Of a stretch of DNA of 64,000 nucleotides, positions 1-64,000 are shown one piece after another; the first letter of the stretch is position 1; every line of letters begins with the position of its first letter. Source of the stretch: Fibrobacter sp. UWR3 (GTDB lineage: Bacteria; Fibrobacterota; Fibrobacteria; Fibrobacterales; Fibrobacteraceae). Position numbers and translations under genes: made by a program. A model generated the notes under the pieces. The model saw only the letters and a program-made list of their open reading frames with translations. It had not been told where the DNA came from and did no database searches. The DNA lies in assembly GCF_900143055.1 (NCBI RefSeq), contig NZ_FRCW01000003.1, positions 124,001-188,000 of the forward strand, given 5' to 3'.

Positions 1-166
1 CTATTTGTGGAAAGGTCTCTTCTTTCTTTACTTCACGAAACATGGGTTACCTCAAACCCCGCAGCACAGCGCTGCGGGCACTAAATTTTCGGCGGTAAAT
101 TTAGAAAAATGATGATTGTTGCGGCAATACAGACCGTCAACGAAGCACCCCAAACCGCCCTAACGA
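1..166. other. Left-edge intergenic segment with two hairpins
   Basis: No coding region is convincing here. Two perfect inverted repeats stand next to each other: an 8-bp GC-rich stem (58-65 with 71-78, loop ACAGC) and an 8-bp AT-rich stem (81-88 with 97-104). They lie just downstream of the minus-strand two-gene unit at 167-902, so the GC-rich stem could end that transcript, although the following T-tract is poor. Confidence 0.4.
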
Positions 167-358
167 CTAGCCTATCTTAAACTGCAGAATCTCTTCGGCG
201 GTCAGTTCTTCAATTTTTTTCCCGACACGCCTTGCATATCGTCCAAGCTCCAAGAGATTCAATTTGCTCTTTGGAGGATTTTTATACGGATTCGGAGGAG
301 CCATATACTCTTCCATAGAATCCGCCAAAATAACAGCGGGTTTCCTAATTCCACTCAT
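167..358 (-). CDS. Small protein of unknown function downstream of acetyltransferase-like gene
   Basis: 63-residue, lysine-rich soluble protein with no signal peptide or membrane segment. The N-terminal part contains a proline/asparagine-rich stretch (PPNPYKNPP) and the C-terminal half looks helical (LLELGRYARRVGKKIEELTAEEIL). The start codon lies inside the 3' end of the upstream gene (345-902), a 14-base overlap, so the two are almost certainly translated from one message. The size and tight pairing recall toxin-antitoxin or accessory pairs, but I recognise no antitoxin fold and assign no function. The local DNA is AT-rich, like the restriction-modification genes next to it. Confidence 0.7.
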   Translation of the reverse strand: MSGIRKPAVILADSMEEYMAPPNPYKNPPKSKLNLLELGRYARRVGKKIEELTAEEILQFKIG

Positions 359-902
359 AAGTATAGACCTCCAAAAGTTTTAATGATGCCTCGCCATCAA
401 TGTAGAATTGATAGGGATGCAAGGCGCCCAAATAAGACGCTCCCAAAACTTCAATATAGTGATTTAAAAGCTTTTTGTTAAGGGCAAATCCATGAACAGT
501 TCCTTCATACCCCCACGCAAGAGAACGATCCACAGCAACAGCAAAAAGATGCCCTCCAACACCGCTATATTTGGGACTTTCCGTAAGTGTTTTGTTGTTA
601 TGCGGAGCAGCACAAGCCCAATGCAAATAGGCAGCGTGAGCATCCACATCATTCCGCACTCCAACAAGCCCCTGAATTTCGTTATTCTCTTTCAAGGCGA
701 GAGCATACACATCTACTTCTTTGGGGACATTGATCCAATTGATTCCCCACCCATCCTTTTCCTTGAATTTTCTTAGAAACGAGCGACTTTCAATTTTGAA
801 TACCACAGTTTCTTTGATTTCGCCTGTTTGAATATCCTTGAGACAAGGAACAATTTCATCCAGCCAAATGTCAACACATCCGCTATTCAGCGTATCATTC
901 AT
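345..902 (-). CDS. GNAT-like acetyltransferase-family protein
   Basis: 185 residues. The central part (YSGVGGHLFAVAVDRS, about residues 115-130) resembles the acetyl-CoA pyrophosphate-binding motif of GNAT N-acetyltransferases (Q/R-x-x-G-x-G/A), followed by a strand and helix (GTVHGFALN, LLNHYIEVLGA) as expected after motif A. The substrate is unknown. The ATG at 900-902 has a strong ribosome binding site (GGGAGGAGTG) about seven bases upstream. The gene is the first of a two-gene unit with the 63-residue protein at 167-358. The family assignment rests only on the motif; a degenerate GNAT or another alpha/beta fold is possible. Confidence 0.6.
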   Translation of the reverse strand: MNDTLNSGCVDIWLDEIVPCLKDIQTGEIKETVVFKIESRSFLRKFKEKDGWGINWINVPKEVDVYALALKENNEIQGLVGVRNDVDAHAAYLHWACAAPHNNKTLTESPKYSGVGGHLFAVAVDRSLAWGYEGTVHGFALNKKLLNHYIEVLGASYLGALHPYQFYIDGEASLKLLEVYTYEWN

Positions 903-1095
903 CTTTCACTCCTCCCCGCCTACAAGCTTAAAAAGGCAGGGCTTTAGATTGTTTTATGTCGTGCGTCGAAAACTATTTTCTACACACTTGTGCACTAATA
1001 TAAATTTCTAGAATCGGATTGTCAAGAGCGCTGCAACATTTTTCTAAAAAAAATATTGAACGAAAATTATCTGCACAGAAGGGAAATGGAAATGT

Positions 1096-2130
1096 CTACC
1101 GAGACAGATCAAAATAGTCATAAGTATCTTCGCTTGCAAAGATACCATTATCAGATAAATTCTTTCTTACGGTTTCAATGGCCATTTCCGATTGATCAAT
1201 TCCAATCCACTTTCGACCCAATTGACTAGCAGCAACAAGAGTTCCTCCAGAACCTGCGAAACAATCCATAACAATAGAGTCTGCATTAGAAGACGCCTTA
1301 ATTATCGTTTGAAGCATTTCATGATTCTTTTCTGTCGGATAAAGCGGATTTATCGGATCCTTAAATGTCCAAATATCCTGCATTTTCTTTGTAGAATGTT
1401 CATCCGCATAATTAATTTTTCGAGGATTGCCTTTTGCAGACCATTCTATTAGGCCCTGTCGATCTAGTTCTTCTAATTCCTCTACACTACAACGCCAATG
1501 TCTACCTGGAGGAGGCAACAAGCCCTTAAATTTTTGGGATGATTTTCCATCCTTCGTTTCTCCCGGTGCATGTATAGGAACAGTTGTGTAATGACGTCCC
1601 TCTTTATCGACTTTTGCATAGAGCTTAGCAATATCTTCTTCCGACATGGGTTCTCTTGGTTCGTGCCAAATCGGCTTCTTGCCCTTTGTGTAGAAGAGAA
1701 TCATGTCCTTAATATTGCCATAGCCGATTCTTGAAAAATTTTTCGGATTACATTTAATTCTCGTAATATCATTTCTGAAATTCTCTATTCCGAAAACTTC
1801 ATCAAGCATACATTTCACATAATGACCAATTTTGTAGTCAATATGCAGATAAAACGAACCACGATCAGAAAGTAAATCGTAAATTATTTCTACGCGTTCT
1901 TGAAGAAACTGTATAAAATCTTTACCCTTTAATTTATCAGAGTAGGCGATTTTCCCAGAAGACGAATTACTTATTGTGGATACGCGACCCGTCAAGTCTT
2001 TCTTGAATTCACCACCTGTTGCGAACGGAGGATCAATATAGACAAGATCAACCTTGCCAGCAAGGTCCTTTTCATCTATAAGGTAATGTAAGGCTTTTTT
2101 ATTGTCGCCCTTGATAAGTATATTTCTCAT
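1096..2130 (-). CDS. Type II DNA methyltransferase (amino-methyltransferase class)
   Basis: 344 residues. The catalytic motif IV appears early as VYIDPPFATGG (about residue 31) and the SAM-binding motif I late as VMDCFAGSGGT (about residue 290). This DPPF-before-FxGxG order is that of the beta class of N6-adenine/N4-cytosine methyltransferases. It methylates an exocyclic amino group in its target and so protects the host from the partner nuclease encoded just upstream on the same strand (2127-2930). The start overlaps the nuclease stop as ATGA, which implies translational coupling. The order nuclease-then-methylase with no visible C-protein gene is notable. The target sequence cannot be read from the protein. 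Confidence 0.9.
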   Translation of the reverse strand: MRNILIKGDNKKALHYLIDEKDLAGKVDLVYIDPPFATGGEFKKDLTGRVSTISNSSSGKIAYSDKLKGKDFIQFLQERVEIIYDLLSDRGSFYLHIDYKIGHYVKCMLDEVFGIENFRNDITRIKCNPKNFSRIGYGNIKDMILFYTKGKKPIWHEPREPMSEEDIAKLYAKVDKEGRHYTTVPIHAPGETKDGKSSQKFKGLLPPPGRHWRCSVEELEELDRQGLIEWSAKGNPRKINYADEHSTKKMQDIWTFKDPINPLYPTEKNHEMLQTIIKASSNADSIVMDCFAGSGGTLVAASQLGRKWIGIDQSEMAIETVRKNLSDNGIFASEDTYDYFDLSR

Positions 2131-2930
2131 AAGGACTCCAAAAATTCACGAAGAACCAAAGCCGACATGATGTTGTATTCAGTCTTCAACAAATTAAGGA
2201 ATAGTTTCCCCGTATTTCGTATATAAGGAACGCCGTCAATAATACCGACTTTGACAACATCGGTTCTCGTCAAAGGAGCTTTAATGGTTTCAATGGCATC
2301 AACGAATTGGTCGTTTTGATGACCGCCAAAATCTGATATAAACTTCGCTTCTCCGATTACATATGTTCCATTATAACGCGCAATAAAATCAAGTCCTTTT
2401 TCTCGCTTATACCCAAATTTTCGGCGAGCAAATTCCATCATTGAATTATCGGAGCCGTCTAAGACTGCATTACATGTTGTTCTTTCAAAGGTGTTTTCAC
2501 CAACAGGCGTTAAGCCAAGCGCACCAGACTTCAACCAGTTCCTAAACATAGGACCCATCTGGCGGTTCGCTTCTTTTGGTTCAGTGCATCGCTTAAAAAG
2601 TTCCTGATAGCCCATTTCATACAAGTCGCCACAAATTCGCTTGATGATATTAGGGTTTCGTCTTATCGCATCCTTTGATTTTCTAAGGTAAGGAATGTAG
2701 CTGTCTTTTACGGGGAACAGCGGTAACTCCAGCAACGAACTGATTAAGTTGTAATTATCCCGTTCGTTGAAATATCGTTCTACACGATGCATGACGGACA
2801 CGTCAATTTTGCGAACATTTTCATGCACGACGGGATAAACCGAGTACAAATCGTCAAGGTACGATTGATTGGCCGCGTAATCAATGCTTTTCTGCGTCCA
2901 TTGATTTTTTGCTCTCTGTAAGCCCAGCAT
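2127..2930 (-). CDS. Type II restriction endonuclease, PD-(D/E)XK-like
   Basis: 267 residues, soluble. Assignment rests on its coupling to the methyltransferase and on a nuclease-like core near residues 175-200: GLDFIARYNGTYVIGEAKF, where an Asp is followed about a dozen residues later by EAK, the usual D...(D/E)XK catalytic arrangement. It is expected to cut unmethylated foreign DNA at the site that the partner protects. The start is an ATG at 2928-2930 with GGAG upstream. A perfect 6-bp inverted repeat (GTGAAC/GTTCAC) lies just upstream and might be a control site. I cannot name the specificity group. Confidence 0.75.
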   Translation of the reverse strand: MLGLQRAKNQWTQKSIDYAANQSYLDDLYSVYPVVHENVRKIDVSVMHRVERYFNERDNYNLISSLLELPLFPVKDSYIPYLRKSKDAIRRNPNIIKRICGDLYEMGYQELFKRCTEPKEANRQMGPMFRNWLKSGALGLTPVGENTFERTTCNAVLDGSDNSMMEFARRKFGYKREKGLDFIARYNGTYVIGEAKFISDFGGHQNDQFVDAIETIKAPLTRTDVVKVGIIDGVPYIRNTGKLFLNLLKTEYNIMSALVLREFLESL

Positions 2931-3062
2931 TTTTACTCCGTTCCGAGGTGAACGAGTTCACTCTCGTCGGAGCTTTGATCATGACATTTTCATAGAATCA
3001 ACGACACGCAAAACCCAGTGCATACAATACGCACAGGATACAATACGCCCATATACAGTACG

Positions 3063-3129
3063 GACGTTGCGAGTTTCGTCTTATTCCTTGTATCTGAAAG
3101 TGTCGAGTTTTCTAGCCAAGAACAAGAGT
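3063..3129. repeat. Imperfect ~65-bp repeat, copy 1
   Basis: Shares the core TATCTGAAAGTGTCGAG with the copy at 3343-3407 (TATCTGGAAACTGTCGAG), and the flanks TTCGTCTTA and TTTCTAGC are also shared. Each copy has partly complementary ends (CTTATTC-like against GAACAAG-like), so each could form its own hairpin. The two copies have diverged at several positions yet keep the same layout. Confidence 0.6.
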
Positions 3130-3342
3130 TAAACTCTGGATGCGAGTTTAATCCCATTCAGGCATTGAATCACGGATTTTAAGAAAAAAGGCGTGAAGTT
3201 GAATGCATTTACCAGCTAGAGGCTCTCGACTGCCCGATACAAATAAACACAAACAACTCACGCCCCATAAAGGCCGCAAAGCCAAAAAGACAAAAATAAA
3301 TCTGCCTACAGCTAAACGATACGGTAGAGCCAATCTACCGCA

Positions 3343-3407
3343 GACGTGAGCGTTCGTCTTACTCTCTATATCTGGAAACTGTCGAGATTTCTAGCTGAGA
3401 ATAAGAG
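3343..3407. repeat. Imperfect ~65-bp repeat, copy 2
   Basis: Second copy of the element at 3063-3129, same orientation, about 280 bases away. Its complementary ends (CTTACTCTC against GAGAATAAG) pair with a single mismatch. Confidence 0.6.
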
Positions 3408-3616
3408 AAAACCCTATTTTCTATGAGAAATATAGATTATTCTGCTGTCAAAAGGTGTCTTTGGGGGAAAACATTGCATTTTTGGGGCATTTGGGCGGGT
3501 GGGTGGGGTAAGCCGAACATTGCGAATATGGCGCCAGAGCACCCGCAGTAGAGGTTGCGGATGACCCGGTGGGCCCTATCGGTCGCGAAGCTCCCTCCAG
3601 GGTGCCATGAGAAAAG

Positions 3617-4108
3617 CTACCCTTTCTTCAGGATTTCTTCGATGTCGGCGCGGCTGAGGTAGGCTTTTTCGTTCAGGGCTGCGGCAATTTCGCAAAGGGG
3701 CTTGCGGCAAGCCATCAGAATGTTGAAGAGTTGTTCGACCACGTTCGCCTCGGACAATTGAAAATAGTAGCAAGCGGCCTGAAAACGCTGGTAATCCGGA
3801 TCGCTCTTGTAGAGTTCCGCAGGGAGATCCTTCATGACCGTATCCAAGTCGCAGGCAAAATCCTTGCGCATCAGGAATTCGGCCAAATGACCCGCCATGG
3901 CAATGTGGGCATCGCCTTCGAGCTCGGTTCCGGCGATGTGGGTAATGCCGGGGCGATCCTTGGACTTGTCCATTTTAACGTATTCGAGAGGGCGTTTAAA
4001 CAAAAAGGCAATAAGTGCGTGACCCGCCTCATGGTTACACAACTTTTTGAATTCTTCTTCGCCGAAGAACTCCACCAACGATTCTCTTGTTAATGTTTGT
4101 TCCGACAT
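3617..4108 (-). CDS. Orphan HEAGH-motif protein, M41 (FtsH)-protease-like
   Basis: 163 residues from the ATG at 4106-4108; an upstream TTG at 4120 is possible but less likely. The sequence KLCNHEAGHALIAFLF (about residues 26-41) has the HEAGH zinc-binding helix of the FtsH/M41 metallopeptidases, and the following VKMDKSKDRPGITHI, MAGHLAEFLM and DLDTVMKDL segments resemble the order seen in the FtsH protease domain (A/G-G-xA-E and D-D helices). There is no AAA+ ATPase domain and no membrane anchor. Whether it is an active peptidase is open: the third zinc ligand could be the Glu in HLAEFL or the Asp in DLDTV. Monocistronic, divergent from the sugar porter. Confidence 0.65.
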   Translation of the reverse strand: MSEQTLTRESLVEFFGEEEFKKLCNHEAGHALIAFLFKRPLEYVKMDKSKDRPGITHIAGTELEGDAHIAMAGHLAEFLMRKDFACDLDTVMKDLPAELYKSDPDYQRFQAACYYFQLSEANVVEQLFNILMACRKPLCEIAAALNEKAYLSRADIEEILKKG

Positions 4109-4175
4109 TGCGTAATCCAACTATTCGAAAAAAGTAATACAAAAATACAAATTTGAGCACTGATTTTCACCCCGA

Positions 4176-4194
4176 ATATTCCAACTTGGAATAT
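4176..4194. promoter_or_regulatory. Perfect 19-bp palindrome, putative operator
   Basis: ATATTCCAA-C-TTGGAATAT, a perfect 9-1-9 inverted repeat in the divergent region between the HEAGH gene and the sugar porter. It overlaps a TATAAT-like hexamer at 4193-4198. The shape is that of a dimeric repressor site; the regulator is unknown. Confidence 0.4.
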
Positions 4195-4222
4195 AATTTA
4201 TCATAAAAAAAGGCGTCAAATC

Positions 4223-4252
4223 TTGCTTTTGGGAGGACTGAACACTTATATT
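4223..4252 (+). promoter_or_regulatory. Putative sigma-70 promoter of the sugar porter
   Basis: TTGCTT (4223-4228) and TATATT (4247-4252) are separated by 18 bases. They lie 34 bases before the porter start, whose message would carry an AAAAGGGGG binding site. Confidence 0.4.
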
Positions 4253-4286
4253 GTCTATAAATCCTTTAACCCAAAAGGGGGCTTAA

Positions 4287-5678
4287 ATGTCCAATGCAAG
4301 GTCAAATATGAGACATATCGTTCTCATAACCCTATCTGCCGCGATTGGCGGATTTCTATTCGGCTTCGATTCGTCCGTGATTAACGGGGCGAACGGAGCC
4401 CTTAAAGCACACTTCCATGCGACCGATTATGAACTCGCCTGGTCCGTTTCCCTTGCACTTATCGGTGCCGCAGCAGGAGCATTCTTTGCGGGCCGCCTAG
4501 CCGACACCTTCGGCCGCGTGCGCTGCATGCTTGCTGCTTCGTTCCTGTTCTTGATTAGTGCCATCGGTTCCGGTGTTCCGTTCGGCATTCCTGACTTTAT
4601 CATATGGCGCATTATCGGTGGCGTGGGCATCGGCGTTGCAAGCATCATCGCCCCCATCTACATTGCCGAAACGGCTCCTGCGCACTTGCGTGGGCGTCTT
4701 GGCTCCATGCAGCAGTTCGCTATCGTGATTGGTATTTTCGTAGCGCTCCTCTCGAACTACGTCATCGTACGCATTGCGGGTTCTGCGAACAATACGTTTA
4801 TTGGCGGCTTCAAGGCCTGGCAAATCATGTTCTGGGTTGAAATCATTCCGGCGGCGCTCTACGGCATTGCCGCATGGAGGCTTCCGGAATCTCCGCGTTA
4901 CCTTGTCCACAAGGGCCGCCTCGAAGATGCCAAGCGCGTCCTCGCGAAGATTGATTCCGAAGGCGTCGATAGGGAAATCGAGGCCATTCATGAGACCTTC
5001 CGCAACGAGAAGCCTTCCAAGTTTAGCGACCTGTTCGAAATGATTGGCGGCAAAAAGCGCATTACCCCGATTCTTTGGGCGGGTCTTGGCCTTGCTATTT
5101 TGCAGCAGTTGGTGGGCATCAACGTCATCTTCTATTACGGCACCATGCTCTGGCAGAGTGTTGGCTTTGGTGAAAGCGATGCGTTCCTTACGAGCGTCAT
5201 TTCTAGCGCCATTAACCTCGTCATGACCATTGCTGCCATCATGCTTATTGATAAAATCGGGCGTAAGCCGCTCCTGCTCATCGGTAGCATCGGTATGGCT
5301 GTAACGCTCAGTACGCTTACGGTATGCTTCATGTCTGCCGGTGCAGACGGTAGCCTCCCTGGTGCTGCGGGCGTTATCGCACTCATTGCCGCAAACCTCT
5401 ACATCACGTTCTTCGCGGTGTCCTGGGGCCCGGTCATGTGGGTTATGTTGGGCGAAATGTTCAACAACCGCATCCGTACGGTGGCCATCGCTATTTGCGG
5501 CCTTGCCCAGTGGGCGGCGAACTTCATCGTGACCTGGAGCTTCCCGGTGCTTACGGGCAAGCAGGGAATCGGTGTCGGCCCGACATATGCCATCCATTCG
5601 TTCTTCGCCATCTTCAGTATCTTCTTTGTGGCCAAGTTCATCAAGGAGACGAAGGGCAAGGAACTCGAGGACATGTAG
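4287..5678 (+). CDS. MFS sugar porter (SP family, XylE/GlcP-like)
   Basis: 463 residues with the 12-helix layout of the major facilitator superfamily. Family marks of sugar porters are visible: GFDSSVINGA in helix 1, GRLADTFGR (loop 2-3), PIYIAETAPAHLRG after helix 4, WRLPESPRYLV after helix 6, GINVIFYYG in helix 7, DKIGRKPLLL in loop 8-9 and a PETKG-like end (KETKGKEL). It should carry a monosaccharide across the inner membrane, probably by proton symport. It is monocistronic with a dedicated promoter and ends before a bidirectional terminator. The palindrome at 4176-4194 suggests control by a sugar-responsive regulator, but none is adjacent. The exact sugar cannot be told. Confidence 0.92.
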   Translation: MSNARSNMRHIVLITLSAAIGGFLFGFDSSVINGANGALKAHFHATDYELAWSVSLALIGAAAGAFFAGRLADTFGRVRCMLAASFLFLISAIGSGVPFGIPDFIIWRIIGGVGIGVASIIAPIYIAETAPAHLRGRLGSMQQFAIVIGIFVALLSNYVIVRIAGSANNTFIGGFKAWQIMFWVEIIPAALYGIAAWRLPESPRYLVHKGRLEDAKRVLAKIDSEGVDREIEAIHETFRNEKPSKFSDLFEMIGGKKRITPILWAGLGLAILQQLVGINVIFYYGTMLWQSVGFGESDAFLTSVISSAINLVMTIAAIMLIDKIGRKPLLLIGSIGMAVTLSTLTVCFMSAGADGSLPGAAGVIALIAANLYITFFAVSWGPVMWVMLGEMFNNRIRTVAIAICGLAQWAANFIVTWSFPVLTGKQGIGVGPTYAIHSFFAIFSIFFVAKFIKETKGKELEDM

Positions 5679-5758
5679 CGAGGAAACGCAGCGCGAAGAA
5701 TCTTTGCGCAAAAAAATATAACGCAAAGAAATATTGCGCGAGTCAATCAAAAACAACA

Positions 5759-5791
5759 GAAAGGCCGGCAGAAAAATCTGCCGGCTTTCTC
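5759..5791. terminator. Bidirectional intrinsic terminator
   Basis: GCCGGCAGA and TCTGCCGGC form a perfect 9-bp stem flanked by A-rich and T-rich tracts. It lies between the convergent porter and lipoprotein genes and can serve both. Confidence 0.8.
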
Positions 5792-5808
5792 ATACACCAA
5801 ACTTTCGG

Positions 5809-7074
5809 TTATTCCTCGATACGGTAGATTTTCACGTCCTTGATATAGAACGTGCGTTCCATCTTGCCGAGGTTCAGTTCGAACCTTGCAAACGGAGTGC
5901 TTTCGCTCGGGGTAAATTCCTTCTCGAACGACTGGCCCGAAGTCTTCACAATCGGATGTTCCATGAAGCCCACGGTCTCGTAATCATCGTAAGTACCGAT
6001 ACGTGCCGTAATCTGACCTTCGACATCGGACCAGATGGTAAACACGCACTTGTACTTCTTTTTCGCGACAAGCGCGACGTCTTCCTGGATAAGCTGCACG
6101 CTATAGGACTTGTTGCCACCATTGGTCACGACCACCTTCAGGTAGCGTTCGCCGCCCTTTTCTTCTACCACGTTGGCCGTCGCCACGCCGTTCATCTGCG
6201 TGAAGAAAATCCAGTGAGCCATGCCGTCGGCGAAATTACCGTTTTCAATAGTATTGTCGCTCATGGCACCGACAACGCCGTCCCAAATATCCTTGACGAA
6301 ATCCTCGCCCTCGTTGCCCTGGGCATCCACGAAGTCGTAACGCAGCGGGCGGAATGCCGATACAAAGTTGTTGTTGAGGGCATTCCACAGCGCCGTATTG
6401 TTGGCATTGTTGAAGTAGATTGTCCCGTCTTCGTCAATTTCGGCCTTGGTCAGGTCCAAGCCCTGTACAAAGTAACGCACGCGGAAAATCACAGACAAGT
6501 TTGCAACGGAATCGGACACGCGTTCAATCTGCGAGAAGTGGTAGCGCAGCCTTACCCTCTGGAATCCGTTCAGGTCGTACACGAACGGGACATACTTGCC
6601 GTCAATCAGTACCCGACCGCAAATAGTGGACTCTGCCCCTTCGGGCTTGAACGACACGCCTATTTCTTTCAGGTAGCCCTGATCTTCGAGGTTGATGTTC
6701 TTGAACGGTTCCTCCACCGAGGAGCCTTCCGTGAACGAAATGGGCAAGGAAGTTTCCGGAGAGTCTTCCTCGGGCCAGATCGGCAAGCCTTCGATCGGAT
6801 CGATGGAAACTGCAACGTAATAGCTGGAATAAGAACGCACCTCGAACAGAGACATCGAGAATGAATCCAGCAACACAGGTTCATCCTTCGCGGCGGACTT
6901 CAAGAGGGCATTTTTTTCAACTTCGGAATAATCCACAGAAAAATCCGCAGTGAGCGCGAGCGCCGGGTTACCGATTTCGATACCGGCAATAGGATCGGAG
7001 TTACCGCCGGAAGAACATCCGACGACGGCAAGCATTCCCAGCACGCAACAAACTATGGACCAAACAAGACGCAT
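5809..7074 (-). CDS. Lipoprotein with C-terminal CBM4/9-like domain, coupled to TIGR02147 gene
   Basis: 421 residues. The signal peptide ends in a lipobox (VVGC, about residue 20), so the protein should be lipid-anchored in the envelope. After the anchor comes AGIEIGNP, a motif with relatives in other lipoproteins here. The middle is unassigned. The last ~150 residues (ENGNFADGMAHW to the end) look like a family 4/9 carbohydrate-binding jelly roll: the N-gF.-g...W opening, the Q-L-I-Q-EDV.L segment and the KYKCVFTIWSD strand. The start codon shares a base with the stop codon of the TIGR02147 gene upstream (TAATG), so the two are translationally coupled. I infer a surface glycan-binding protein controlled or served by its TIGR02147 partner. 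Confidence 0.8.
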   Translation of the reverse strand: MRLVWSIVCCVLGMLAVVGCSSGGNSDPIAGIEIGNPALALTADFSVDYSEVEKNALLKSAAKDEPVLLDSFSMSLFEVRSYSSYYVAVSIDPIEGLPIWPEEDSPETSLPISFTEGSSVEEPFKNINLEDQGYLKEIGVSFKPEGAESTICGRVLIDGKYVPFVYDLNGFQRVRLRYHFSQIERVSDSVANLSVIFRVRYFVQGLDLTKAEIDEDGTIYFNNANNTALWNALNNNFVSAFRPLRYDFVDAQGNEGEDFVKDIWDGVVGAMSDNTIENGNFADGMAHWIFFTQMNGVATANVVEEKGGERYLKVVVTNGGNKSYSVQLIQEDVALVAKKKYKCVFTIWSDVEGQITARIGTYDDYETVGFMEHPIVKTSGQSFEKEFTPSESTPFARFELNLGKMERTFYIKDVKIYRIEE

Positions 7075-7922
7075 TATACTCCTCGAGTAAGCGGAAACAG
7101 TTGTATGTTCACCTGAACCACATCGTCCGCTTCGCCAGGCTTTGCGGAGAAATCTAGTAGTTCTTTGCGCATGAGTTGGATATGTTTTTTCAAATTGGGA
7201 AAATCTGAGCGCTTGATACTGAACGTCAGTGCAGATATATCGCGTTCCGCACTCGGGAGTTCATTCATCATGTTGGCCGAGATGCGCAGCATCTGCTGGT
7301 GATAGAGTTTCACCATCATGTCTTGCACTTCGTCATCGGTCGTGAGCATCGGGTCGCGCTGGCGGTAACCGTTGGCGGTTTTCACCAGGAGGCCGAGTTC
7401 CATAAGGAGGTCAAAAGATTCCTGCACCTGCGAGGGCGTGACCATGCCGCGGAGTTTGCGGCTCACCCAGTCGGGAATCGGGCGGAAGCCCTTGAGGGCG
7501 ACCATTTCCAGAATGACGGAGTGGTGCCATTCGCGGAAGATGCGGAACTGCGCCTGGTCCATCTTGTGCAGCTTGGAGCGCGGGCTCGCCTTGAGGAGCT
7601 GCGCATAGTATATCTGCTTTTCGGTGTCGTTCTGGGCCTGGTTAAAGAACACCAGGCTTTCGAAATAAGCGGCACGCTGCTTTTCGAGGCCTAAACCCTG
7701 GATGAGCTTCAGTACGGTTCCCTTCGTGATATTGCGCTTGCCGTCGATGGTAAGCTTCAGGTGGGCGTGGCTCGACAGCCCCGCCTTCTCAGCGAAGAAA
7801 CGCAAACTGAAAGAGGGCTGCGTCTTTTTCTTGTATTCGTAGTAATCACGGAGATACACACGAAAGTTGGTGTACTGCAGCACATCCGGTTCAGTTAAAA
7901 TTATTTTCTCACCATTGTCCAT
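7074..7922 (-). CDS. TIGR02147 / DUF4423 family protein, probable regulator
   Basis: 282 residues from the ATG at 7920-7922; a TTG 12 codons upstream is the alternative. The N-terminus (YTNFRVYLRDYYEYKK...PSFSLRFFAEKAGLSSHAHL...GKRNIT) matches the TIGR02147 opening, where an XRE-like helix-turn-helix is plausible. The C-terminus (DISALTFSIKRSDF, then VQVNIQLFPL) matches the ending of the other two family members in this window. The biochemical role of the family is not established to my knowledge; DNA binding is inferred from the N-terminal helices. The gene is directly coupled to the CBM-like lipoprotein at 5809-7074. It is cytoplasmic, with no signal peptide. Confidence 0.85.
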   Translation of the reverse strand: MDNGEKIILTEPDVLQYTNFRVYLRDYYEYKKKTQPSFSLRFFAEKAGLSSHAHLKLTIDGKRNITKGTVLKLIQGLGLEKQRAAYFESLVFFNQAQNDTEKQIYYAQLLKASPRSKLHKMDQAQFRIFREWHHSVILEMVALKGFRPIPDWVSRKLRGMVTPSQVQESFDLLMELGLLVKTANGYRQRDPMLTTDDEVQDMMVKLYHQQMLRISANMMNELPSAERDISALTFSIKRSDFPNLKKHIQLMRKELLDFSAKPGEADDVVQVNIQLFPLTRGV

Positions 7923-7997
7923 GCCTATAAGATAGCAGAATGTAAGCTTTAGGAACAAAAAAATTTACGTTTTCGTGTTTACCCAAGAAACCAGGGG

Positions 7998-8020
7998 AGT
8001 CATTAGTCATTAGTTATTAG
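7998..8020. repeat. Heptamer array (AGTCATT type)
   Basis: About three tandem copies of (T)AGTCATT/TAGTTATT. It directly precedes the 21-bp array at 8023-8135; the same order is found at 58571-58675. Confidence 0.7.
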
Positions 8021-8022
8021 AG

Positions 8023-8135
8023 TTGCGGGTTTTGGACCGTTTATTGCGGGTTTTGGACCGTTTATTGTGGGTTCAAGACCGTTTATTGCTGGTTTTGGAC
8101 CGTTTATTGCTGGTTCAAGACCGTTTATTGCGGGT
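8023..8135. repeat. 21-bp tandem array, five copies plus a partial
   Basis: Copies start at 8023, 8044, 8065, 8086 and 8107, each TTG-C/T-GGGTT...GACCGTTTA in form; two variants alternate (GGTTTTGGACCG and GGTTCAAGACCG). The last full copy supplies the stop codon of the acetyltransferase gene on the minus strand (8125-8127). A related 20-bp array lies at 58596-58675. Confidence 0.9.
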
Positions 8136-8772
8136 CGCGGGCAAGGCGGGAAAAGCGCACGTGGTCTTCGAATTTCCCGTTAATTCGCTCAAATTCGCGG
8201 GAAAAGCCCTCTTGCGTATAGCCTGCGCGGGTGGCGACGGCCTGGCTTGCCTTGTTGGTTACAGATGCCGAAATTTCTAGCCGGTTGAGGCCGAGCCTGT
8301 TGAACGCAAAATGCGAGAGGATCTTCAGGGCATCGGTCGCAAGCCCCCTGCCGGTAAAGCATTCGCCGAGCCAGTAACTCACGCTCGCGGATAGGTGTGC
8401 CGCCTGAATCCAGCCGAGGATGATGACGCCTGCGAGTTGAAGGTCGCTTGCGTGTTGCTGGCTGCTTGCGGGAACTGAACCGTCCGCGGGCCTTAAACTG
8501 CCCGCGGATTGCGAACTGCCCGCGCCCTTCGCAAAGATACCCCAGCAGGCGCCGTTCGCCATCTGGGCCTGGATTTCCCACGAATCGATGCGGGACTCGA
8601 CATCCTCGACGCAGGTACATTCCGCGGGCCACGGCAAATGGCGGGCAAGAAACTCGCGACTGCCGTCTATGAGGGAAAACAGCGCGGGCGCATCGCCTTC
8701 ATGCAGCAGGCGGAGCGTAACTCGCTCGCCGCGCAGTTCTTCGTCGGGAATTTCGTCCAGGAAGTTTTCCAT
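8125..8772 (-). CDS. GNAT acetyltransferase, RimJ/RimL-like, with low-complexity insert
   Basis: 215 residues from the ATG at 8770-8772. The RimJ/RimL pattern is clear: RGERVTLRLLHEGDAPALF at the N-terminus, YWLGECFTGRGLATDALKILSHFAF (acetyl-CoA motif A) and NRLEISASVTNKASQAVATRAGYTQEGFSRE near the C-terminus. The probable reaction is N-acetylation of a protein N-terminus or small amine. About 30 residues rich in S, A, G and Q (GSSQSAGSLRPADGSVPASS) interrupt the region before strand 4, where relatives have a short loop. The 3' end lies inside the 21-bp array. No strong binding site is visible before the start. The 85-bp hairpin array lies upstream. Confidence 0.85.
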   Translation of the reverse strand: MENFLDEIPDEELRGERVTLRLLHEGDAPALFSLIDGSREFLARHLPWPAECTCVEDVESRIDSWEIQAQMANGACWGIFAKGAGSSQSAGSLRPADGSVPASSQQHASDLQLAGVIILGWIQAAHLSASVSYWLGECFTGRGLATDALKILSHFAFNRLGLNRLEISASVTNKASQAVATRAGYTQEGFSREFERINGKFEDHVRFSRLARDPQ

Positions 8773-8813
8773 GTGGAGCAAAATTAGCAAACGGAATGCA
8801 GGCTAGATGCTTG

Positions 8814-9123
8814 AGCAGACCAAATCACGAAGACGGCGCCGTTTGGTCTGCTGGGAATGCGATTTTTTGATGTAGGACGCCGGCTTTTTGACCAAAGTAG
8901 CAGACCAAATCGAAGTAAAACGGCCTTTTAGTCTGCTGACGGCGCATTTTCCGGGCTACAAGAATGGTGTTTTGAGTTGAATCAGCAGACCAAATCGAAG
9001 TAAAACAGCCTTTTAGTCTGCTGACAGCGCATTTTCCGGGCAACAGGAATGGTGTTTTGAGCTGAATCAGCAGACCAAATCGAAGTAAAACAGCCTTTTA
9101 GTCTGCTGACGGCGCATTTTCCG
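8814..9123. repeat. 85-bp tandem array of hairpins, four units
   Basis: Units begin with AGCAGACCAAA at 8814, 8899, 8984 and 9069, exactly 85 bases apart; the last is partial. Each contains an 11-bp hairpin: in the first unit AGCAGACCAAA (8814-8824) pairs perfectly with 8842-8852, and in the others the 3' arm is TTTAGTCTGCT with one mismatch. The spacer between hairpins is also conserved in units 2-4; the first unit has diverged. No gene overlaps it. On the minus strand it lies between tRNA-Leu and the acetyltransferase gene. Confidence 0.9.
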
Positions 9124-9156
9124 ACCTTCGGCTTCGCAAAGGCAATGCAACAAAAA

Positions 9157-9187
9157 GAAAAACCGCCGGACGAATCCGACGGGTTTT
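9157..9187 (-). terminator. Probable terminator of tRNA-Leu
   Basis: Read on the minus strand, AACC-GTCGGA, TTCG loop, TCCG-CGGTT, then a T-rich tail: an imperfect stem directly after the tRNA 3' end. Confidence 0.6.
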
Positions 9188-9190
9188 CAG

Positions 9191-9274
9191 TGCGGATGAA
9201 AGGACTTGAACCTTCATGCCCTTGCAGGCACTAGAACCTGAATCTAGCGTGTCTACCAGTTCCACCACATCCGC
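9191..9274 (-). tRNA. tRNA-Leu(CAG)
   Basis: An 84-base class II tRNA on the minus strand. The acceptor stem is GCGGATG...CATCCGC with discriminator A. The D-arm contains GGTAGACACG. The anticodon stem CTAGA/TCTAG closes the loop TTCAGGT, giving anticodon CAG. A long variable arm (TGCCTGCAAGGGCA) follows, typical of leucine tRNAs, and then the T-arm with GGTTCAAGTCC. The 3' CCA is not encoded. It reads CUG codons. It stands alone, followed by a terminator-like hairpin and then the 85-bp hairpin array. Confidence 0.95.
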
Positions 9275-9345
9275 GTGGTGCACCAAATTTTGAAAATTTC
9301 GCCCGTTTTGTCAAGGGTTTCTTCATAAAAAAGGGGGCGGCACAA

Positions 9346-10095
9346 TTATTTCCCAGAAGAAATCGACTCGCGAATCCAGTCGAGGTGCTTTTCGCGCCAG
9401 TACGACCAGTCATGTTCGCCCGCGGGGTCGAACCGGAGCATGCAGTCCGCCTGAACCGACCTGCAAAATTCCTCTATCCAGGGAGCAGCCTCCCCCGCCG
9501 GGAAAAGCCTGTCGTTGCCGCCCTGCAAAAAACGCCAGCGTCCGTCGCGCATCCTGGGGCTCGCCCCGGCAACCTCGGGGGCGCCCCCCAGCAACTTGCC
9601 GAAAGAACTCATCAGCAGGCGGTCCTTCACGCGACGCTTGCCCTGCATGGAGTAGTAGAGCACGCCCAGCGCCCCGTCCGAGACACCCACCAGCGAGACC
9701 TCGTCCACAAATCTGCCACGCCTTTGGGCCACGGAATCGAGAGCAGCATCGACAGCCGCCACCATAGCACCCGTCACCCAGTGGGTTTCCCTGCAGGCAG
9801 AAGCGCTCACCACGATTACATCCGGAAAAAGTTTCGCGAAGTCGCCACCCGCGACAAGCCCCTTCTCGCAGTTGCCGCTCGTCATGCCACCATGGAACCA
9901 CACAACGACATCGGACTTTGCCGCATACCTAGGAAAACTCGCCTTGGAAGACTTCGGCTGCGCGGGCCACCACACGCCCGTCGCGCTATTGAAGAACGTC
10001 CTGCGTTCCTGATTGATCGAACGCACGGTCAGTGAATCGGGGTTGCCTGCCCACACAAACGCAACGAACAAAAAAAGGAAGGCAACTACGCGCAT
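9346..10095 (-). CDS. Secreted alpha/beta-hydrolase (esterase-like)
   Basis: 249 residues. A signal peptide with the cleavage region FVAFVWAG-NP sends it across the inner membrane. The alpha/beta-hydrolase marks are an oxyanion-type strand (VVWFHGGMTSG, about residue 65), the nucleophile elbow GVSDGALG (Ser about residue 137) and a late His in GEHDWSYW (about residue 228). It resembles the PHB-depolymerase/feruloyl-esterase (CE1-like) and PHB-like esterase families, so an ester in plant cell-wall material is a likely substrate, but the substrate is inferred. It is followed closely upstream by two membrane protein genes on the same strand and may share their message. Confidence 0.75.
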   Translation of the reverse strand: MRVVAFLFLFVAFVWAGNPDSLTVRSINQERRTFFNSATGVWWPAQPKSSKASFPRYAAKSDVVVWFHGGMTSGNCEKGLVAGGDFAKLFPDVIVVSASACRETHWVTGAMVAAVDAALDSVAQRRGRFVDEVSLVGVSDGALGVLYYSMQGKRRVKDRLLMSSFGKLLGGAPEVAGASPRMRDGRWRFLQGGNDRLFPAGEAAPWIEEFCRSVQADCMLRFDPAGEHDWSYWREKHLDWIRESISSGK

Positions 10096-10107
10096 AGGGC
10101 AAACCGC

Positions 10108-10662
10108 TTATGCGGGATTACCACCCATGTGGCGGACCAGGCGGCGGCGCGGCACCTTCGTCTTGATACCCAGGATTACGAACACGACCATCCCGATAAA
10201 GCTGAACAGGACAATGCCAGCAACGACAAGCAGGTTCCCCACCATGTAGTCGGCGAGTTCCTCCCATTCCAGTCCGCCTTCCGATGTCGAGATGGACTGC
10301 ACCACGAAAAGGTTGTCCTTGACACGCGAAGCCCATATTTCGAGCGGAATGCTCGCCGCATCAACATCGGCAAAGTCATACCATTCCGACAAGATCTCGT
10401 TCATTTCGCCCGTAGCGTAAAGCACGAACGTGACATCCTTGTCGCCGTTTATCTGGAAATACGTCTTGTCCAGGAACGGGATATCCGTACCGCCAAAGAG
10501 GCTCGGGATAGAGGCGTGGCTCAACGTGCCGTAAAAGAGGTGAGGCTCTTCCCGGAAACTGCGCACCACAAGATGCGTACTCGACACGCACCACACTATC
10601 ACCAGCAGAAACAGCAGTGCCGCATTAAAGTAGACGTATTTGCGCGTGTGGAAAAATGCCAT
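10108..10662 (-). CDS. Membrane protein, unknown function (two segments)
   Basis: 184 residues. A hydrophobic segment at about residues 13-32 (FNAALLFLLVIVWCVSSTHLVV) and another at about 143-168 (LLVVAGIVLFSFIGMVVFVILG) flank an extracytoplasmic domain of ~110 residues; the tail is basic (KTKVPRRRLVRHMGG). I recognise no family. The gene starts six bases after the stop of the similarly built protein at 10669-11457, so the two probably form a complex. Confidence 0.75.
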   Translation of the reverse strand: MAFFHTRKYVYFNAALLFLLVIVWCVSSTHLVVRSFREEPHLFYGTLSHASIPSLFGGTDIPFLDKTYFQINGDKDVTFVLYATGEMNEILSEWYDFADVDAASIPLEIWASRVKDNLFVVQSISTSEGGLEWEELADYMVGNLLVVAGIVLFSFIGMVVFVILGIKTKVPRRRLVRHMGGNPA

Positions 10663-10668
10663 AACAAA

Positions 10669-11457
10669 CTAGTTTTTTGACCTGAATATAAAAAAGAAAG
10701 TCGAGAGCAACAGGATGAGCGTGAGGAAATAGAACACCAGCGGGATCTTCGCCTTCAGGGTTATCTCGTTCATGCTTTCTTGCTGGAAGTACTGTATGAG
10801 GTCTTCACCCGCGAGGACGGTCTCGTGATTGTCAAGGCGGTTCCACGCAAGCGCATGTTCCACGTTCTCGTCCAGGAGGGCCTTCACGCGCAGCGCGAGC
10901 GAATCGGGAACGTCGAGCCCCTGCGGGAGCGTGACCGGGAACCCGAAACGCGCAGAGTCAAGCGTAACGAGCAGCGGGTACGAAACGTTATCCGGCAAGA
11001 AAGCCACGTCGGCATACACCTTGTCGTATGTTCCGAACCACGCTTGACGGACAGACAGATAACGGCGGACGCCGGCCACCTTCGAAAGCACGCGGCGTTC
11101 AAACTCGTGAACGGAATAAGGCGGAGGGGCAACGACTCCCCGCGACGAGAATTCGTCCATCTCGCGGGCAAACGAGACTGCCAGTTCACGCAGCGACATG
11201 GACTGCGAAAGCACCTTCATGGAATCGCCCGCGTACCCGCAACGGACTGCACTCATGGACCGCATGAGTTCCATGTCCATCAGCTGGTAATCGGAAAGCG
11301 ACTTGATATAGCGCGAGTAGACGATGACGCCCGGTTTCTGCGAAAAGTAGAACAGCGCGGTAAGCCCGAGCGTTATGAGGATAATCAGCCAAACCCACGG
11401 AGTCTTGAGCTTCGCGTTGAAGGTATCGGCAATCGTCCTGTTTTTTGTATCTTCCAC
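10669..11457 (-). CDS. Membrane protein, unknown function, partner of 10108-10662
   Basis: 262 residues. One N-terminal transmembrane helix (about residues 19-36, WVWLIILITLGLTALFYF), a periplasmic domain of ~190 residues, and one C-terminal helix (PLVFYFLTLILLLSTFFFIF). The start is GTG at 11455-11457 with AAAGG some 13 bases upstream; no earlier ATG exists. It has the same helix-domain-helix layout as its downstream partner. It diverges from the lipoprotein gene at 11492 with only 34 bases between the start codons, so the promoters overlap the neighbouring gene. Confidence 0.75.
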   Translation of the reverse strand: MEDTKNRTIADTFNAKLKTPWVWLIILITLGLTALFYFSQKPGVIVYSRYIKSLSDYQLMDMELMRSMSAVRCGYAGDSMKVLSQSMSLRELAVSFAREMDEFSSRGVVAPPPYSVHEFERRVLSKVAGVRRYLSVRQAWFGTYDKVYADVAFLPDNVSYPLLVTLDSARFGFPVTLPQGLDVPDSLALRVKALLDENVEHALAWNRLDNHETVLAGEDLIQYFQQESMNEITLKAKIPLVFYFLTLILLLSTFFFIFRSKN

Positions 11458-11491
11458 AACTAGAAATTACCTTTTTTCTACTTTGGTGGAC

Positions 11492-12880
11492 ATGCGCGGG
11501 AAGATTTTTTCGACATTTTTGGCCTTTTTGCCGCTTTTGGGCGTATGTGGCGTGCTTTATGGTTGCACCATTGAGCATGCCGAAGAGCAAGTCCTCGAAA
11601 AGCACGTGAACGGCACGAAGAAAACCTCCGTGTGGGTATACCCCGACGGCGAAATCCTCAAGCGCAACGAGTGGTACGACAACGGCATCAAGGAATTCGA
11701 AATCCAGTACAAGGACAGCGTACCGCACGGGAAAATCAAGCGCTGGACCGTACTCGGCGACGTGGCGCTCGACGGCGAATACAAGAACGGCAAGCGCGAA
11801 GGGACGTGGACAAGCTACTTCGTAGAACGGCTGAACTCACGCCGCAAGGAAGCCGTGCGACACTACAAGGACGACCACCCCGTAGGCGACTGGGAAGGCT
11901 GGCACTTCAACGGCAATAAGGCCTTCGAGGAACACTACGACGAGAACGGGGACACCGTCGGTGTATTGAAAAAATGGCACGATAACGGAGTCCTTGCGGA
12001 AGAAAACAACTGTCACGAAGAGCATGGATACATTAAGCGCTACGGAAGGAATTGCAAGATTCTAGAATACTTCAGTTGCGAAAATGGCCTACTGGTCGGC
12101 GAATGGAAGAAATACTACGAATCGTACGGACCCGCCGATTCCGCAGCAGGGAACTGCGAGCAGGCACAAATCAAGGAAGAAGGGCTTGCGGACAACGACA
12201 TCCTCTTTGCCCCACATACCACATACAGGGCAGATGGTTCACTTCTTAAGAAAATTACGTCCGACCCGTTCAAGGGGCGCGAAAAGATACAATGGTTCGA
12301 CGAGCAAAACAATGTTGTGCGCGAAAGCATCTTCATTACCGAAGAAACAGATGGGCCTGTAGAAAGCTCAGGCATCGCCTACGGAACATGTGACACCTCA
12401 TCTACACTTTTCTGTGCAGAAACTTCGTTTGTCCGTTCGGCAAACCCGAGCGGGACACTAGACAGCAGTACATTAAGTTTTAAGGACGCATACCAGCTAA
12501 GCATCGGTAAGTACCCAGCTTCGCTACGCTACATCAAGGTCGGGCACGTTCTTTTGTACGAAGAATTCTGGGCGTACGACGATCCTCCGACAAGTTACGG
12601 AGACCCGGCTCTCCTTGTAAGCCGCAGTTTCTACCCGGACAGCATGGGCGGCAGAATGGCGAGCGAGGGCTTTTGGCAGAGAAACCTAGACGGCTCCAAA
12701 CGCCACGGCATCTGGCGCAACTGGTACCCGAACGGAATCTTGAAAGACAGCCTCAACTACGTAAACGGGGAACGCGTCGGCGAGCAGTTCGGTTACGACA
12801 GCACCGGCAAGCTCACGATACATAAAACAGAGGCCGGCAAGAACCGGCCCGTAATTATGCATTTACCTGTTAAGCAATAA
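11492..12880 (+). CDS. MORN-like repeat lipoprotein
   Basis: 462 residues. A signal peptide ends in the lipobox VLYGC (about residue 24). The body carries MORN/YwqK-like repeats of about 20-25 residues: VWVYPDGEILKRNEWYDNG, GEYKNGKREGTWTSYF, WHFNGNKAFEEHYDENG, WHDNGVLAEENNC, and again near the C-terminus WRNWYPNGILKDSLNYVNG. Such proteins form extended beta sheets; the role here is unknown, probably a surface or periplasmic binding scaffold. The start is the ATG after GTGGAC; the frame extends upstream but the lipoprotein signal fixes the start. It is convergent with the next gene, two bases between stop codons. Confidence 0.85.
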   Translation: MRGKIFSTFLAFLPLLGVCGVLYGCTIEHAEEQVLEKHVNGTKKTSVWVYPDGEILKRNEWYDNGIKEFEIQYKDSVPHGKIKRWTVLGDVALDGEYKNGKREGTWTSYFVERLNSRRKEAVRHYKDDHPVGDWEGWHFNGNKAFEEHYDENGDTVGVLKKWHDNGVLAEENNCHEEHGYIKRYGRNCKILEYFSCENGLLVGEWKKYYESYGPADSAAGNCEQAQIKEEGLADNDILFAPHTTYRADGSLLKKITSDPFKGREKIQWFDEQNNVVRESIFITEETDGPVESSGIAYGTCDTSSTLFCAETSFVRSANPSGTLDSSTLSFKDAYQLSIGKYPASLRYIKVGHVLLYEEFWAYDDPPTSYGDPALLVSRSFYPDSMGGRMASEGFWQRNLDGSKRHGIWRNWYPNGILKDSLNYVNGERVGEQFGYDSTGKLTIHKTEAGKNRPVIMHLPVKQ

Positions 12881-12882
12881 AC

Positions 12883-14826
12883 TTACTTGTACATGTAGCT
12901 CACGCCATTGGGGAACTTGAGTTCCTGCATGCCGGCAGTATTTACCTGTGTAACCGACTGCACGGAACCACCGTAGATAATCGCGTTGCCCTGGTAGGTC
13001 GGCTTGAATGCAGCGTTGTTTGAGCCGTAGTAACTGCTGTTGTTGTAGGTGACGGTCGCGCACTTGGGAAGGTCGGTCGAGTAGTTGCCGAACGCGAGGA
13101 GAACGCCGCCGGTAATCTCGAAGCCGGCATCCGTATCGATAAGGCCGCCCGCCATGTTGGAAGAGCATCCACCGCTACCACCGCCCATGCCGCCACCCAT
13201 GCCTCCGCCGCCCCAACCTCCAAAGTTGAAGCCGCCCTGGTTCTCGTAGCTCTGGCCAGTGATTTCGAGAATCAGCACGCCGCCGGTCATCTTTCCGGAA
13301 CCGTTCGCGTCGAACACGTCGATCATGTCGCCCTTCGCGCTGATGTAGTGGTAGCCGCCGCTAACGACAATATGGCCACCGCTCTCGCTGAACGCAGCGT
13401 ACTGGCCCACGTTTTCCTTCGGGCCACCGGCGCCGTTCCAGCCGTCGTTTGTAGCAAATGTCGAAGTGATTCCGCCTTCCGCAAAAATCCTGTAGGCTTC
13501 CAGGCCTTCGCTAGCGGTAACCACGTTGATTGTAGAGCCCTTCAGGTACAGGGCAGAATCGGCGTGAATGCCGTCATCCTTCGAACTGACCGTCACGTTG
13601 CCCGCATTCATGTAGACACGCCATTTTGTATGCATTGCATCGTCATCGGCGGTCACATTGATATCGCCCCCGTTCACATAGATGAACTTCGTGGCGACCA
13701 TTCCCTTGCCGGTAGAAGTCACCTTGATGGTGGAGGCTTCGGCAGAATCGTTCACAAGAATGTAGTTTGCCGCCTGGATGCCGTCGTCACCCGCCTTGAT
13801 GGTGATGTTTCCGCCGGAGATTTCCACGATGCCCTTGCCGGCAACCGTATCCTTGCAGGCGCCACCCGCCTCTTCGCATTCGTCGCTTTCGAGTCCGTCG
13901 CCCTTCTTGGCGGTCACGTTCAAGACACCGCCCGAAATCTGGAGACTTCCCTTGCCCTTGATGGCGTTTTCTTCAGCCTCGACAGTGATGTTGCCGTTCT
14001 TGATTTTGAGGTCATTGCTGCACTGGATGCCGTTCTTGAACTTGCCCTTGACGGTCAGGGTGCCTGCGCCCTTGATGTTCAAGTCGTCGCGGGAATAGAT
14101 TGCAGCCTTCGAAGTATCCTGCGCGCCGTTGACCTTCGTGAACAAGTGATTCCCGTTGCCGTCTTCGACCACGTTGGTGGTCCCCTTCACCAGGTGAATC
14201 ACCGTCTTGTCGGCATTCTTCACGAGGATGGGGGAATTGGAACTCTTGGTGGTCGCGTTATGGAGATAGATGCCGGTATTGCCCTCGTTCTCGGCGCCCG
14301 GAGTGTTTACGACCACCTGAAAATCGGAAGATTCTCCTGTTACATAGTAGGCGCCCGGGCAAGTAATGGTTGCAACTTTGTCTGCAACTTCGACACAGCC
14401 GTTGTTGTTTTCAACCGTGGCCGATGTGCCCGCAAGCTTCAGGAGAATCTGCGAGCCATCCAACGTCCTTGAATCCTCGTTGTCGTTCTCGTCGTCGCCG
14501 CTCTCGTTGCCGGGATTGTTGCCACCGGGAATCACGACGCTCGAGCTAGAGACAACCGGGCCGGGCCATACGAAGCTTGAACTGGAGATGCCAAAGCCGG
14601 GGCCAGCAATACTCGAACTGGAAAGTTCAACGCCGGGCATGAAGAAACTGGAACTGGAAAGTTCTACGCCGGGGAAACCTGCCCCCAGGAAATCGCTGCT
14701 AGAAGAAATTTCCACAGGGTTCAAGGCCCCACTATCGACATTCGGATTCGTGCCCGCATCTTCGGAACAGGCTACAAGACCCAACGAGACTCCAATGGCG
14801 GGAAACGCCAAAAGCCCTAATTTCAT
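12883..14826 (-). CDS. Lipoprotein with serine linkers and Cthe_2159-like beta-helix domain
   Basis: 647 residues. The lipobox is VACS (about residue 20). Residues ~38-105 carry five SSSS blocks separated by PG-rich spacers, a flexible stalk. The main part has repeated strands of the form G-x-L-x-V-x-A-K-x-x-D-G-I-x-S/A-D (KKGDGLESDE, AGDDGIQAAN, ADDDAMHTKW, SKDDGIHADS), as in the calcium-dependent, pectin-binding right-handed beta-helix protein Cthe_2159 (DUF4353 carbohydrate-binding family). A glycine-rich loop (GGWGGGGMGGG) precedes the C-terminus. It probably binds acidic polysaccharide at the cell surface. The ATG follows a strong AAAAGGAG site. An inverted repeat (14891-14916) lies in its leader region. 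Confidence 0.88.
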   Translation of the reverse strand: MKLGLLAFPAIGVSLGLVACSEDAGTNPNVDSGALNPVEISSSSDFLGAGFPGVELSSSSFFMPGVELSSSSIAGPGFGISSSSFVWPGPVVSSSSVVIPGGNNPGNESGDDENDNEDSRTLDGSQILLKLAGTSATVENNNGCVEVADKVATITCPGAYYVTGESSDFQVVVNTPGAENEGNTGIYLHNATTKSSNSPILVKNADKTVIHLVKGTTNVVEDGNGNHLFTKVNGAQDTSKAAIYSRDDLNIKGAGTLTVKGKFKNGIQCSNDLKIKNGNITVEAEENAIKGKGSLQISGGVLNVTAKKGDGLESDECEEAGGACKDTVAGKGIVEISGGNITIKAGDDGIQAANYILVNDSAEASTIKVTSTGKGMVATKFIYVNGGDINVTADDDAMHTKWRVYMNAGNVTVSSKDDGIHADSALYLKGSTINVVTASEGLEAYRIFAEGGITSTFATNDGWNGAGGPKENVGQYAAFSESGGHIVVSGGYHYISAKGDMIDVFDANGSGKMTGGVLILEITGQSYENQGGFNFGGWGGGGMGGGMGGGSGGCSSNMAGGLIDTDAGFEITGGVLLAFGNYSTDLPKCATVTYNNSSYYGSNNAAFKPTYQGNAIIYGGSVQSVTQVNTAGMQELKFPNGVSYMYK

Positions 14827-14890
14827 ATCTGACTCCTTTTTTACTTAATATAGATTGACCCCTCCAAACACGCCACTGCGGCCTATAACA

Positions 14891-14916
14891 TTTTGTTGAA
14901 GTCGAGAACAACAAAA
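14891..14916. promoter_or_regulatory. Inverted repeat upstream of the Cthe_2159-like gene
   Basis: TTTTGTTG (14891-14898) and CAACAAAA (14909-14916) form a perfect 8-bp pair with 10 bases between. It lies 65 bases before the gene start on the minus strand and could be an operator. Confidence 0.35.
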
Positions 14917-15064
14917 CCCGAAAAATCGGGAGTTTAAGTTCCGCGCGTTACGCATTATCCCGAAAAAATTTTCAAGCGCCCGTTTACGTAAAAAACATTT
15001 TGCAAGCGAAAGAAGAATCCGAGAAAAAAATTAGATTTGAAAAAAAGGAAAGGACAAATTAAAT

Positions 15065-15641
15065 ATGCGGCGCAAGGATAGAGAAGTTTTAGGCGACGAG
15101 AATATCGCAAAGATTATCGAGCAGTGTACGACATGCCACATTGCGATGGAGGACGATGCGAATGCGGGCGTGCCCTACGTGATTCCGATGTCGTTCGGGT
15201 ATAGCCTGAAGGATGACGTTCTGGAACTGTACTTCCACTGCGCGCATGTCGGCAAGAAACTCGGCTGCATCCGCAAGAATCCGAATGTCGCATTCAGCAT
15301 GTGCGTCGAGAACCGCATCGAGATTCACGAGGACGTTTATTGCAAGAGCGGGCGCTTTTACGCGAGCGTTGTCGGGCAGGGCAAGGCTGAAATCGTCGAG
15401 GATAGCGCCGAGAAATGCCACGGGCTCTCGCTCCTGATGGAACGGCAAGCTGCAGGCACCGCGCACGGTTCAAGTTCCGCGCAGTCCGCAAAAACCGGCG
15501 CAGTCTACGCACGCGGCCCCGCACAAGTTTGAATTCACACCCGCGCAGGCCGCCGCCGTGACCGTCCTCAAGATAACGAGCACGAACTTTACCGGGAAGT
15601 CAAAGCCAGGCGTTACGGGCACGGCGCCTGAGCGCCCGTAG
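15065..15641 (+). pseudogene. NimA-like pyridoxamine-phosphate-oxidase-fold gene with apparent frameshift
   Basis: The open frame 15065-15532 encodes 155 residues: MRRKDREV, CTTCHIAM, PYVIPMSFGY, LYFHCAHVGKKL, NPNVAFSMCVE and SVVGQGKAEIVED, as in flavin-binding NimA/PPOX-fold proteins. After MERQA the frame turns into low-complexity AGTAHGSSSAQSAKTG and stops. The expected family ending, KFEFTPAQAAAVTVLKITSTNFTGK, is encoded in the next frame from about 15528 to the TAG at 15639-15641. So the gene carries either a frameshift in a repeat-like insert of about 75 bases, or a sequencing error there. If intact it would reduce or bind small molecules with flavin. Confidence 0.75.
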
Positions 15642-15663
15642 AGGGGGTAGCGGATGCCACAAG

Positions 15664-15690
15664 GAGATCCCCGCCTTCGCGGGGATGACA
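15664..15690. repeat. REP-like palindrome (TCCCCGC..GCGGGGA)
   Basis: GATCCCCGCCTTCGCGGGGATGACA. Other members in this window lie at 16856, 19909, 31425, 47534 and 48581. It sits between the NimA-like gene and pheS. Confidence 0.8.
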
Positions 15691-15752
15691 TGGGGCAGAA
15701 GCGAGGGGGAGACCTCCCCCTTTGACTAAAAATTTCTACATTTGTAGCCACT

Positions 15753-16775
15753 ATGAGTGAAGCTATTAACAATGTGAAGCAGGCGTTTGACGCAGAACTT
15801 GCGCAAACCGACCTTACGAACCAAGAAGCCGTCAACAACCTCCGCGTGAAGTACCTGGGCAAGAAGGGTGCCGTCACCGACCTCATGAAGCAGATGGGGA
15901 GCTTGAGCGCCGAGGAACGTCCGGCTTACGGCAAGCTCGTGAACGAACTTAAGGTCGCCGTCTCCGAGGCAATCGACAAGGCTATCGAGACTGCGAACCA
16001 GGCCGCCCTCCAGAAGAAGCTGGAAAGTGGCTTTGTAGATACCACGCTCCCGGGCGCAGGCATTCCGGCGGGCAGCACGCATCCGCTTTACGACGTGCGC
16101 GAAGAGATTATCGACTTCTTCAGCCAGATGGGTTTCGAAGTGGACTTCGGTCGCGACATCGAGACGGACTGGTACAACTTCGAGGCGCTCAATACGCCTC
16201 CTGACCACCCGAGCCGCGACATGCAGGACACGTTCTACGTGGACGACAAGGTGATGTTGCGTACGCATACCTCCGGCACGCAGATTCACTACATGGAAAC
16301 GCACAAGCCGCCGTTCCGCATGATTGCTCCGGGCCACGTGTTCCGCGTCGATAACGATGCGACCCACGCCCCGATGTTCCAGCAGTGCGAAGGCCTCGTG
16401 GTCGACGAGAACATCAGTTTTGCAGACCTCAAGGGTGTGCTGCAGGTGTTCATGAACAAGCTGTTCGGCGAAGGCGTCAAGACGCGTTTCCGCCCGAGTT
16501 TCTTCCCCTTCACGGAGCCCAGCGCCGAAATGGACGTGAGCTGCGTGTTCTGCGGTGGCAAGGGTTGCCGTCGCTGCAAGGGAACCGGCTGGATGGAAAT
16601 CGGCGGTTGCGGTTCCGTGGACCCGAACGTGTTCAAGAACTGCGGCATCGATTCCGAGAAGTACACGGGCTTTGCATTCGGCTTCGGTCTCGACCGTATC
16701 GCCATGCTCCGCCACGCGATTCCGGAAATTGGCCTCCTGACGAGCAACGACCAGAGATTCCTGAGCCAGTTTTAG
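15753..16775 (+). CDS. pheS: Phenylalanine--tRNA ligase alpha subunit
   Basis: 340 residues, the family's usual length. It charges tRNA-Phe as an alpha2-beta2 enzyme with PheT. The N-terminal ~90 residues are the coiled-coil tRNA-binding arm (NLRVKYLGKKGAVTDLMKQMG). The class II catalytic core shows GSTHPLYDVREEI, FNFEAL-type motif 1 context (DWYNFEALNTPPDHPSRDMQDTFY), HTSGTQIHYM, motif 2-like RVDNDATHAPMFQQCEG, and motif 3 FGFGLDRIAML. A four-cysteine insert (CVFCGGKGCRRCKGTGW) is present, known in several bacterial PheS proteins. Unusually, pheT is not adjacent: a terminator and then a minus-strand gene follow. Confidence 0.97.
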   Translation: MSEAINNVKQAFDAELAQTDLTNQEAVNNLRVKYLGKKGAVTDLMKQMGSLSAEERPAYGKLVNELKVAVSEAIDKAIETANQAALQKKLESGFVDTTLPGAGIPAGSTHPLYDVREEIIDFFSQMGFEVDFGRDIETDWYNFEALNTPPDHPSRDMQDTFYVDDKVMLRTHTSGTQIHYMETHKPPFRMIAPGHVFRVDNDATHAPMFQQCEGLVVDENISFADLKGVLQVFMNKLFGEGVKTRFRPSFFPFTEPSAEMDVSCVFCGGKGCRRCKGTGWMEIGGCGSVDPNVFKNCGIDSEKYTGFAFGFGLDRIAMLRHAIPEIGLLTSNDQRFLSQF

Positions 16776-16815
16776 GTTAGACGAAAGACCGCTGCGCTGG
16801 TAGACGAAGGAAACG

Positions 16816-16844
16816 AAAAAGCGGACCGCAAGGCCCGCTTTTCT
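16816..16844 (+). terminator. Intrinsic terminator after pheS
   Basis: AAAAGCGGACC-GCAA-GGCCCGCTTTT, an 11-bp stem with one mismatch and a T-tract. Confidence 0.8.
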
Positions 16845-16855
16845 TGTATAAAAAA

Positions 16856-16882
16856 GAGATCCCCGCCTTCGCGGGGATGACA
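16856..16882. repeat. REP-like palindrome
   Basis: GATCCCCGCCTTCGCGGGGATGACA, with a half copy (GCGGGGATGACG) at 16891-16902. Located between pheS and manC. Confidence 0.8.
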
Positions 16883-16906
16883 ATTGTTGTGCGGGGATGA
16901 CGCTTG

Positions 16907-18286
16907 TTATTTGCAGCGGTGGAAGTCGTCTTCCACGCGGATGATGTCGTCTTCGCCGGTGTACTCGCCCACCTGGACTTCCACGATCACGAGCGGGAGG
17001 CGGCCTTCGTTCTGGAGGCGGTGCACCTCGCCCATCGGGATGTAGGTCGACTCGTTCGGACGCACGTAGAACACCTTGTCGCCGACAGTCACGGTAGCAG
17101 TACCGCTCACCACGACCCAGTGTTCGGAACGGTGCAGGTGCTTCTGCAGGCTAAGGCGCTTGCCCGGCTTCACCACGATGCGCTTCATCTTGTAGCGTTC
17201 GGTGGATTCGAGCACGGAGTAAGTACCCCACGGACGGATCACCGTCTGCGGCACGTTGATGAGGTCGGAGCCGCGCTGTTTGAGCTCTTCCACCACCTTC
17301 TTCACCTTCTGGCTGCTGCTAAGCGGGGCGACCAGCAATGCATCCGGAGTGTCGACGATGAGCATCTTGTCGAGGTCGATCGTGGCGATAGCGCGCTGAG
17401 TGCCCATCACGAGAGAATTCTTCGAGCCCACCGCGATGTGGCGCGGGTTCACGTTGTTGCCGTTATCGTCGTGCGGGTATTCCCCATACAAACTATCAAA
17501 GCTTCCGAGGTCGCTCCAGCCGATGTCGCTCGGCACGACCTTCACCTTCTTGGACTTCTCCATCACGGCGTAGTCGATGGAGTTGCTCGGAATGGCAAGC
17601 ATGTCGTCGCGGTTGATGCGGATGGGTTCGCCATCCTCGATGGTCGCGTTGGCGAGCGCCTTCTGTGCGGTGGCGAGCATCTCCGGGGAATACTTGCCAA
17701 GTTCCGCGAGGAAGGTCTTCGCCTTGAAGCAGAAGATGCCGCTGTTCCAGTAGAAGTTGCCTGCGAGCAGGTACTTCTCGGCGGTCGCCAAGTCGGGCTT
17801 TTCCACAAAGCGCTTCACGTTCTCGCCGTCGGCCTCGATGTAGCCGTAACCCGTCTCGGGGCTCGTGGGCGTGATGCCGAACGTCACGAGGTTACCCGCC
17901 TCGGCGAGTTCCTGCGCACGGAGAAGCACCTTCTTGTACTCTTCCTTCTTGCGGATCACGTGATCCGACGGAGAAACGAGCACGATGGTTTCCGGGTTCA
18001 TGGTAAGGCAGGCAAGCGCAATCGCGGGTGCGGTGTTGCGGCCCACGGGTTCCAGCAGGAACTTGCTGCCGGTCTGTCCTTCGGCCTCGAGCTGGTCCTT
18101 CGCGAGGAAGAACTGGTCTGCATTCGAAACGATAAACTGCGACTCGCAGACGGCAGCGTTCGTGACGACCGTCTTGCGGAACAGGGACTGCCCGTCAAAG
18201 AGCGGGGCAAACTGCTTGGGCATCAGGGAACGGCTCACGGGCCAGAGGCGCGTGCCCGAACCGCCACAAAGGATAAGGTTAATCAT
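16907..18286 (-). CDS. manC: Mannose-1-phosphate guanylyltransferase / mannose-6-phosphate isomerase
   Basis: 459 residues, two-domain type II PMI/GMP enzyme. The N-terminal nucleotidyltransferase starts with LILCGGSGTRLWPVSRSLMPKQF (GTP-binding signature and the FVEKP-type motif RFVEKPDLATAEKYL at about residue 165). The C-terminal ~110 residues are a cupin (RPWGTYSVLESTERYKMKRI, LQKHLHRSEHWVVVSGTATV, YIPMGEVHRLQNEG) that isomerises fructose-6-P to mannose-6-P. The product GDP-mannose feeds capsule, O-antigen or exopolysaccharide synthesis. It closes a minus-strand run with a Wza-like exporter, Wzb-like phosphatase and the rfbBC genes, seven bases after the exporter gene. Confidence 0.95.
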   Translation of the reverse strand: MINLILCGGSGTRLWPVSRSLMPKQFAPLFDGQSLFRKTVVTNAAVCESQFIVSNADQFFLAKDQLEAEGQTGSKFLLEPVGRNTAPAIALACLTMNPETIVLVSPSDHVIRKKEEYKKVLLRAQELAEAGNLVTFGITPTSPETGYGYIEADGENVKRFVEKPDLATAEKYLLAGNFYWNSGIFCFKAKTFLAELGKYSPEMLATAQKALANATIEDGEPIRINRDDMLAIPSNSIDYAVMEKSKKVKVVPSDIGWSDLGSFDSLYGEYPHDDNGNNVNPRHIAVGSKNSLVMGTQRAIATIDLDKMLIVDTPDALLVAPLSSSQKVKKVVEELKQRGSDLINVPQTVIRPWGTYSVLESTERYKMKRIVVKPGKRLSLQKHLHRSEHWVVVSGTATVTVGDKVFYVRPNESTYIPMGEVHRLQNEGRLPLVIVEVQVGEYTGEDDIIRVEDDFHRCK

Positions 18287-18292
18287 AATCTA

Positions 18293-19435
18293 TTACCACC
18301 CATCTCTAGAAATCAGCTCAATGTTACGAGTCGTGCTAGCCCCGTAGTTTATGATCGATGCCGTAGGCAAGATCAAATTCACGAGACGGTTCCACGTACC
18401 AAGATCGGAAGCATCGACATAGACAACATCGCGCGAATTCAGGTTGAAGCGTTCGGCCATCGCGAGCGCCATCGCGTTCTTCGCATTCAGGTGGTACACG
18501 TCAATCTGCTTTTCCGAAGTGTTACGGATAACATAAATAGACTTAGAAGACGCATATGTCGTCTGCAGGCCACCAGCCGCAGCCAATGCCTCGACGAGCG
18601 AGAGCTTACCCTGGTTCACGTTCACGGCGCCAGTCCTTGCGACTTCGCCCATCACGAACACGCGATTTTCCTTCTGGGTCTCGCTGAGCGCCGGAATGAA
18701 AATCTGGTCGTCGGGCTTGAGCAGAATCTTGTCGAGCGGAAGGTTCGCCTTGAACGCATCGAGGTAGTTGATGTTGTACACCTTGTCACCACGGCGAAGC
18801 TGCATTCCGGCAGGGTCGGCCTCTTCGGCAAAGCCACCTACACCGGCAATCGCTGCGGGGATAGTCATCGGCAGTTCATTGAATGCGATGTAGCCCGGTT
18901 TGTTCACCGCACCGGAGACAAACGCCTTGAGGCTGTTGTAGCCCGTCACGCGCACGTCGACCTGCGGGTCGTTCAAGATCTTGTCAGAAAGACGCTTCGT
19001 GATTTCGGTACGGAGTTCCTGCGCCGTAAGACCCGCGGCCTTAATCTCGCCAGCATAGGGGTAGAATAGCGTGCCATCAGTCGTCACGCGCTGGCCGGCA
19101 GGCTGGTACTGGCCCATCGGGGAGGTAAGTTCCGGGTGTTCCCAGACAACCACCTGAACCATGTCCAGAGGACCGATACGGTATTCAAGACTCGGCAGGG
19201 AATCCACAATCAGTTCGGCGAGGTCACCGAAATCCGACTTCGAAGAATCACCGGTAGCAGTCGTGCCCGTGCCAAAATCGCCCTTTTCGATAGAGTGAAC
19301 AACCACCTTGATTCCGTTATATTCTGCGGAGCCTTCCGCATCACCTTCCGGGACAGTCATCCGCATGTGGGGGCCAAGCGAACAGCCGCCCAGGACAAGA
19401 GCCACACCGGCAAGCAAAAGATTCAACTTTTTCAT
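18293..19435 (-). CDS. Wza-like polysaccharide export lipoprotein
   Basis: 380 residues. The signal peptide ends in the lipobox LGGCS (about residue 17). The core shows the poly-export motif YRIGPLDMVQVVVWEHPEL and TTDGTLFYPYAGEIKAAGLTAQELRTEI (about residues 85-155), followed by SLBB domains (VFVSGAVNKPGYIAF...TIPAAIAGVGGF and VFVMGEVARTGAVNV...LVEALAAAGGL). It should form the outer-membrane channel that exports polysaccharide. Its start shares a base with the stop of the upstream phosphatase gene (TAATG). No Wzc-type tyrosine kinase or Wzx/Wzy is within the run, so the rest of the export system must lie elsewhere. Confidence 0.92.
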   Translation of the reverse strand: MKKLNLLLAGVALVLGGCSLGPHMRMTVPEGDAEGSAEYNGIKVVVHSIEKGDFGTGTTATGDSSKSDFGDLAELIVDSLPSLEYRIGPLDMVQVVVWEHPELTSPMGQYQPAGQRVTTDGTLFYPYAGEIKAAGLTAQELRTEITKRLSDKILNDPQVDVRVTGYNSLKAFVSGAVNKPGYIAFNELPMTIPAAIAGVGGFAEEADPAGMQLRRGDKVYNINYLDAFKANLPLDKILLKPDDQIFIPALSETQKENRVFVMGEVARTGAVNVNQGKLSLVEALAAAGGLQTTYASSKSIYVIRNTSEKQIDVYHLNAKNAMALAMAERFNLNSRDVVYVDASDLGTWNRLVNLILPTASIINYGASTTRNIELISRDGW

Positions 19436-19878
19436 TATTGAGCCTCGCTCTGTTTGATTTTTTCAACCCAATAGGGCGTAAGTTTCGAAATAAAATTCCA
19501 GGCCAGCACGAACGCATTTTCCGGGCGGCGGTACGGGTCGGGAATATCGACCTGCTGGGCTTCGCCATAACGGTGAACCTTGTCCCCGAATTCCGGGTAA
19601 CGGCGCTGGAGTTCGGTCTTGTGACCGTTTTCCATCACGAGAACCAGATCCGCCCACTTGAGGATATCCAAGTTTATCTGGCGTGCACGGTGTGCACTCA
19701 TGTCGATTCCGTGCTGCATGGCAATTTTCTGGCTGATTTCATGGGCAGGATGGTCCACCAGGGCACCAAGCCCGGCACTCATCACGTTAAAGCCCTCGCC
19801 CAGTTCCTTTTTCAGGAGGTATTCCCCCGTAGGACTGCGGCAGATGTTGCCTGTACAAACGACTAGAATGTTTTTCAT
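19435..19878 (-). CDS. Low-molecular-weight protein-tyrosine phosphatase (Wzb-like)
   Basis: 147 residues. The P-loop VVCTGNICRSPTGE (CX5R, Cys about residue 8) opens the protein, and the general acid lies in the late DPYRRPE motif (about residue 115), as in bacterial LMW-PTPs. In capsule systems this enzyme dephosphorylates the Wzc kinase and so controls chain export. It is coupled by a one-base overlap to the Wza-like gene, which supports this role. The partner kinase is not in the window. Confidence 0.93.
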   Translation of the reverse strand: MKNILVVCTGNICRSPTGEYLLKKELGEGFNVMSAGLGALVDHPAHEISQKIAMQHGIDMSAHRARQINLDILKWADLVLVMENGHKTELQRRYPEFGDKVHRYGEAQQVDIPDPYRRPENAFVLAWNFISKLTPYWVEKIKQSEAQ

Positions 19879-19908
19879 TGGCTCTTAAATTAGAAAATTA
19901 TATCATAA

Positions 19909-19936
19909 GAGATGCCCGCCTGCGCGGGCATGACAA
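19909..19936. repeat. REP-like palindrome (GCCCGC variant)
   Basis: GAGATGCCCGCCTGCGCGGGCATGACAA, between rfbC and the phosphatase gene. The stem has the same form as the TCCCCGC elements but with the outer pairs changed in both arms. Confidence 0.75.
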
Positions 19937-19942
19937 TTAGAA

Positions 19943-20506
19943 TTACAGTTCAAAGGCGAAGCCCAGGTCCTTAAGCGCCGGATTCTTCGTGTCCTTTTCG
20001 GAGAGGAGGGGCTCGAATCCGTTGCCGACCGGCCACTTGATGCCGATTTCAGGATCGTTCCACATAAGACCGCCTTCGTCCTTGGGATCGTAGAGGCGGG
20101 TGCACTTGTACACGAAGGTAGCCGTTTCGCTGAGAACTACAAAACCGTGGGCAAAGCCTTCGGGAATGTAGAACTGCTTCTTGTTTTCGGCGGAAAGCGT
20201 AACGCCTTCCCACTTGCCGAATGTGGGGCTGCCCTTGCGGAGGTCTACGGCCACGTCAAAGACTTCGCCTTCGATCACGCGGACGAGCTTGCCCTGCGGA
20301 TTCTTCTTTTGGAAATGCAGTCCGCGGAGAACTCCCTTCTTGCTGCGGGATTCGTTATCTTGTACGAAAACCATATCCAGGCCGGCTGCATCGAATTCCG
20401 CCTTGTTGTAGGTTTCCATAAAATAGCCGCGATGGTCGCCATAGACCGTCGGTTCAACGATTGTTACGCCCTCGATAGAGGTTTTGATAAAGTTAAACTT
20501 TCCCAT
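19943..20506 (-). CDS. rfbC: dTDP-4-dehydrorhamnose 3,5-epimerase
   Basis: 187 residues, usual length. Cupin-fold epimerase of the dTDP-rhamnose pathway: it inverts C3 and C5 of dTDP-4-keto-6-deoxyglucose. Visible marks are EPTVYGDHRGYFMETYN, FVQDNESRSKKGVLRGLHFQ (catalytic His in GLHFQ), VIEGEVFDVAVDLRKGSPTFGKW and FYIPEGFAHGFVVLSETATFVYKCT. It lies just after rfbB on the same strand; rfbA and rfbD are not in this window. A strong GGAG site precedes the ATG. A repeat-like palindrome lies between it and rfbB. Confidence 0.96.
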   Translation of the reverse strand: MGKFNFIKTSIEGVTIVEPTVYGDHRGYFMETYNKAEFDAAGLDMVFVQDNESRSKKGVLRGLHFQKKNPQGKLVRVIEGEVFDVAVDLRKGSPTFGKWEGVTLSAENKKQFYIPEGFAHGFVVLSETATFVYKCTRLYDPKDEGGLMWNDPEIGIKWPVGNGFEPLLSEKDTKNPALKDLGFAFEL

Positions 20507-20521
20507 TTTGAATCTCCTATA

Positions 20522-20562
20522 GATCCTTCGACTTCGCCTTACAGGCTTCGCTCAGGATGACA
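20522..20562. repeat. Dispersed repeat (CTTCGACTTCGC...AGGATGACA)
   Basis: Contains GATCCTTCGACTTCGCC, then GGCTTCGCTCAGGATGACA. It forms a weak hairpin between rfbB and rfbC and shares the GGATGACA end with the REP-like elements. Confidence 0.55.
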
Positions 20563-20568
20563 CGTAGG

Positions 20569-21702
20569 CTATCTATTCCCGTACATTTTTTCGTAATACT
20601 TTTCGTAGTCGCCGCTGGTGATGTTGTCGAGCCATTCCTGGTTGTCGAGGTACCAGCGCACCGTCTTCTCGATGCCTTCTTCGAACTGCAGGGACGGTTC
20701 CCAGCCGAGTTCCTTCTGGAGCTTGGTGGAGTCGATGGCGTAGCGGGCGTCGTGGCCTAGGCGGTCCGTCACGTAGGTGATGAGGTTCATGTCCTCGCCT
20801 TCCGCGCGGCCGAGCAGCTTATCGACTGTCTTGATGACGACCTTGATGATGTCGATGTTCTTCCATTCGTTGAAACCGCCGATGTTGTAGGTTTCGGCAA
20901 TTTTGCCGTTGTGGAAAATCACGTCGATGGCGCGAGCGTGGTCTTCTACGAAGAGCCAGTCGCGAACGTTCTCGCCCTTGCCGTAAACCGGGAGCGGCTT
21001 CTTGTGGCGGATGTTGTTGATGAACAGCGGAATCAACTTTTCGGGGAACTGGTACGGACCGTAGTTGTTGCTGCAGTTCGTGACAATCGTCGGCATGCCG
21101 TAGGTGTCGTGGAACGCGCGCACAAAGTGGTCGGAGCCCGCCTTGGATGCAGAATACGGAGAATGCGGCGTGTACTTTGTGGTCTCGTAGAAGAAGTCGT
21201 CGCCGTAGGCCAGGTGATGCTCGGAGCTGGAAGCCGTCGTGGTGAACGGGGGCGTAATGCCTTCCGGGTGGTTCATCTTGAGGGCGCCATAGACTTCGTC
21301 GGTAGAGATGTGGTAGAAGCGCTTGCCCTCGTACTTTTCGGGCAAGGATTCCCAGTAGAGCTTCGCAGCCTGAAGCAGGCTCAAAGTTCCCATGACGTTC
21401 GTCTTCGCAAACGTGAACGGGTCCTTGATGGAGCGGTCCACGTGGCTTTCTGCCGCGAGGTGGATGATACCGTCGACATGCTCATCCTGCATGAGCTTGT
21501 AGAACGCGTCAAAGTCGCAGATGTCCATCTTCACGAACTTGTAATTCGGCTTGTTCTCGATATCCTTGAGGTTCGCGAGGTTGCCCGCATAGGTAAGCTT
21601 ATCGAGGTTGATAATCTTGTATTCCGGGTACTTGTTCACGAACAGGCGAACCACGTGGCTCCCGATAAAGCCTGCACCGCCGGTAATGACGATATTCTTC
21701 AT
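20569..21702 (-). CDS. rfbB: dTDP-glucose 4,6-dehydratase
   Basis: 377 residues from the ATG at 21700-21702, preceded by TTGGAG; the frame is open further upstream but the NAD-binding start MKNIVITGGAGFIGSHVV fixes the N-terminus. Extended SDR enzyme: glycine-rich TGGAGFIG, active-site Tyr and Lys in YSASKAGSDHFVRAF, and STDEVYGAL, which carries the catalytic D-E pair. It turns dTDP-glucose into dTDP-4-keto-6-deoxyglucose, the substrate for RfbC. About 60 bases separate it from rfbC. Start of the surface polysaccharide run. Confidence 0.96.
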   Translation of the reverse strand: MKNIVITGGAGFIGSHVVRLFVNKYPEYKIINLDKLTYAGNLANLKDIENKPNYKFVKMDICDFDAFYKLMQDEHVDGIIHLAAESHVDRSIKDPFTFAKTNVMGTLSLLQAAKLYWESLPEKYEGKRFYHISTDEVYGALKMNHPEGITPPFTTTASSSEHHLAYGDDFFYETTKYTPHSPYSASKAGSDHFVRAFHDTYGMPTIVTNCSNNYGPYQFPEKLIPLFINNIRHKKPLPVYGKGENVRDWLFVEDHARAIDVIFHNGKIAETYNIGGFNEWKNIDIIKVVIKTVDKLLGRAEGEDMNLITYVTDRLGHDARYAIDSTKLQKELGWEPSLQFEEGIEKTVRWYLDNQEWLDNITSGDYEKYYEKMYGNR

Positions 21703-21731
21703 AAAAACTCCAATTTTATGGAGCAAATATA

Positions 21732-22622
21732 TTAAATCTGGCCTACGATATACTCGTACGGGTTCGCGAGAGTTTCCAAATCCACGGAAACAGAGGGAAT
21801 TTGCCAGCGGAACCATGTCAGCTGGCGTTTCGCGTAGTTGCGGGTCTTGCGTTTGACCTCATCGACAACCCGCGCCACATCCGCAGGTGATGTCGCCTGC
21901 AGGAGTTCACGGTACCCGAGACTCTGCCATGCGGGAGCATCGAGCGGCACGTTCTTTGCAAGGCGGTGAACCTCATCGAGCCAGCCATCCGCCATCATCT
22001 TGTCCACGCGGGCATTGATGCGGGCGTACAGGTTTTCGCGCGAACGCTGGAGCCAGAAGACGGGAATCTGCCCGATACCGCCCTCGCGTTCCTTTTGCCA
22101 GTCCGAAAGCTTGCGGCCCGTCGCCTGCCACACTTCCAGTATGCGGATGATGCGCTGGGCGTTTTCCTTCTCGACTCCGGCCATCGCCTCGGGGTCTACT
22201 TCCTGCGCAGTTTTGAACAAACTATCAAGACCTTCGCAGACAGCTTTTTCTTCAAGGCCTGCACGCACACCCGGCTCTATCTTCGGGATTTTCGGGAGCC
22301 CGAGCATCAGCGACTGCAGGTAAAGTCCCGTACCGCCAACCGCAATGTAGTTCCTGCCGGGATTTGCTTCCAGCAGTTCGCGCACGTTCCTGCAAAAATC
22401 CCCCGCCGAAAAAGTTTCCCGCGGGTCAAGGAAGTTTACCATGTGGTGTTTCACCCGCTCCATTTCTGCAGGTGAAGGCTGTGCCGTCCCTATCGCGAAG
22501 CCCGTGTATATCTGGCGCGAATCCACCCCGATTATTTCGGCATCGAATCGTTCCGCGAGGTCGAGCGAAAGGCGCGACTTCCCTATTCCCGTGGCTCCGG
22601 CGATTGCAAAGAGGATTGGCAT
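21732..22622 (-). CDS. miaA: tRNA dimethylallyltransferase
   Basis: 296 residues from the ATG at 22620-22622. Adds an isopentenyl group to A37 of tRNAs reading UNN codons. The P-loop AIAGATGIGKSRLSLDLA, the substrate-contact GVDSRQIYTGFAIGTAQPS, the VGGTGLYLQSLMLGL motif and the C-terminal RNYAKRQLTWFR (catalytic and tRNA-binding) are all in order. Length is that of the family. It stands alone between rfbB and a divergent gene whose start lies 28 bases away. Confidence 0.96.
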   Translation of the reverse strand: MPILFAIAGATGIGKSRLSLDLAERFDAEIIGVDSRQIYTGFAIGTAQPSPAEMERVKHHMVNFLDPRETFSAGDFCRNVRELLEANPGRNYIAVGGTGLYLQSLMLGLPKIPKIEPGVRAGLEEKAVCEGLDSLFKTAQEVDPEAMAGVEKENAQRIIRILEVWQATGRKLSDWQKEREGGIGQIPVFWLQRSRENLYARINARVDKMMADGWLDEVHRLAKNVPLDAPAWQSLGYRELLQATSPADVARVVDEVKRKTRNYAKRQLTWFRWQIPSVSVDLETLANPYEYIVGQI

Positions 22623-22650
22623 GCCCGCAATATAATTATATTTGGAGGGG

Positions 22651-23781
22651 ATGAAAAACGCAAAGCATATAATCGCCATATTTATTGTTCTCGGGGTACT
22701 CGCTACGGCAGCCTACCTACTCCCCAAGAGCGATATCGAAAGTTTATGGGCGAAGAGCGATACTCCGGCAGAAGAAATTGCAGACACGACCGTTTCCGTA
22801 CAGGACACCACGCCGTTTATCGACCGCATGAAGGCAGACATAGGCGTTATCCAGGCGCAGTTCTCCCGCCGGAAAAAGCGCGACGTGTGGACTCTCGGGA
22901 ACGGAACCACGATTATCCGCTACCTGTTGCAGGCGAAGCGGTTCATCGACAAGAACAACGGGAAGGTCCTCTACATGGAGGAGCTTTTCAACGACAACGA
23001 CGCGTTCCAGTCTGCAAACCTGGACGCGCTCTCCCCCGATGGCGATACGCTCCGGATAAACCTGCAAATATCACGCAACATATTCCGCGACAACGCATCG
23101 TACCTTTCAGTCTCGTTCCAGATAACCGGAGAAGCTTTCCAGCAAAAAAGAATTATGCCCGAAATCATCGCGGCGCTCAATTCGCTCGACTACCCCTACG
23201 ACCTGCTGATAACCCCGTTCGACATGCCGAAGGGCTTCTACCCCGACCTGGACAAGATAAAGAACAAAGAACTCGTACTGTGGCTCCTCATGGAATCGAA
23301 CAGCCTTGACAGCAGGCACAAGAACATGCGCGCCATCCGCAGTTACCTCACGGAAGACCAGATTTCAGAAATCATTGCGGACGCCAAGACGCTCGTACCC
23401 TCGGCAAACGGGATAGCCACGCGATTCGCCGACAAGGCAGTCGAACACAAGCCGCTGCTGCAGGCGGTACTCAACGCAGCGAAGGCACACCAGCTGTGGT
23501 TTGCTGACCTTTCGGGCAACAGCAAGTCCAAGGTTTCGGACGTCTGCCCCGAAGTGGGCATGAACTGCAAGATTATCACGCCCTACAACCCCTCGAACAG
23601 CAGCATTGACGACTTCGTCCACAAGAAACTCCGCGGGGCGGCAAGGAGCGGCATGGCGGCAATCATTCTCCCCCTCACGCTCGAGAGCGTCCAGAAAGTC
23701 AAGACATTGAAAGAAAAAACGACCGCGCAGGGTACCACGCTCATAAATTTATCTACCTTTATGAACACCAACAAGGAGTAG
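22651..23781 (+). CDS. Divergent polysaccharide deacetylase-like secreted protein (YibQ-like)
   Basis: 376 residues. A membrane anchor or signal segment (HIIAIFIVLGVLATAAYLL, about residues 5-23) is followed by a ~130-residue N-terminal region and then a domain like the divergent polysaccharide deacetylases (YibQ/DUF610): a LLITPFDMPKG strand, LVLWLLMESNSLDSR, a ...GIATRFADKAVEHKPLLQAVLNAAKAHQLWFADLSGNSKSKV segment typical of the family, and AARSGMAAIILPLTLESVQ near the end. Metal ligands of classical deacetylases are not obvious, so activity is doubtful. The ATG follows GGAGGGG directly; a TTG at 22642 is the alternative. It ends five bases before pdxJ and probably shares its message. Confidence 0.7.
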   Translation: MKNAKHIIAIFIVLGVLATAAYLLPKSDIESLWAKSDTPAEEIADTTVSVQDTTPFIDRMKADIGVIQAQFSRRKKRDVWTLGNGTTIIRYLLQAKRFIDKNNGKVLYMEELFNDNDAFQSANLDALSPDGDTLRINLQISRNIFRDNASYLSVSFQITGEAFQQKRIMPEIIAALNSLDYPYDLLITPFDMPKGFYPDLDKIKNKELVLWLLMESNSLDSRHKNMRAIRSYLTEDQISEIIADAKTLVPSANGIATRFADKAVEHKPLLQAVLNAAKAHQLWFADLSGNSKSKVSDVCPEVGMNCKIITPYNPSNSSIDDFVHKKLRGAARSGMAAIILPLTLESVQKVKTLKEKTTAQGTTLINLSTFMNTNKE

Positions 23782-23786
23782 TTTCC

Positions 23787-24518
23787 ATGACCGTAAAACT
23801 GGGTGTCAACGTAGACCACATCGCCACTATCCGTGAAGCACGCAAGATCCGTGAACCGGATCCGGTTGCCGCAGCGATTATTGCCGAACTCGCAGGCTGC
23901 AACGGCATTGTTGCCCACCTGCGCGAAGACAAGCGTCACATCCAGGACCGCGACCTCAAGCTTTTGCGCGGCACGGTTTCCACGAAACTCAACCTCCAGA
24001 TTTCTACCAATCCCGAGATGGTGCAGTTCGCCATCAACGTGCAGCCCGATATGGTGACACTCGTACCCGAGAACAGCCAGGAAATCACGACCGAGGCGGG
24101 CATGAACGTCGCGGCAAAGATTGACGAGATTGCAAAAATCGTGATGACCCTCAAGAACAACGACATCGCGACATGCATCTTCATCGACCCCGAAACCGAG
24201 CAGGTGAAGGCATCGAAGAAGGTCGGTGCCGACTTCGTGGAATTCAGCACCGCAAGGTACGCCTCGGCTTGCGACCTCGGCAGCATCCAGGAAGTCAACC
24301 GCGAAATTTCCGCCATCCAGGACATGACCGTCCTTGCAAAGAAGTACGGCCTGCGCGTCAATGCAGGTCACGGTCTCAACTACAGGAACGTGGAAGCCAT
24401 TGCAGCCATCGAGGGCATTGAAGAACTCAACATCGGCCACAGCATCGTGGCGAGGGCAGTTCTCGTGGGCCTTGAACGCGCCGTGAAGGAAATGCTTGAC
24501 CTGCTCAGGCGTCAATAG
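23787..24518 (+). CDS. pdxJ: Pyridoxine 5'-phosphate synthase
   Basis: 243 residues, usual length. Condenses 1-deoxyxylulose-5-phosphate with 3-amino-2-oxopropyl phosphate in vitamin B6 synthesis. TIM-barrel marks: LGVNVDHIATIREAR (N-terminal signature), DPVAAAIIAELAGCNGIVAHLREDKRHIQDRDL, NLQISTNPEM, VTLVPE, VEFSTARYA, NAGHGLNYRNV and LNIGHSIVARAVLVGLERAV. It follows the deacetylase-like gene by five bases with a GGAG site. Its stop codon lies within an AGTCATT-type heptamer array that continues downstream. Confidence 0.97.
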   Translation: MTVKLGVNVDHIATIREARKIREPDPVAAAIIAELAGCNGIVAHLREDKRHIQDRDLKLLRGTVSTKLNLQISTNPEMVQFAINVQPDMVTLVPENSQEITTEAGMNVAAKIDEIAKIVMTLKNNDIATCIFIDPETEQVKASKKVGADFVEFSTARYASACDLGSIQEVNREISAIQDMTVLAKKYGLRVNAGHGLNYRNVEAIAAIEGIEELNIGHSIVARAVLVGLERAVKEMLDLLRRQ

Positions 24519-24549
24519 TCACTAGTCATTGGTCTATAGTCATTAGTTA
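24511..24549. repeat. Heptamer array at the end of pdxJ
   Basis: GTCAATAGTCACTAGTCATT followed by further TAGTCATT/TATAGTCATT units. The TAG stop of pdxJ (24516-24518) is inside it. Confidence 0.7.
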
Positions 24550-24568
24550 TACGACCAACAACAAGAAC

Positions 24569-25321
24569 TCAGTAATCGCTGTATTCTACATCCTGGAGCA
24601 CAAGCCCCTGGGGAGGAGCCCAGGTACGTTCGCCCTTGAAATCCTTGGCGAATATCTTTTCCACCGTACCCAGCGGGTAACGCCCGCGGCCGATATCAAA
24701 TAACGTACCAACCATCGCGCGGACCTGCCGGTGCAAAAATCGGTTGCCCCTGATGTGGAACATGCAGCTCCAGTCGTTCAGGCGTTCCAGGCGGAATTCC
24801 GTCAGCGTGCAGAGAGTGGACTTGCCGTCGTTACGGGGAATGCAGAAATCGATAAAGTCATGTTCGCCCAGGAAGGCCTTCGCCTCGCATTCCATTACAT
24901 CCAAGTTAAGGTCAACGCTGCCGCATTCCCAGCCAAAGTCGCGCATCAGGGCTACGGGCCGTGTAAAGATGGTGTACTGGTAGTAACGCGAAAGCGCGTC
25001 GTAGCGGGAATGGAACTCGCTCGGGCACGCTTCAAGGTCACGTATGCGGATGAGTCTCTTGGTGAGGCCGTTTACAGAGCGGACCGTACGTACCGGGTCC
25101 AGTTCGCCGTCGAAATCGAAGTGGACGCACTGCCCGCGGGCATGCACGCCCGTATCCGTACGCCCGGAACCCACCACGCGGATAGGCGCGCGGAGAGCCG
25201 TAGTCAGGGCTTCCTCGAGAGTGGACTGCACCGTAACAAAGCGCGTCTTGCCCGCGCAGTTCTGTTCTTGCCAGCCGTAAAAGGCGCTTCCCAAGTATTC
25301 ACAGCGGAAGCGGTAACGCAT
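24569..25321 (-). CDS. truA: tRNA pseudouridine(38-40) synthase
   Basis: 250 residues, usual length. The catalytic Asp lies in GSGRTDTGVHARGQCVHFD (about residue 54), with YLGSAFYGWQEQ before it and the FHSRYDALSRYYQYTIF and FCIPRNDGKSTLCTL motifs after it. It makes pseudouridine at positions 38-40 of the anticodon arm. It directly abuts the membrane protein gene upstream (no bases between stop and start), so they share one message. Confidence 0.96.
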   Translation of the reverse strand: MRYRFRCEYLGSAFYGWQEQNCAGKTRFVTVQSTLEEALTTALRAPIRVVGSGRTDTGVHARGQCVHFDFDGELDPVRTVRSVNGLTKRLIRIRDLEACPSEFHSRYDALSRYYQYTIFTRPVALMRDFGWECGSVDLNLDVMECEAKAFLGEHDFIDFCIPRNDGKSTLCTLTEFRLERLNDWSCMFHIRGNRFLHRQVRAMVGTLFDIGRGRYPLGTVEKIFAKDFKGERTWAPPQGLVLQDVEYSDY

Positions 25322-26254
25322 CTAGTTCCCCGATTCTAGGGATTCCTTGATAACGGCCTCGACCTGATCTTGCGGAATCTTCAACTGCGATGCGATTGCG
25401 GAAGCAGGGAACCCGCGGCGGGACATCTGCATGATCTTCGTCTTTTCCGTGAGTTCGCGGTCGAACCTGCTGGTCTTGAGGGGCGATTTCGCCTGCAAGG
25501 TCGGGTCGCCCGTCATGTTGTGGCTCTGCGCACGAATCTTCATGGTGCGGTCACGGGTCACGCCGCGCGGGGAGCGGAGCACGTCCGAAAGCGACTGCAT
25601 GGCCGAGGTAATGCGTTCTTTCGCCGTAGGCCTGAGCTGCGGGCGCGGCGCATCGAGGTCGGTCGTCATAATCTTGTTCTCGGGCACGCCGTTCTCGTCC
25701 TCGAAAGCCATCTTGGGCAGTTCCTGCTGCTTTTCACGCTCGGCGAACTCGGACACTTCATCTATGATGGAACGCTTCTGCGGGCGGGGGCGCGCAATCG
25801 TCTCGTCGTCGAGCCCTCCCTTCGGTTCCTTGAAACGCTGTTCTTCCGCGGCCTTGATGGCCTCCATCTTCATGGTGAGGACCTTCTTCCTGTGCGCAAG
25901 GACGGCGAAAAGCAAGATAATGCAAAGGATAATCGCAGCGACGCCCCCCGCAATCCAGAGCATGGTCTCGCTGGAAACTCCCAGCGGGTTTTCCGCAGCG
26001 ACGGGCACGGGTGCAGTCCTCATATCGCCCAGGGATTCCCAGGACTGTTCCAGTTCGGTGCGTATACTAAGCTGTAAATCGGGGTTCCCCTGAGCCTCGA
26101 ACAGGGCTACCTGCAGGGAATCTATCCTGCTGCGGGCTTCCAGGTAGGATTCCGCATCAAAAGACGACTTAACCGCGGAAAAATCAAGGAGCAAATAGGC
26201 GCCAAGCCCTGCTGCCACGATAAACAAGACAACTGGAGCAATAAACTTCTTCAT
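25322..26254 (-). CDS. Two-helix membrane protein with C-terminal HTH-like tail
   Basis: 310 residues. Transmembrane helices at about 5-25 (APVVLFIVAAGLGAYLLLDF) and 96-118 (MLWIAGGVAAIILCIILLFAVLA). The first ~70 residues between them would be periplasmic and helical. The long cytoplasmic part is charged and probably disordered. The end (KTKIMQMSRRGFPASAIASQLKIPQDQVEAVIKESL) looks like a small helix-turn-helix of the kind seen at the end of DUF6115-like membrane proteins. No family name is certain. It is directly joined to truA downstream. Confidence 0.75.
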   Translation of the reverse strand: MKKFIAPVVLFIVAAGLGAYLLLDFSAVKSSFDAESYLEARSRIDSLQVALFEAQGNPDLQLSIRTELEQSWESLGDMRTAPVPVAAENPLGVSSETMLWIAGGVAAIILCIILLFAVLAHRKKVLTMKMEAIKAAEEQRFKEPKGGLDDETIARPRPQKRSIIDEVSEFAEREKQQELPKMAFEDENGVPENKIMTTDLDAPRPQLRPTAKERITSAMQSLSDVLRSPRGVTRDRTMKIRAQSHNMTGDPTLQAKSPLKTSRFDRELTEKTKIMQMSRRGFPASAIASQLKIPQDQVEAVIKESLESGN

Positions 26255-26296
26255 ACGGCATATAATTTAGAAAATGAAGGCCGATTATTTCCAGGC

Positions 26297-26350
26297 AAAA
26301 CGGCGAAATCGCCCCTTTTTGAAAAACGGGACGCTTCGCCCCGCTTTTTT
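26297..26350 (+). terminator. Two terminator-like hairpins with T-tracts
   Basis: GGCGA-AA-TCGCC followed by C/T-rich sequence, then CGGGACG-CTT-CGCCCCG followed by six Ts. Both point along the plus strand although no plus-strand gene precedes them, so they may end a small RNA or transcripts running in from the antisense direction. Confidence 0.4.
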
Positions 26351-26465
26351 ACGGGTGGTGTGAAGTTCTCTACACTTTTTTGGAAAAAACACAAATTTAA
26401 TGTCCACGACCTATTTTTTTTACTATCTTATAGTACAAGAACTCTTTGTTCTCCTCCTAACCCCA

Positions 26466-26502
26466 AAGAACACCCCGGCTTCGGTCGGGGTGTTTTGGTT
26501 TA
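26466..26502. terminator. Terminator-like hairpin after the GGDEF-like gene
   Basis: AACACCCCGGC-TTCG-GTCGGGGTGTT forms a strong stem followed by a T-rich tract on the plus strand; on the minus strand it lies 24 bases after the GGDEF-like stop codon. Confidence 0.6.
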
Positions 26503-26525
26503 TAGTCCTTGTTTTTTGCGGGAAA

Positions 26526-27899
26526 CTACGTGCGGAGAGCGCCGAACGACACAGCCCTGTCGCCGCCGTTCTCGAGTGCCGCCTTGAGGGCCACCTGCGC
26601 GTTGTAGATGAGGGTTCCCTCATCAATCGCGTGGTCGGGCATCACGGACACGCCAAGGCTCAGCTTGGTCGCGAGGATTCCGTCGCCGTAGGAAATCTGC
26701 AACTGAGAAATCTCGTTACGGATGCGTTCTGCGCGTTCAAGCGTAATCTTGCAATCGGCGCCGGGCAGAATCACGCACAGCACGTTACCGTCGAACCTGC
26801 AGGGGATATCTTCGGTACGGATGAACCCGGGCAGGCGCTGGCCCAGTTCCCAGAGCAGCTGCTCGAGAGCGTGGTTGCCCTTCTCGGTCTTGATGGCTTC
26901 GGCCGCATCGGGGTAAATCATGATTATCCCTATCGGGGTCGCATGGCGGTTTGCGGCAGCCACTTCGCGGCGCAGGGATTCTTCCATGTAGCGCCTGTTG
27001 AACAGCCCCGTAAGGTTGTCGCGGATGCTGTGCTGCTGGAACCGCAAGTTGAGGTTCTGGTTTGCCACGTAAAGCCCGAAGGTCGCGGCGACGATGCTCA
27101 CCTTCGCCTTCCAGAATTCGAGAGAATCGCCCTCGGGGAACTTGTCCACCTGGACCGAGAGGATGCCGAAATGCTCCTCGAGGCCTTCAATCGGGGCGCA
27201 GAAGGAAACACCCTGCGGGTGGTGGTGCAGGTGGGTGCATCCGCCCGTAAATTCACCGGAGGTATAGTCGCTCACCACGACATCGCCCACGTTGTAGCTC
27301 GCGCATTCGCCCGGCATAATCACGTCATCACTGATAACGTAATCGCCGAACGAGAGAATCTTGTGGAGTTCGGTCTGCACGCCGCCGTACATGTAGAGGA
27401 TGCCGGCTCCACCCGGGAACAGTTCGGGGAGCGACTTCTCGAGAGCCTCCACCACATCGGGGAACGGCCTGTTCTTGAGGATACGCTTGCAGAACGTGTT
27501 CCAGGCATCGAGCGGGAAGGCGTGCTGTACGGCATCCACCTGCTTGAGGGCCTCGGCTGCCGGAATCGCTTCGGGAGGGAGAATGCTGTCGAAAGGCTTC
27601 TTCTTTACGCTCGGGCCTTCAAAAGGCTGCGGTTCATCGCTCAGGGACGGGACAACGGGCACATACTCGGTTTTCGGGGATGCGTTGCGGGTCTCATTGA
27701 GGGCTTCGGTAAAGTTCGCTTCGGCTTCGGTGAACTTGCGCTTGCAATGGCTGTAGTACAGGAGGCCGAGAACCGCGCCCCAGGCTCCAATCAATACAAA
27801 TTTCAGGTGCAGGGCCAAAGTCTTTTCGGGTACGAAATAGGCCGCGACGACACCGCCGACAAAAAATACAAGGCAAAGGAAATAAGAAAAGAAGCTCAT
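26526..27899 (-). CDS. Membrane GAF-like/degenerate GGDEF protein
   Basis: 457 residues. Two N-terminal helices (FFSYFLCLVFFVGGVVAAYFV and LHLKFVLIGAWGAVLGLLYY), a linker, a GAF-like sensor region (about 145-285, ending VAATFGLYVANQNLNLRFQQ), and a diguanylate-cyclase fold opening with DNLTGLFNRRYMEESLRREV (about residue 292). The normal metal-binding LxxxDxDxFK is IIMIYPDAAEAIK and the GG(D/E)EF loop is FDGNVLCVIL. The active site therefore looks lost, so the protein should sense or bind rather than make cyclic di-GMP. The gene stands alone, divergent from the radical SAM gene with a 99-base spacer. Confidence 0.85.
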   Translation of the reverse strand: MSFFSYFLCLVFFVGGVVAAYFVPEKTLALHLKFVLIGAWGAVLGLLYYSHCKRKFTEAEANFTEALNETRNASPKTEYVPVVPSLSDEPQPFEGPSVKKKPFDSILPPEAIPAAEALKQVDAVQHAFPLDAWNTFCKRILKNRPFPDVVEALEKSLPELFPGGAGILYMYGGVQTELHKILSFGDYVISDDVIMPGECASYNVGDVVVSDYTSGEFTGGCTHLHHHPQGVSFCAPIEGLEEHFGILSVQVDKFPEGDSLEFWKAKVSIVAATFGLYVANQNLNLRFQQHSIRDNLTGLFNRRYMEESLRREVAAANRHATPIGIIMIYPDAAEAIKTEKGNHALEQLLWELGQRLPGFIRTEDIPCRFDGNVLCVILPGADCKITLERAERIRNEISQLQISYGDGILATKLSLGVSVMPDHAIDEGTLIYNAQVALKAALENGGDRAVSFGALRT

Positions 27900-27925
27900 A
27901 CCATAAATTTATCAAAAGAAATATG

Positions 27926-27949
27926 TTTTCGTTCTCAAGTAAACGAAAA
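27926..27949. promoter_or_regulatory. Inverted repeat in divergent promoter region
   Basis: TTTTCGTT (27926-27933) and AACGAAAA (27942-27949) are perfect complements eight bases apart, between the divergent GGDEF-like and radical SAM genes. Confidence 0.35.
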
Positions 27950-27998
27950 TTTTATAAAAAAACGTGCTTTTAAGGTTCCTTTTTCTAAATTTGACACT

Positions 27999-30572
27999 AT
28001 GACCATCCTCGAAAAAATCGCCTTAGCGTTACCCGCCGTAGAAAGTCCAGCCCGTTACATGGGCGGCGAGGCGAACAGCGTGGTAAAGGACCACAGCCAG
28101 ATGCTCTGCCGCATGGCGTTCGTATTCCCGGACACCTACGAAATCGGGATGAGCAACAACGGCATCCGCATCCTGTACCACGTGATCAACCGCGAGAGCG
28201 ACCTGCTTTGCGAAGTCTCGTTCGCGCCGTGGGACGACATGGCCCGCGAGATGGCGAAGTACGATATTCCGCTGTACAGCTACGCGACCTACACGCCGGT
28301 GCGTGATTTCGAAGTGGTGGGCATGACACTCCAAACGGAACTGAACTTCACGAACGTGCCCTACGTGCTGGAACTCGCCCGCATTCCCGCGTGGCAGAAG
28401 GACCGCAAGGAAGATGACCCCATCGTGGTTGCCGGCGGGCCCTCGATGGCGAACCCCGAGCCCGTCGCCGACTTCTTCGACGCGTTCATGATTGGCGACG
28501 GGGAGAAAGTCATGATTGACTTTCTGCGGTGCGTAGGCGAGGGCCGCAAGGCGGGCCTCAGTCGCGCCGAAATCCTTGCGAACCTATCAAAGATTGACGG
28601 CGTTTACGTGCCGAGCTTGCGCCCGGTAGTCACGAACGAATTCGGCGCGATTGTGCCGGCGGAACCTGCCGCCGGCGCCTACGCCACCACGAACGGGGTT
28701 CGCCGCCTGTTCATCCCGGTAATGGACCCGAAAGACTACCCGGTCAAAAACCTCATCGCCAACATGCAGCTGGTACACAACCGCTTCAGCGTGGAAGTCA
28801 TGCGCGGCTGTGCGCAGGGTTGCCGTTTTTGCCAGGCGGGCATCTGGTACCGCCCGTGCCGCGAACTCAACCCGGACGATGTATTGGACATCGCGAAGGC
28901 GGGCATCCGCGCCACCGGCGAACGCGAACTCGGGCTTTTGAGCCTTTCTACCGCCGACTACAAGCCGGTGGAGGCACTCACCGACAGCATCATCGACGAC
29001 CCGTTCTTCGATACGGTGGACGTGAGCCTCCCGAGCATCCGCGTGAACAGTTTCGGGCAGACGCTCGCCGGCAAGATTGCAGCCCTCAAGGGTGGCCGCA
29101 GCGCCACGTTCGCCCCCGAGACGGGCTCCGAGCGCATCCGCAAGATGATCAACAAGACCATCAGCGACCAGGACATGTACGATGCCGCCGAGCACGCGTT
29201 CAGCAGCGGGTTCAACAAGATTAAGTTGTACACAATGATAGGGTTCCCGACCGAGAACCTGGACGACATGCAGGCGTTCTGCGACCTCATCTTCAACCTC
29301 GTGAAAATCGGGCGCAAGTACAACCGCGGCATCCAGATTGCAGTCAGCATCGGCATCCTCATCCCGAAATCCTTTACCGCGCTCCAGTGGGCGCCCTACA
29401 TGGACAAGGAAACCGCGCTCAAGCATATCCGCTTCGTGCGCGAAAAGTTCTTCAAGCACCCGAACGTGAAAATCAACTGGGCCAGCTGGGAAACGAGCTT
29501 CCTCGAGGCCATCTACAGCCGCGGCGACCGCTCGCTGGCTCCGGTCATCTACGAGGCCTACAAGCAGGGAATCATTTTCGAGAGCGACAGCTACCGGTTC
29601 GACTTTGCCAAGTGGGAAGCCGTCTGGCAAAAGATGGGCTACGACACCAGCTGGGTTTACCGCGAGCGCGAAAAGAGCGAAGTGTTCCCGTGGGACTTCA
29701 TCCATGCGGGCACCACCAAGCAGTACCTGAGGCGCGAGTGGGAGAAGGCGTTCGACCCGAACAGCGCGCCCGTCCCCAACTGCAAGTGGGGCGATTGCCA
29801 GAAGTGCGGCATTCCCGGATTCGGCGACGAAATCAGGCTCGCCGACGACCCCGTGCGCCACAAGGCACCGAGCCGCACTCCCGAAGAAATCAAGAAGCTC
29901 GTCGCGGAACGCCGCCCGAAAAAGACGGAAAGTTTCAGCTACAAGATTACCTTCAAGAAGACCGGCCTCAGCCGCTTCCTGCCCCACCAGAACATGCTCA
30001 GCTTCTTCGAGCGCACGTTCCTGTGTGCGGGCATCCCCGTCAAGTTCAGCGAAGGCTTCAGCCCCAAACCGCGCATCTCGAACATGGGCGCGCTCCCGCT
30101 AGGGCTCGAGACGTACTGCGAAATCATCAGCGTGGACCTGCTGCAGAAGCTCGACATTTCGCCCGAGAACCTTCCCCGACTCATGGAACAGCTGAGCGCG
30201 CCGTTCCCGCGGGGCATGGAAATCGTGAACATCGAGCCGCTGAAGGAAAAGCTCAGCAAGCACTTCCCGAAGGCGATGGTTTACCGCCACACGCCCGAAA
30301 GCATCCCCGCCGACCTGATAGAGCGGTTCAACGCGAAGGCGCTCCCCGTCGTGAAGAACCACCGCGGGCAGGAAATCGATTTGAACGAGCACGTGCTCGG
30401 CATCGAGAACAGGGACGGAGCCCTTTTCGTGAAAGTGAAGTGCAACGACCAGGGCTGTACGGCGAGCCCGTTCGTAATCTACGCGGGCCTCCTCGGGTTC
30501 GAAATCGACCCCGCCAAGCTCGACGAGGTTTCCAGGCGGTTCCTGATTGCGAAAGTCAGCATGGAAATCTAG
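27999..30572 (+). CDS. Radical SAM protein (TIGR03960-type) fused to DUF2344
   Basis: 857 residues from the ATG at 27999; the frame is open far upstream but begins to resemble the family only here (MTILEKIALALPAVESPARYMGGE). An N-terminal cobalamin-binding-like region is followed by the radical SAM cluster motif RGCAQGCRFCQAG (CX3CX2C, about residue 268). The core runs to about residue 560. A C-terminal domain from about residue 645 (YKITFKKTGLSRFLPHQNMLSFFERTF...VKFSEGFSPKPRISN) is the DUF2344/TIGR03936 type. In other bacteria these occur as a fusion or as neighbours, often next to ribonuclease E/G. The reaction is not established; RNA-related modification is an inference. Confidence 0.9.
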   Translation: MTILEKIALALPAVESPARYMGGEANSVVKDHSQMLCRMAFVFPDTYEIGMSNNGIRILYHVINRESDLLCEVSFAPWDDMAREMAKYDIPLYSYATYTPVRDFEVVGMTLQTELNFTNVPYVLELARIPAWQKDRKEDDPIVVAGGPSMANPEPVADFFDAFMIGDGEKVMIDFLRCVGEGRKAGLSRAEILANLSKIDGVYVPSLRPVVTNEFGAIVPAEPAAGAYATTNGVRRLFIPVMDPKDYPVKNLIANMQLVHNRFSVEVMRGCAQGCRFCQAGIWYRPCRELNPDDVLDIAKAGIRATGERELGLLSLSTADYKPVEALTDSIIDDPFFDTVDVSLPSIRVNSFGQTLAGKIAALKGGRSATFAPETGSERIRKMINKTISDQDMYDAAEHAFSSGFNKIKLYTMIGFPTENLDDMQAFCDLIFNLVKIGRKYNRGIQIAVSIGILIPKSFTALQWAPYMDKETALKHIRFVREKFFKHPNVKINWASWETSFLEAIYSRGDRSLAPVIYEAYKQGIIFESDSYRFDFAKWEAVWQKMGYDTSWVYREREKSEVFPWDFIHAGTTKQYLRREWEKAFDPNSAPVPNCKWGDCQKCGIPGFGDEIRLADDPVRHKAPSRTPEEIKKLVAERRPKKTESFSYKITFKKTGLSRFLPHQNMLSFFERTFLCAGIPVKFSEGFSPKPRISNMGALPLGLETYCEIISVDLLQKLDISPENLPRLMEQLSAPFPRGMEIVNIEPLKEKLSKHFPKAMVYRHTPESIPADLIERFNAKALPVVKNHRGQEIDLNEHVLGIENRDGALFVKVKCNDQGCTASPFVIYAGLLGFEIDPAKLDEVSRRFLIAKVSMEI

Positions 30573-30641
30573 TCATTAGTAGTTGGCCACTAGTCAATAG
30601 TAAAAAAAGGCCATTGACCAATGACTATTGACTGTTGACCT
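30570..30641. repeat. Inverted pair of heptamer arrays
   Basis: TAGTCATTAGTAGTTGGCC-type units (30570-30600) face GGCCATTGACCAATGACTATT-type units (30611-30641) in the opposite direction, separated by a run of As. Together they could fold into a long imperfect hairpin after the radical SAM gene. Confidence 0.7.
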
Positions 30642-30720
30642 TATAAATTGTATAGACAAGAACCTGGATATAGTTTATATTTCAAGTAGCAAATCAAATT
30701 TCCACAAGGAGTATGGTAAA

Positions 30721-31365
30721 ATGAAGAAGATTTTCCTCGCAGCCCTCACGGCTATGGCACTCTGCAGCTACAGCTACGCCCAGGACGACGAAGACGAATA
30801 CGAAGAAGACGAAGCCCCGGCGGCCGCCGCCCCCGCTCCGGCACCTGCCGCATCTGAAAGCAGCAGCGCACCCGCCGCAGCCCCCGCCCAGTCCGGTGCA
30901 GGCTTCATGGGTCTCGGTCTTGACATCCAGGAAACCTTCGGCGGTGCAACGAACCAGTTCTACCTGACGTTCAAGATTGCCCCGAACATGGAACTTTCCG
31001 CTATCTTGGGCCTGTACCACCACGGTGAAACCTCTACTGAATACAAGAACGGAGGTGAAGCAGATGGTGGCGATGATGCTACCGCTATCGCACTCGGTGT
31101 CGGTTTTGACTTCTTCGCAGCCCAGATGCTCCTCCCCATCTCCCTCGGTGGCGAGCTCATCATGAACCACTTCGGCGAAGACAACAACCGCTTTGACCTG
31201 AACCTCCTCGCAGGCTTCCGCGCCAACCTGGTTGCTAACCTCTACCTCACCGGTAAGGTCGGTCTCGCGTTCCAGTACTACTCCTGGGAAGACGCTAACG
31301 CCGACTACGGCCGTATCGACGTCGGCTTCAAGACCGGCGTGCTCCTCCACTGGTTCTTCATGTAA
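30721..31365 (+). CDS. Secreted outer-membrane beta-barrel-like protein
   Basis: 214 residues from the ATG at 30721, with AAGGAG 12 bases upstream. Signal peptide MKKIFLAALTAMALCSYSYA-QD. Residues ~20-58 are acidic, then alanine/proline-rich (DDEDEYEEDE, PAAAAPAPAP). The remainder has alternating strands with aromatic ends (QFYLTFKIAPNMELSAILGLYHH, ALGVGFDFFAAQMLLPISLGGELIM, LYLTGKVGLAFQYYSW, GVLLHWFFM), ending in F-M, which fits an outer-membrane eight-strand barrel. The role is probably structural or periplasm-spanning. A strong terminator follows. Confidence 0.8.
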   Translation: MKKIFLAALTAMALCSYSYAQDDEDEYEEDEAPAAAAPAPAPAASESSSAPAAAPAQSGAGFMGLGLDIQETFGGATNQFYLTFKIAPNMELSAILGLYHHGETSTEYKNGGEADGGDDATAIALGVGFDFFAAQMLLPISLGGELIMNHFGEDNNRFDLNLLAGFRANLVANLYLTGKVGLAFQYYSWEDANADYGRIDVGFKTGVLLHWFFM

Positions 31366-31390
31366 TCTCTAGAGGGATACAAAAATTCAA

Positions 31391-31420
31391 GCCGCTCCAA
31401 TCGGGGCGGCTTCTTTTTTT
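31391..31420 (+). terminator. Intrinsic terminator
   Basis: GCCGCTCC-AATC-GGGGCGGC followed by TTCTTTTTTT, 25 bases after the beta-barrel gene. Confidence 0.88.
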
Positions 31421-31424
31421 AGGA

Positions 31425-31450
31425 GGGATCCCCGCCTACGCGGGGATGAC
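31425..31450. repeat. REP-like palindrome
   Basis: GGATCCCCGCCTACGCGGGGATGAC, with a half copy (ACGCGGGGATGA) at 31460-31471. It directly follows the terminator. Confidence 0.8.
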
Positions 31451-31489
31451 GACAATATTACGCGGGGATGAATACAATAAAAGTGACCG

Positions 31490-31702
31490 CTACTCTGCGG
31501 GTAGGATAATCTCGATGTGGCTCGTGCTCACGTTGAGGAAGTGCGTGCGGAACAGGTCCTTGTCGTTCCTGTCGCTGACCTTCACCTGGGTCACGGCGAT
31601 GAAGTCCTTGTTCTCGCGGATATAGTCGGTAAGGCGTTCGTCACGGAGCGTGTCGATTTCACCTGTAATGATAAAGCTGTCTGTCCAAATCTTTACTAGC
31701 AT
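31490..31702 (-). CDS. Small conserved protein, DUF6812-like
   Basis: 70 residues, soluble. The pattern MLVKIWTDSFIITGEIDTL...RLTDYIRENKDFIAVTQVKV...THFLNVSTSHIEIILP alternates strands and one helix, like a short beta-sheet domain that binds no obvious cofactor. I recall similar small proteins (DUF6812) in Fibrobacter and other phyla, with no known role. The gene is monocistronic and divergent from the LOG-family gene. Confidence 0.7.
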   Translation of the reverse strand: MLVKIWTDSFIITGEIDTLRDERLTDYIRENKDFIAVTQVKVSDRNDKDLFRTHFLNVSTSHIEIILPAE

Positions 31703-31813
31703 AGCCTAAATATAAAGTTTTTTCGGGAAATAAGTGAAATTTCTAAAAAAATTTAGTTCAATTTCGTATTTTGCAACATATATTATAGTAAAACAGCAAA
31801 AAGGACCCTTTTT

Positions 31814-32647
31814 ATGGCTAAGAAGAAACTCTCCCCCGCACCGGGCCAGATGGCATACCTGAACAAGGAATTCATGGAAAGCGACGCAGGCCGCCCTCTC
31901 CGCATACTTTCGGAATTTTACGAGCCCCAGCAGGTGTTCGAGCAGGAAGAAATCAAGAACAGCATCGTTTTCTTCGGTTCGGCACGCACGCTCCCGCCCG
32001 ACGAAATCAAGAAGCGCCGCAAGGGCTGCAAGGACAAGAAGGAACTCGCCCGCCTCGCAAGGCTCGAGAAGGTGGCGGAATCGTACAACGCCGCCCGTGA
32101 ACTCGGGCAGAGGCTCGGCAAGTGGGCGAACAAGCGCCACCAGGGCTACGCCATCATGACGGGCGGCGGCCCCGGCATCATGGAAGCGGGCAACCGCGGT
32201 GCAACCGACGTGGGTACGCCCTCCATCGGCCTCAACATCAAGCTCCCGTTCGAGCAGCACCCGAACCCCTACCTCGACGACGCATTGAACCTGCAGTTCC
32301 GCTACTTCTTTATCCGCAAGTACTGGTTCCTGAAGAAGGCCCGCGCGCTCGTGGTGTTCCCCGGCGGTTTCGGCACGCTCGACGAGATGTTCGAGATGCT
32401 CACGCTTATCCAGACCGACAAGTACGCGCAGCAGCTGCCGGTGGTGATTTTCGATTCCAAGTTCTGGAAGAAGGCGGTGAACTGGGAGTACTTCGCCGAG
32501 ACCGGAATGATCAACCCGGAAGACCTCAAGCTCTTCAAGTTCTGCGACACCGTGGACGAAGCTTACGACTATATTACGGGCGTGCTCGACAAGCAAGAAG
32601 AGGAGTGGACGCTCCTTACCTGGAACCGCGAAATCAAGAAGAAATAG
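31814..32647 (+). CDS. LOG-family (lysine-decarboxylase-like) protein, TIGR00730
   Basis: 277 residues. Rossmann-like fold with both family signatures: MTGGGPGIMEAGNRGA (about residue 116) and PGGFGTLDEMFEMLTLIQT (about residue 188). Members release free cytokinin-type bases by cleaving ribose-5-phosphate from AMP-type nucleotides; the actual substrate here is unknown. An AAAAGGACC site precedes the ATG. An upstream TTCAAT-18-TATTAT pair could be its promoter. The gene ends about 57 bases before the kinase gene. Confidence 0.9.
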   Translation: MAKKKLSPAPGQMAYLNKEFMESDAGRPLRILSEFYEPQQVFEQEEIKNSIVFFGSARTLPPDEIKKRRKGCKDKKELARLARLEKVAESYNAARELGQRLGKWANKRHQGYAIMTGGGPGIMEAGNRGATDVGTPSIGLNIKLPFEQHPNPYLDDALNLQFRYFFIRKYWFLKKARALVVFPGGFGTLDEMFEMLTLIQTDKYAQQLPVVIFDSKFWKKAVNWEYFAETGMINPEDLKLFKFCDTVDEAYDYITGVLDKQEEEWTLLTWNREIKKK

Positions 32648-32704
32648 TCCGGCCCGCGTCCCGGTAAAAACCTATATTTGGGCGCCAAACAGGAAGGCTT
32701 GATT

Positions 32705-33808
32705 ATGATGCTCCGGAACTTTCTCGCTGAATCGCTCGACCGTATTTCCCGCAATCTTGCGCTGCGCCCGCAGTACACGATGCAGGAATACCAGAGGTGG
32801 TTCGACCAGAATCCGGAGTTTTTGCACAACGGCGCGATGGAAAAAATCGAGCTCCTTGAGCCGCTCACGCTCGAGGGCACGAACAACCTGTACAGGGCGA
32901 ACTTCTGGATACAGCACCCAAACGACGAGCGCCGTTATGGCGAGCGCGAAATCGTGGTGAAGATATGCAAGTTCTGGGCCACGCCGGGCAAGAACAGGCT
33001 CCACCGCCTGAATATGCTCCTGAGCGCATTCCAGGACGAAATCCGCATCAACAACCTGATACGCGCGACAAACATCGAGGGTGTGGTGCAGAGCTTTGGC
33101 GGGGGCATTGCCGGAAGGCACCCCTACCTGAAGATGGAGTTCATCAAGGGCTGTTCGCTCGACCGCCTGTTCGACACGAATCTTACCGACGACGAGATAT
33201 TGAAGCGCGTCGCCCAGATTGCCTACCTCGCGAATACGATTAGCCAGCTGCACTACTACCAGGTGGTGCACAAGGACCTGAAGCCGAAGAACCTGCTGTT
33301 GTGCCAGAACCCGTTGCACAAGAACAACCACAAGATACTTATCTGCGACTTCGGCTACGCGCAGGCGAAACTCCGCGAGACGGTGAACGAATACGGCGGG
33401 CAGCTCACCCCGTGCTACAGCGCGCCCGAGCAGGCCATAATGGGAGAAAACCTCTCCTACTCCGTAGACTACTTCAGCTTCGGCATCATCGTGCACGAGT
33501 TCCTTACGGGCTACAAGCTGTTCCCGAAGGCGATGGACATCTTTATCGAGGACGGCCACAAGATTACGGACCGCTACCTCGAATACCTGAAGACCGGGCG
33601 CGAGAACCGTTTCAATGACAGCAGGTTCCCCGAACTTGCGCAATGGATAGACAGCCTCACGCTCTTCGACAGTTTCGAGCGCATGCAGAACTGCCCGAAC
33701 CTTTTCGACATAGCCCACAAGCTCCGCGAACGCGTGAACGCGCAGGGCTACCGCGACGTGAATACCGACTTTTTGTGGAATCAACTTGGTGAATACGGGA
33801 AACGGTAA
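32705..33808 (+). CDS. Serine/threonine protein kinase-like protein
   Basis: 367 residues from the ATG at 32705 with AGGAAGG seven bases upstream. Eukaryotic-like kinase fold: the ATP-anchoring Lys lies in EIVVKICKF (about residue 81), the catalytic loop is VVHKDLKPKNLLL (Asp about residue 191; HKD rather than HRD), the metal loop is ICDFGYAQAK, and the activation segment ends CYSAPEQAI. All key residues are present, so it should be active. No transmembrane segment is seen. It ends one base before the next gene, a membrane protein that is probably its partner or substrate. Confidence 0.9.
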   Translation: MMLRNFLAESLDRISRNLALRPQYTMQEYQRWFDQNPEFLHNGAMEKIELLEPLTLEGTNNLYRANFWIQHPNDERRYGEREIVVKICKFWATPGKNRLHRLNMLLSAFQDEIRINNLIRATNIEGVVQSFGGGIAGRHPYLKMEFIKGCSLDRLFDTNLTDDEILKRVAQIAYLANTISQLHYYQVVHKDLKPKNLLLCQNPLHKNNHKILICDFGYAQAKLRETVNEYGGQLTPCYSAPEQAIMGENLSYSVDYFSFGIIVHEFLTGYKLFPKAMDIFIEDGHKITDRYLEYLKTGRENRFNDSRFPELAQWIDSLTLFDSFERMQNCPNLFDIAHKLRERVNAQGYRDVNTDFLWNQLGEYGKR

Positions 33809-33809
33809 T

Positions 33810-35273
33810 ATGGACAAGTTTGTCAGGGATTGCAAGAAGTTTATCAAGAGACTCAGGGTACACCACTACATCGCATTCGCAGTGGTGCTCGGCATCGGCG
33901 TGTTCAATGCCGTCACGGCGCTTTCGCCCATGATAAGCCAGAAAGAACTCGAGAGCAACATCGAGAAGTCGTTCGAGAAATGGTGGGCCGAGGAAGGCGC
34001 CGCACAGTTCAGGACCGTAGGGCTCAGTGACGACGAAAAGACCAAGATGCAGGAATTCGTGCAGTACCGCGACAGGATTATCTCTGCGGGCAAGGGTTTC
34101 GATATCGACGAGCGCAAGAAGGCCATGAGGACGGAGTTCCGCGAATGGTGGGAAATCGGCGGCGGGAAGGAGCAGTACACCCGCGAGCACGGGAAATACC
34201 CCACCGAAAGGGAATTCGAGCGCGAATGCTACAAGTATATCAAGAACTACACCGACAAGTTCCTGCGGTACAACATGGCGTATGTGCCCAAGGACGGCGA
34301 ACTCGAGCGCCTTACCACAAGCTGGCTGTTGTTCCCGAGTTTTGCGAGCTACCTGCTTTTTGCAATACTCTTCCTGTTTGCGTACGTGAGACTGTGCGAG
34401 CGCTGGGGCGTGCCCATTACCGCAGGGTTCTTCCTGTTGCTTGCCGTCACCGGCGGCCCGATTGTCGGAGTGTTTACCGACATGAGCCTCTTTAGCCACG
34501 CGAACGCGGAACGCTACATGGGCGCAAGTATCGCGCTCGCCTTTATGCTGGGCGCCACGGCGTTCGACCACAACAAGGACGACGAGCCCGCAATCGTGCG
34601 CGGGATAGCCGTTATGGGGTTCATGCTCGACGTCATCGTGAACGTGTTCGTGAACCCGAGCATTTCCACCGCGACGGCGGTCGCTTCGTTCCCCGCATTC
34701 GGCCTGGGCGCCCTCGCCGGCAACAAGATGCCCAAACGCAGGAAGAGTTCCTCGGAACTGCGCAAGGATGCCCTCGAAACCCGCATGAAGCAGACTGCCC
34801 AGAGGAACATTACCGCAGAGCGCCGTGTCAAGACGCGCATGCAGATGGATACCGGGTTCAGCGAGGCGCAGAAGGGCCACTACGATGCGGCAAAAATCAA
34901 CCTGTGCCAGGCAATGACGGGCATGCTGCAGGAACACCCGCTCGATACCGAAGGCCTGAAGAAACTCGCAGAACGCATGGTGAGCCCGAACCTGTTTATC
35001 GACGTCCCGAGCACGCAGTGGCTGGAATGGGGCGATACGGCAAGGTCGCGCATGTGCTACGAAGCGGCTCTCGAACTGCTCGAAAAAGGGCTCAAGCTCG
35101 AGAAAGACGCGAAGATTGCAAGGCGCGCGCTGTTCACCATCGGCGAGATACGCATCAACCGCAAGATTGAACCCGAAGAAGGCGTAAAGCGCCTGCAGAA
35201 GGTCGTCGAGATGGACGGCGAAGACCTGCTTGCAAAGCAGGCGAAGCGGATGCTGGAAAAAGCGGGCGTTTAA
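33810..35273 (+). CDS. Membrane protein coupled to the kinase, with C-terminal helical repeats
   Basis: 487 residues from the ATG at 33810, one base after the kinase stop. N-terminal segment YIAFAVVLGIGVFNAVTAL, a ~150-residue charged region, then several hydrophobic helices (FLLFPSFASYLLFAILFLFAYV, AGFFLLLAVTGGPIVGV, ASIALAFMLGA, GIAVMGFMLDVIVNVFV). The last ~150 residues look like TPR helices (EAQKGHYDAAKINLCQAM, LEWGDTARSRMCYEAALELLEKGLKL, RRALFTIGEIRINRKIEPEEGVKRLQKVVEMD). I recognise no family. I infer that it receives a signal from the kinase or anchors it. A strong terminator follows. Confidence 0.8.
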   Translation: MDKFVRDCKKFIKRLRVHHYIAFAVVLGIGVFNAVTALSPMISQKELESNIEKSFEKWWAEEGAAQFRTVGLSDDEKTKMQEFVQYRDRIISAGKGFDIDERKKAMRTEFREWWEIGGGKEQYTREHGKYPTEREFERECYKYIKNYTDKFLRYNMAYVPKDGELERLTTSWLLFPSFASYLLFAILFLFAYVRLCERWGVPITAGFFLLLAVTGGPIVGVFTDMSLFSHANAERYMGASIALAFMLGATAFDHNKDDEPAIVRGIAVMGFMLDVIVNVFVNPSISTATAVASFPAFGLGALAGNKMPKRRKSSSELRKDALETRMKQTAQRNITAERRVKTRMQMDTGFSEAQKGHYDAAKINLCQAMTGMLQEHPLDTEGLKKLAERMVSPNLFIDVPSTQWLEWGDTARSRMCYEAALELLEKGLKLEKDAKIARRALFTIGEIRINRKIEPEEGVKRLQKVVEMDGEDLLAKQAKRMLEKAGV

Positions 35274-35313
35274 AAAAGACATTCCCGGCCTAGCCGGGGA
35301 TGTCTTTATTTTC
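35274..35313 (+). terminator. Intrinsic terminator after the kinase operon
   Basis: GACATTCCCGGC-CTA-GCCGGGGATGTC followed by TTTATTTT. The stem resembles the REP-like elements, so a repeat may have been taken over as a terminator. Confidence 0.85.
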
Positions 35314-35332
35314 GCGGGGGCGACAAGAGGGC

Positions 35333-36310
35333 CTATTTCTCGTTGGCGAGGTAGGCCTTCCAGGTCGTGGAAAGGAGCGTTTCCAGATCGCTGTACTGCG
35401 CCTTCCAGCCAAGAATCTCCAGGGCCTTCGCAGGGTTAGCCACAAGCGATGCCGGGTCGCCCGGGCGGCGCTCCACGATGCGGTACGGGCACTTGCGTCC
35501 GCTCACCTTCTCTGCCATGTGGATGACGTCGAGCACGGAACTCCCCTGCTGCACGCCGAGGTTCACTATGAGGCTCTTGTTGTTCTTCTGCAGGTAGTCG
35601 AACGCCATCCCGTGACCAATCGCGAGGTCGTTCACGTGGATGTAGTCGCGCACGCCCGTGCCATCGGGCGTATCGTAGTCGTTACCGAACACGAGCAGTT
35701 CCTTGCGCTTGCCGAGAATCGCTTCCATCACCACCGGGATGAGGTTCGCCGGGTTCTTCTCGAGCCCGCAGAGGCGGCCCTTCACGTCGTAGCCCGCGGC
35801 GTTAAAATAGCGGAGAGCCGCAAACTTGATTCCACGCAGCTTATCGTACCACTTGAGGAACCCTTCGATGGCGAGTTTCGTGTAGCCGTAGTAGTTCTCG
35901 GGCTCGGTCGGGTGCTTTTCGTCGACCGGCTGGTACTTCGGGGCGCCGTAGGTGGCCGCGGAACTCGAGAACACAAAGTACTTCACGCCGGCAGCGGAGG
36001 CGGCGTTCAGGATGTTGATGGAACCCGTGATGTTGTTCACGCTGTACTTTTCGGGGTTAATCATCGACTCGCCGGCGGCCTTGAAGGCGGCCAGGTGCAC
36101 GAGGCCCTCGGGCTTGAAATCATTCAGGAACTTGCCAATCTCTTCGGGGTGCAGAATGTCGCCCTTCACGAAGCCCGCCTCGGGGAACAGGTTCTGCTCG
36201 AGACCGCTGCTGAGGTTGTCAAAAACGCAGACTTCGTGCCCGCGGTCAAGGAGTTCACGCGTCGTGTGGGATCCAATGTAGCCGGCACCGCCGATAACTG
36301 CAATCTTCAT
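35333..36310 (-). CDS. galE: UDP-glucose 4-epimerase
   Basis: 325 residues from the ATG at 36308-36310, preceded by AAAAGGAAAAG. Extended SDR: GGAGYIGSHTTRELLDRGHEVCVFDNLSSG at the N-terminus, SSSAATYGAPK, and the active-site YGYTKLAIEGFL (Tyr and Lys). It interconverts UDP-glucose and UDP-galactose, feeding sugar nucleotides to surface polysaccharides or using galactose. It is the last gene in a minus-strand run from gltX through BON, WYL and queA genes. The spacing of 61 bases from queA leaves room for a promoter of its own. Confidence 0.96.
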   Translation of the reverse strand: MKIAVIGGAGYIGSHTTRELLDRGHEVCVFDNLSSGLEQNLFPEAGFVKGDILHPEEIGKFLNDFKPEGLVHLAAFKAAGESMINPEKYSVNNITGSINILNAASAAGVKYFVFSSSAATYGAPKYQPVDEKHPTEPENYYGYTKLAIEGFLKWYDKLRGIKFAALRYFNAAGYDVKGRLCGLEKNPANLIPVVMEAILGKRKELLVFGNDYDTPDGTGVRDYIHVNDLAIGHGMAFDYLQKNNKSLIVNLGVQQGSSVLDVIHMAEKVSGRKCPYRIVERRPGDPASLVANPAKALEILGWKAQYSDLETLLSTTWKAYLANEK

Positions 36311-36371
36311 GTCTTTTCCTTTTCTAATTGACCGCTCGCGCGGACTCGGCAAAGCAGGACTTCGCCTTCGT

Positions 36372-37415
36372 TTATAAAATTAGCATTCCGTCGCCGTAGC
36401 TGAACAGTTTCATCTTGTTCTCTACCGCCATTTTATAGGCTTCGAGCGTATTCTCGCGGCCGTAAAATGCGGACACAAGCAAGATGAGTGAACTCTTGGG
36501 CCAGTGGAAGTTCGTGAGGAGCCCGTCCACAATCTTGTAACGGTAACCCGGGTAAAAGAATGCGTGCGTCACGCCCGACTGGGCCTTCACAATCCCGTTC
36601 GCATCGGCAATCGTCTCCACGACGCGCGTGCTCGTGGTACCCACGGCAACGATGCGCCCGCCTTCGCGTTTCGCCTTGTTGATTATCTCCGCGTTTTCCT
36701 TCGTGAGTTCGTAATGCTCGCCGTGCATCTTGTGCTGGGTGAAGTCCTCGACCGAGATGTTCTGGAACGTGCCCGGCCCTACGTGCAAGGTGACCTCGGC
36801 AACGTACACGCCTTTCGCCTTGAGGTCAGCAAGCATCTGCTCGCTAAAGTGCAGGCTTGCCGTAGGGGCGGCAACGGCACCCGAATACTTCGCGAAAATA
36901 GTCTGGTAGGCCTTCTTGTCGTCCTCGTCATCGGGGCGGTTTATGTACGGCGGCAGCGGCACGTGGCCCTCGCGGTTCATCACGGCCTCGAGTTCCACGG
37001 GGGTCGTCGCGAAGCGGAGCACGCGGGCGCCGTCCTCGTGAATTTCCTCGACCGTCGCCTTCACGCCGGCAATCTCGAGTTCGCGCCCGATCTTGAAGGC
37101 CTTGCCCGGGCGGACCTGCGCCTCGTAGCGGGCGTCGCCGTTCTCTGCCGGGATGAGCGACTGCACAAGGAGGGTTTCCACCTCTCCGCCGTGCAGCGTG
37201 TGACCGTAAAGACGCGCGGGAATCACCTTCGTGTTGTTTACCACCAGGCAGTCGCCGGGGCGGAATAGCTCCACAATTTCGGGAGCCTTCATGATGCGGC
37301 GCTCGCCGCCATCCTTGGGGCAATGCAGAATACGTGTTTTGCCCTTACCCGCCGTGCGGGTAGCAATCAGTTCCTTCGGAAATTCGAAGGTATAGTCCGA
37401 AAGGTTATGTTCCAT
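36372..37415 (-). CDS. queA: S-adenosylmethionine:tRNA ribosyltransferase-isomerase
   Basis: 347 residues, usual length. Adds the epoxycyclopentanediol part in queuosine synthesis, using the ribosyl group of SAM. Visible marks: LSDYTFEFPKELIATRTAG at the start, PGDCLVVNNTKVIPARLYGH, GHVPLPPYINR, APTASLHFSEQML, VTLHVGPGTFQNISVEDFTQHKMHGEHYEL, VGTTSTRVVETIA and LLTNFHWPKSSLILLVSAFYGR. It starts two bases after the WYL regulator's stop, so they are transcribed together. Confidence 0.96.
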   Translation of the reverse strand: MEHNLSDYTFEFPKELIATRTAGKGKTRILHCPKDGGERRIMKAPEIVELFRPGDCLVVNNTKVIPARLYGHTLHGGEVETLLVQSLIPAENGDARYEAQVRPGKAFKIGRELEIAGVKATVEEIHEDGARVLRFATTPVELEAVMNREGHVPLPPYINRPDDEDDKKAYQTIFAKYSGAVAAPTASLHFSEQMLADLKAKGVYVAEVTLHVGPGTFQNISVEDFTQHKMHGEHYELTKENAEIINKAKREGGRIVAVGTTSTRVVETIADANGIVKAQSGVTHAFFYPGYRYKIVDGLLTNFHWPKSSLILLVSAFYGRENTLEAYKMAVENKMKLFSYGDGMLIL

Positions 37416-37417
37416 CT

Positions 37418-38410
37418 TTACTTTGCCTGCATGGATGCCAGCGCATCCTTGAGCATCTTGACAACATCAGCCTTGAGCGATTCCGGCTTAAGGATTTTCA
37501 CGTTCGGGGAAACGCCCAGGAGCCACGTCTTGAAATCCGGCGTAATGCGGATTTTCAGGTCCACAATCATGTTCTTGTTCTTGTCCATGCGGAGGCTTGC
37601 CTGCGGATGGAAACTTGACTTCGCGAACTGCGTCTGGAGCCACTTGGATTCCGGGCCAATCAGGAGCGAGACATCCTGCGGCTTGCTCGTATCGGTGTAC
37701 TTGCCGAACGCATACTGGTAATGAATGGCCGGGTCAAAATGCATCGGCCGCACGCTCTCGTTCGTAACATTCAGGCTCACGATGTTTTCGAACATGTAGT
37801 TCTTGAAAACCTGCGTTTCCTCATACGTATCGTCGGCTGCAATCAGGTACAGCGTGTCCATGCGCATAATGACCTTCACCGGGCTCACCACGATTTCGTC
37901 AGATTCCTCCGCACGTGCAGAATACTTGTAGTTGATGCGGATCTTGAACCCATCGCGAATGGCCTTCAGCACCTTGTTCACCATGCTATCTACGATATGG
38001 TTGTCGCAGAACGGGCCGTAATCGAGAATGTAGTTCGGGTCAAGCGTAACCGCCTCGGCCTTGAATTCATCCGGGTCGGTCGTCGAGAGCATATCGATAA
38101 TCTTGTCGACTACCTTGCGGTTCTTGACATCGGCCGGATTAGATTCCGAAAAAGTCTTCTTGAGTTTTTCAAGTTTCTTGACAATGTCCTGGTTGAAATT
38201 CGCTGCCTCTTCGGTCTGGATCACATAGCGGGTTTCGCCTTCCGCCTTTATCTTGTGCAGGCCACAGTTTTCCGCCATGATAATCTCGATGTGGCGGAAC
38301 ATGGTACGCTCGCTGCAATTAAGCGCTTCTGCCAGTTGCTTAATCGACATCGGGTTTCTCAGCTTGGCTTTCACCCGGTTAATTTTTTCGTATCCTGATC
38401 CTGATGTCAT
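37418..38410 (-). CDS. WYL-domain transcriptional regulator
   Basis: 330 residues. The N-terminal winged helix reads NPMSIKQLAEALNCSERTMFRHIEIIM (about residues 19-45). From about residue 140 comes a WYL-type fold (IRDGFKIRINYKYSARAEESDEIVVSPVKVIMRMDTLYLIAAD), followed by the C-terminal WCX part (KWLQTQFAKSSFHPQASLRMDKNKNMIVDLKIRITPDFKTWLLG). WYL domains bind nucleic acid or nucleotide signals; the ligand here is unknown. It starts 16 bases after the BON gene and is two bases before queA. Confidence 0.88.
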   Translation of the reverse strand: MTSGSGYEKINRVKAKLRNPMSIKQLAEALNCSERTMFRHIEIIMAENCGLHKIKAEGETRYVIQTEEAANFNQDIVKKLEKLKKTFSESNPADVKNRKVVDKIIDMLSTTDPDEFKAEAVTLDPNYILDYGPFCDNHIVDSMVNKVLKAIRDGFKIRINYKYSARAEESDEIVVSPVKVIMRMDTLYLIAADDTYEETQVFKNYMFENIVSLNVTNESVRPMHFDPAIHYQYAFGKYTDTSKPQDVSLLIGPESKWLQTQFAKSSFHPQASLRMDKNKNMIVDLKIRITPDFKTWLLGVSPNVKILKPESLKADVVKMLKDALASMQAK

Positions 38411-38426
38411 GAGTACTCCTTTCTAA

Positions 38427-39671
38427 TTATTCTACAACCCTAAGCCTATTCTCGACAGATGTCGAAAAAGCCTTCTTCATCGCATTGACAAACGCAAACT
38501 GTTTCTGTATCGACGAATGCACGCGCCCCTCGAGCAGGTAGTGGTCATCTACGTACGAGACCTTGATTTTCGCGCCCTGGAATCGCGGATTCAGGGAATA
38601 AGCCCTTTCCATGTCTTCGCAGATATCGCTATTTTGCAAATTCGACTCCGGTACAGCGACCATGGAAAAAGCGAGGTCCTGAACGCCTGGAATTTCGGCA
38701 ATGCGATTTTCTAAATCCTTCGGGCGCGTACTTTCAAAACAGAACAGCGAAACACGCACCTTGCCCTGCGACACATCCACGCTGTAGTTAAACACATTGC
38801 GCCCGAACGATTCCAGGAGCGTGTACACCCTGTTTTCGATGTGAGCATCCGTAATGCCCGGTTCCGGAATGATTTTCGTAAAGTCGACACACCCGCGTAT
38901 GCGCGGCATGCTGTTGATGCAGGCCTGCAACGTACGCTTTACCTGGAAACTGCGTACGAGTCCATCCAAGTAGACGATTCCCTGCCCCACCGTTACCGAC
39001 ACGCGGCGCATGTCGTCCGGGAAAAGCTGGCGCAACCTGTTCTGCACAATTTCGGACAACCTGTCGTTCGGAATATTCTGTGCATTTTCGGGCAGGGTAA
39101 TGAACAGCACCGAGGCATCCTCGAGCAACACGGCGAGTTTATCCTTGCTACCGTCCGTCACGAGCCCCACAGCGACACCGAACTGGTTACGTATGGCGTG
39201 GAAAACGTGATCGCCCAAAAGCGTCTGCGCACTCTGGGCCGGCAACAGGCGGTAACCTTCCGGCGACTTTTCATCTATCTCGTGGACACGTTCGAGTTCT
39301 ATCTTCTTGTCGGGGCCGCCATCGTAATTCATGACGACGACCTCCTTGTCGGCTGTCTGGAAAATGCTCTTGACAATGCCCGGCTTGGGTGCGCCCCTGA
39401 AGTACAGCCAGTTACCCGCCGCAATGCGGCTATTCCCGTAGACCTTCGTGTAGTCGCCCGCATCGGCGGGGTGCGAGAAGGCAAACTCGTTCGAGAAGGC
39501 GACAAACGCCGACTGGCACTGTCCGCACACACAAAGCAACGGGATGCGGGGTTTCATGCCCCCGTAGGTAGAATACGGCTCGCGCGCAAATACCCCATGC
39601 TCCATTACCTTGCGGCAACGGCAGCAGAACAACTGCTGGGATATAATCCTATGGGGAAAGAGATTGCGCAT
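38427..39671 (-). CDS. BON-domain protein with N-terminal cysteine pairs
   Basis: 414 residues. N-terminal region with two CxxC pairs (FCCRCRKVM and CVCGQCQSAF) that could bind zinc. After a middle region without recognised motifs, the C-terminal half holds three BON-like modules: QNRLRQLFPDDMRRVSVTVG with VYLDGLVRSFQVKRTLQACI, then ENRVYTLLESFG with VDVSQGKVRVSLFCFE, and AYSLNPRFQG with DHYLLEGRVHSSIQKQFAFVNAM. BON domains bind lipids, but here no signal peptide is present. Function unknown. The 41-base spacer from gltX contains the GACGAAAGA-type repeat. Confidence 0.75.
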   Translation of the reverse strand: MRNLFPHRIISQQLFCCRCRKVMEHGVFAREPYSTYGGMKPRIPLLCVCGQCQSAFVAFSNEFAFSHPADAGDYTKVYGNSRIAAGNWLYFRGAPKPGIVKSIFQTADKEVVVMNYDGGPDKKIELERVHEIDEKSPEGYRLLPAQSAQTLLGDHVFHAIRNQFGVAVGLVTDGSKDKLAVLLEDASVLFITLPENAQNIPNDRLSEIVQNRLRQLFPDDMRRVSVTVGQGIVYLDGLVRSFQVKRTLQACINSMPRIRGCVDFTKIIPEPGITDAHIENRVYTLLESFGRNVFNYSVDVSQGKVRVSLFCFESTRPKDLENRIAEIPGVQDLAFSMVAVPESNLQNSDICEDMERAYSLNPRFQGAKIKVSYVDDHYLLEGRVHSSIQKQFAFVNAMKKAFSTSVENRLRVVE

Positions 39672-39672
39672 T

Positions 39673-39712
39673 GTTTAGACGAAAGACGAAAGAGGAAAGA
39701 CGAAAGAGGACT
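39673..39712. repeat. GACGAAAGA-type tandem repeat
   Basis: TTTAGACGAAAGACGAAAGAGGAAAGACGAAAGAGG fills the gap between gltX and the BON gene. Related units occur near 16776-16814 and, inside a gene, at 56190-56222. Confidence 0.8.
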
Positions 39713-41182
39713 CTACTTCATGAGCGGGAGGGCGACGTCAATGCGGCGGAGCACTTCTTCCTTGCCGATGATTTCGAACATTTCCCAGAGGCCGGGACCT
39801 GCGGTCACGCCAGAGACAGCGAGACGCGGTGCACCGACGAGTTCACCTACCTTGTGGCCGCAACGTTCAGCGAGGTCGTAGAAACCCTTCTCGATGACAG
39901 GCGTCTTGAAGTCTTCGATGGAAGCGAGCATGTTGCGCACAAGCGTCGCCACTTCCTTGGAGCCTTCGCCAAAGTGCTTCTTCGCACCCTTTTCGTCGTA
40001 GGTGGTCGGAGCAACAAAGAAGTACACGGCCATGTCGGCCAAATCCTGCACAAAGTGGGCACGCGGCTTCAGCTGCTTCACAATTTCGTCGAGGCGAGCT
40101 TCCGGTTCCTTCGAGAGGTCGATACCCTTCGCAGCCAAGCCTTCCTTCATGATTCCCTTGAGGAATGCGTCGTCGCACAGGTGGATGTGCTGACCGTTCA
40201 TCCACTGCAACTTCTTTTCGTCGAAGCTTGCGGACTTCGGGTTGATGCGTTCGAGCGTAAAGCTTTCCACCATTTCCTTGATGGTCATGACTTCGCGGTC
40301 GTCGCCCGGGTTCCAGCCCAGGAGAGCGAGGTAGTTCACGAGAGTCTCCGGCAGGTAACCGAGGTCGCGGAAATCGCCCACGGAGGCGGCACCCTTGCGC
40401 TTAGAAAGCTTGCCGCCATTCTTGTCGAGAATCACCGGCAGGTGGCACCATACGGGCGGCTGCCAGCCGAAAGCCTTGTACAAGAGTTCGTGCTTGGGCG
40501 TGGAGCTAATCCATTCGTCGCCGCGGAGCACGTGGGTCGTTCCCATCAGGTGATCGTCCACGACGCTTGCAAAGTGGTAAGTCGGGTAACCATCGCGCTT
40601 GATGAGTACGAGGTCGTCCAGGAGTTCGTTCTGGTAGCTGATGTGGCCGCGAATCATGTCGTCGAATTCGGTGACGCCCGTTTCAGGCACCTTGAAGCGA
40701 ATGACAGCCTTTTCGCCAGCGGCAATGCGGGCCTCGGCCTCTTCGCGGGTAATGTTACGGCAGTGGCGGTCGTAACCGGTGACCGGCACATGGCTCTTTT
40801 CCTGTTCGGCGCGGACTTCCTGCAGGCGTTCTTCAGTGCAGAAGCAGTAGTAGGCGCAGCCGGCGTCCAGGAGCTTCTTGATTTCGCGGTGGTAAATGTC
40901 CAGGCGTTCGCTCTGGAAATACGGACCGCAGTCGCCTTCACATCCCGGGCCTTCGTCCCACTGGAGTCCCAACCACTTTAGGTCGCGCATCAGGTCGTGC
41001 AGCGCAGTCTCGTTGTAACGCTTGCGGTCGGTATCCTCGATACGCAGGTAGAACGTGCCACCCATGTGCTTTGCAAAGAAGTAGTTGTAAATAGCGGTGC
41101 GGGCGCCGCCCACATGCAGGTAGCCCGTGGGGCTCGGGGCAAAACGCACGCGGACAGGACGGGTAGCAGAATTTTCGCTCAT
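39713..41182 (-). CDS. gltX: Glutamate--tRNA ligase
   Basis: 489 residues. Class I synthetase: RFAPSPTGYLHVGGARTAIYNY contains the HIGH-type motif, DTDRKRYNETALHDLM follows, and the KMSKS-type loop is KLSKRKGAASV (about residue 251). The C-terminal half is the anticodon-binding helical region. It charges tRNA-Glu. An AAGAGGAATAT site precedes the ATG. It is first in the run gltX-BON-WYL-queA-galE. Confidence 0.97.
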   Translation of the reverse strand: MSENSATRPVRVRFAPSPTGYLHVGGARTAIYNYFFAKHMGGTFYLRIEDTDRKRYNETALHDLMRDLKWLGLQWDEGPGCEGDCGPYFQSERLDIYHREIKKLLDAGCAYYCFCTEERLQEVRAEQEKSHVPVTGYDRHCRNITREEAEARIAAGEKAVIRFKVPETGVTEFDDMIRGHISYQNELLDDLVLIKRDGYPTYHFASVVDDHLMGTTHVLRGDEWISSTPKHELLYKAFGWQPPVWCHLPVILDKNGGKLSKRKGAASVGDFRDLGYLPETLVNYLALLGWNPGDDREVMTIKEMVESFTLERINPKSASFDEKKLQWMNGQHIHLCDDAFLKGIMKEGLAAKGIDLSKEPEARLDEIVKQLKPRAHFVQDLADMAVYFFVAPTTYDEKGAKKHFGEGSKEVATLVRNMLASIEDFKTPVIEKGFYDLAERCGHKVGELVGAPRLAVSGVTAGPGLWEMFEIIGKEEVLRRIDVALPLMK

Positions 41183-41298
41183 ATATTCCTCTTAAAAAAT
41201 TCAAATATCCCGCGCAACCCTGCGCAGGAGTTTTCCGTGTCAAAAAATAGCAATTTATGGAGCGGAGTTTGCAATGCCCCATGCGTTCCGCAGCCAAA

Positions 41299-42960
41299 TC
41301 AGCGCGGTTGCAAAGCAGGCCAGTTCATTGACTGGTTCAAGTAGGTGAGGCGCGTCCAGGTATCGTCGCGGAAGCAGCCGCCCACCATGAGTTCGTCGAG
41401 TTTGCCCGTAAAACCGCCCACCTGGAAATCGGTCAGGGAATCGCGAGAACCGTCCCAGTCCGTTTTTTCCGGTGAACCAGAAACCTTTGCGTCGTTCACG
41501 TAGAACACAATCTGTTCCTGCGCGCGACTGCTGAACGCCACATAAGTCCACTCGCCCGCCTTGATTCCGTCCGCACCCGAAGTCCAGGAAACCTTGTAGC
41601 TTGCGGTATCGGCGCTATCCGCAGGATCCGTCACATGATATATTTCCACGACAAAACCCTTTTCGGGAACATAGAGCAGCGCATATTCCTTTGGCTTCTC
41701 GAAGATGGTCTGTTCCTTGTCGAGCGCATCAAGTTCTACCCATGTCGAGAAGCAGAAATAACCTTTCACGTCAAAAACGAGGTTTACCTTGTGCGAAGTA
41801 TCTGCGATAGCAGAATTCTCGGCGACAATAACATCGCCTTCATCAAGTTCCACTCCCCTGCCCACAACACCGTCGGCAGCCACGGCCCCTGTCGGCAGAC
41901 CTTCGAAGTAGCCCTTTTCCGCTCCATCGTCCACAGGTGCAAGGCCGCTATCGAAATGCCACACCAAAGAATAGCTGCGGTTCGTGGGGAACACATCCTT
42001 CGCGTAAGCGGGGTCCATCGTGTTGTCAAAATGGAGTTCCAGGGAATCTGAAACATTCAGCGAATCGACACTCACCCAGAACACGGCCTCCTTGGCAGAA
42101 GCGTCAAAGTAAGTCTGCGTAATGGGGAGTTTCTTGCTGCGGTTCCCGTCCTGCGAAACGCGCACGGCTTCCCAGCGGCCGTTCACCACCTCCGCGGAAT
42201 CGAAAACAATTTCATTTTCTGTCAAGCGGATAGCCAACGGGAAATCGCTCACGACGGTGCCGAGCGAATCGATTCCTTCGGGGAGTGCGAGCGGAGCTTT
42301 CAATGTGTACGTCACCGAATCGCCCCAAACTGTCGTTTTGTTTGGTTGTACCGCAATATCTTCAAAACCTACCGGGAACAAATTGTCCATGTAAATGAGA
42401 AGATCGAACGTATCTGCCGGGAGGCTATCGACCACGATTTTCCCGTTCTGCACAGAAACCCTTCTGCGAATTGTCGTCCCGATGACGATGGCCTCGCCAC
42501 CCTGGTTTTCGCGGAACTCGTCCGATACGAGAAACTTGACCGTACCCGGACCTTGCAAAGTGTCATTTACAGCAAGGGGCTCATCCTCTTCGGCGCTCAA
42601 GTTCTGCAACAGGAGCATCTGGCCCGATTCCTGGTGGAAAGCCTCGAGAGAAAAATTACCCGACGGGATGGAGTCAAATTCATAGTTTCCGTTTTCATCC
42701 GTTTCGGTTTCGAACGCGGAAGGCAGGACCTGTTCAGCCTCGCTTGCGGCAATGATGTTGTAGTTGCCCGGCACGCACTGAACCTTCGCATATGCGGCCG
42801 GCTTGCCGTCGTCCAACATCAAGATACCCGCGAGTTCCGGGGAACCCGTCTCGGCGCTGTTGCCCGCCACATCGTCGTTCGAACACGCCGAAAGGAGCGC
42901 CGCCGCACACGCGAGGGCACACCAAAGACGACAGTGCGCAATCCATTGTCCGTTTCTCAT
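41299..42960 (-). CDS. Large lipoprotein with regulatory-like, DUF2341 and LamG-like domains
   Basis: 553 residues from the ATG at 42958-42960. Lipobox LLSACS (about residue 26), then AETGSPELAG, a motif shared in form with other lipoproteins in the window. Residues ~40-120 form a carboxypeptidase-regulatory-like fold (GKPAAYAKVQCVPGNYNI, TDENGNYEFDSIPSGNFSLEAF). A DUF2341-like part (FPLAIRLTENEIVFDSAE, WVSVDSLNVSDSLELHFDN) is followed by a LamG/concanavalin-like module (YSLVWHFDSG, FCFSTWVELDALDKEQTIFEKP, GEWTYVAFSSRAQEQIVFYVND, GKLDELMVGG). It is likely an outer-membrane sugar- or cell-wall-binding protein. No TIGR02147 gene is coupled to it here. Confidence 0.85.
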   Translation of the reverse strand: MRNGQWIAHCRLWCALACAAALLSACSNDDVAGNSAETGSPELAGILMLDDGKPAAYAKVQCVPGNYNIIAASEAEQVLPSAFETETDENGNYEFDSIPSGNFSLEAFHQESGQMLLLQNLSAEEDEPLAVNDTLQGPGTVKFLVSDEFRENQGGEAIVIGTTIRRRVSVQNGKIVVDSLPADTFDLLIYMDNLFPVGFEDIAVQPNKTTVWGDSVTYTLKAPLALPEGIDSLGTVVSDFPLAIRLTENEIVFDSAEVVNGRWEAVRVSQDGNRSKKLPITQTYFDASAKEAVFWVSVDSLNVSDSLELHFDNTMDPAYAKDVFPTNRSYSLVWHFDSGLAPVDDGAEKGYFEGLPTGAVAADGVVGRGVELDEGDVIVAENSAIADTSHKVNLVFDVKGYFCFSTWVELDALDKEQTIFEKPKEYALLYVPEKGFVVEIYHVTDPADSADTASYKVSWTSGADGIKAGEWTYVAFSSRAQEQIVFYVNDAKVSGSPEKTDWDGSRDSLTDFQVGGFTGKLDELMVGGCFRDDTWTRLTYLNQSMNWPALQPR

Positions 42961-43111
42961 CTTCACCAATATAAATATAATTCCAATTTGGCTCCTGCGC
43001 ACGATTCCCCAAAACTTGCCGTTGCCCGCAGACAACGGCTTTTTTGTGAAAAAAACGTGTTTTTTTGTTAAAAACGCAACTTTTCGCCGATTCTTGATGT
43101 ATATTGAGGGT

Positions 43112-44896
43112 ATGCAAGCCCAGCCACAGCCCCTCAGACTTTCAGAGATTACTATTTCGAACCTGCGTTCCATCCAGCGGCAGACGTTCCCGCTCAGCGG
43201 GATTACCGCGCTTATCGGCTACAACAACGCGGGCAAGACGAATATATTGATGGGCATCCGCTGGCTCCTGTCGAAATTTTCGCTCGACATCTCGTTCTTC
43301 GACGACCCGAACCAGCCCGTAGAAGTGGAAGGACTCTTCGAGGGGATTTCCGAAACGGTGCTCAACCGCCTCGGCGAAGAGAAGGCCGCCGAAATTACCC
43401 CGTTCCTGAACAACGGCTCCATGCGCGTAAAGAAGGTGCAGCGCGTTCCCGGCGAAGTTCCCGAGAACGTGGAACTGTGGGCATTTGTGCCCACGAACCG
43501 CAAGACGGAACGCCGCAAGGACTGGGTCCGCTGTTCCGACGCCTTCCGGCACGCATTCCGCAGGCTTTTCCCCGAGCCCATCGCCATCTGGGATTTCGAG
43601 GGCAACCAGGCGTTCACCAAGCTTTTGCACGAAATATTCAAGCCGCTCGAAAGGCGCTTCGGCGGGGAATTCAACGACATCCTGAGCAAGTTCAGCGACA
43701 TGCTGAGCCCGGGCGGCGAAAACCAAGCCGCCGAAATCCAGAGCTTCGACCGCGACGTGAACGAGAAACTGAAGCCGCTGTTCCCGAGCGTGCGCGTGGA
43801 ACTCGACATTCCCATTCCCACGCTGGAAACCTTCCTCAAGAACGCAACCCTCAAGGTGATTGACGAGGACGACGGTTTCGAGCGCGATATAAACCGCATG
43901 GGAGCGGGGAGCCAGCGCGCCATACAGATGGCACTCGTGCGCTACCTCGCCGAAATCAAGAAGCACCACAACAACCATTACCTGAGCCGCACCATGCTGC
44001 TCATCGACTCGCCGGAACTGTACCTGCACCCGCAAGCGGTAGAACTCATACGCGTCGCCCTCAAGAACCTCTCGAACGAGGGCTACCAGGTGATATACGC
44101 GACACATTCCGCGCAGATGGTCACGAGCGAAGACGTGAGCACGTCGCTACTCATCCGCAAGAACAAGGAACGCGGCACCTACATGCGCAAGCGAATGGAA
44201 GATGCCGTGCACCAGGTTATCCAGGATGCGCCGAGCCAGCTGCAGATGCTGTTCAGCCTAAGCAACAGCAACGAACTGCTTTTCGCCGACTACGTGCTTT
44301 TGACCGAAGGCAAGACGGAATGGCGCGTGCTGCCCGCACTCTTCGAACGCCTGACGGGGCAAAGTTTCGCCCTCATCAAATGTGCACTCGTGCGCCAGGG
44401 AGGCGTGAGCAATACCCGCAAGAGCATGCAGGTGCTTTCGGCGATGGACATGCCCGTGCGCGCCATCGTGGACCTGGACTACGCCTTCACTACGGCCACC
44501 CGCGACGGATTCCTGGAGCCGAACGACCCCGACATAAGGTACTGCACGAACCTGTTCCGCGAACTCGCGTTCCACAACCACCTGCGGCTCGTGAACGGAA
44601 GGCCCGTGAGCAAGCACAGTAACATCTCCGCATCGAAGGCATACGCCATGATGGCCGCCATGCCCGAGGCGGAGACACCCATCAAGAGCATCCACATGAA
44701 GCTGCGCCAGCAGGGAATATGGGTATGGACGAAGGGCGCCATCGAAGAACATCTCGGGCTCGAGGCCAAGAACGAGACCGCATGGAGCAACTTCATCGAG
44801 CGCTGCAAGGGGCAGAACTTCGTCAAGAACCTCCCCGACTACGAGGGCATTGAGGCGCTCTGCCAGTGGATTATCGACGGAAGTCGGGAAGTGTAA
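43112..44896 (+). CDS. OLD-type ATP-dependent nuclease (ABC-like ATPase plus Toprim)
   Basis: 594 residues from the ATG at 43112; the ATG at 43097 is an alternative, and neither has a well-spaced binding site. Walker A is GYNNAGKTN (about residue 36). The ABC-type signature region reads GAGSQRAIQMALVRYL and Walker B LLIDSPELYLHP, with Ser where the catalytic acid is usual. The C-terminal Toprim domain has the metal-binding YVLLTEGKTEWRVLP (Glu) and VDLDYAF (Asp pair). Such proteins nick or degrade DNA and act in phage defence (Gabija GajA, OLD). No UvrD-like GajB partner is present. The 3' end overlaps trmO by 26 bases, tail to tail. Confidence 0.85.
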   Translation: MQAQPQPLRLSEITISNLRSIQRQTFPLSGITALIGYNNAGKTNILMGIRWLLSKFSLDISFFDDPNQPVEVEGLFEGISETVLNRLGEEKAAEITPFLNNGSMRVKKVQRVPGEVPENVELWAFVPTNRKTERRKDWVRCSDAFRHAFRRLFPEPIAIWDFEGNQAFTKLLHEIFKPLERRFGGEFNDILSKFSDMLSPGGENQAAEIQSFDRDVNEKLKPLFPSVRVELDIPIPTLETFLKNATLKVIDEDDGFERDINRMGAGSQRAIQMALVRYLAEIKKHHNNHYLSRTMLLIDSPELYLHPQAVELIRVALKNLSNEGYQVIYATHSAQMVTSEDVSTSLLIRKNKERGTYMRKRMEDAVHQVIQDAPSQLQMLFSLSNSNELLFADYVLLTEGKTEWRVLPALFERLTGQSFALIKCALVRQGGVSNTRKSMQVLSAMDMPVRAIVDLDYAFTTATRDGFLEPNDPDIRYCTNLFRELAFHNHLRLVNGRPVSKHSNISASKAYAMMAAMPEAETPIKSIHMKLRQQGIWVWTKGAIEEHLGLEAKNETAWSNFIERCKGQNFVKNLPDYEGIEALCQWIIDGSREV

Positions 44897-45680
44897 TGAA
44901 GTCGCGGTGAAGTTGCTTGTCGCCGTACTTGTCTTCGGTGCCTTCTTGCAACTCTTCGGCAGTATAGCCGCTTGACACGCGTTGCAGGCAAACAACGCGC
45001 GCCGTATCGTCGTAGGTAAAGTGGATGCGGAAAGTGCGGTAGGCCAGCACTCCCGTATGTGCGGATTCGTCAACGGTCAAGCGCCGGCGAGTGCTGTCGA
45101 AAACACCCTTCGAAAAATTCCCGCGGGAAAGTTGCACCCGTGCAAAACTTTCCAGATCAAAATCGCTGCGTTCCGCAATCCAGCGGTTCTGTGCATCGAA
45201 GGGGGCGTCGGCAAGTACCGTCCACAAGTCGCCTTCCTGTTCCTCGACCCAGCCAGCCTTCGCATCCGGGAAGGCATCCGCCATCGGGATATACGGCTTG
45301 ATGTCGAGCACCGGAGTGCCGTTCAGCAAATCCGCTTCGTCTACATACAAAGTAAGGCCATCAATTTTCAAAAGGCGTACGCAACTGAGCCCGATAGGGT
45401 TCGGACGGTAAGGGCTACGGCTCGCAAAGGTGCCTACGCGATCCTTCCCCTTGGGCGGTACCGGCGGGCGCGTCGTCGGGCGCCATCCCACGTTCTCGTG
45501 GAACTGGAATATGACCCAGATGCGTTCGAAACCATCCAGGTCGCGGAGCGCCATCTCGAAGTTCTGCCCCGCATTCAGTTCAATGCGGCCCGGATGCCCT
45601 GCAAACAGACGCCCCTGCCGAGGAGCCTCGTACTTGTAGACGGCATCGCCGAAAAATGTACCTATCGGGCTGACTTGCAT
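44871..45680 (-). CDS. trmO: tRNA (t6A37) N6-methyltransferase TrmO/TsaA
   Basis: 269 residues. The TsaA/YaeB family core opens the protein: VSPIGTFFGDAVYKYEAPRQGRL, ELNAGQNFEMALRDLDGFERIWVIFQFH and FASRSPYRPNPIGLSCVRLLKIDG. The last motif carries the SAM-binding residues. It methylates t6A at position 37 of tRNA-Thr. The C-terminal ~100 residues form the smaller second domain. It is convergent with the nuclease gene (26-base overlap of the 3' ends) and lies 12 bases after the LamG-like lipoprotein gene's stop. Confidence 0.92.
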   Translation of the reverse strand: MQVSPIGTFFGDAVYKYEAPRQGRLFAGHPGRIELNAGQNFEMALRDLDGFERIWVIFQFHENVGWRPTTRPPVPPKGKDRVGTFASRSPYRPNPIGLSCVRLLKIDGLTLYVDEADLLNGTPVLDIKPYIPMADAFPDAKAGWVEEQEGDLWTVLADAPFDAQNRWIAERSDFDLESFARVQLSRGNFSKGVFDSTRRRLTVDESAHTGVLAYRTFRIHFTYDDTARVVCLQRVSSGYTAEELQEGTEDKYGDKQLHRDFITLPDFRR

Positions 45681-45692
45681 GCAGGAGAACTA

Positions 45693-46403
45693 TTACCTAT
45701 TCCCGTAGCGGATGTAGTCGATTTTACCGATAAAGAAGCGGTCTTCGTACCGCGACTGATGATGCGGGTCATAGCCGATTCCCAAATCAAACTTCAAGTC
45801 GGCAACATCGGCACTAAGCCTTTTCGTGGCACTCACCTTCCCGTCCAGGGATACGGTCAAATCATACTCCTCCACAGCCAAACCGCCCGCATCTGCAACC
45901 CTGAATTCCACCCGGGCAACGTGCCATTCGTTCAGGGATACATTCCCCGCCGAAAGAATCGTCCAATTATCCGAACCATGCCGGATATGGAAGTTCAGTT
46001 CCGAACCGTCAAGACGGAGCATCCAGCCGCTCACCCCGCTACCCGGAGGGTCTGCCGAAAAGATATTAGAGAGCGGCAAAGTGTCTGTCGGCATAAAGCG
46101 GACTTCAAAGGCAAAGTAATAGCTCTTGAAAGAGTCGCTCAGGGGAATGCGCAGGCCCGAAGTTCCGTCAAGCACAAGGGTTCCGTCCTCCACCTTTACG
46201 GCAGGCATGTCTTCATCCAAAACGGCATTGTTATTCCCGAAGAAGTCCTCGCCCACATTCGCCGGATCGTCAAATTCATAGGCGACGGAATATTCGGCCA
46301 GGATTTCTTCCAGCGACGGCCCCGTAGAAGAATCGTCCGAACAGGCCACCATCGCAAGCGACCACAGCAGCAACACCCCCGCCATCATCTTTCCATATTT
46401 CAT
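45693..46403 (-). CDS. Lipoprotein with LamG-like domain
   Basis: 236 residues. Signal peptide and lipobox MVACSDD (about residue 20). The rest is a concanavalin-like beta sandwich: FDDPANVGEDFFGNNNAV, LDGTSGLRIPLSDSFKSYYFAFEVRFMP, MLRLDGSELNFHIRHG, NVSLNEWHVARVEFR and IDYIRYGNR at the C-terminus. It probably binds polysaccharide at the cell surface. The start follows a strong AAAAGGAGG site. It lies 12 bases upstream of trmO on the same strand and may be cotranscribed with it, an odd pairing of a surface protein and a tRNA-modifying enzyme. Confidence 0.78.
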   Translation of the reverse strand: MKYGKMMAGVLLLWSLAMVACSDDSSTGPSLEEILAEYSVAYEFDDPANVGEDFFGNNNAVLDEDMPAVKVEDGTLVLDGTSGLRIPLSDSFKSYYFAFEVRFMPTDTLPLSNIFSADPPGSGVSGWMLRLDGSELNFHIRHGSDNWTILSAGNVSLNEWHVARVEFRVADAGGLAVEEYDLTVSLDGKVSATKRLSADVADLKFDLGIGYDPHHQSRYEDRFFIGKIDYIRYGNR

Positions 46404-46465
46404 AGTGCCTCCTTTTGCTTATATACGCTACGATAAATCTAGTAAAATTTCTAAATTTGCATCCG

Positions 46466-47533
46466 ATGAAAGACAAGGCTCAAAAACTGATTGAAAAGTA
46501 CGAGGAACTGGAATCGGAACTCGGGAACCCGGACGTTCTCGCCGACCAGGCCCGTTACAACAAGATTCACAAGCAGTACAAGGGTATCGAGAAGGCCGTA
46601 CAGAAGGCGAAGGAATACCTGCAACTGGTAAACGACCTCGCCGAATACAAGGCGGCACTCGGAGACCCGGATCCCGAGATGGTCGCGATGGCAAAATCCG
46701 AAATTTCGGATATCGAAAAGAAGCTGCCGGAAGTCACCGACGAACTGCAGATTCTGATGGTGCCGAAGGACCCGTGGGACTACCGCAACGCGACTCTTGA
46801 AATCCGCGGCGGTACCGGCGGTGACGAATCGGCGCTCTTCGCAGGCGACCTGTTCCGCATGTACCAGGGTTACTGCAGCCGCATGGGCTGGAAGATGACC
46901 ATCCAGGATGCGAGCGAAGGCACCGTGGGCGGCTACAAGGAAATCCGCGTGTTCATCGAAGGCGACAGCGTGTACGGGACGCTCAAGTTCGAGAGCGGCG
47001 TGCACCGCGTGCAGCGCGTTCCCGAAACCGAGACGCAGGGCCGCGTGCATACCTCTGCCGCGACCGTCGCAATCCTGCCCGAGGCAGAAGAAGTCGACGT
47101 GGAAATCCGCGAGGCAGACATCCACATGGACACTTACCGCTCTTCGGGCGCCGGCGGCCAGTACATCAACAAGACGGACTCCGCCGTGCGACTCACCCAT
47201 ATCCCGACAGGCGTGGTAGTGAGCTGCCAGACCGAACGCAGCCAGCTGCAGAACCGCCTGCACGCCATGGAAATGCTGCGCTCCAAGATTCTGGACGCCG
47301 TCATCGCGAAGAAGGAACAGGAAGAGGCGGCGAGCCGCAAGGCCCTCGTGGGTACCGGCGACCGTAGCGCCAAGATCCGCACGTACAACTTCCCGCAGAA
47401 CCGCGTGACCGACCACCGTATCGGCCTTACGCTGTACAACCTGGACAAGGTCATCACCGGTGACCTGGATGAAATCATCAACGGGCTCCAGATGGCCAAC
47501 GCGCAGGAGAAACTCGGGAAGTTCAACGCTTAA
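46466..47533 (+). CDS. prfA: Peptide chain release factor 1
   Basis: 355 residues. The GGQ peptidyl-hydrolysis motif is SSGAGGQYINKTDSAVRLTHIPTG (about residue 231). The decoding loop region reads VQRVPETETQGRVHTSAATVAILPE, which fits RF1 rather than RF2, and the length is that of RF1. It releases peptides at UAA and UAG. The ATG at 46466 starts MKDKAQKLIEKYEELE; the frame is open further upstream. It is followed by prmC, which methylates its GGQ glutamine; a REP-like element separates the two genes. Confidence 0.96.
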   Translation: MKDKAQKLIEKYEELESELGNPDVLADQARYNKIHKQYKGIEKAVQKAKEYLQLVNDLAEYKAALGDPDPEMVAMAKSEISDIEKKLPEVTDELQILMVPKDPWDYRNATLEIRGGTGGDESALFAGDLFRMYQGYCSRMGWKMTIQDASEGTVGGYKEIRVFIEGDSVYGTLKFESGVHRVQRVPETETQGRVHTSAATVAILPEAEEVDVEIREADIHMDTYRSSGAGGQYINKTDSAVRLTHIPTGVVVSCQTERSQLQNRLHAMEMLRSKILDAVIAKKEQEEAASRKALVGTGDRSAKIRTYNFPQNRVTDHRIGLTLYNLDKVITGDLDEIINGLQMANAQEKLGKFNA

Positions 47534-47563
47534 AGGAGATGCCCGCCTTCGCGGGCATGACAA
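47534..47563. repeat. REP-like palindrome between prfA and prmC
   Basis: GGAGATGCCCGCCTTCGCGGGCATGACAAG fills nearly all of the 34-base gap. Its GGAG is close to prmC's start and the hairpin may affect coupling between the genes. Confidence 0.8.
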
Positions 47564-47567
47564 GAAA

Positions 47568-48563
47568 ATGCCGCAGATGACCGTACTAGAAATTCTGAAC
47601 CGCACCAAAGTCTTCTTCGAGAAGAAGGGCGTGCCCGACGCGCGCCTCGATGCGGAATACATCATCAGCTACGGCCTCGGCATGAAAAACCGCATGGACC
47701 TGTACCTGAACTTCGAGAAGCCCCTGACCGCAGCCGAACTCGACACGCTCCGCCCGCTGGTAGCGCGCCGCGCGAACCGCGAACCGCTGCAGCACATCAT
47801 AGGCGACACGAGCTTCCGCGGGCACATCATCAAGTGCGACACGCGTGCGCTGGTCCCGCGCCCGGAAACCGAGGAACTCGTCGACATGGCGAAGAAATCG
47901 CTGGAAGGCGTTACGGCCCCGTTCATCGTCGAAGTGGGTACGGGCACGGGAGCAATCGCGATTGCCTGCGCGAAGGAGATCGAGGGCGCGAAGGTCCTCG
48001 CGACAGATATTTCTAACGACGCGCTCGCGCTTGCCCGCGAGAATGCAGCTGCAAACGGGCTCGATACCAACGCCGCCACGACCAGTTCCGCAGCCGCCGG
48101 CGATAGCAGCACTGCGGGCGAAAAAACTGCGGGTTCCCTGCAATTCGCGCAGGGTGACCTGCTGGACGCCGTAACGGGCGACATCGTGGCGAAGGTTGCC
48201 GGCGCTTCGGCTGGTTCGGCAGGCTCACCAACCTTATCAGCGACCTCGCCTAAAATTGACTGCCTTATCGCGAACCTTCCCTACATACCCGATGGCGAAA
48301 AGGGAAAACTCCAGCCCGAGGTAGACAAGTTCGACCCGGAACTCGCCCTATACGGTGGACCCGACGGACTCACGCTCGTGCGCAAGATGCTCCAGCAGAC
48401 CGAAGGCAGGATGAGCGCGGGCGCCCCGATTTTCCTGGAAATCGGTTCGGAACAGGCCCCCATGCTCGAGGCGGAAGCCGACAACTACCCCTGGCTTGAA
48501 TTTACCGGAAGCCACAAGGACTTCTGCGGGAACGTCCGTTTCGTCAGCTACAAGGCTAAATAA
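47568..48563 (+). CDS. prmC: Release factor glutamine N5-methyltransferase
   Basis: 331 residues from the ATG at 47568. It methylates the GGQ glutamine of release factors. Marks: LEYIISYGLGMKNRMDLYLNFEKPL-type N-terminal helices, PLQHIIGDTSFRGHIIKCDTRALVPRPETEELVDM, the SAM loop VEVGTGTGAIAIACAKE (about residue 125) and the catalytic NLPYIPDGE (NLPY in place of NPPY). Between the SAM loop and NLPY are two low-complexity inserts, NAATTSSAAAGDSSTAGEKTAG and AGASAGSAGSPTLSATSPK, absent from most relatives. The gene is longer than the usual ~280 codons for this reason. Confidence 0.93.
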   Translation: MPQMTVLEILNRTKVFFEKKGVPDARLDAEYIISYGLGMKNRMDLYLNFEKPLTAAELDTLRPLVARRANREPLQHIIGDTSFRGHIIKCDTRALVPRPETEELVDMAKKSLEGVTAPFIVEVGTGTGAIAIACAKEIEGAKVLATDISNDALALARENAAANGLDTNAATTSSAAAGDSSTAGEKTAGSLQFAQGDLLDAVTGDIVAKVAGASAGSAGSPTLSATSPKIDCLIANLPYIPDGEKGKLQPEVDKFDPELALYGGPDGLTLVRKMLQQTEGRMSAGAPIFLEIGSEQAPMLEAEADNYPWLEFTGSHKDFCGNVRFVSYKAK

Positions 48564-48580
48564 GCACAGGTATAAACCGC

Positions 48581-48612
48581 ATGGATCCCCACCGCTGCGC
48601 GGCGAGGATGAC
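48581..48612. repeat. Degenerate REP-like element
   Basis: ATGGATCCCCACCGCTGCGCGG, then CGAGGATGACG: shares the GATCCCC and GGATGAC ends of the other copies. Located between prmC and the 75-residue protein. Confidence 0.55.
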
Positions 48613-48618
48613 GGCGGG

Positions 48619-48846
48619 TTACACCCCAACAGGGCAACCGAAGGCAGAAAGCACGTAGGTTTCGCTCTCTCCCATACGGTAGAACGGGAGCAGGGTCTCG
48701 TCGTCAGCGAGGGATCCGTCGATGCCGTTCATCTGCAACTGCTCGCCGATACGGCGCTTGAACACGGAAAAGCCGGAATCCCACAGGTTCTTCTCGGGAA
48801 GCCTGTAGGCGCGCGCCATGTTGTTAAACCTGTACTTTCTATCCAT
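48619..48846 (-). CDS. Small protein of unknown function
   Basis: 75 residues, soluble, aromatic-rich at the N-terminus (MDRKYRFNNMARAYRLPEKNLWDSGF) and ending in SAFGCPVGV. No family recognised. The ATG is preceded by AAAGAGGTAAAAT. A 10-bp perfect hairpin (48867-48898) lies in the leader, and a 19-bp palindrome (48923-48941) further upstream; together they suggest tight control. The message appears to be single-gene, since the next minus-strand gene (rlpA) ends 128 bases upstream of it. Confidence 0.65.
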   Translation of the reverse strand: MDRKYRFNNMARAYRLPEKNLWDSGFSVFKRRIGEQLQMNGIDGSLADDETLLPFYRMGESETYVLSAFGCPVGV

Positions 48847-48866
48847 ATTTTACCTCTTTTTCTCAA

Positions 48867-48898
48867 AGAGAAGCACACAAACGTTCAAGTGCTTCTCT
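48867..48898. promoter_or_regulatory. Perfect 10-bp hairpin in the leader of the small protein
   Basis: AGAGAAGCAC (48867-48876) pairs with GTGCTTCTCT (48889-48898), loop of 12. It lies about 21 bases before the start codon on the minus strand and could block the ribosome site or act as an operator. Confidence 0.5.
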
Positions 48899-48922
48899 GT
48901 GCAGTAAAATATAGAATCATAG

Positions 48923-48941
48923 AATGTCATAATATGACATT
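48923..48941. promoter_or_regulatory. 19-bp palindrome AATGTCAT-AAT-ATGACATT
   Basis: Perfect 8-bp arms around AAT, about 80 bases upstream of the small-protein start and 33 bases from the rlpA stop. The size fits a dimeric repressor site. Confidence 0.5.
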
Positions 48942-48973
48942 TTCGGCATTTCACTAAATTTTTTCAAAAAAAA

Positions 48974-49405
48974 TTATTCAATGACGGTCGCGACAACCTC
49001 GGCATGCCCGACCTTGTCGAGCCCGATTTTCTTGCCGGCGGCGACACTCAGATCAAGAATGCGCCCGTCCACGTATGGCCCGCGGTCGTTCACGCGCACC
49101 ACGACGCTACTGCCGTTATCGACCCGCACCACCTTGAGCTTTGTGCCAAAGGGCAGGCTCTTGTGCGCACACGTATAGTCATCCTGATCAAAAATCTCGC
49201 CACTCGCAGTCTGCTTGCCATGGAATCCGGGTCCGTAGTAACTTGCCTCGCCCTTAATCTTGAGGCCAATTTCCGCCTTTTCGCCCGAGGCATACTGTTT
49301 TTCCGGAAACCGCACGTAGCCCTTGCGCGAAGCAATCTTCGCGTTACCGGCAGCACAACCCGAAAGCAAAACCGCAAGGCAAACCAACAGGCTAAAAAAA
49401 CGCAC
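48974..49405 (-). CDS. rlpA: RlpA-like septal lytic transglycosylase lipoprotein
   Basis: 143 residues. Lipobox LLSGCA (about residue 16). The double-psi beta-barrel reads EASYYGPGFHGKQTASGEIFDQDDYTCAHKSLPFGTKLKVVRVDNGSSVVVRVNDRGPY..GRILDLS, with the conserved catalytic Asp in NDRGPY. It cleaves denuded glycan strands or aids septum splitting. There is no SPOR domain, so it is a short form. It starts eight bases after the TPR lipoprotein gene's stop, in the same run as the sigma factor. Confidence 0.92.
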   Translation of the reverse strand: MRFFSLLVCLAVLLSGCAAGNAKIASRKGYVRFPEKQYASGEKAEIGLKIKGEASYYGPGFHGKQTASGEIFDQDDYTCAHKSLPFGTKLKVVRVDNGSSVVVRVNDRGPYVDGRILDLSVAAGKKIGLDKVGHAEVVATVIE

Positions 49406-49413
49406 GTAAGCCC

Positions 49414-51333
49414 CTACTCGAAATCGTACATGCTGTTGTACGTATTCTCAAGAACCTCGTCTTCCTTGCTCTTGACCTCGGCCTTCTTCTCTTCGGGCTT
49501 CTTCGCAAGCGACTCGTAATACTGCGCCGAAAGCCGGTCAATATGCTCAAGGCTCTGGGCTACGCGCTTGCGCAGGCGTTCCAAGTCCATCTCGGAAAGC
49601 TTGAGCCGCGTATTCAAGACGCTCGCCGCCTGCTGGCCCCAGCGGGTACGGCCATGCTTGTCGCGCAGTACCCTGTAAACCGCCGCAGCACTGTCCAGGC
49701 GTTCGGGGTTCATCTGGAAATAGATTGCCTTCATGTAGAGCGCCTGTATGCCGGCCTCCGTCTCGGGATACTGCTGGTACAGGCTATCGAACACATAGAA
49801 AGCAGTCGCATACGCGGTATCCACAAGTTCCATCTGGTCAAGCGGCATTTCCGAGGCAATCGTCCACAGGCTTTCCGCACGCATGTACATCTCGCGCGCC
49901 TCGTCGTCGGGAGTCTTCACCGTCACCTTCATACCTAGGTTCACCTGCGCCTGCTTCGCGTACTCGGTGTTCGGGAACTTCTCGATAACTTCCTTGTAGA
50001 GTTCCTCGGCCGTATCGACGTCGCCCTTGAACTCGTCGTAGATAAACGCCCTCGCATACGATGCTCGCAACACCTTCGCGGAATCGTCCGTGCTCTCAAT
50101 AATGTTCGTGAGGCGCGCAATCGCGCTGTCCACTTCCGAAAGCTTGAAAAGGAACAGTTCCGCAATCTGGAATTCCGTACCGAAGAAGCGGTCCATGTTC
50201 GGAATGGAATCCTTCTTCATATCGTCGCTCTGCCCGCGCAGGGCAATAAGCCTCCGCAAGGCATCCCTGCGTTCACGGCTTTTCTTCGCCCATTCCGAAA
50301 TGCTCCTCGAAACAAAGCTCGAGTCGTAGTAGACAATCGCCTTCTCGTAGTCGAGCGTCTTGTTCTGCTCGTAGTCGCCCAGGTTGTAGTAACTGCGCGA
50401 GGCAGCCGTCGAACGCGGGTATTCCGTATTCACCTTCTGGAAAATCACGAACGCATCCGGGTAGCGCCCTCCCATCAAGGTAGCCTCGCCTATGCGCACC
50501 AGGTATTCCGCCTTCTTGGATTCGTACTCGGGATTCTTGTAGAGTTCCTTGTACTCGTCGGCGCCCTTCAAAAACTCCTGCTTGTTGATAAGGCATTCCG
50601 CCGCCTGCTCGCCCGCAGTCTGGCGTTCGCGCACGTTCAGCAGTTCGATTTCCTTTGCCTTGTAATGCTCGCGGGCCTTGTCCCAGTTTTCTTTCTTGTA
50701 GTAGAGCCCCGCCAGCCGGAAATGCGCCTTGCCCTTCATGAAGGGCGTTCCCGCAGTATCGGCAAGCACGGCCTCGAGAGCCTCGATGGCCTGGTCCGGG
50801 TGTTCGGACTGCTCGTCCAGCAGGGAAAGCAGGTTCAGGCCCTGAAAATAGTACGGGTGGTTCTTGTCCGAAATTACGGGCTCGAGCGCAAAGCGGCTGA
50901 TGTTGTATTCAAGATTCCTGTAAAGGCAGTAGGCGCGCTGGTATTCCACGGTACGCATGGAGTCGTGATCGGCAAAATAGCGTTCGAACTCGTCGTACTT
51001 GATAATCGCCTTGCCCCATTCGCCCTTGTGCCGGAAGGATTCGCCGATAAGGAACACGGCCTCGGCGGTACGCTTCTTGTTCTTGGGGAAGCGTTCGAGC
51101 ACGCGGGAGCCCTTCTCGATAACCTTGTCGTACTTCTGGCGTTCCTCGCTGGAAGGCGACGAAGCCTCCGCATCGGGCACGCTGTCGAGACGCGCGGTGC
51201 GCATCTCGCCCGCCTCGTCGTACAGGCGTTCCGCATTGAACATATGGTTCAGGTACGCACAGCAGGTGCAGCCCTCGAACAGGAAGGCTGCTAAAGCAAG
51301 CAGGGCATACGCCATGTAGCGGGTGCGGAACAT
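49414..51333 (-). CDS. TPR-rich lipoprotein
   Basis: 639 residues. Lipobox FEGC (about residue 22). The remainder is built from tetratricopeptide-like helix pairs (YDKVIEKGSRVLERFPKNKKRTAEAVFLIGESFRHKGEWGKAIIKYDEFERYFAD; AQVNLGMKVTVKTPDDEAREMYMRAESLWTI; and others). The overall form recalls BamD/YbgF-like TPR lipoproteins that hold envelope complexes, but no family assignment is certain. It shares the minus-strand run with a second TPR protein and the sigma factor. The intergenic space upstream contains a facing pair of ATGTGGG-type heptamer arrays. Confidence 0.85.
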   Translation of the reverse strand: MFRTRYMAYALLALAAFLFEGCTCCAYLNHMFNAERLYDEAGEMRTARLDSVPDAEASSPSSEERQKYDKVIEKGSRVLERFPKNKKRTAEAVFLIGESFRHKGEWGKAIIKYDEFERYFADHDSMRTVEYQRAYCLYRNLEYNISRFALEPVISDKNHPYYFQGLNLLSLLDEQSEHPDQAIEALEAVLADTAGTPFMKGKAHFRLAGLYYKKENWDKAREHYKAKEIELLNVRERQTAGEQAAECLINKQEFLKGADEYKELYKNPEYESKKAEYLVRIGEATLMGGRYPDAFVIFQKVNTEYPRSTAASRSYYNLGDYEQNKTLDYEKAIVYYDSSFVSRSISEWAKKSRERRDALRRLIALRGQSDDMKKDSIPNMDRFFGTEFQIAELFLFKLSEVDSAIARLTNIIESTDDSAKVLRASYARAFIYDEFKGDVDTAEELYKEVIEKFPNTEYAKQAQVNLGMKVTVKTPDDEAREMYMRAESLWTIASEMPLDQMELVDTAYATAFYVFDSLYQQYPETEAGIQALYMKAIYFQMNPERLDSAAAVYRVLRDKHGRTRWGQQAASVLNTRLKLSEMDLERLRKRVAQSLEHIDRLSAQYYESLAKKPEEKKAEVKSKEDEVLENTYNSMYDFE

Positions 51334-51369
51334 GGGAATAAAGATACAAAAAGTAGGGAGCGGGAAACA

Positions 51370-51452
51370 GACCCTAATTAAGAAATGTGGGATGTAAGAT
51401 GTGGGATGTGTAATTAACCATCACACATCACACATTCCACATTACACATTTT
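51370..51452. repeat. Facing ATGTGGG/ATGTGTA heptamer arrays
   Basis: GAAATGTGGGATGTAAGATG-type units run forward to about 51414, then CATCACACATCACACATTCC-type units run in reverse to 51449, so the segment can fold into a long imperfect hairpin. Confidence 0.7.
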
Positions 51453-51455
51453 ACT

Positions 51456-53171
51456 CTAGAATTCTTTCAGGTACGGGATGTAGTCGCAAAGCTTGAGGCC
51501 AGGCGGGAGCGCCGTCTTGTCGAAACGGACCATGCGGACTTCGGCGGGCTTGCCCACCACGCGGGCGAGAATCTCGAAGTTGTCCTGCGTTTCCCACACG
51601 GCGGCATCCAGGACGGTGCTATCGCCGCAATCGGTTTCGCCGGTGCTGCTCCCGATGCCGGAAATACGCGAGTTCTGCTTCAGGAGGCGCGTAAAGACTT
51701 CGGGCGCCATTCCCATGTGGTTCGACTTTGCAGAAGAATCGAACACCACCACGTGCACCTCGCGGAAATGATTCAGCGAGTCGAACACGATGGTGTACGT
51801 ATGCTTGTAGGGCGCCTCGTAGAACGATTCCTGCCACACGTTGGTACGGATGGGTCTGAAGTTCCCGATGGCATATTTCTTGAAGAATTCGCCCGGGGTA
51901 GCGCCATAGCGGACAAGGTAATGTCCGAGCATCGTCGTGAAGTCGTGCTCCTTCGTGGGGAGGTTTGCCCCCTTGATGCTGTCGAGGGCGCGGTTCAGGT
52001 TTGCGGCAAGCCCGTCTGCCGCAGAAACAGGGGCGGGTTTCGTGACGTTCGCTTCCTGGATGCGCAGGCGAATATCCGGATATTCGGGATCTGCCTTGAG
52101 GATTTCCTGGAACTGGATGCGGGCTCGGTCGAACTCGCGCCCCTTCAGGTAGGCAAGCCCGAGCGCCTCGCGCAGCGGGAGATTCTCGGGGTAGCGATCC
52201 ACGAGCGGCATCAGGATATCTACCGCCATCTGGGCGCGGTCGCGCGGAGTGAGGTTCACGGAAGCGCCTGCACCCGGCGGGGACTTTTCACCGAGGGTCG
52301 CTTGCGCCTCGGAAGCCTTGCGGAAATCCGGATTGAACGCGAGCATGCGCTGGTATATCTTGTCGGCGGCATCGAAATGCCCGCGATATTCGGCGAGGTA
52401 GCCCTGCAGCAGGTGTAGTTCCATATCGACCGGGAACTGCGTGAGCGCATATTCCACGAGGGCGGAGCAACTGTCCAGCAGGCCCTGGTCGTGATAGAGT
52501 TTCGCCATAATCTCGTAGGCACGCGGGTCCGCACCCACAGAGAGGCTTATCGCCGTGCGGCCCTCCACGGAAGCCTGCGCGAGCCTGCCTTCCTGAAGGA
52601 GGAGGCGGGCCAGCCACAAACGCGCATCGTAAAGTGCAGGGGCCTTCTCGACCGCGACCTGCGCGAGCTGTTGCGCAAGTGTCGGGTTCGACATGCGGTA
52701 GGCGAGCCTACTCTCGATATACCTCGCCACGCCCGTATTCAAGAACCTGTTCTGGAGCATGTCGGCAAACTGCTTCATGCGGAACTCGTCGCGGTCAGAC
52801 AGCGAATCCATTTCGAACAAAGTATTAAGTTCCTCCCACTGGACTTTCAGGACGTCCGGGTAGATCATGACAATCGCTTCGAAAATTTCGACAGCCGCCT
52901 GGTAGTTGCCGCTGCGGGAAAGTTCCACCGCACGGCGCAGTTCGGCCTGGGTCTGCACCGGGAGCGAAGACAGTCCCGCATCGAAATCGGGGGTATCGCC
53001 ACGCACGACCGACGTGCCGGCCGGGAGCCCGAACGGCACCGCCTCGACAGAAACCCTCGTCGGGCCGAATTCATCGTACAGTCTAAAGCCGCCAAGTGCA
53101 AGGAGGGCTCCGCAGCAAACTGCCAGGAACCAGTACGCGGCCTTACGGGCCGATGCCGATGATCGAGACAT
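51456..53171 (-). CDS. TPR-containing membrane-anchored protein
   Basis: 571 residues. One N-terminal hydrophobic segment (AAYWFLAVCCGALLALGGF, about residues 11-29) anchors or exports it. TPR-like repeats occupy residues ~75-400 (AELRRAVELSRSGNYQAAVEIFEAIVMIYPD; PALYDARLWLARLLLQEGRLAQASVEGRTA; LREALGLAYLKGREFDRARIQFQEILKADPEY). The C-terminal ~180 residues are a separate mixed fold with no recognised family, including FKKYAIGNFRPIRTNVWQESF. The start codon shares one base with the stop of the sigma-factor gene (TAATG), so the two are translationally coupled. Confidence 0.85.
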   Translation of the reverse strand: MSRSSASARKAAYWFLAVCCGALLALGGFRLYDEFGPTRVSVEAVPFGLPAGTSVVRGDTPDFDAGLSSLPVQTQAELRRAVELSRSGNYQAAVEIFEAIVMIYPDVLKVQWEELNTLFEMDSLSDRDEFRMKQFADMLQNRFLNTGVARYIESRLAYRMSNPTLAQQLAQVAVEKAPALYDARLWLARLLLQEGRLAQASVEGRTAISLSVGADPRAYEIMAKLYHDQGLLDSCSALVEYALTQFPVDMELHLLQGYLAEYRGHFDAADKIYQRMLAFNPDFRKASEAQATLGEKSPPGAGASVNLTPRDRAQMAVDILMPLVDRYPENLPLREALGLAYLKGREFDRARIQFQEILKADPEYPDIRLRIQEANVTKPAPVSAADGLAANLNRALDSIKGANLPTKEHDFTTMLGHYLVRYGATPGEFFKKYAIGNFRPIRTNVWQESFYEAPYKHTYTIVFDSLNHFREVHVVVFDSSAKSNHMGMAPEVFTRLLKQNSRISGIGSSTGETDCGDSTVLDAAVWETQDNFEILARVVGKPAEVRMVRFDKTALPPGLKLCDYIPYLKEF

Positions 53172-54019
53172 TAAAGCTCCAGGAAGTCAGCGAGTTTTTC
53201 TTTGTGTTCCTTGCTCTTCTGCAAGCGACGCAAGGTCTTGTTCTTGATCTGGCGGACGCGTTCGCGGCTTAGGCGCAGGTCTTCGCCAATATCCTTGAGG
53301 GTCGTATCTTCCACGGTGTCGAGACCGTAGAACATGCGCAAAATTTCTTCTTCGCGACGCGGGAGCGAGGCGAGCGTTTCCTGGATGAGCTTCTTGCGCT
53401 CTTCCTTCTCCATGTCGTCGTCCTGGTTGCCGTCGGTACCGAGCACGTCCATGAGCGTACTTACCGAGTCGGCGCTGCCGCCACCGACATCGTCACCAAT
53501 CGGGGCGTCGAGCGAGATATCGACGATCTTTTCCATGACCTCGACGATATCCTTTTCGAACGGGGCAAATTCTTCCATGGAGATAGTCTTGTCGTAGTCG
53601 CCGCCGTTGAGCATGAGCGCTCGCTTGAAGCGGTTTACCAGGGCAAGCTTGTTGGGCGGGATGCGGACCGAGCCCACCTGTTCAAACAGGGCCTTCTGGA
53701 TAGACTGACGGATCCACCACACGGCATAGGAAATGAACTTCACGTCCTTTTCCATGTCAAAACGCTTGGCCGCCTTGAAAAGACCGAGGTTGCCTTCGTT
53801 GATGAGATCGAGAAGGGCGAGGCCGCGGCCCTGGTACTTGCGGGCGACGCTGACCACGAAGCGGAGATTGCCGCGAATGAGCCGCTGGAGGGCCGACTTG
53901 CGGATTTCTTCACTCTCGTCCGACCGGATAATCGTCAACAAGGCCATCTCCTCCTGCGGGGAGAGGGTCGGGTAGCGATTTAAGTCGCGAAAATAAAGCG
54001 CTTCGTTAAAATCACTCAT
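53171..54019 (-). CDS. rpoD: RNA polymerase sigma factor, short RpoD/SigA type
   Basis: 282 residues. Region 1.2 (YFRDLNRYPTLSPQEEMALL), region 2 with NLRFVVSVARKYQGRGLALLDLINEGNLGLFKAAKRFDMEKDVKFISYAVWWIRQSIQKAL, region 3 (VRIPPNKLALVNRFKRAL) and region 4 with the -35-binding helix EDTTLKDIGEDLRLSRERVRQIKNKTLRRL. Region 1.1 and the long non-conserved region are missing, as in Bacteroidota-type primary sigma factors. It could be the housekeeping sigma or a close paralogue. The overlap with the downstream TPR gene is unusual for a primary sigma gene. Confidence 0.9.
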   Translation of the reverse strand: MSDFNEALYFRDLNRYPTLSPQEEMALLTIIRSDESEEIRKSALQRLIRGNLRFVVSVARKYQGRGLALLDLINEGNLGLFKAAKRFDMEKDVKFISYAVWWIRQSIQKALFEQVGSVRIPPNKLALVNRFKRALMLNGGDYDKTISMEEFAPFEKDIVEVMEKIVDISLDAPIGDDVGGGSADSVSTLMDVLGTDGNQDDDMEKEERKKLIQETLASLPRREEEILRMFYGLDTVEDTTLKDIGEDLRLSRERVRQIKNKTLRRLQKSKEHKEKLADFLEL

Positions 54020-54073
54020 AAACTTTGCACCTATCTATCTTCCATAACCTTTCGGTCAAACAAATATGGTTTT

Positions 54074-54370
54074 TTACGCCTTTTTCGTCAATTCTTTCAA
54101 CTTGTCGTAAGGGTAAATTCCCGAGTTGTGACCATCACTGAAGGTTAGCCCCGCAGCATAGCGACCGATGGATTGTACCCTCTCTAACTTTATATCGGCA
54201 GGAACGGTGGAATCGTCAAGCAGTTTTTTGCCGGTATGTTCATCGACACAGAGGGCACACGGGCACGCCAGGCGAAGTTCACGTACCGAGCACGCACCTC
54301 GCGTACCGTCGTTCCACTCGAACCCAAGCTTGCCATCCTTTGTCCTGAAAATCTTCTTGGGCTGAATCAT
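54074..54370 (-). CDS. DUF971 (GBBH-like N-terminal) protein
   Basis: 98 residues. The DUF971 pattern is plain: FEWNDGTRGACSVRELRLACPCALCVDEHTG with a CxCxxC-type zinc site, LERVQSIGRYAAGLTFSDGHNSGIYPYDKL. Function unknown; in other bacteria it is often beside mrp or iron-sulfur genes, as here. Its ATG overlaps the mrp stop codon (4 bases), so the two are translated together. Confidence 0.92.
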   Translation of the reverse strand: MIQPKKIFRTKDGKLGFEWNDGTRGACSVRELRLACPCALCVDEHTGKKLLDDSTVPADIKLERVQSIGRYAAGLTFSDGHNSGIYPYDKLKELTKKA

Positions 54371-55491
54371 ACTTCTTCCTCCGGCAGTTCCGCGAACTCG
54401 TAATTGAAATTCTTGAGCACCTTGTCACCTTCGGCGGCAAACATTGATAGAGTCCGGACCGTCGCATCGGCCGCCTGCAAGAATGCCTTCGCCGATTCGG
54501 AGTTCGGGTACCGGAGCACGGCCGGAGTTCCCTCGTCGCCGCAATCGGCAACCGCAGGTTCAAGAGGCACCTTCGCGATGAGCGGTACGCCCCAGCTTTT
54601 CGCAATGCGGTCACCGCCACCCTGGCGGAATATGTTGTGGTGCTTGCCGCACTGATCGCAAATAAAATAGCTCATGTTCTCGACGACGCCCACTACGGGT
54701 ACGCCCACGCTGTCGAACATCGCGAGCCCCTTGCGGCAGTCGGCGAGCGCCACCTCCTGCGGGGTAGTCACCACGACGGCACCCGCCATCGGGCAGTTCT
54801 GCGTGAGGGTGAGCTGTATGTCGCCCGTTCCTGGGGGGAAATCCACCAGCAGGTAGTCGAGCTTGCCCCACCGCACGTGGTGGATAAAGTGCTGGATCAT
54901 CTGCGAGACCATCGGGCCGCGCCAGATGGTCGCCTTGTCGCTGTCCGCGAACATGCACATGCTTACGATGCTGATTCCGCCCTTCGCCTCGACCGGCGCA
55001 ATCGTGTTGTCCTCGAACACCTCGGGAGCGCGGTCGATGCCGAACATGAGGCCCATGGAGGGGCCGTAAATGTCGGCGTCGAGGATACCCACGCGGGCAC
55101 CCGAGAGGCTGAGCGCCATCGCGAGGTTCGCCGTTACCGTAGACTTGCCGACGCCGCCCTTCCCGCTCGCTACCGCGACCACGTGTGCGACCTCATTGAT
55201 GTAGGACACCTTCGGTGCCTGCGCTGCGGTATTGCCCTCGCCCACGCGGCCCTGCGCGGTAAACGTCACATTCACCTCGCTTGCACCGAGGCTTTTCACG
55301 ATGGCGATGCACTGGTCCTTGAACTTGTCGCGGATGGGGCATGCGGGCGTCGTGAGCCGCAGGTCGAAACTCACCCTGTCGCCCTCTATCTTCAGGTTCT
55401 GGACAAAGTTCAGTTCCACGACATTCTTGTGCAGGTCAGGGTCCTGGACCGCCTGCAAGGCATTCAGTATGTTCTGTTCGTTCAATTGCAT
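54367..55491 (-). CDS. mrp: Mrp/ApbC-type iron-sulfur cluster carrier ATPase
   Basis: 374 residues from the ATG at 55489-55491. N-terminal MIP18/DUF59 domain (ILNALQAVQDPDLHKNVVELNFV...PACPIRDKFKDQC), then a P-loop ATPase with deviant Walker A VASGKGGVGKSTVTANLA (about residue 111), LGVLDADIYGPS-type Walker region (VGILDADIYGPSMGLM), YLLVDFPPGTGD, and the cluster-binding ICDQCGKHHNIF (CxxC). It binds and passes on [4Fe-4S] clusters. It ends in overlap with the DUF971 gene and begins two bases after the ABC protein gene. Confidence 0.95.
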   Translation of the reverse strand: MQLNEQNILNALQAVQDPDLHKNVVELNFVQNLKIEGDRVSFDLRLTTPACPIRDKFKDQCIAIVKSLGASEVNVTFTAQGRVGEGNTAAQAPKVSYINEVAHVVAVASGKGGVGKSTVTANLAMALSLSGARVGILDADIYGPSMGLMFGIDRAPEVFEDNTIAPVEAKGGISIVSMCMFADSDKATIWRGPMVSQMIQHFIHHVRWGKLDYLLVDFPPGTGDIQLTLTQNCPMAGAVVVTTPQEVALADCRKGLAMFDSVGVPVVGVVENMSYFICDQCGKHHNIFRQGGGDRIAKSWGVPLIAKVPLEPAVADCGDEGTPAVLRYPNSESAKAFLQAADATVRTLSMFAAEGDKVLKNFNYEFAELPEEEV

Positions 55492-55493
55492 AA

Positions 55494-56912
55494 TCACCCC
55501 GAGAATTTGGGCATGCGGAGGAGGTGCGTCATGCAGGGGGGCCATTCCTCTTCGTAGTGGCTCACCAGGATGATGGTCGTCTCCTTCGAAAGCAGCTGCA
55601 ACAAGTTAAAAATCTTTTCGCGGTACTCGCCCTTGAGGCCCTGCGTGGGTTCGTCGAGCAGCAGAACCTCGGGCGGGCGGATTGCCGCACGCGCCATGAG
55701 GATTACGCGCTTGTCGATGGGAGAGAGGTTGCGGTAGCGCGCCTCCACATCGTCAAAGCCCAGGTACGTAAGCCACTCCTTCGCCTTCGCGCGTTCTTCC
55801 CAAGTGGTATTTTCCGCCTTGCATAAATTCGCGGTAAAGCCCGTGCACAGCACCTCTTGCAGGTTCAAGTCCTCGCGGTACTGGAGCGCGAGCTCCGGCG
55901 AGAAGAACCCGAGTTTCGCCTTGTGGTCCCAGATGTTGAGGCCATGGCCCGGGCGCATTCCCAACAAAGTAATGTCATTCTTGTAGATTTGCGGGTGATC
56001 TGCGGTAAGCATCCCGAGGAGAGTGCTCTTGCCGGCACCGTTCTCGCCCATGACCGCCCAGTGTTCGCCCTTGCGCACCGTCCAGTTCAGGTTCTTGAGC
56101 ACCGTCGTATCGCCGAACTGTACATTGACATTCTTCAAATCGAAGAGGATTTCGCCCACCGCGTCATCAGGAAAAGCGGCATTCTCACTCTTTCGTCTTT
56201 CGTCTATCGTCTTTCGTCTAAGCTCAACAATCTCGTAATCCTTCAGTTCCGCCTTCGTAAATTTCGGCTTCGCGACTTCGGAAGGCAACTCGCCTTCATA
56301 TTGCGTGAAGGTCTTGTTCGCATACACGAACGCGGGAATTTCCGGGAGCAGTTCATCTTCGCGGGCAAGGCGCACGGCAACTTTCAGGCCCGGGCGCCTG
56401 CAGAGTTCCACCACGCTTGCGGCAAGGTGCCTGCGGTACTCCGGATCTAGCCCTCCGAACAAATCATTGAAGTAGACCCATTCCGGGTTTTCCATCCACA
56501 TGCGGGCAAGCAACACACGGCGCAGTTCCCCGTTCGAGAGGCTAAGCAGTTTGCGGTTGAGAAATTCCTCGGAAAGGTCAGCAATCTTCAAGGCTTCTTC
56601 CAGCTTGTCCGGGTCCGTCTCCGGCCATGCCATGTCATCGATGTAGCGGTCCGTCTGCAAGAAGAATTTCTTTTTCAACAGCAGGTGACGCACCAGCGGG
56701 GCTTCCTCGTCGTGCAGGCTGATGAATCGCTGCTGGAAAAACGGAGCCAGCGCATGCTGGATTTTCCGCTGCATCGCTTCCGACATCGTGGAAACATTCT
56801 TCCGCTGGTTCAAAAAATGAGTAATGACCCGGTCAAGGTCCTCCCCCTCGGTGCTGAAAATCTGCACCTGCGGGAACATCTCAATCAGAGCTTCAAAACG
56901 CTTGAATTCCAT
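55494..56912 (-). CDS. ModF-like double ABC ATPase with degenerate N-terminal half
   Basis: 472 residues. The C-terminal ATPase is intact at Walker A (MGENGAGKSTLLGMLTADHPQIYKNDITLLG, about residue 296) and Walker B (VLLLDEPTQGLKG), but its signature reads LSPIDKR where LSxGQxR is usual. The N-terminal half begins after the place where Walker A should be; it keeps the signature LSNGELRRVLLARM, while Walker B is VYFNDLFGGLD. Relatives are ModF/PhrA-type proteins. The linker contains LRRKTIDERRKSE, coded by a GACGAAAGA-type repeat. It shares a message with mrp. Confidence 0.85.
   Translation of the reverse strand: MEFKRFEALIEMFPQVQIFSTEGEDLDRVITHFLNQRKNVSTMSEAMQRKIQHALAPFFQQRFISLHDEEAPLVRHLLLKKKFFLQTDRYIDDMAWPETDPDKLEEALKIADLSEEFLNRKLLSLSNGELRRVLLARMWMENPEWVYFNDLFGGLDPEYRRHLAASVVELCRRPGLKVAVRLAREDELLPEIPAFVYANKTFTQYEGELPSEVAKPKFTKAELKDYEIVELRRKTIDERRKSENAAFPDDAVGEILFDLKNVNVQFGDTTVLKNLNWTVRKGEHWAVMGENGAGKSTLLGMLTADHPQIYKNDITLLGMRPGHGLNIWDHKAKLGFFSPELALQYREDLNLQEVLCTGFTANLCKAENTTWEERAKAKEWLTYLGFDDVEARYRNLSPIDKRVILMARAAIRPPEVLLLDEPTQGLKGEYREKIFNLLQLLSKETTIILVSHYEEEWPPCMTHLLRMPKFSG
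56190..56222. repeat. GACGAAAGA-type repeat inside a coding region
   Basis: CTTTCGTCTTTCGTCTATCGTCTTTCGTCTAAG on the plus strand is the reverse complement of the spacer repeat at 39673-39712. It encodes the linker of the ModF-like protein. Confidence 0.85.
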
Positions 56913-56948
56913 ATATACAAAGATAGAAAATGAGACAAGAGAGGGTTA

Positions 56949-56989
56949 ATCAAAAAACCTCCCCGGCCGTAAAGCCAGGAAGGTTATTG
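56949..56989 (-). terminator. Terminator after the esterase
   Basis: On the minus strand AACCTTCCTGGC-TTTAC-GGCCGGGGAGGTT followed by TTTTG: an imperfect stem 22 bases after the stop. Confidence 0.65.
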
Positions 56990-57010
56990 GAGTGTGGATG
57001 TGTGAACTTT

Positions 57011-58453
57011 CTAGAACTTGCTGAAGAATTCCCATGTGGCCTGCGGAACCCAGGACTTGTTCTGACCAGGATCCTTGTGGTCCCAGATGTGGCCGCCATT
57101 CTGCGTGCACCAACGGACCGGGAAGCGTTCTTCAACTGTCGTGTAATCGTAGCAGACGTGCGGACCACTGCCACCGTATTCCTGAGCCTTTTCATTCTTG
57201 GCCTTGCCGTTTTCGGAGTTGAGTTCCAGGATGATGTCACGAGCGGCGCGACCCATTTCAGGGCGGCAAAGGTCATCTTGCAGGCCGAGCACGCCCATCC
57301 AGCCGATGCCCATCTTCTTGCGCTGCGGGAGCCAGATGTTGCGTTCTGCAGTCTCGTACACGGCAACTGCACGGAGCACATCCTGGTGGTTCCAGGAAAG
57401 GCCGTTACTGAACATAGAACCGTAGCTGAAGCCCGTAGAGAACACGCGGCTCGAGTCAATGCAAAGATTGCTCTGCAAATCGGCCAGGAGTTCATCGAAG
57501 AGCAGGTAGTCATCCTGACCCCACGGGGCCTGATTTCCGTTGCCTTCGGGAGCGACATAGATGGCAGTCTTCTGGGTATCAAGCGGCTTGAGGCCATAGT
57601 AGCCTTCCTGCTGCACACCACCGGCCCAGCCGCCCATGCAGTGCATGCCGAAAATGAGCTTGTACGGTTTCTTGTTGTCGTAATTGTCAGGAATGTCGAT
57701 ACGGATGGTACGCTTGCCCTTGCTCCACTGGAATTCGTAACTGCCGTTCTTCACGCGGTTCCAGGTCTTGCCGCAACCACGTGTGGGCACCGGATCGTTC
57801 TTGAGGCCCCAACCGTAGGCATACTGCGGCTGAGCGACCTTCTTCTTGAGCGTGAGCGTGAGGTTGGTATCAAGGTTGTAGAGTTTCACGCTGAGCGTGT
57901 CGAAACCATCCTTGACGACGCGCAAGATATCGGAGTTGTCAATCTTGAGGAGAGCCTTTGCGGAAGTCTTGTCACCGAAGGAGGCGTTAAAACTTCCATC
58001 GGCGGTGAACTTGAAATTCTGCTGGGCGCTCCCCACGCGGACGCGGGCGAAATACGTACCGTGCGCCTTCACGGAAGCCTTCATGTCGACAGAACCCGTA
58101 CCGTACAGGGTTTCGTTGAGCAGGCGGTTGCCCACCATGTCGAAAATCTGCACCTGCACCGGAGCGCTGGAACTCTGCGAGTACGAAAGCACGCCGTTAT
58201 TCACGGACAGGGAACCAACCATACCGGAGTTCGCCATTGTCAGGGCCTGCGGGTCTTCCCCTTGGAAGGAGAACACGCCATCGGCATCCGTCTTTGTACT
58301 GAGTTTCTTCTGGACAAGGGTAACGTCAGCGTCCTGGACAGCCGCCCCACTTTCGTCTTTCACCTTGCCTGTAAGGGTAAATGCATTTGCCGCAATGGCA
58401 GAAATAGCCATGGCGACGCCGAAGGACACACCTGTCCATAGAGTATGTTTCAT
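57011..58453 (-). CDS. Secreted CE1-like esterase with N-terminal regulatory-like and sorting-like modules
   Basis: 480 residues from the ATG at 58451-58453 (AAGGAG nine bases upstream). Signal peptide MKHTLWTGVSFGVAMAISAIAANA-FT. Residues ~24-80 are a carboxypeptidase-regulatory-like fold (GKVKDESGAAVQDADVTLVQ). Next comes VQIFDMVGNRLLNE with GTYFARVRVG, like a type IX sorting domain but internal. The esterase occupies residues ~215-480: LIFGMHCMGG, VAPEGNG, the nucleophile GFSYGSMFS (Ser about residue 338) and the late His in NGGHIWDHKDPG. It resembles PHB-depolymerase/feruloyl or acetyl esterases and probably removes esters from plant polysaccharide. It lies downstream of the pectate lyase on the same strand. 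Confidence 0.85.
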   Translation of the reverse strand: MKHTLWTGVSFGVAMAISAIAANAFTLTGKVKDESGAAVQDADVTLVQKKLSTKTDADGVFSFQGEDPQALTMANSGMVGSLSVNNGVLSYSQSSSAPVQVQIFDMVGNRLLNETLYGTGSVDMKASVKAHGTYFARVRVGSAQQNFKFTADGSFNASFGDKTSAKALLKIDNSDILRVVKDGFDTLSVKLYNLDTNLTLTLKKKVAQPQYAYGWGLKNDPVPTRGCGKTWNRVKNGSYEFQWSKGKRTIRIDIPDNYDNKKPYKLIFGMHCMGGWAGGVQQEGYYGLKPLDTQKTAIYVAPEGNGNQAPWGQDDYLLFDELLADLQSNLCIDSSRVFSTGFSYGSMFSNGLSWNHQDVLRAVAVYETAERNIWLPQRKKMGIGWMGVLGLQDDLCRPEMGRAARDIILELNSENGKAKNEKAQEYGGSGPHVCYDYTTVEERFPVRWCTQNGGHIWDHKDPGQNKSWVPQATWEFFSKF

Positions 58454-58570
58454 ACCAAACACTCCTTTAGAGTAACACCTGGTACCAAAACTACCCTATT
58501 CCAAGTGACATCGCTCACATGGAAATTCAAATTCCGTGGACAATAAGTCCACAACCAAACGTTTACAAAG

Positions 58571-58599
58571 TAGTCATTGGTTATTAGTTATTGGTTTAT
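58571..58599. repeat. Heptamer array (TAGTCATT/TGGTTATT type)
   Basis: About four units of TAGTCATTGGTTATT form, directly followed by the 20-bp array, as at 7998-8135. Confidence 0.7.
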
Positions 58600-58675
58600 T
58601 CGGGTATAAAATGTTTTTTGAGGGTATAAAATGCTTATTGAGGGCAAAAAAAGCTTTTTGGGGACAAAATAAGCA
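58596..58675. repeat. 20-bp tandem array, four copies
   Basis: Units begin at 58596, 58616, 58636 and 58656: TTATTCGGGTATAAAATGTT, TTTTGAGGGTATAAAATGCT, TATTGAGGGCAAAAAAAGCT and TTTTGGGGACAAAATAAGCA. The form (T-rich, GGG, then A-rich) is like the 21-bp array at 8023-8135, and both follow a heptamer array. Confidence 0.85.
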
Positions 58676-58701
58676 AAAAGAACCGCCCCGAAAGGCGGTT
58701 C
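58675..58701 (-). terminator. Intrinsic terminator of the pectate lyase
   Basis: On the minus strand GAACCGCC-TTTCGG-GGCGGTTC then TTTTT. Confidence 0.85.
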
Positions 58702-58722
58702 CCTGATGTTAGGAGGAGAACT

Positions 58723-58757
58723 TATTAGTCAATGGTCGTTAGTCATTGGTCATTGGC
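58723..58757. repeat. Heptamer array after the pectate lyase gene
   Basis: TATTAGTCAATGGTCGTTAG and further TCATTGGTCATTGG units. Confidence 0.65.
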
Positions 58758-58775
58758 AAATCTGGCATCAAACGT

Positions 58776-61346
58776 TTATTGCAGGGTTTGAGACGCAGCG
58801 GAATAGCGACGAATTAAACGGCCCGCACGGGTGTATTCCACGACGATGACGCGGACGGCGGGCATCTTCGCGGGCATCCTGTCGCCAGCAAACAGCGGGC
58901 GCCCCTGCATGTCGAAGATGCGGTAGAAGGCGGTCTCGGCCTCGGTCGCCCAGTTCGTACGTTGCGCAATCAGGGTCGTTCCACTGCTCGATTCCACGAT
59001 TTCACCCGAAGATGATTCCGGTTCAGCACTCGAAGACGATTCGGGAGCGTTCGGGTCGGTCACCACGATGCGGCCGCTCTTGACAAAGGTCGAATCGTTG
59101 TTGGTGGCCGTGACGGTGAAGGCATATTCGCCAGCCGCAGTGGGAGTGCCGCTGATAGAAATCTTGCGGTTTTCCTTATCGATGCTGGTCGTAACGCCCG
59201 TCGGGAAGCCCTCGGGCACGACCGTCTCGGCACCACTCCAAGTGTAGCAGAAATCCACAATTGGTTCGCCCAGATTGATGCTCTGGCTGCTGGAACCGGC
59301 CCCACACTTCACAACCTCAGGGTAGGCAGTCCCTTCGACGGAGAAGGTCACGAACGCGGACATCTGCGAAAGGCCAGAATTGTCCGTCACAACAGCGACC
59401 GCGGAATACACGCCCGGTTCAAGCCCACTCGCGTTGACCTGGTAGGGAGCGCTTGTCGCAGAGCCGACCAAAGTATTGCCCACATAGAAGGCGACGCTCT
59501 TTACGGAACCGTCGTTGTCCTTTGCATCGGCCTTCAAGGTCACCGTCGCACCCACTTCGAACTTCGCACCCGACGCAGGGGCGGTCATCGAGACCGTCGC
59601 CGCCTTGTTGCTCAGTCCGAAAGCCTGGTTGTATTCGGGCATCTTGCCGTAGCGGCCACCCACGCCCACGAGTTTCGGGAGGTCGGTAGGAAGGCTTGAA
59701 TTGCTGCGTAGTTCGTAAGAATAAGAAGGCGTAAAGACATTGTCGTTGAACGCCGACGCTTGAGATGTTCCATTGTTGTTATAGGGGGTGGAGCTCTTTG
59801 CTCCGGTGACCGTCGTATTCTTGAACTTGATCAAGGAAAAGGCATCCTTTCCGGCCACCTGAATTTGCGGATTTTTCACATAGTTGTTTTCGTAAAGGAC
59901 TTGCGTCTTCTTGTCGCTTTTCCCGGAGGCATCAATCACATGCCAGTGGTTGTAATCCACATAGGAATTGTAGATGTGGACCATCGAGGCGTAGGAACCA
60001 TCCGCCTCGCTCGTCACCTTGGGAACACGTCCGAAAGAATTGTGCCAATAGACATTTGCAAAAGTCAGCTGCGCCGTTTCGACCAGGTGCATATACGGAT
60101 CGTAATAGTAGCAGTTGTACTCGTTGCTGCCATCATAGTCTAGATACGAAACGGTGATGCCCTTGACATATTCCAAGTCCATGCCGTCGCTAATCCACTT
60201 GTAGCTGATGTGGTCGAACCACATATTTTCAACTTCCTTGCCGCCGCTACCGCTCACTTCGAGACCATCGCCCCCCTCGATAAGGTGCGGGTTCACATCG
60301 TAAAGGGCCAAGTTGCGATAAATGTTGTTCTTGGCACCTTCGTAGGAACGGTTTGACCACGAAACACCGCGCATATTTGCGCCACGGCCCATACCCACGA
60401 GGCTTTTGTTGCCCTTGGTCGTAATCCAGTTGCTCCAACTCTTGATTTCACCCGCAGACACCATCGTGGTCTGTTCGCTAAGGCCGGAACAGCTGTTCTG
60501 CGTAAAGCTGATACGGTAAAAGGTGTTATTGGAATTGACAGTGTTGCCACAGGAAGACTTGCACCAAGTCCATCCCGAATTGGCGGCAGATGTGGCCGCA
60601 TCTACGAACTTTCTGAAGTCGTAAGTACCTTCGGGCACAAGGATTGTCACCGCATCGTTACTCTGCATATGCTTACGAATAGTGGCGGTATCGCTCGCGA
60701 TGACGATGTTACCCGCATCGCCGCCGGTGGTATTGGCGCCGAAGCCTTCGGCCTTCACGTTGAACGTGAAAAGCAGGACGGCCGTCGGGTCGGTTTCCGC
60801 GCCGCTCCAAATCCACTTGGCCTGCGTATTCGCTGCAAATCCCGTAAGGGCAGCCCCGCTCGGGAGCTTGTTGTTCGCATAGTTCAGGGTTGTCGCACCA
60901 CCCCACTGGCTAAGGTCGCGGCCCTTGTTTTTCCAGGAGTTGTTGCCGACAGTCGGCTTTGCCTTCCAGCCGCTGCCGGAATAATAGGACTTGTCGAGGT
61001 CATCAATCTGCACCATTACGCCGGGGGCACCCTGACCGTTCACGCCCACGACAGAAATCGCGTTCTCGCCGGGAAGGAAGGTCATCGGCACAAAGCGCAC
61101 GCGGCCCGCCTGGTTGTCTTCGGCAAGGAGCGCACCGTTATGGTAGAGCCTGTAGCCGCCATCGGCCACAATCCAGATACCCGGACCCTCGCCCGCATTG
61201 TATGTCGCGGCCACCAGCTGCGAACCCACCTTGTCACCACCACCGTAGGCGGCGTCGCCCGGAAGCGACACCACCTCGGAGGGGCTTATCGCCGCGGCGG
61301 CAACCCACACTCCACACGCCACGGTACCAAACATCCTTTTCATCAT
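58776..61346 (-). CDS. Secreted PL1-type pectate lyase, multidomain
   Basis: 856 residues from the ATG at 61344-61346 (a second ATG follows directly), preceded by GAAAGGGTG. Signal peptide MMKRMFGTVACGVWVAAAAIS. Residues ~20-190 form an accessory beta-rich domain with W-rich strands. The parallel beta-helix of PL1 follows (~220-560): NIYRNLALYDVNPHLIEGGDGLEV, MWFDHISYKWISDGMDLEYVKGITVSYLDYDGSN, YWHNSFGRVPKV, VHIYNSYVDYNHWHVID. Then come a bacterial Ig-like module (VSMTAPASGAKFEVGATVTLKADAKDNDGSVKSVAFYVGNTLVG), a putative-Ig module, serine linkers, and a C-terminus like a type IX sorting domain (YRIFDMQGRPLFAG). It should cleave pectate by beta-elimination. The divergent TIGR02147 gene may regulate it. 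Confidence 0.93.
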   Translation of the reverse strand: MMKRMFGTVACGVWVAAAAISPSEVVSLPGDAAYGGGDKVGSQLVAATYNAGEGPGIWIVADGGYRLYHNGALLAEDNQAGRVRFVPMTFLPGENAISVVGVNGQGAPGVMVQIDDLDKSYYSGSGWKAKPTVGNNSWKNKGRDLSQWGGATTLNYANNKLPSGAALTGFAANTQAKWIWSGAETDPTAVLLFTFNVKAEGFGANTTGGDAGNIVIASDTATIRKHMQSNDAVTILVPEGTYDFRKFVDAATSAANSGWTWCKSSCGNTVNSNNTFYRISFTQNSCSGLSEQTTMVSAGEIKSWSNWITTKGNKSLVGMGRGANMRGVSWSNRSYEGAKNNIYRNLALYDVNPHLIEGGDGLEVSGSGGKEVENMWFDHISYKWISDGMDLEYVKGITVSYLDYDGSNEYNCYYYDPYMHLVETAQLTFANVYWHNSFGRVPKVTSEADGSYASMVHIYNSYVDYNHWHVIDASGKSDKKTQVLYENNYVKNPQIQVAGKDAFSLIKFKNTTVTGAKSSTPYNNNGTSQASAFNDNVFTPSYSYELRSNSSLPTDLPKLVGVGGRYGKMPEYNQAFGLSNKAATVSMTAPASGAKFEVGATVTLKADAKDNDGSVKSVAFYVGNTLVGSATSAPYQVNASGLEPGVYSAVAVVTDNSGLSQMSAFVTFSVEGTAYPEVVKCGAGSSSQSINLGEPIVDFCYTWSGAETVVPEGFPTGVTTSIDKENRKISISGTPTAAGEYAFTVTATNNDSTFVKSGRIVVTDPNAPESSSSAEPESSSGEIVESSSGTTLIAQRTNWATEAETAFYRIFDMQGRPLFAGDRMPAKMPAVRVIVVEYTRAGRLIRRYSAASQTLQ

Positions 61347-61530
61347 AATACACCCTTTCCCGGACAACGCAGACATCTGCACAACTTTCGCGGGAACTAG
61401 ATAAAATCTACCTTGAAAAAGTGATTTTGCCCACACTTTTCTTTTACTCCCCCAATTTAGCGTTGTTCCCGGACAACGGGAAAACTGCCCCGAAGCACCC
61501 CCTCCCACGCTTTTTTCTTACATTTAGGGC

Positions 61531-62382
61531 ATGGGCGAAAAGAAACCGTTAAAGAAAATCTTCGAATACCTGGACTACCGGGAATTCCTGAAAGATTACT
61601 ACAATGCCAAGAAGGAGGCGAACCCCGCCTTCTCGCTCCGCGTGTTTTCTGACAAGATCGGTTTCAAGGCCAAGGACTTTATAAGCCGCGTGATGAACGG
61701 CGACAAGAACCTTTCGAGCCAGAGCATCCCCAAGGTCGCAAGCGGCCTCAGGCTCGGCAAGCACGAGACGGAATTCTTCATAGCGCTCGTCAAGTTCAAC
61801 CAGGCAGAAACTACCGAAGAACGCAACGGCGCATTCGGCGAGATGCAGGCCGTACTCAAGGTGGTGCGATTCGCCGAAAAGCAGCACCTGCTGGGGCACG
61901 CGCAGTACATGGTTTATAGCCACTGGAGGCACCTTACCATAAGGAGCCTCATCGGCATGTACGGCTTTGACGGAGATTACGAGGCACTCGCCAGGCGCGT
62001 ACACCCGCGCATCACCGCCGAAGAGGCGAAGGCTTCCGTCAAGTTGCTCGAAGACTGCATGCTCATCAAGAAGGGCAAGAACGGCAAGTACGCGCTGACG
62101 GAGAACGCGATTACCACGGGCGACCGCACGTCGAAACTCGCTCTCCGCGGGTTCCACCAGGATTGCCTGAAGCTCGCCGCCGATTCCATCGACCGCGACC
62201 CGCCGGGCACACGCCACATTTCAGGGCTCACCCTCGGGATAAGCCAGGAAGGCTACGAGCGCATCGTGGAACGCATCAATGCATTCCGCAAGGAGATTGC
62301 GCTTATTGCCGAAGAGGACGAGAACAGCGACAAGGTTTTCCAGCTGCAGTTCGCGCTGTTCCCTGTCGGCGGCAAAGACTAG
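61531..62382 (+). CDS. TIGR02147 / DUF4423 family protein next to pectate lyase
   Basis: 283 residues. N-terminus YLDYREFLKDYYNAKKEANPAFSLRVFSDKIGFKAKDFISRVMNGDKNLSS and C-terminus HISGLTLGISQEGYERIVERINAFRKEI...VFQLQFALFPV match the other two members. A helix-turn-helix at the N-terminus is inferred. The gene diverges from the pectate lyase, with 184 bases between the starts, and its stop codon overlaps the stop of the convergent CBM11-like lipoprotein gene (62379-62382). No lipoprotein is coupled to it directly, so the pectate lyase is its likely partner or target. Confidence 0.88.
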   Translation: MGEKKPLKKIFEYLDYREFLKDYYNAKKEANPAFSLRVFSDKIGFKAKDFISRVMNGDKNLSSQSIPKVASGLRLGKHETEFFIALVKFNQAETTEERNGAFGEMQAVLKVVRFAEKQHLLGHAQYMVYSHWRHLTIRSLIGMYGFDGDYEALARRVHPRITAEEAKASVKLLEDCMLIKKGKNGKYALTENAITTGDRTSKLALRGFHQDCLKLAADSIDRDPPGTRHISGLTLGISQEGYERIVERINAFRKEIALIAEEDENSDKVFQLQFALFPVGGKD

Positions 62383-63545
62383 GGAGCAGGCGCTTCTACA
62401 GAATCTATTCCCTCAAACACGATCTCGTCGATTTCGAGGAAACTGCCGCTACTGGCAAAGATGCTCACGAACCCGATTTCGTGGGCGATATTTTTCCATT
62501 CCACCTGGTACACGGATGCATTTAGCTTTTCCCTGCCGGGCCTGAACACGAATTCCTTCCAGGCGGTGTCGGCAGTCGCGTGCCAGAGCGATTTCTGGAA
62601 GTTATTGTCGCCAAGATCCTTGTAGTGTTCCAGCGCGAAACTGAAATCGCAGTCCCCGCGAACCTTCATGCGGATGGCGGTGAGCGCGCTCAGGTCGTAA
62701 TAGCCCGTGTCGAGCCCGAGATGCGTGCCGAGAAGCACGTAGCCAGAATCGCCCAAATCGAACTGCAGGGAAAGATGTTTCCCGCGGGCACCGTCCACGA
62801 TGGCACCGCCGAACCCGCCTACAGAATCAGGCTTAATCCAGGTTGCCGTACCCGAGGCGATATAGTACCAGCCGTAGTTCTTGTAAGTCTTCGCGAGGTT
62901 GTTCAGGCTGTCGCCATCGTCAAAATCCTCGAAGACGAATTCGCGGGTCTTTCCGGGAACGTTCACGAGCGTGTCGGCTTCGGCTCCTGCTTCGAGCGAG
63001 AACGTGGCGACAGCGGAATCTCCGGCGACCACGGTGAACATGCCTGCGGGGACGTGAGCGAATACGTAATCGCTTCCGGAGCGCGAGGCCATGTAGGGGG
63101 TAGATTCCAGGCGCAGGAATTCAAAGACCTCTTCGTCAGTCGTCGCTCCCGTACGCAGCGTGAGCGATGCCGACGGGGCGAGCTCGATTTGCGTCGCAAT
63201 TTCGGTCTCGGAAATGGCGGGCTTGAATTCGCTCCAGTTCATGAGTGCGGAATCTGCCCCGGCGATACCTTCGACAAAGCAGTTCCCGCTGGAACATTCT
63301 TCTGCGAGCGAATCGAAGTGGGCTAGTCCCGAATCGTTGGCGACGGCACTATTGACTACTGCAAAATCTGCCTTCGAATACAGGGTAACACGCGCCTGAG
63401 GAATCGGATCGCGATTTACATCATACACCGCGACGGCAATCCCGTTCGTCGTCTCGCTCGTGGCGCCTGCAGTCTCGGAGCCGCTGTCGGAACAACCGGC
63501 AAGCAAGGTCACGCCCAATATTAAACACTCCACAGCCCTTTTCAT
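62379..63545 (-). CDS. Lipoprotein with CBM11/CIA30-like domain, coupled to TIGR02147 gene
   Basis: 388 residues from the ATG at 63543-63545, inside the TGA of the upstream TIGR02147 gene. Lipobox LLAGCS (about residue 18), then SETTNGIAVAVYDVNRDPIPQARVTLY, a carboxypeptidase-regulatory-like module. From about residue 210 comes FVFEDFDDGDSLNNLAKTYKNYGWYYIASG...LSLQFDLGDSGYVLLGTHLG...YDLSALTAIRMKVRGDCDFSFALEHY, like the beta-sandwich of CBM11 or CIA30. It probably sits in the outer membrane and binds a glucan or related glycan. The layout copies that of 5809-7922. Confidence 0.85.
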   Translation of the reverse strand: MKRAVECLILGVTLLAGCSDSGSETAGATSETTNGIAVAVYDVNRDPIPQARVTLYSKADFAVVNSAVANDSGLAHFDSLAEECSSGNCFVEGIAGADSALMNWSEFKPAISETEIATQIELAPSASLTLRTGATTDEEVFEFLRLESTPYMASRSGSDYVFAHVPAGMFTVVAGDSAVATFSLEAGAEADTLVNVPGKTREFVFEDFDDGDSLNNLAKTYKNYGWYYIASGTATWIKPDSVGGFGGAIVDGARGKHLSLQFDLGDSGYVLLGTHLGLDTGYYDLSALTAIRMKVRGDCDFSFALEHYKDLGDNNFQKSLWHATADTAWKEFVFRPGREKLNASVYQVEWKNIAHEIGFVSIFASSGSFLEIDEIVFEGIDSVEAPAP

Positions 63546-64000
63546 CGTTCTTCCTTTTTCATCATCGGGAACAACTGGAAATTTAACTGATAAACGCTGT
63601 CGCAAATTTGCGAAGGCATCGCATTGACCACATTTACGATGGATTTTCGCGTCTCGGCGAGGATTTCGCGGATTTTTTCAATCTGTTTCGAGTCGAGCGC
63701 CATCGTGAGCGTGCTGATATCGCGCTTTTCCTTGGGGGTATCGGCGATGGACTTGCGGGCAAGTTCCGCAATGCTCGCCTGGTAGTCGCTGATGCAGGCG
63801 CTCAGCCAGTGTTCCTTCGTCTTGAGGTGGGCCTCGGTAGGCACCACGCGGCCGTCCTTGCGGGTATGCGCGAGCCCGAGCTGCAACAGCGCGTCTACTG
63901 CGGCCTGTACCTGCGTGGCGGTGAGTTTCGGGACGCTGCTCTCGCCAAGCTTTGCGGCATCCTGCGGGCCACGGTAGTCGAACACGTCGAGGGCCGAACG
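63542..64000 (-). CDS. TIGR02147 / DUF4423 family protein (partial at window edge)
   Basis: C-terminal ~152 residues; the frame runs on past 64000 (SALDVFDYRGPQDAAKLGE at the edge), so the N-terminus is outside the window. Shared ending: RDISTLTMALDSKQIEKIREILAETRKSIVNVVNAM...VYQLNFQLFPM. Its TGA overlaps the ATG of the CBM11-like lipoprotein, the same coupling as at 7074. Probable regulator of its partner. Confidence 0.85.
   Translation of the reverse strand, partial: RSALDVFDYRGPQDAAKLGESSVPKLTATQVQAAVDALLQLGLAHTRKDGRVVPTEAHLKTKEHWLSACISDYQASIAELARKSIADTPKEKRDISTLTMALDSKQIEKIREILAETRKSIVNVVNAMPSQICDSVYQLNFQLFPMMKKEER

Follow-up and report, generated by a model that had tools for sequence, protein, structure and literature searches.

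Regulator and lipoprotein genes in the window

The DNA analysed here, hereafter the window, is a stretch of 64,000 nucleotides from Fibrobacter sp. UWR3 (contig NZ_FRCW01000003.1, positions 124,001 to 188,000). Near its left end, a regulator gene of the TIGR02147 (DUF4423) family overlaps the gene of a lipoprotein; a second pair lies at the right end, accompanied by a third, solitary regulator, and an orphan lipoprotein is found in between. The features are as follows.

5809..7074, minus strand: partner lipoprotein of the window pair, 421 aa, its start codon sharing base 7074 with the regulator stop (borne out by orthologs)
5866..6255, minus strand: CBM4/9 domain of this lipoprotein, residues 274-403 (Pfam PF02018, E 5.8e-11; Foldseek)
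6964..6984, minus strand: codons of GIEIGNP, residues 31-37 of this lipoprotein, at most 20 residues from the lipidated Cys20, pLDDT below 50
7074..7922, minus strand: TIGR02147/DUF4423 regulator of the window pair, 282 aa (profile matches, AlphaFold2, fold comparison)
7925..7936, minus strand: conserved promoter-like element CTATCTTATAGG, directly before the regulator ATG (alignment of 28 upstream regions)
7977..7992, minus strand: candidate operator GGTTTC-N4-GTAAAC, situated 70 nt before the start codon of the regulator
41299..42960, minus strand: orphan lipoprotein with the partner motif (CSNDDVAGNSAETGSPEL), no regulator adjoining
61531..62382, plus strand: third TIGR02147 regulator, solitary, converging on the second lipoprotein, absent from the earlier note
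62379..63545, minus strand: partner lipoprotein of the second pair, 388 aa, overlapping its own regulator by 4 nt
63441..63470, minus strand: codons of the motif AGATSETTNG in the second partner, [AS]GATSETTNG in 17/17 readable orthologs
63542..64000, minus strand: second TIGR02147 regulator, its 5' part beyond the window, end at G000:C3:188390

The three regulators score 332, 302 and 91 bits against TIGR02147, the last value belonging to a partial gene; the curated cut-off is 50 bits. The regulator of the window pair accounts for the 332 bits (E 2.6e-99) and also matches PF14394/DUF4423 with an E-value of 8.8e-38. Its partner begins with a lipoprotein signal peptide (lipobox VVG|C), and the model contains no further membrane-spanning helix. 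An earlier note on this DNA, made from the sequence alone, had described the two genes as fused by overlapping codons and the lipoprotein as ending in a glycan-binding-like domain. The TAA stop and the ATG do have base 7074 in common, but the genes overlap without being fused. The domain is confirmed both by Pfam and by Foldseek, where solved CBM4 domains match the predicted C-terminal domain (CelK CBM4, 3p6b, E 5.9e-12, TM 0.70). The same note saw the layout recur at 62379-64000; there the overlap of regulator and lipoprotein is real, whereas Pfam gave no CBM4 match in the second lipoprotein, only a sub-threshold match to CIA30.

Several further observations concern the surroundings. A tandem array with 5.4 copies of a 21-bp unit (TTGCGGGTTTTGGACCGTTTA) lies at 8023-8135, between the candidate operator and the next upstream gene, and is not found in the aligned orthologous promoters. 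The solitary regulator is divergent from a gene for a large secreted Ig-domain protein (58776-61346), and a close relative of it in another genus (L140) is likewise solitary.

AlphaFold2 modelled the window regulator with a pLDDT of 91. By fold comparison, it is predicted to consist of an XRE helix-turn-helix (residues 17-97, Z 6-9 to HTH domains) and an ArsR/MarR-like winged helix (residues 114-280); the second of these assignments comes from the alignment of the C-terminal domain. Among the matches listed in this comparison, neither chains of the TPR type, as in RRNPP peptide-sensing regulators, nor sigma factors are prominent. The best PDB matches of the regulator profile are XRE, HigA and C-protein chains (best E 0.0078), and a Bdellovibrio relative matches HTH_3 with an E-value of 1.1e-4. 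The search for a sigma factor in the regulator gave no significant match, PF04542 failing the cut-off at E 0.065.

Pairing in Fibrobacterota and Bdellovibrionota

The genome of UWR3 holds 29 TIGR02147 matches, of which one is a fragment and 28 are full-length. After 26 of these 28, at -17 to +75 nt, comes a lipoprotein gene, compared with 5 of 171 (3%) control genes in the same loci; the layout is therefore not due to chance. Across the phylum, the family occurs in 91 of 101 genomes, many of which contain about 25 to 90 candidate copies each. A sample of 128 TIGR02147 genes, drawn from many families, had 118 paired members, 114 of them at -35 to +15 nt, with the exact 4-nt overlap (-4) as the commonest spacing (51/118). 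Two of the ten exceptions proved to have a partner when inspected, in one case at a spacing of about +310 nt, and few of the genes are solitary.

The window regulator is present in 30 of 31 congeners and is single-copy in all but one. In every readable ortholog (29/29) the next gene encodes a lipoprotein with GIEIGNP. The genome with the duplicated regulator, G114, was omitted from this count and from that of the promoters given below (28/28); its examined copy has neither the upstream site nor an adjacent lipoprotein. The second pair is found in all 11 good-quality genomes tested. The idea of a module, put forward in the earlier note, thus receives strong support from the phylum sample, and neither pair varies at random between the species compared. 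The same note expected the envelope partner to bind glycans, which applies to the window pair with its CBM4 domain and to some others, three with a concanavalin-like lectin domain and one with a pectate lyase among the 26 partners in UWR3, while most partners have other or unknown domains. Fib_succ_major domains are present in six partners.

A Bdellovibrio plasmid relative led us to a second set of 80 loci, from Bdellovibrionota and including a few other labelled MAGs. An exported protein follows 74 of these 80 TIGR02147 relatives, 68 at -35 to +15 nt, against 51 of 353 control genes (14%) with the same arrangement. Three of the relatives were scored and reached 84-126 bits, above the cut-off of the family. 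Pfam gave no match on the one Bdellovibrionota partner tested. The plasmid-borne unit itself (L143, AP029177.1) shows a 4-nt overlap with a gene for a secreted protein whose N-terminus reads IGNGGNEIAL, and IS elements are not far off. No relative was found in a scan of viral contigs, in a single-protein scan of genome contigs, or in phage records.

Overlapping start and stop codons, so often at exactly -4, could also serve stoichiometric translation only, the TIGR02147 protein being a cytoplasmic chaperone or quality-control factor that does not bind DNA. We consider this highly improbable, given the predicted helix-turn-helix and winged-helix fold, the conserved palindromes upstream of the regulators described below, and partner genes that also lie upstream of the regulator or divergent from it.

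A motif behind the signal peptide

The exported partners have a short motif in common directly behind the signal peptide, [AS]G-x-x-[ST][ED]T-x-N[GTA] or [VLI]AG-x-x-[TS][ED]T-x-N-[TGAP], which in mature Fibrobacterota partners sits a few residues beyond the lipidated cysteine. In the window lipoprotein the motif takes the form GIEIGNP, and no other invariant run in 26 orthologs is as long; AlphaFold2 left residues 1-58 without confident structure. An invariant run in a stretch predicted to be unstructured is what one expects of a short linear motif to which another protein binds. Bdellovibrionota partners carry GNGGD, NGGG or ETQNGG after a Sec signal peptide; GNGG-type motifs are present in 40 of 68 partners versus 5 of 107 other exported proteins. 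The common [ED]-[TV]-x-N-G core suggests that the sequences of the two phyla represent one motif.

Third codon positions of the motif vary like those of the rest of the gene. As they are free, we rejected an RNA or DNA element, and the motif is selected as protein. We also asked how its divergence follows that of the regulator: the correlation is 0.36 for the partner body and 0.14 for the motif. Co-divergence of the motif with regulator subtype is thus unsupported, the body tracking the regulator better, and the motif is a common feature, not a pair-specific key.

Two observations were made on individual proteins. The orphan lipoprotein at 41299-42960 combines the motif VAGNSAETGSPEL with a concanavalin-like lectin domain, and this motif is similar to that of partners which, in other species, stand beside a regulator (L028, L029). 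At L016:4527-5900, the first lipoprotein after the regulator has no motif, but the next lipoprotein of that operon carries TAGGTVDGNSIA.

The motif suggests that the partner reports back to its regulator, possibly before export. The partner would then act as sensor: its N-terminal motif, within the precursor, the nascent chain or a returned peptide, would bind a conserved pocket of the co-translated regulator, which would in this way gauge how its own surface protein is being supplied or exported. We offer this tentatively, as an extension of the autoregulatory explanation developed in the next section and not as its opposite. It agrees with the motif being the most conserved stretch of the partner, predicted disordered and selected at the protein level, and recurring in two phyla whose partners differ in membrane fate (lipoproteins or Sec-secreted proteins). 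The motif also goes with the regulator in any gene order: all five "unpaired" GNGG-type proteins of Bdellovibrionota adjoin a regulator, as third gene, just upstream or divergently. In a motif-profile search of the UWR3 genome, 14 of the best 15 matches are regulator partners, the orphan lipoprotein being the exception. On the other hand, motif divergence tracks the regulator no better than the partner body does, and a universal motif would permit cross-talk among about 28 regulators. The corresponding broader proposal, an undescribed class of regulators in Fibrobacterota and Bdellovibrionota that read a short N-terminal motif of their own exported partner before export, is possible but on the unlikely side.

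In Bacteroidota, a lipoprotein export signal is located after the lipidation site. The partner motif has the same placement, and it could accordingly be a signal for sorting or surface export unrelated to the regulator, which would merely control an adjacent target. Such a role seems doubtful to us, since other lipoproteins of the same loci have no motif, nor does the operator-linked GH5 lipoprotein introduced below, whereas non-lipoproteins of Bdellovibrionota do; moreover, the motif is nearly confined to regulator partners.

Candidate operators and a proposed circuit

The palindrome GGTTTC-N4-GTAAAC upstream of the window regulator occurs once in the window, against 0.03 expected. In the genus, G[GT]TT[AT]C-N4-GTAAAC is found at -68 to -72 in all 28 readable orthologous promoters, followed by TTTG and TATNTTT elements; the CTATCTTATAGG element directly before the ATG probably has a promoter role. 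Six orthologs from different genera show an upstream palindrome, G[GT]TTAC-N4-GTAA[AC]C as read off the alignment, imperfect in one of them. Inverted repeats are generally enriched upstream of regulators, over many spacers, but we discarded this enrichment as operator proof because it is unspecific and terminators could give the same signal.

Only five distinct matches to GKTTWC-N4-GTAAAC exist in the UWR3 genome. One is the promoter of the window regulator, one lies 94 nt upstream of the gene for a GH5 cellulase lipoprotein (PF00150, E 3e-45), and another has a CotH-kinase lipoprotein on one side and a secreted protein on the other. Over 31 genomes, the strict form yields 32 matches versus 3 for the reversed pattern; of 30 inspected, 16-17 are located 49-55 nt upstream of window regulator orthologs and others before GH5 genes. 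The palindrome precedes 11 of 17 short GH5 orthologs (7 strong and 4 weaker ones in the same place), mostly 93-103 nt before the start; the other six keep a half site only, and the palindrome is absent from all 11 long GH5 paralogs. Four genomes of the genus (L242, L243, L252 and L258, locus position 1501) have the same palindrome, as GGTTAC-N3-GGTAAAC, 128-170 nt before the gene of a small membrane protein, a possible further member of the regulon.

The second pair has a palindrome of its own, GTGGACA-N4-TGTC[AC]AC, kept in nearly all 18 upstream regions; in UWR3 it is degenerate by one base, with one weak match elsewhere in the genome. A third subfamily carries conserved GTGTTC direct repeats upstream; elsewhere in the UWR3 genome, a close site without an evident target lies at C8:72934, and another falls inside a coding sequence. 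With distinct sites in the three cases, the operators appear to be pair-specific.

Conserved promoters can carry sites of other factors, and the palindrome might belong to a global regulator that controls both the operon and the cellulase. This is unlikely in our view: the matches in UWR3 are just five, one being the regulator's own promoter, and the second pair has a different palindrome, as pair-specific sites predict.

We now propose that the TIGR02147 proteins are one-component transcription factors, each made from an overlapping message that it shares with a single dedicated exported protein, and that each would act on its own operon through a pair-specific upstream palindrome. For the window regulator, the recognised sequence would be G[GT]TT[AT]C-N4-GTAAAC, which lies about 54 bp ahead of the point where transcription presumably starts; a copy of this site would also place the GH5 cellulase lipoprotein gene under the regulator's control. 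We assign a probability of roughly 0.7 to this reading, in which the transcription factor regulates itself, is dedicated to one exported partner and, in the first pair, has a cellulase in its regulon; the pairing, the motif, the predicted fold, the conserved site and its presence before the GH5 gene are seen in the sequences. Controlling its own operon and the GH5 gene, the unit would couple the display of the CBM4 lipoprotein with cellulase production. The site stands upstream of the promoter-like elements, a position typical of an activator, which suggests activation; we infer this sign of regulation, as we do the binding of this site by the window regulator and any feedback of the partner on it. 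Carbohydrate sensing by the window pair is plausible, given that a cellulase gene has the candidate operator in front of it as well.

The closest parallel is offered by SigI/RsgI, the carbohydrate-sensing sigma/anti-sigma pairs of Clostridium thermocellum (PMC12203970, PMC4711584). Both systems comprise multiple paralogous pairs per genome, with adjacent genes for a regulator and a surface protein, some with CBMs, and the regulation of plant-cell-wall enzymes, here proposed from the candidate operator. Unlike SigI/RsgI, however, the TIGR02147 regulator is a predicted XRE/winged-helix DNA-binding protein and not a sigma factor, and its partner, either a lipoprotein or a secreted protein, lacks transmembrane and cytoplasmic portions. 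The enterococcal regulators PrgX and TraA are XRE proteins that read lipoprotein-derived peptide pheromones. They resemble the TIGR02147 regulators in the XRE DNA-binding domain and in the link to the N-terminal region of a lipoprotein, but have a TPR-like peptide-binding domain where the rest of the TIGR02147 regulator is a predicted winged helix.

The TIGR02147 (Fsuc_second)/DUF4423 family is unnamed and has members by curated score in Fibrobacterota and Bdellovibrionota. Our search found no literature on TIGR02147, and neither the pairing, the motif nor the operator in any paper; DUF4423 has one mention, Bd3700, which is up during Bdellovibrio growth in prey. Cellulase control in Fibrobacter is an acknowledged open question, few recognisable regulators being found near cellulase genes (PMC3079729; PMC6204037). 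The TIGR02147 pair may help explain how enzymes are controlled in fibre-degrading bacteria of the Fibrobacter type, and experiments can directly address each of the elements proposed here: one particular regulator, its candidate 16-bp site, a putative cellulase target and a surface partner with a CBM4 domain. A function is thereby proposed for an unnamed family, with a link to the predatory Bdellovibrionota through a motif common to the exported proteins. Were the motif the regulator's ligand, the system would be categorically new among paired regulators and surface proteins; and if it is read before export, dozens of surface proteins per cell would each be under feedback from their own export.

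Follow-up and report, generated by a model that had tools for sequence, protein, structure and literature searches.

Downstream of a tRNA-Leu gene, the chromosome of Fibrobacter sp. UWR3 carries four palindromes in a strict register. Do they represent transcribed RNA hairpins, as the initial annotation had implied, or do they serve as a target in double-stranded DNA? We analysed the locus in a window of 64,000 nucleotides (contig NZ_FRCW01000003.1, positions 124,001 to 188,000, forward strand), to whose first letter all window coordinates refer, and compared it with the remaining UWR3 genome and with other genomes. The window array is probably a solo copy of a phased dyad array, a dispersed Fibrobacter DNA element to which a protein would bind.

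Four palindromes beside tRNA-Leu

The palindromes start at positions 8814, 8899, 8984, and 9069, which bears out the annotated step of exactly 85 bp. The dyads have no strand and occupy 8814..8852 (unit 1), 8899..8937 (unit 2), 8984..9022 (unit 3), and 9069..9107 (unit 4). They are separated by three 46-bp linkers (total span 8853..9068, likewise without strand), whose A/T tracts are phased with the dyads. Tandem Repeats Finder called the 85-bp array at 8899-9123 with 95% matches, and the word AGCAGACYAAA occurs eight times in the window, always within the array, at a chance expectation of 0.02. Each unit had been described as carrying an 11-bp hairpin. A palindrome is indeed present in all four, but the perfect stem AGCAGACCAAA/TTTGGTCTGCT is confined to unit 1, where perfect 11-bp arms enclose a diverged interior, as had been stated for the outermost unit. 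Units 2-4 contain one changed base and terminate in TTTAGTCTGCT, which gives a C/A mismatch when the + strand is folded and a U-G pair when the - strand is folded.

The array is flanked by a GNAT acetyltransferase gene (8125..8790, - strand), the 5' end of which is 24 nt away, and by the tRNA-Leu (CAG) gene (9190..9274, - strand). Its position 3' of tRNA-Leu agrees with the annotation, which had placed it on the transcribed side of that gene; however, a terminator-like hairpin at 9163..9182 (- strand, read 9182-9163), which is context outside the element, intervenes. Only one open reading frame, a short frame of 72 aa, crosses the array. An Rfam scan of the window (gathering score) returned nothing but tRNA, and no intrinsic terminator (short-loop hairpin plus T run) was called in 8814-9107. 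The array does not look like a CRISPR, as the annotation had recognized: CRISPR arrays combine constant repeats with unique spacers, whereas here the whole unit including the linkers of units 2-4 repeats, and the variation lies in the interiors, inside the palindrome. Elsewhere in the window, a 21-bp direct repeat (8023-8135; 5.4 copies, two helical turns per copy) lies directly upstream of a TIGR02147 gene at 7077-7958 and is possibly its operator.

According to the initial annotation, an array found only in this strain, with identical units and no transcripts, would be a recent slippage product. This argument fails because a second Fibrobacter species keeps the four-unit array: Fibrobacter sp. 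RGIG8275 (L113 and L134) carries it beside tRNA-Leu with 95.3% identity over 407 nt and no indel. The genes surrounding it are about 81% identical between the two species; the window array is better kept than these nearby genes. The proposed selection on the stem also stands. In three ortholog comparisons, the arms had 5 substitutions in 176 positions, compared with 50 in 528 for interiors and linkers (p = 0.003). A fourth comparison, with UBA4375, was excluded from this sum because it repeats one UWR3 locus.

Arrays also turn over between species. The array by rpe retains about 69-78% identity in aligned pieces, and its unit number is 5 in one species and 3 in the other. At the tRNA-Leu site, a search of 29 relatives revealed no GCAGACY array, with gap orthology uncertain at some loci that matched mainly the tRNA. 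Only a short gap is left at this site in G029 and others, and G001 carries an array of another family (ATGCATATAAA, spacing 170 bp) to the left of tRNA-Leu (L321). By eye, the empty tRNA-Leu sites were too diverged for the exact element ends, and with them any MITE-like target-site duplication, to be placed. Downstream of gapA, GCAGACY-family arrays are restricted to UWR3 and G033, and G061 has another family there.

A dispersed class of palindrome arrays

Phased dyad arrays form a many-locus class and are not a local oddity of the window. The stem AGCAGACCAAA occurs 19 times in the UWR3 genome versus once for the reversed control, a few of the occurrences being single words within genes. The pattern CAGACYAAA-N(6-30)-TTTRGTCTG gave 22 sites (control, 0), all 22 with an interior of 17 nt, and a fixed-length search allowing up to three mismatches gave 32 (control, 0). 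These 32 palindromes are distributed over about 14 intergenic loci, most of which hold two to five. The 37-bp dyad may be read as two inverted half-sites, each with a putative head, GCAGACY, and a putative tail, AAAT.

A blastn search with the 310-bp array found no match in 59 relatives, and pattern searches were therefore needed. Among 60 genomes (UWR3 included), matches with at most two mismatches were confined to UWR3 and G033. When its interior was set to 10-24 nt, the pattern returned 71 stretches from 84,980 species genomes. The 12 from Fibrobacter (RGIG8275, RUG11683, UBA4375, and RUG14609) all had the 37-nt form, and those with neighbours were mostly spaced at 84/85 or 169/170. The 59 stretches from outside Fibrobacter were for the most part single and of other lengths, with the exception of the Lachnospiraceae genome RUG13380; viral contigs searched with the palindrome pattern gave no match. 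RUG13380, a MAG, contains 38-nt TGCAGACTAAA palindromes (L103 943-1283, L133 6331-6578) at a spacing of 53 bp (5 turns), with one gap of 90 that is off phase, and one TACGGACTAAA palindrome. These palindromes share their half-site style with Fibrobacter, and a search of the RUG13380 loci for the nuclease-like gene described below did not find it.

Further stems emerged from a de novo scan for palindrome pairs with equal arms in 1.26 Mb of the UWR3 genome. The scan recovered mainly the phased-array class, with stems GCAGACY, TAGGACTAAA, GGCGGTGAAA, and TTACATACC; some pairs look like chance. A second motif, TTRYRYAYAAASTAA, adjoins many dyads and has 13 sites in the UWR3 genome (control, 0). 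Searching for it exposed arrays with stems GGGTACC and GGGGCATATAA, and several of the 13 sites are intragenic with no array. Written as TTRSRTAYAAASTAA and scored at 12/15 or better, this accessory motif is present in 19 of 26 UWR3 arrays versus 229 of 3000 random 260-bp windows, and in 17 of the 26 it lies 4-7 nt from a dyad. At the same threshold, it is absent from the window array. Among the relatives, G029 carries a TTTACGGACTA family and G061 a TTTACGTCAAA family, and 400 kb of G030 contained no array of the class. All four GGCGGTG arrays in the 1.26 Mb of UWR3 are located on one contig (C2; 6757, 48506, 63829, and 229704), two of them immediately preceding genes whose products read like lipoproteins.

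Gene context was assessed with calls from a simple script based on codon usage instead of a standard gene finder. On this basis, and by reading, GCAGACY arrays lie between convergent genes at 8 of 14 loci (two of the 14 being unclear); in the background, the fraction is 30 of 157 gaps at least 250 bp long (p = 0.002). This preference does not extend to the class as a whole, since 18 sampled arrays of all families comprise 6 in convergent, 7 in same-direction, and 5 in divergent context.

Helical phase of dyads and linkers

Distances between neighbouring dyad centres were compiled by hand, each distinct spacing being entered once for a given locus. They amount to 63.5-64, 84-85, 95-96, 105.5-106.5, 117, 127, 136-137, 158, 161, 168-169, and 199 bp. 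The period that fits them best, and best of all between 5 and 30, is 10.55-10.57 bp; 10.55 bp is the helical repeat of B-DNA. The mean cosine was 0.91 for 34 values taken per locus, 0.87 for 20 values distinct per family, and 0.84 for 15 values distinct overall. None of 20,000 jittered null sets matched the fit, and this held when values were counted once per family. One spacing, 161 bp, falls out of phase.

The linkers, whose sequence is poorly conserved, follow the same phase. In a profile of A/T content around 61 dyads, for which long tandem arrays were trimmed to 2-3 units, maxima lie near 0, 10, 22, 31, 42, 54, and 63 bp. With the dyad bases masked, the linker A/T tracts were phased to the dyads with a mean cosine of 0.48 (null mean -0.003, sd 0.05, maximum 0.15, n = 400), and the value was positive in all six families. 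For the window array alone, it was 0.41, based on 67 tracts within 75 bp of dyad centres. A palindrome-blind scan for 10.55-bp A/T phasing returned 22 loci at z of at least 28, and 11 of them are arrays, the window array included; at periods of 8.5 to 9.5 and 11.5 to 13, the scan gave 0-2 loci. The window signal comes from a 180-bp stretch without strand at 8864..9043, where z = 29.6, a value reached by 0.7% of sampled intergenic windows. In a separate case of A/T phasing (UWR3 C2:257243-257422 and G030 C1:29113-29292), a gene and its phased upstream region are 90% identical between the two genomes, with one 23-bp upstream indel.

Whole arrays within a family are roughly 60-75% identical, and homology stops near the outer dyads. 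Because arrays within a family are homologous, the equal spacing and the linker signal partly reflect common descent. Common descent does not, however, explain the agreement between families or the differing whole-turn spacings inside one family. The whole-turn spacing and the phased linker A/T tracts favour a double helix contacted on a single face over RNA hairpins, and on these phase data the element is most likely a double-stranded DNA target. The implication in the initial annotation that the hairpins are transcribed and linked to tRNA-Leu finds no support, as the class is dispersed over the genome, its stems vary, and spacing and A/T tracts track the helix repeat. Overall, what had been observed at the locus is partly confirmed and its interpretation partly supported.

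Because dyads and A/T tracts share one face of the probably curved double helix, a sequence-specific protein could occupy several adjacent dyads at once and wrap the DNA or draw it into a loop. A separate version of this protein would read each of the stem families, which include GCAGACY, TAGGACT, GGCGGTG, and GGGTACC.

An array-linked protein and the nature of the element

In RGIG8275, a gene encoding 289 aa (L069) has a GCAGACY array on either side. The two array copies are in direct orientation and 80% identical in an alignment that begins at the first dyad. Homologs of the encoded protein (37-38% identity) were found in UWR3 beside a TTACATACC array (C1) and beside a TAGGACT array (C4), and a truncated homolog lies beside a GCAGACY array in RUG11683 (L073). 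Fibrobacter homologs in the 3.16 Mb examined number only four, and all four are array-adjacent, with 71-129 nt between the array edge and the annotated start of the nuclease-like gene in every case, across three stem families. Two of the four cases were met in the UWR3 sample; the other two were fetched for their arrays. Of the 966 genes in the UWR3 sample, 9 face an array at a distance of up to 150 nt, and the chance of both homologs being among them is 8e-5. Most arrays have no nuclease gene nearby.

Searches of Pfam, NCBIfam, and PDB with the array-linked protein retrieved no family. Its C-terminal 110 residues match PADLOC PDC-S68 (best E 1e-24) and resemble parts of AAA ATPases and of RecD/RecQ-like helicases on plasmids; one of the proteins also matches HEAT_CxxC_PDDEXK (5e-5). 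PDC-S68 has the C-terminal PD-(D/E)XK-like domain in common with the array-linked proteins but is about 1200 residues long, whereas the latter have 274-292 residues and another N-terminal part. The AlphaFold model (mean pLDDT 42) was too poor for use. Viral contigs contained no relative of the protein by the criterion of the search tool, and the gut contigs with distant homologs that we examined contained no arrays.

The L069 locus is a solo array in UWR3 and on contig 92 of RUG11683, and it bears the gene in RGIG8275 and on contig 108 of RUG11683. In RUG11683, L073 and L120 appear to be the nuclease-bearing and the solo version of a single locus, carried by two contigs that are 90% alike over the array and right flank; the presence of both locus forms in this MAG perhaps reflects a strain mixture. 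The best candidate for the binder is this putative two-domain protein, with an N-terminal part of no known family and a PD-(D/E)XK-like nuclease end, because its diverged members accompany three stem families. That it is the binding partner of the phased arrays is a tentative proposal, which we hold to be possible but not probable. Array-nuclease-array cassettes might be mobile, with solo arrays serving them as targets or as places to land.

A literature search that covered few subscription papers returned nothing on palindromic intergenic repeats of Fibrobacter or on repetitive elements of this sort in F. succinogenes, and no match for helically phased extragenic palindromes, convergent-gene palindromes, or PDC-S68/S69. 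Known systems resemble the arrays in part. REP/BIME elements are described as palindromes scattered between genes, grouped in small clusters and frequently close to gene ends, with a gyrase link in E. coli (PMC3733652, PMC6379681), and the REP palindrome as tagged by GTAG or CGTC at one end (PMC3733652). The Fibrobacter arrays are likewise dispersed, clustered intergenic palindromes, often near gene ends; they differ in their fixed 17-nt interior, their helix-following spacing, and stems that vary by family under one layout. No GTAG/CGTC tag was seen on reading the listed GCAGACY dyads and their flanks, and the Y1 (TnpA-REP) transposase family PF01797 had no match in the UWR3 genome, compared with matches in 5 of 14 control genomes. 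For these two reasons, membership in REP/RAYT was rejected. Phased operator arrays are a feature of the looping or wrapping regulators NrdR, Lrp, and LacI/GalR, whose dyad sites also stand at whole helical turns. The Fibrobacter arrays differ in occupying tens of loci, many of them off promoters, and in having several head families. Lrp/AsnC wrapping sites were discarded because the UWR3 genome has no match to PF01037, which is matched in 11 of 14 control genomes. Homing endonucleases provide a further parallel, with a nuclease-like gene beside the arrays and both occupied and solo forms of one locus. At L069, the gene lies within its presumed target, between two direct array copies, with the nuclease domain assigned by profile only, and its locus exists in occupied (RGIG8275, RUG11683 contig 108) and unoccupied form (UWR3, RUG11683 contig 92). 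Here, however, the target would be a multi-dyad array, a copy of which stands on each side of the gene, and cleavage is putative.

The main rival to a dedicated binding protein is that some general enzyme or a nucleoid protein wraps DNA at the arrays, with the palindromes being secondary. DNA gyrase would be the foremost candidate, by comparison with E. coli BIME-2 and the strong site of phage Mu. We consider this rival unlikely, although the continuous 10.55-bp A/T phasing around the dyads and the preference of GCAGACY arrays for convergent gaps (8/14 versus 30/157) speak in its favour. Strong gyrase sites likewise show an A/T pattern that is helically periodic over a long stretch and suits wrapping, and the helical G+C periodicity over about 130 bp that is expected of them is found here, the A/T profile extending to 65 bp on each side of the dyad. 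According to PMC6379681, the flanks of E. coli gyrase sites show a helical periodicity of 10.75 bp, and gyrase cuts are enriched in BIME-2. The Fibrobacter arrays differ from these sites in their exact heads, their several families, and a period of 10.55 instead of 10.75 bp, and gyrase binding and cleavage at the arrays are putative. Moreover, a general enzyme would require neither exact family-specific 7-bp heads nor a fixed 17-nt interior, and the other families show no convergent enrichment (6 convergent, 7 same direction, 5 divergent; n = 18 for all families). Less probable still are transcribed RNA hairpins that would stabilise a 3' UTR, act as processing sites, or belong to a small RNA. 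The palindromes do fold well as RNA, with z against shuffles below -3 in three of the four single-hairpin foldings of the window palindromes and -2.7 in one; unit 2 with its flanks gave z of 0.4 and -0.8 in two foldings. In addition, GCAGACY arrays often lie between gene ends, and the changed bases of units 2-4 form G-U pairs only on the - strand, which is the strand of tRNA-Leu and GNAT. The side with G-U rather than A-C switches between loci, however, for instance at L059 and L061 versus the window (by reading), and RNA needs neither whole-turn spacing nor phased linker A/T tracts. Nor was any terminator-like site called in the array or any Rfam family assigned to it.

Two other explanations appear highly improbable. 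The array could be an operator for a TIGR02147/DUF4423 paralog, such as the one encoded at 7077-7958. UWR3 has 28 paralogs over the cut-off, compared with none in 14 control genomes, and 4 of 26 arrays lie within 2.5 kb of a paralog where 0.91 are expected (P = 0.011, post hoc). The upstream regions of the paralogs lack such arrays, however, and TIGR02147 regulators are the weaker candidate for the array binder; their function seems unstudied in the literature searched, which included few subscription papers. Alternatively, the arrays might be neutral debris, either slippage products or relics of a short mobile element, with no present function. This would be compatible with the 60-75% likeness of same-family arrays and the end of homology near the outer dyads, with the empty site in most relatives, and with unit numbers that vary between species at some loci. 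It is at odds with arms that are better kept than interiors and linkers, with a window array better kept than nearby genes, and with a phase that persists while the sequence diverges.

The reading that we favour is a dispersed DNA target. More speculatively, and with considerable doubt, the arrays may belong to a new kind of element, in which a sequence-specific PD-(D/E)XK protein is wrapped by phased dyad arrays that have heads of their own in each family, a common geometry, and an accessory motif. The gene would spread into solo arrays, tens of which per chromosome would serve as target or architectural sites and might affect neighbouring genes. The repeat class is set by geometry, not by sequence: the stems vary across families and species, and the helical phase persists. 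A class defined in this way gives a handle on the protein that reads it, with a candidate nuclease for which paired occupied and solo loci exist. Phased arrays may also be a test case for whether bacteria possess dedicated DNA-wrapping sites outside promoters.
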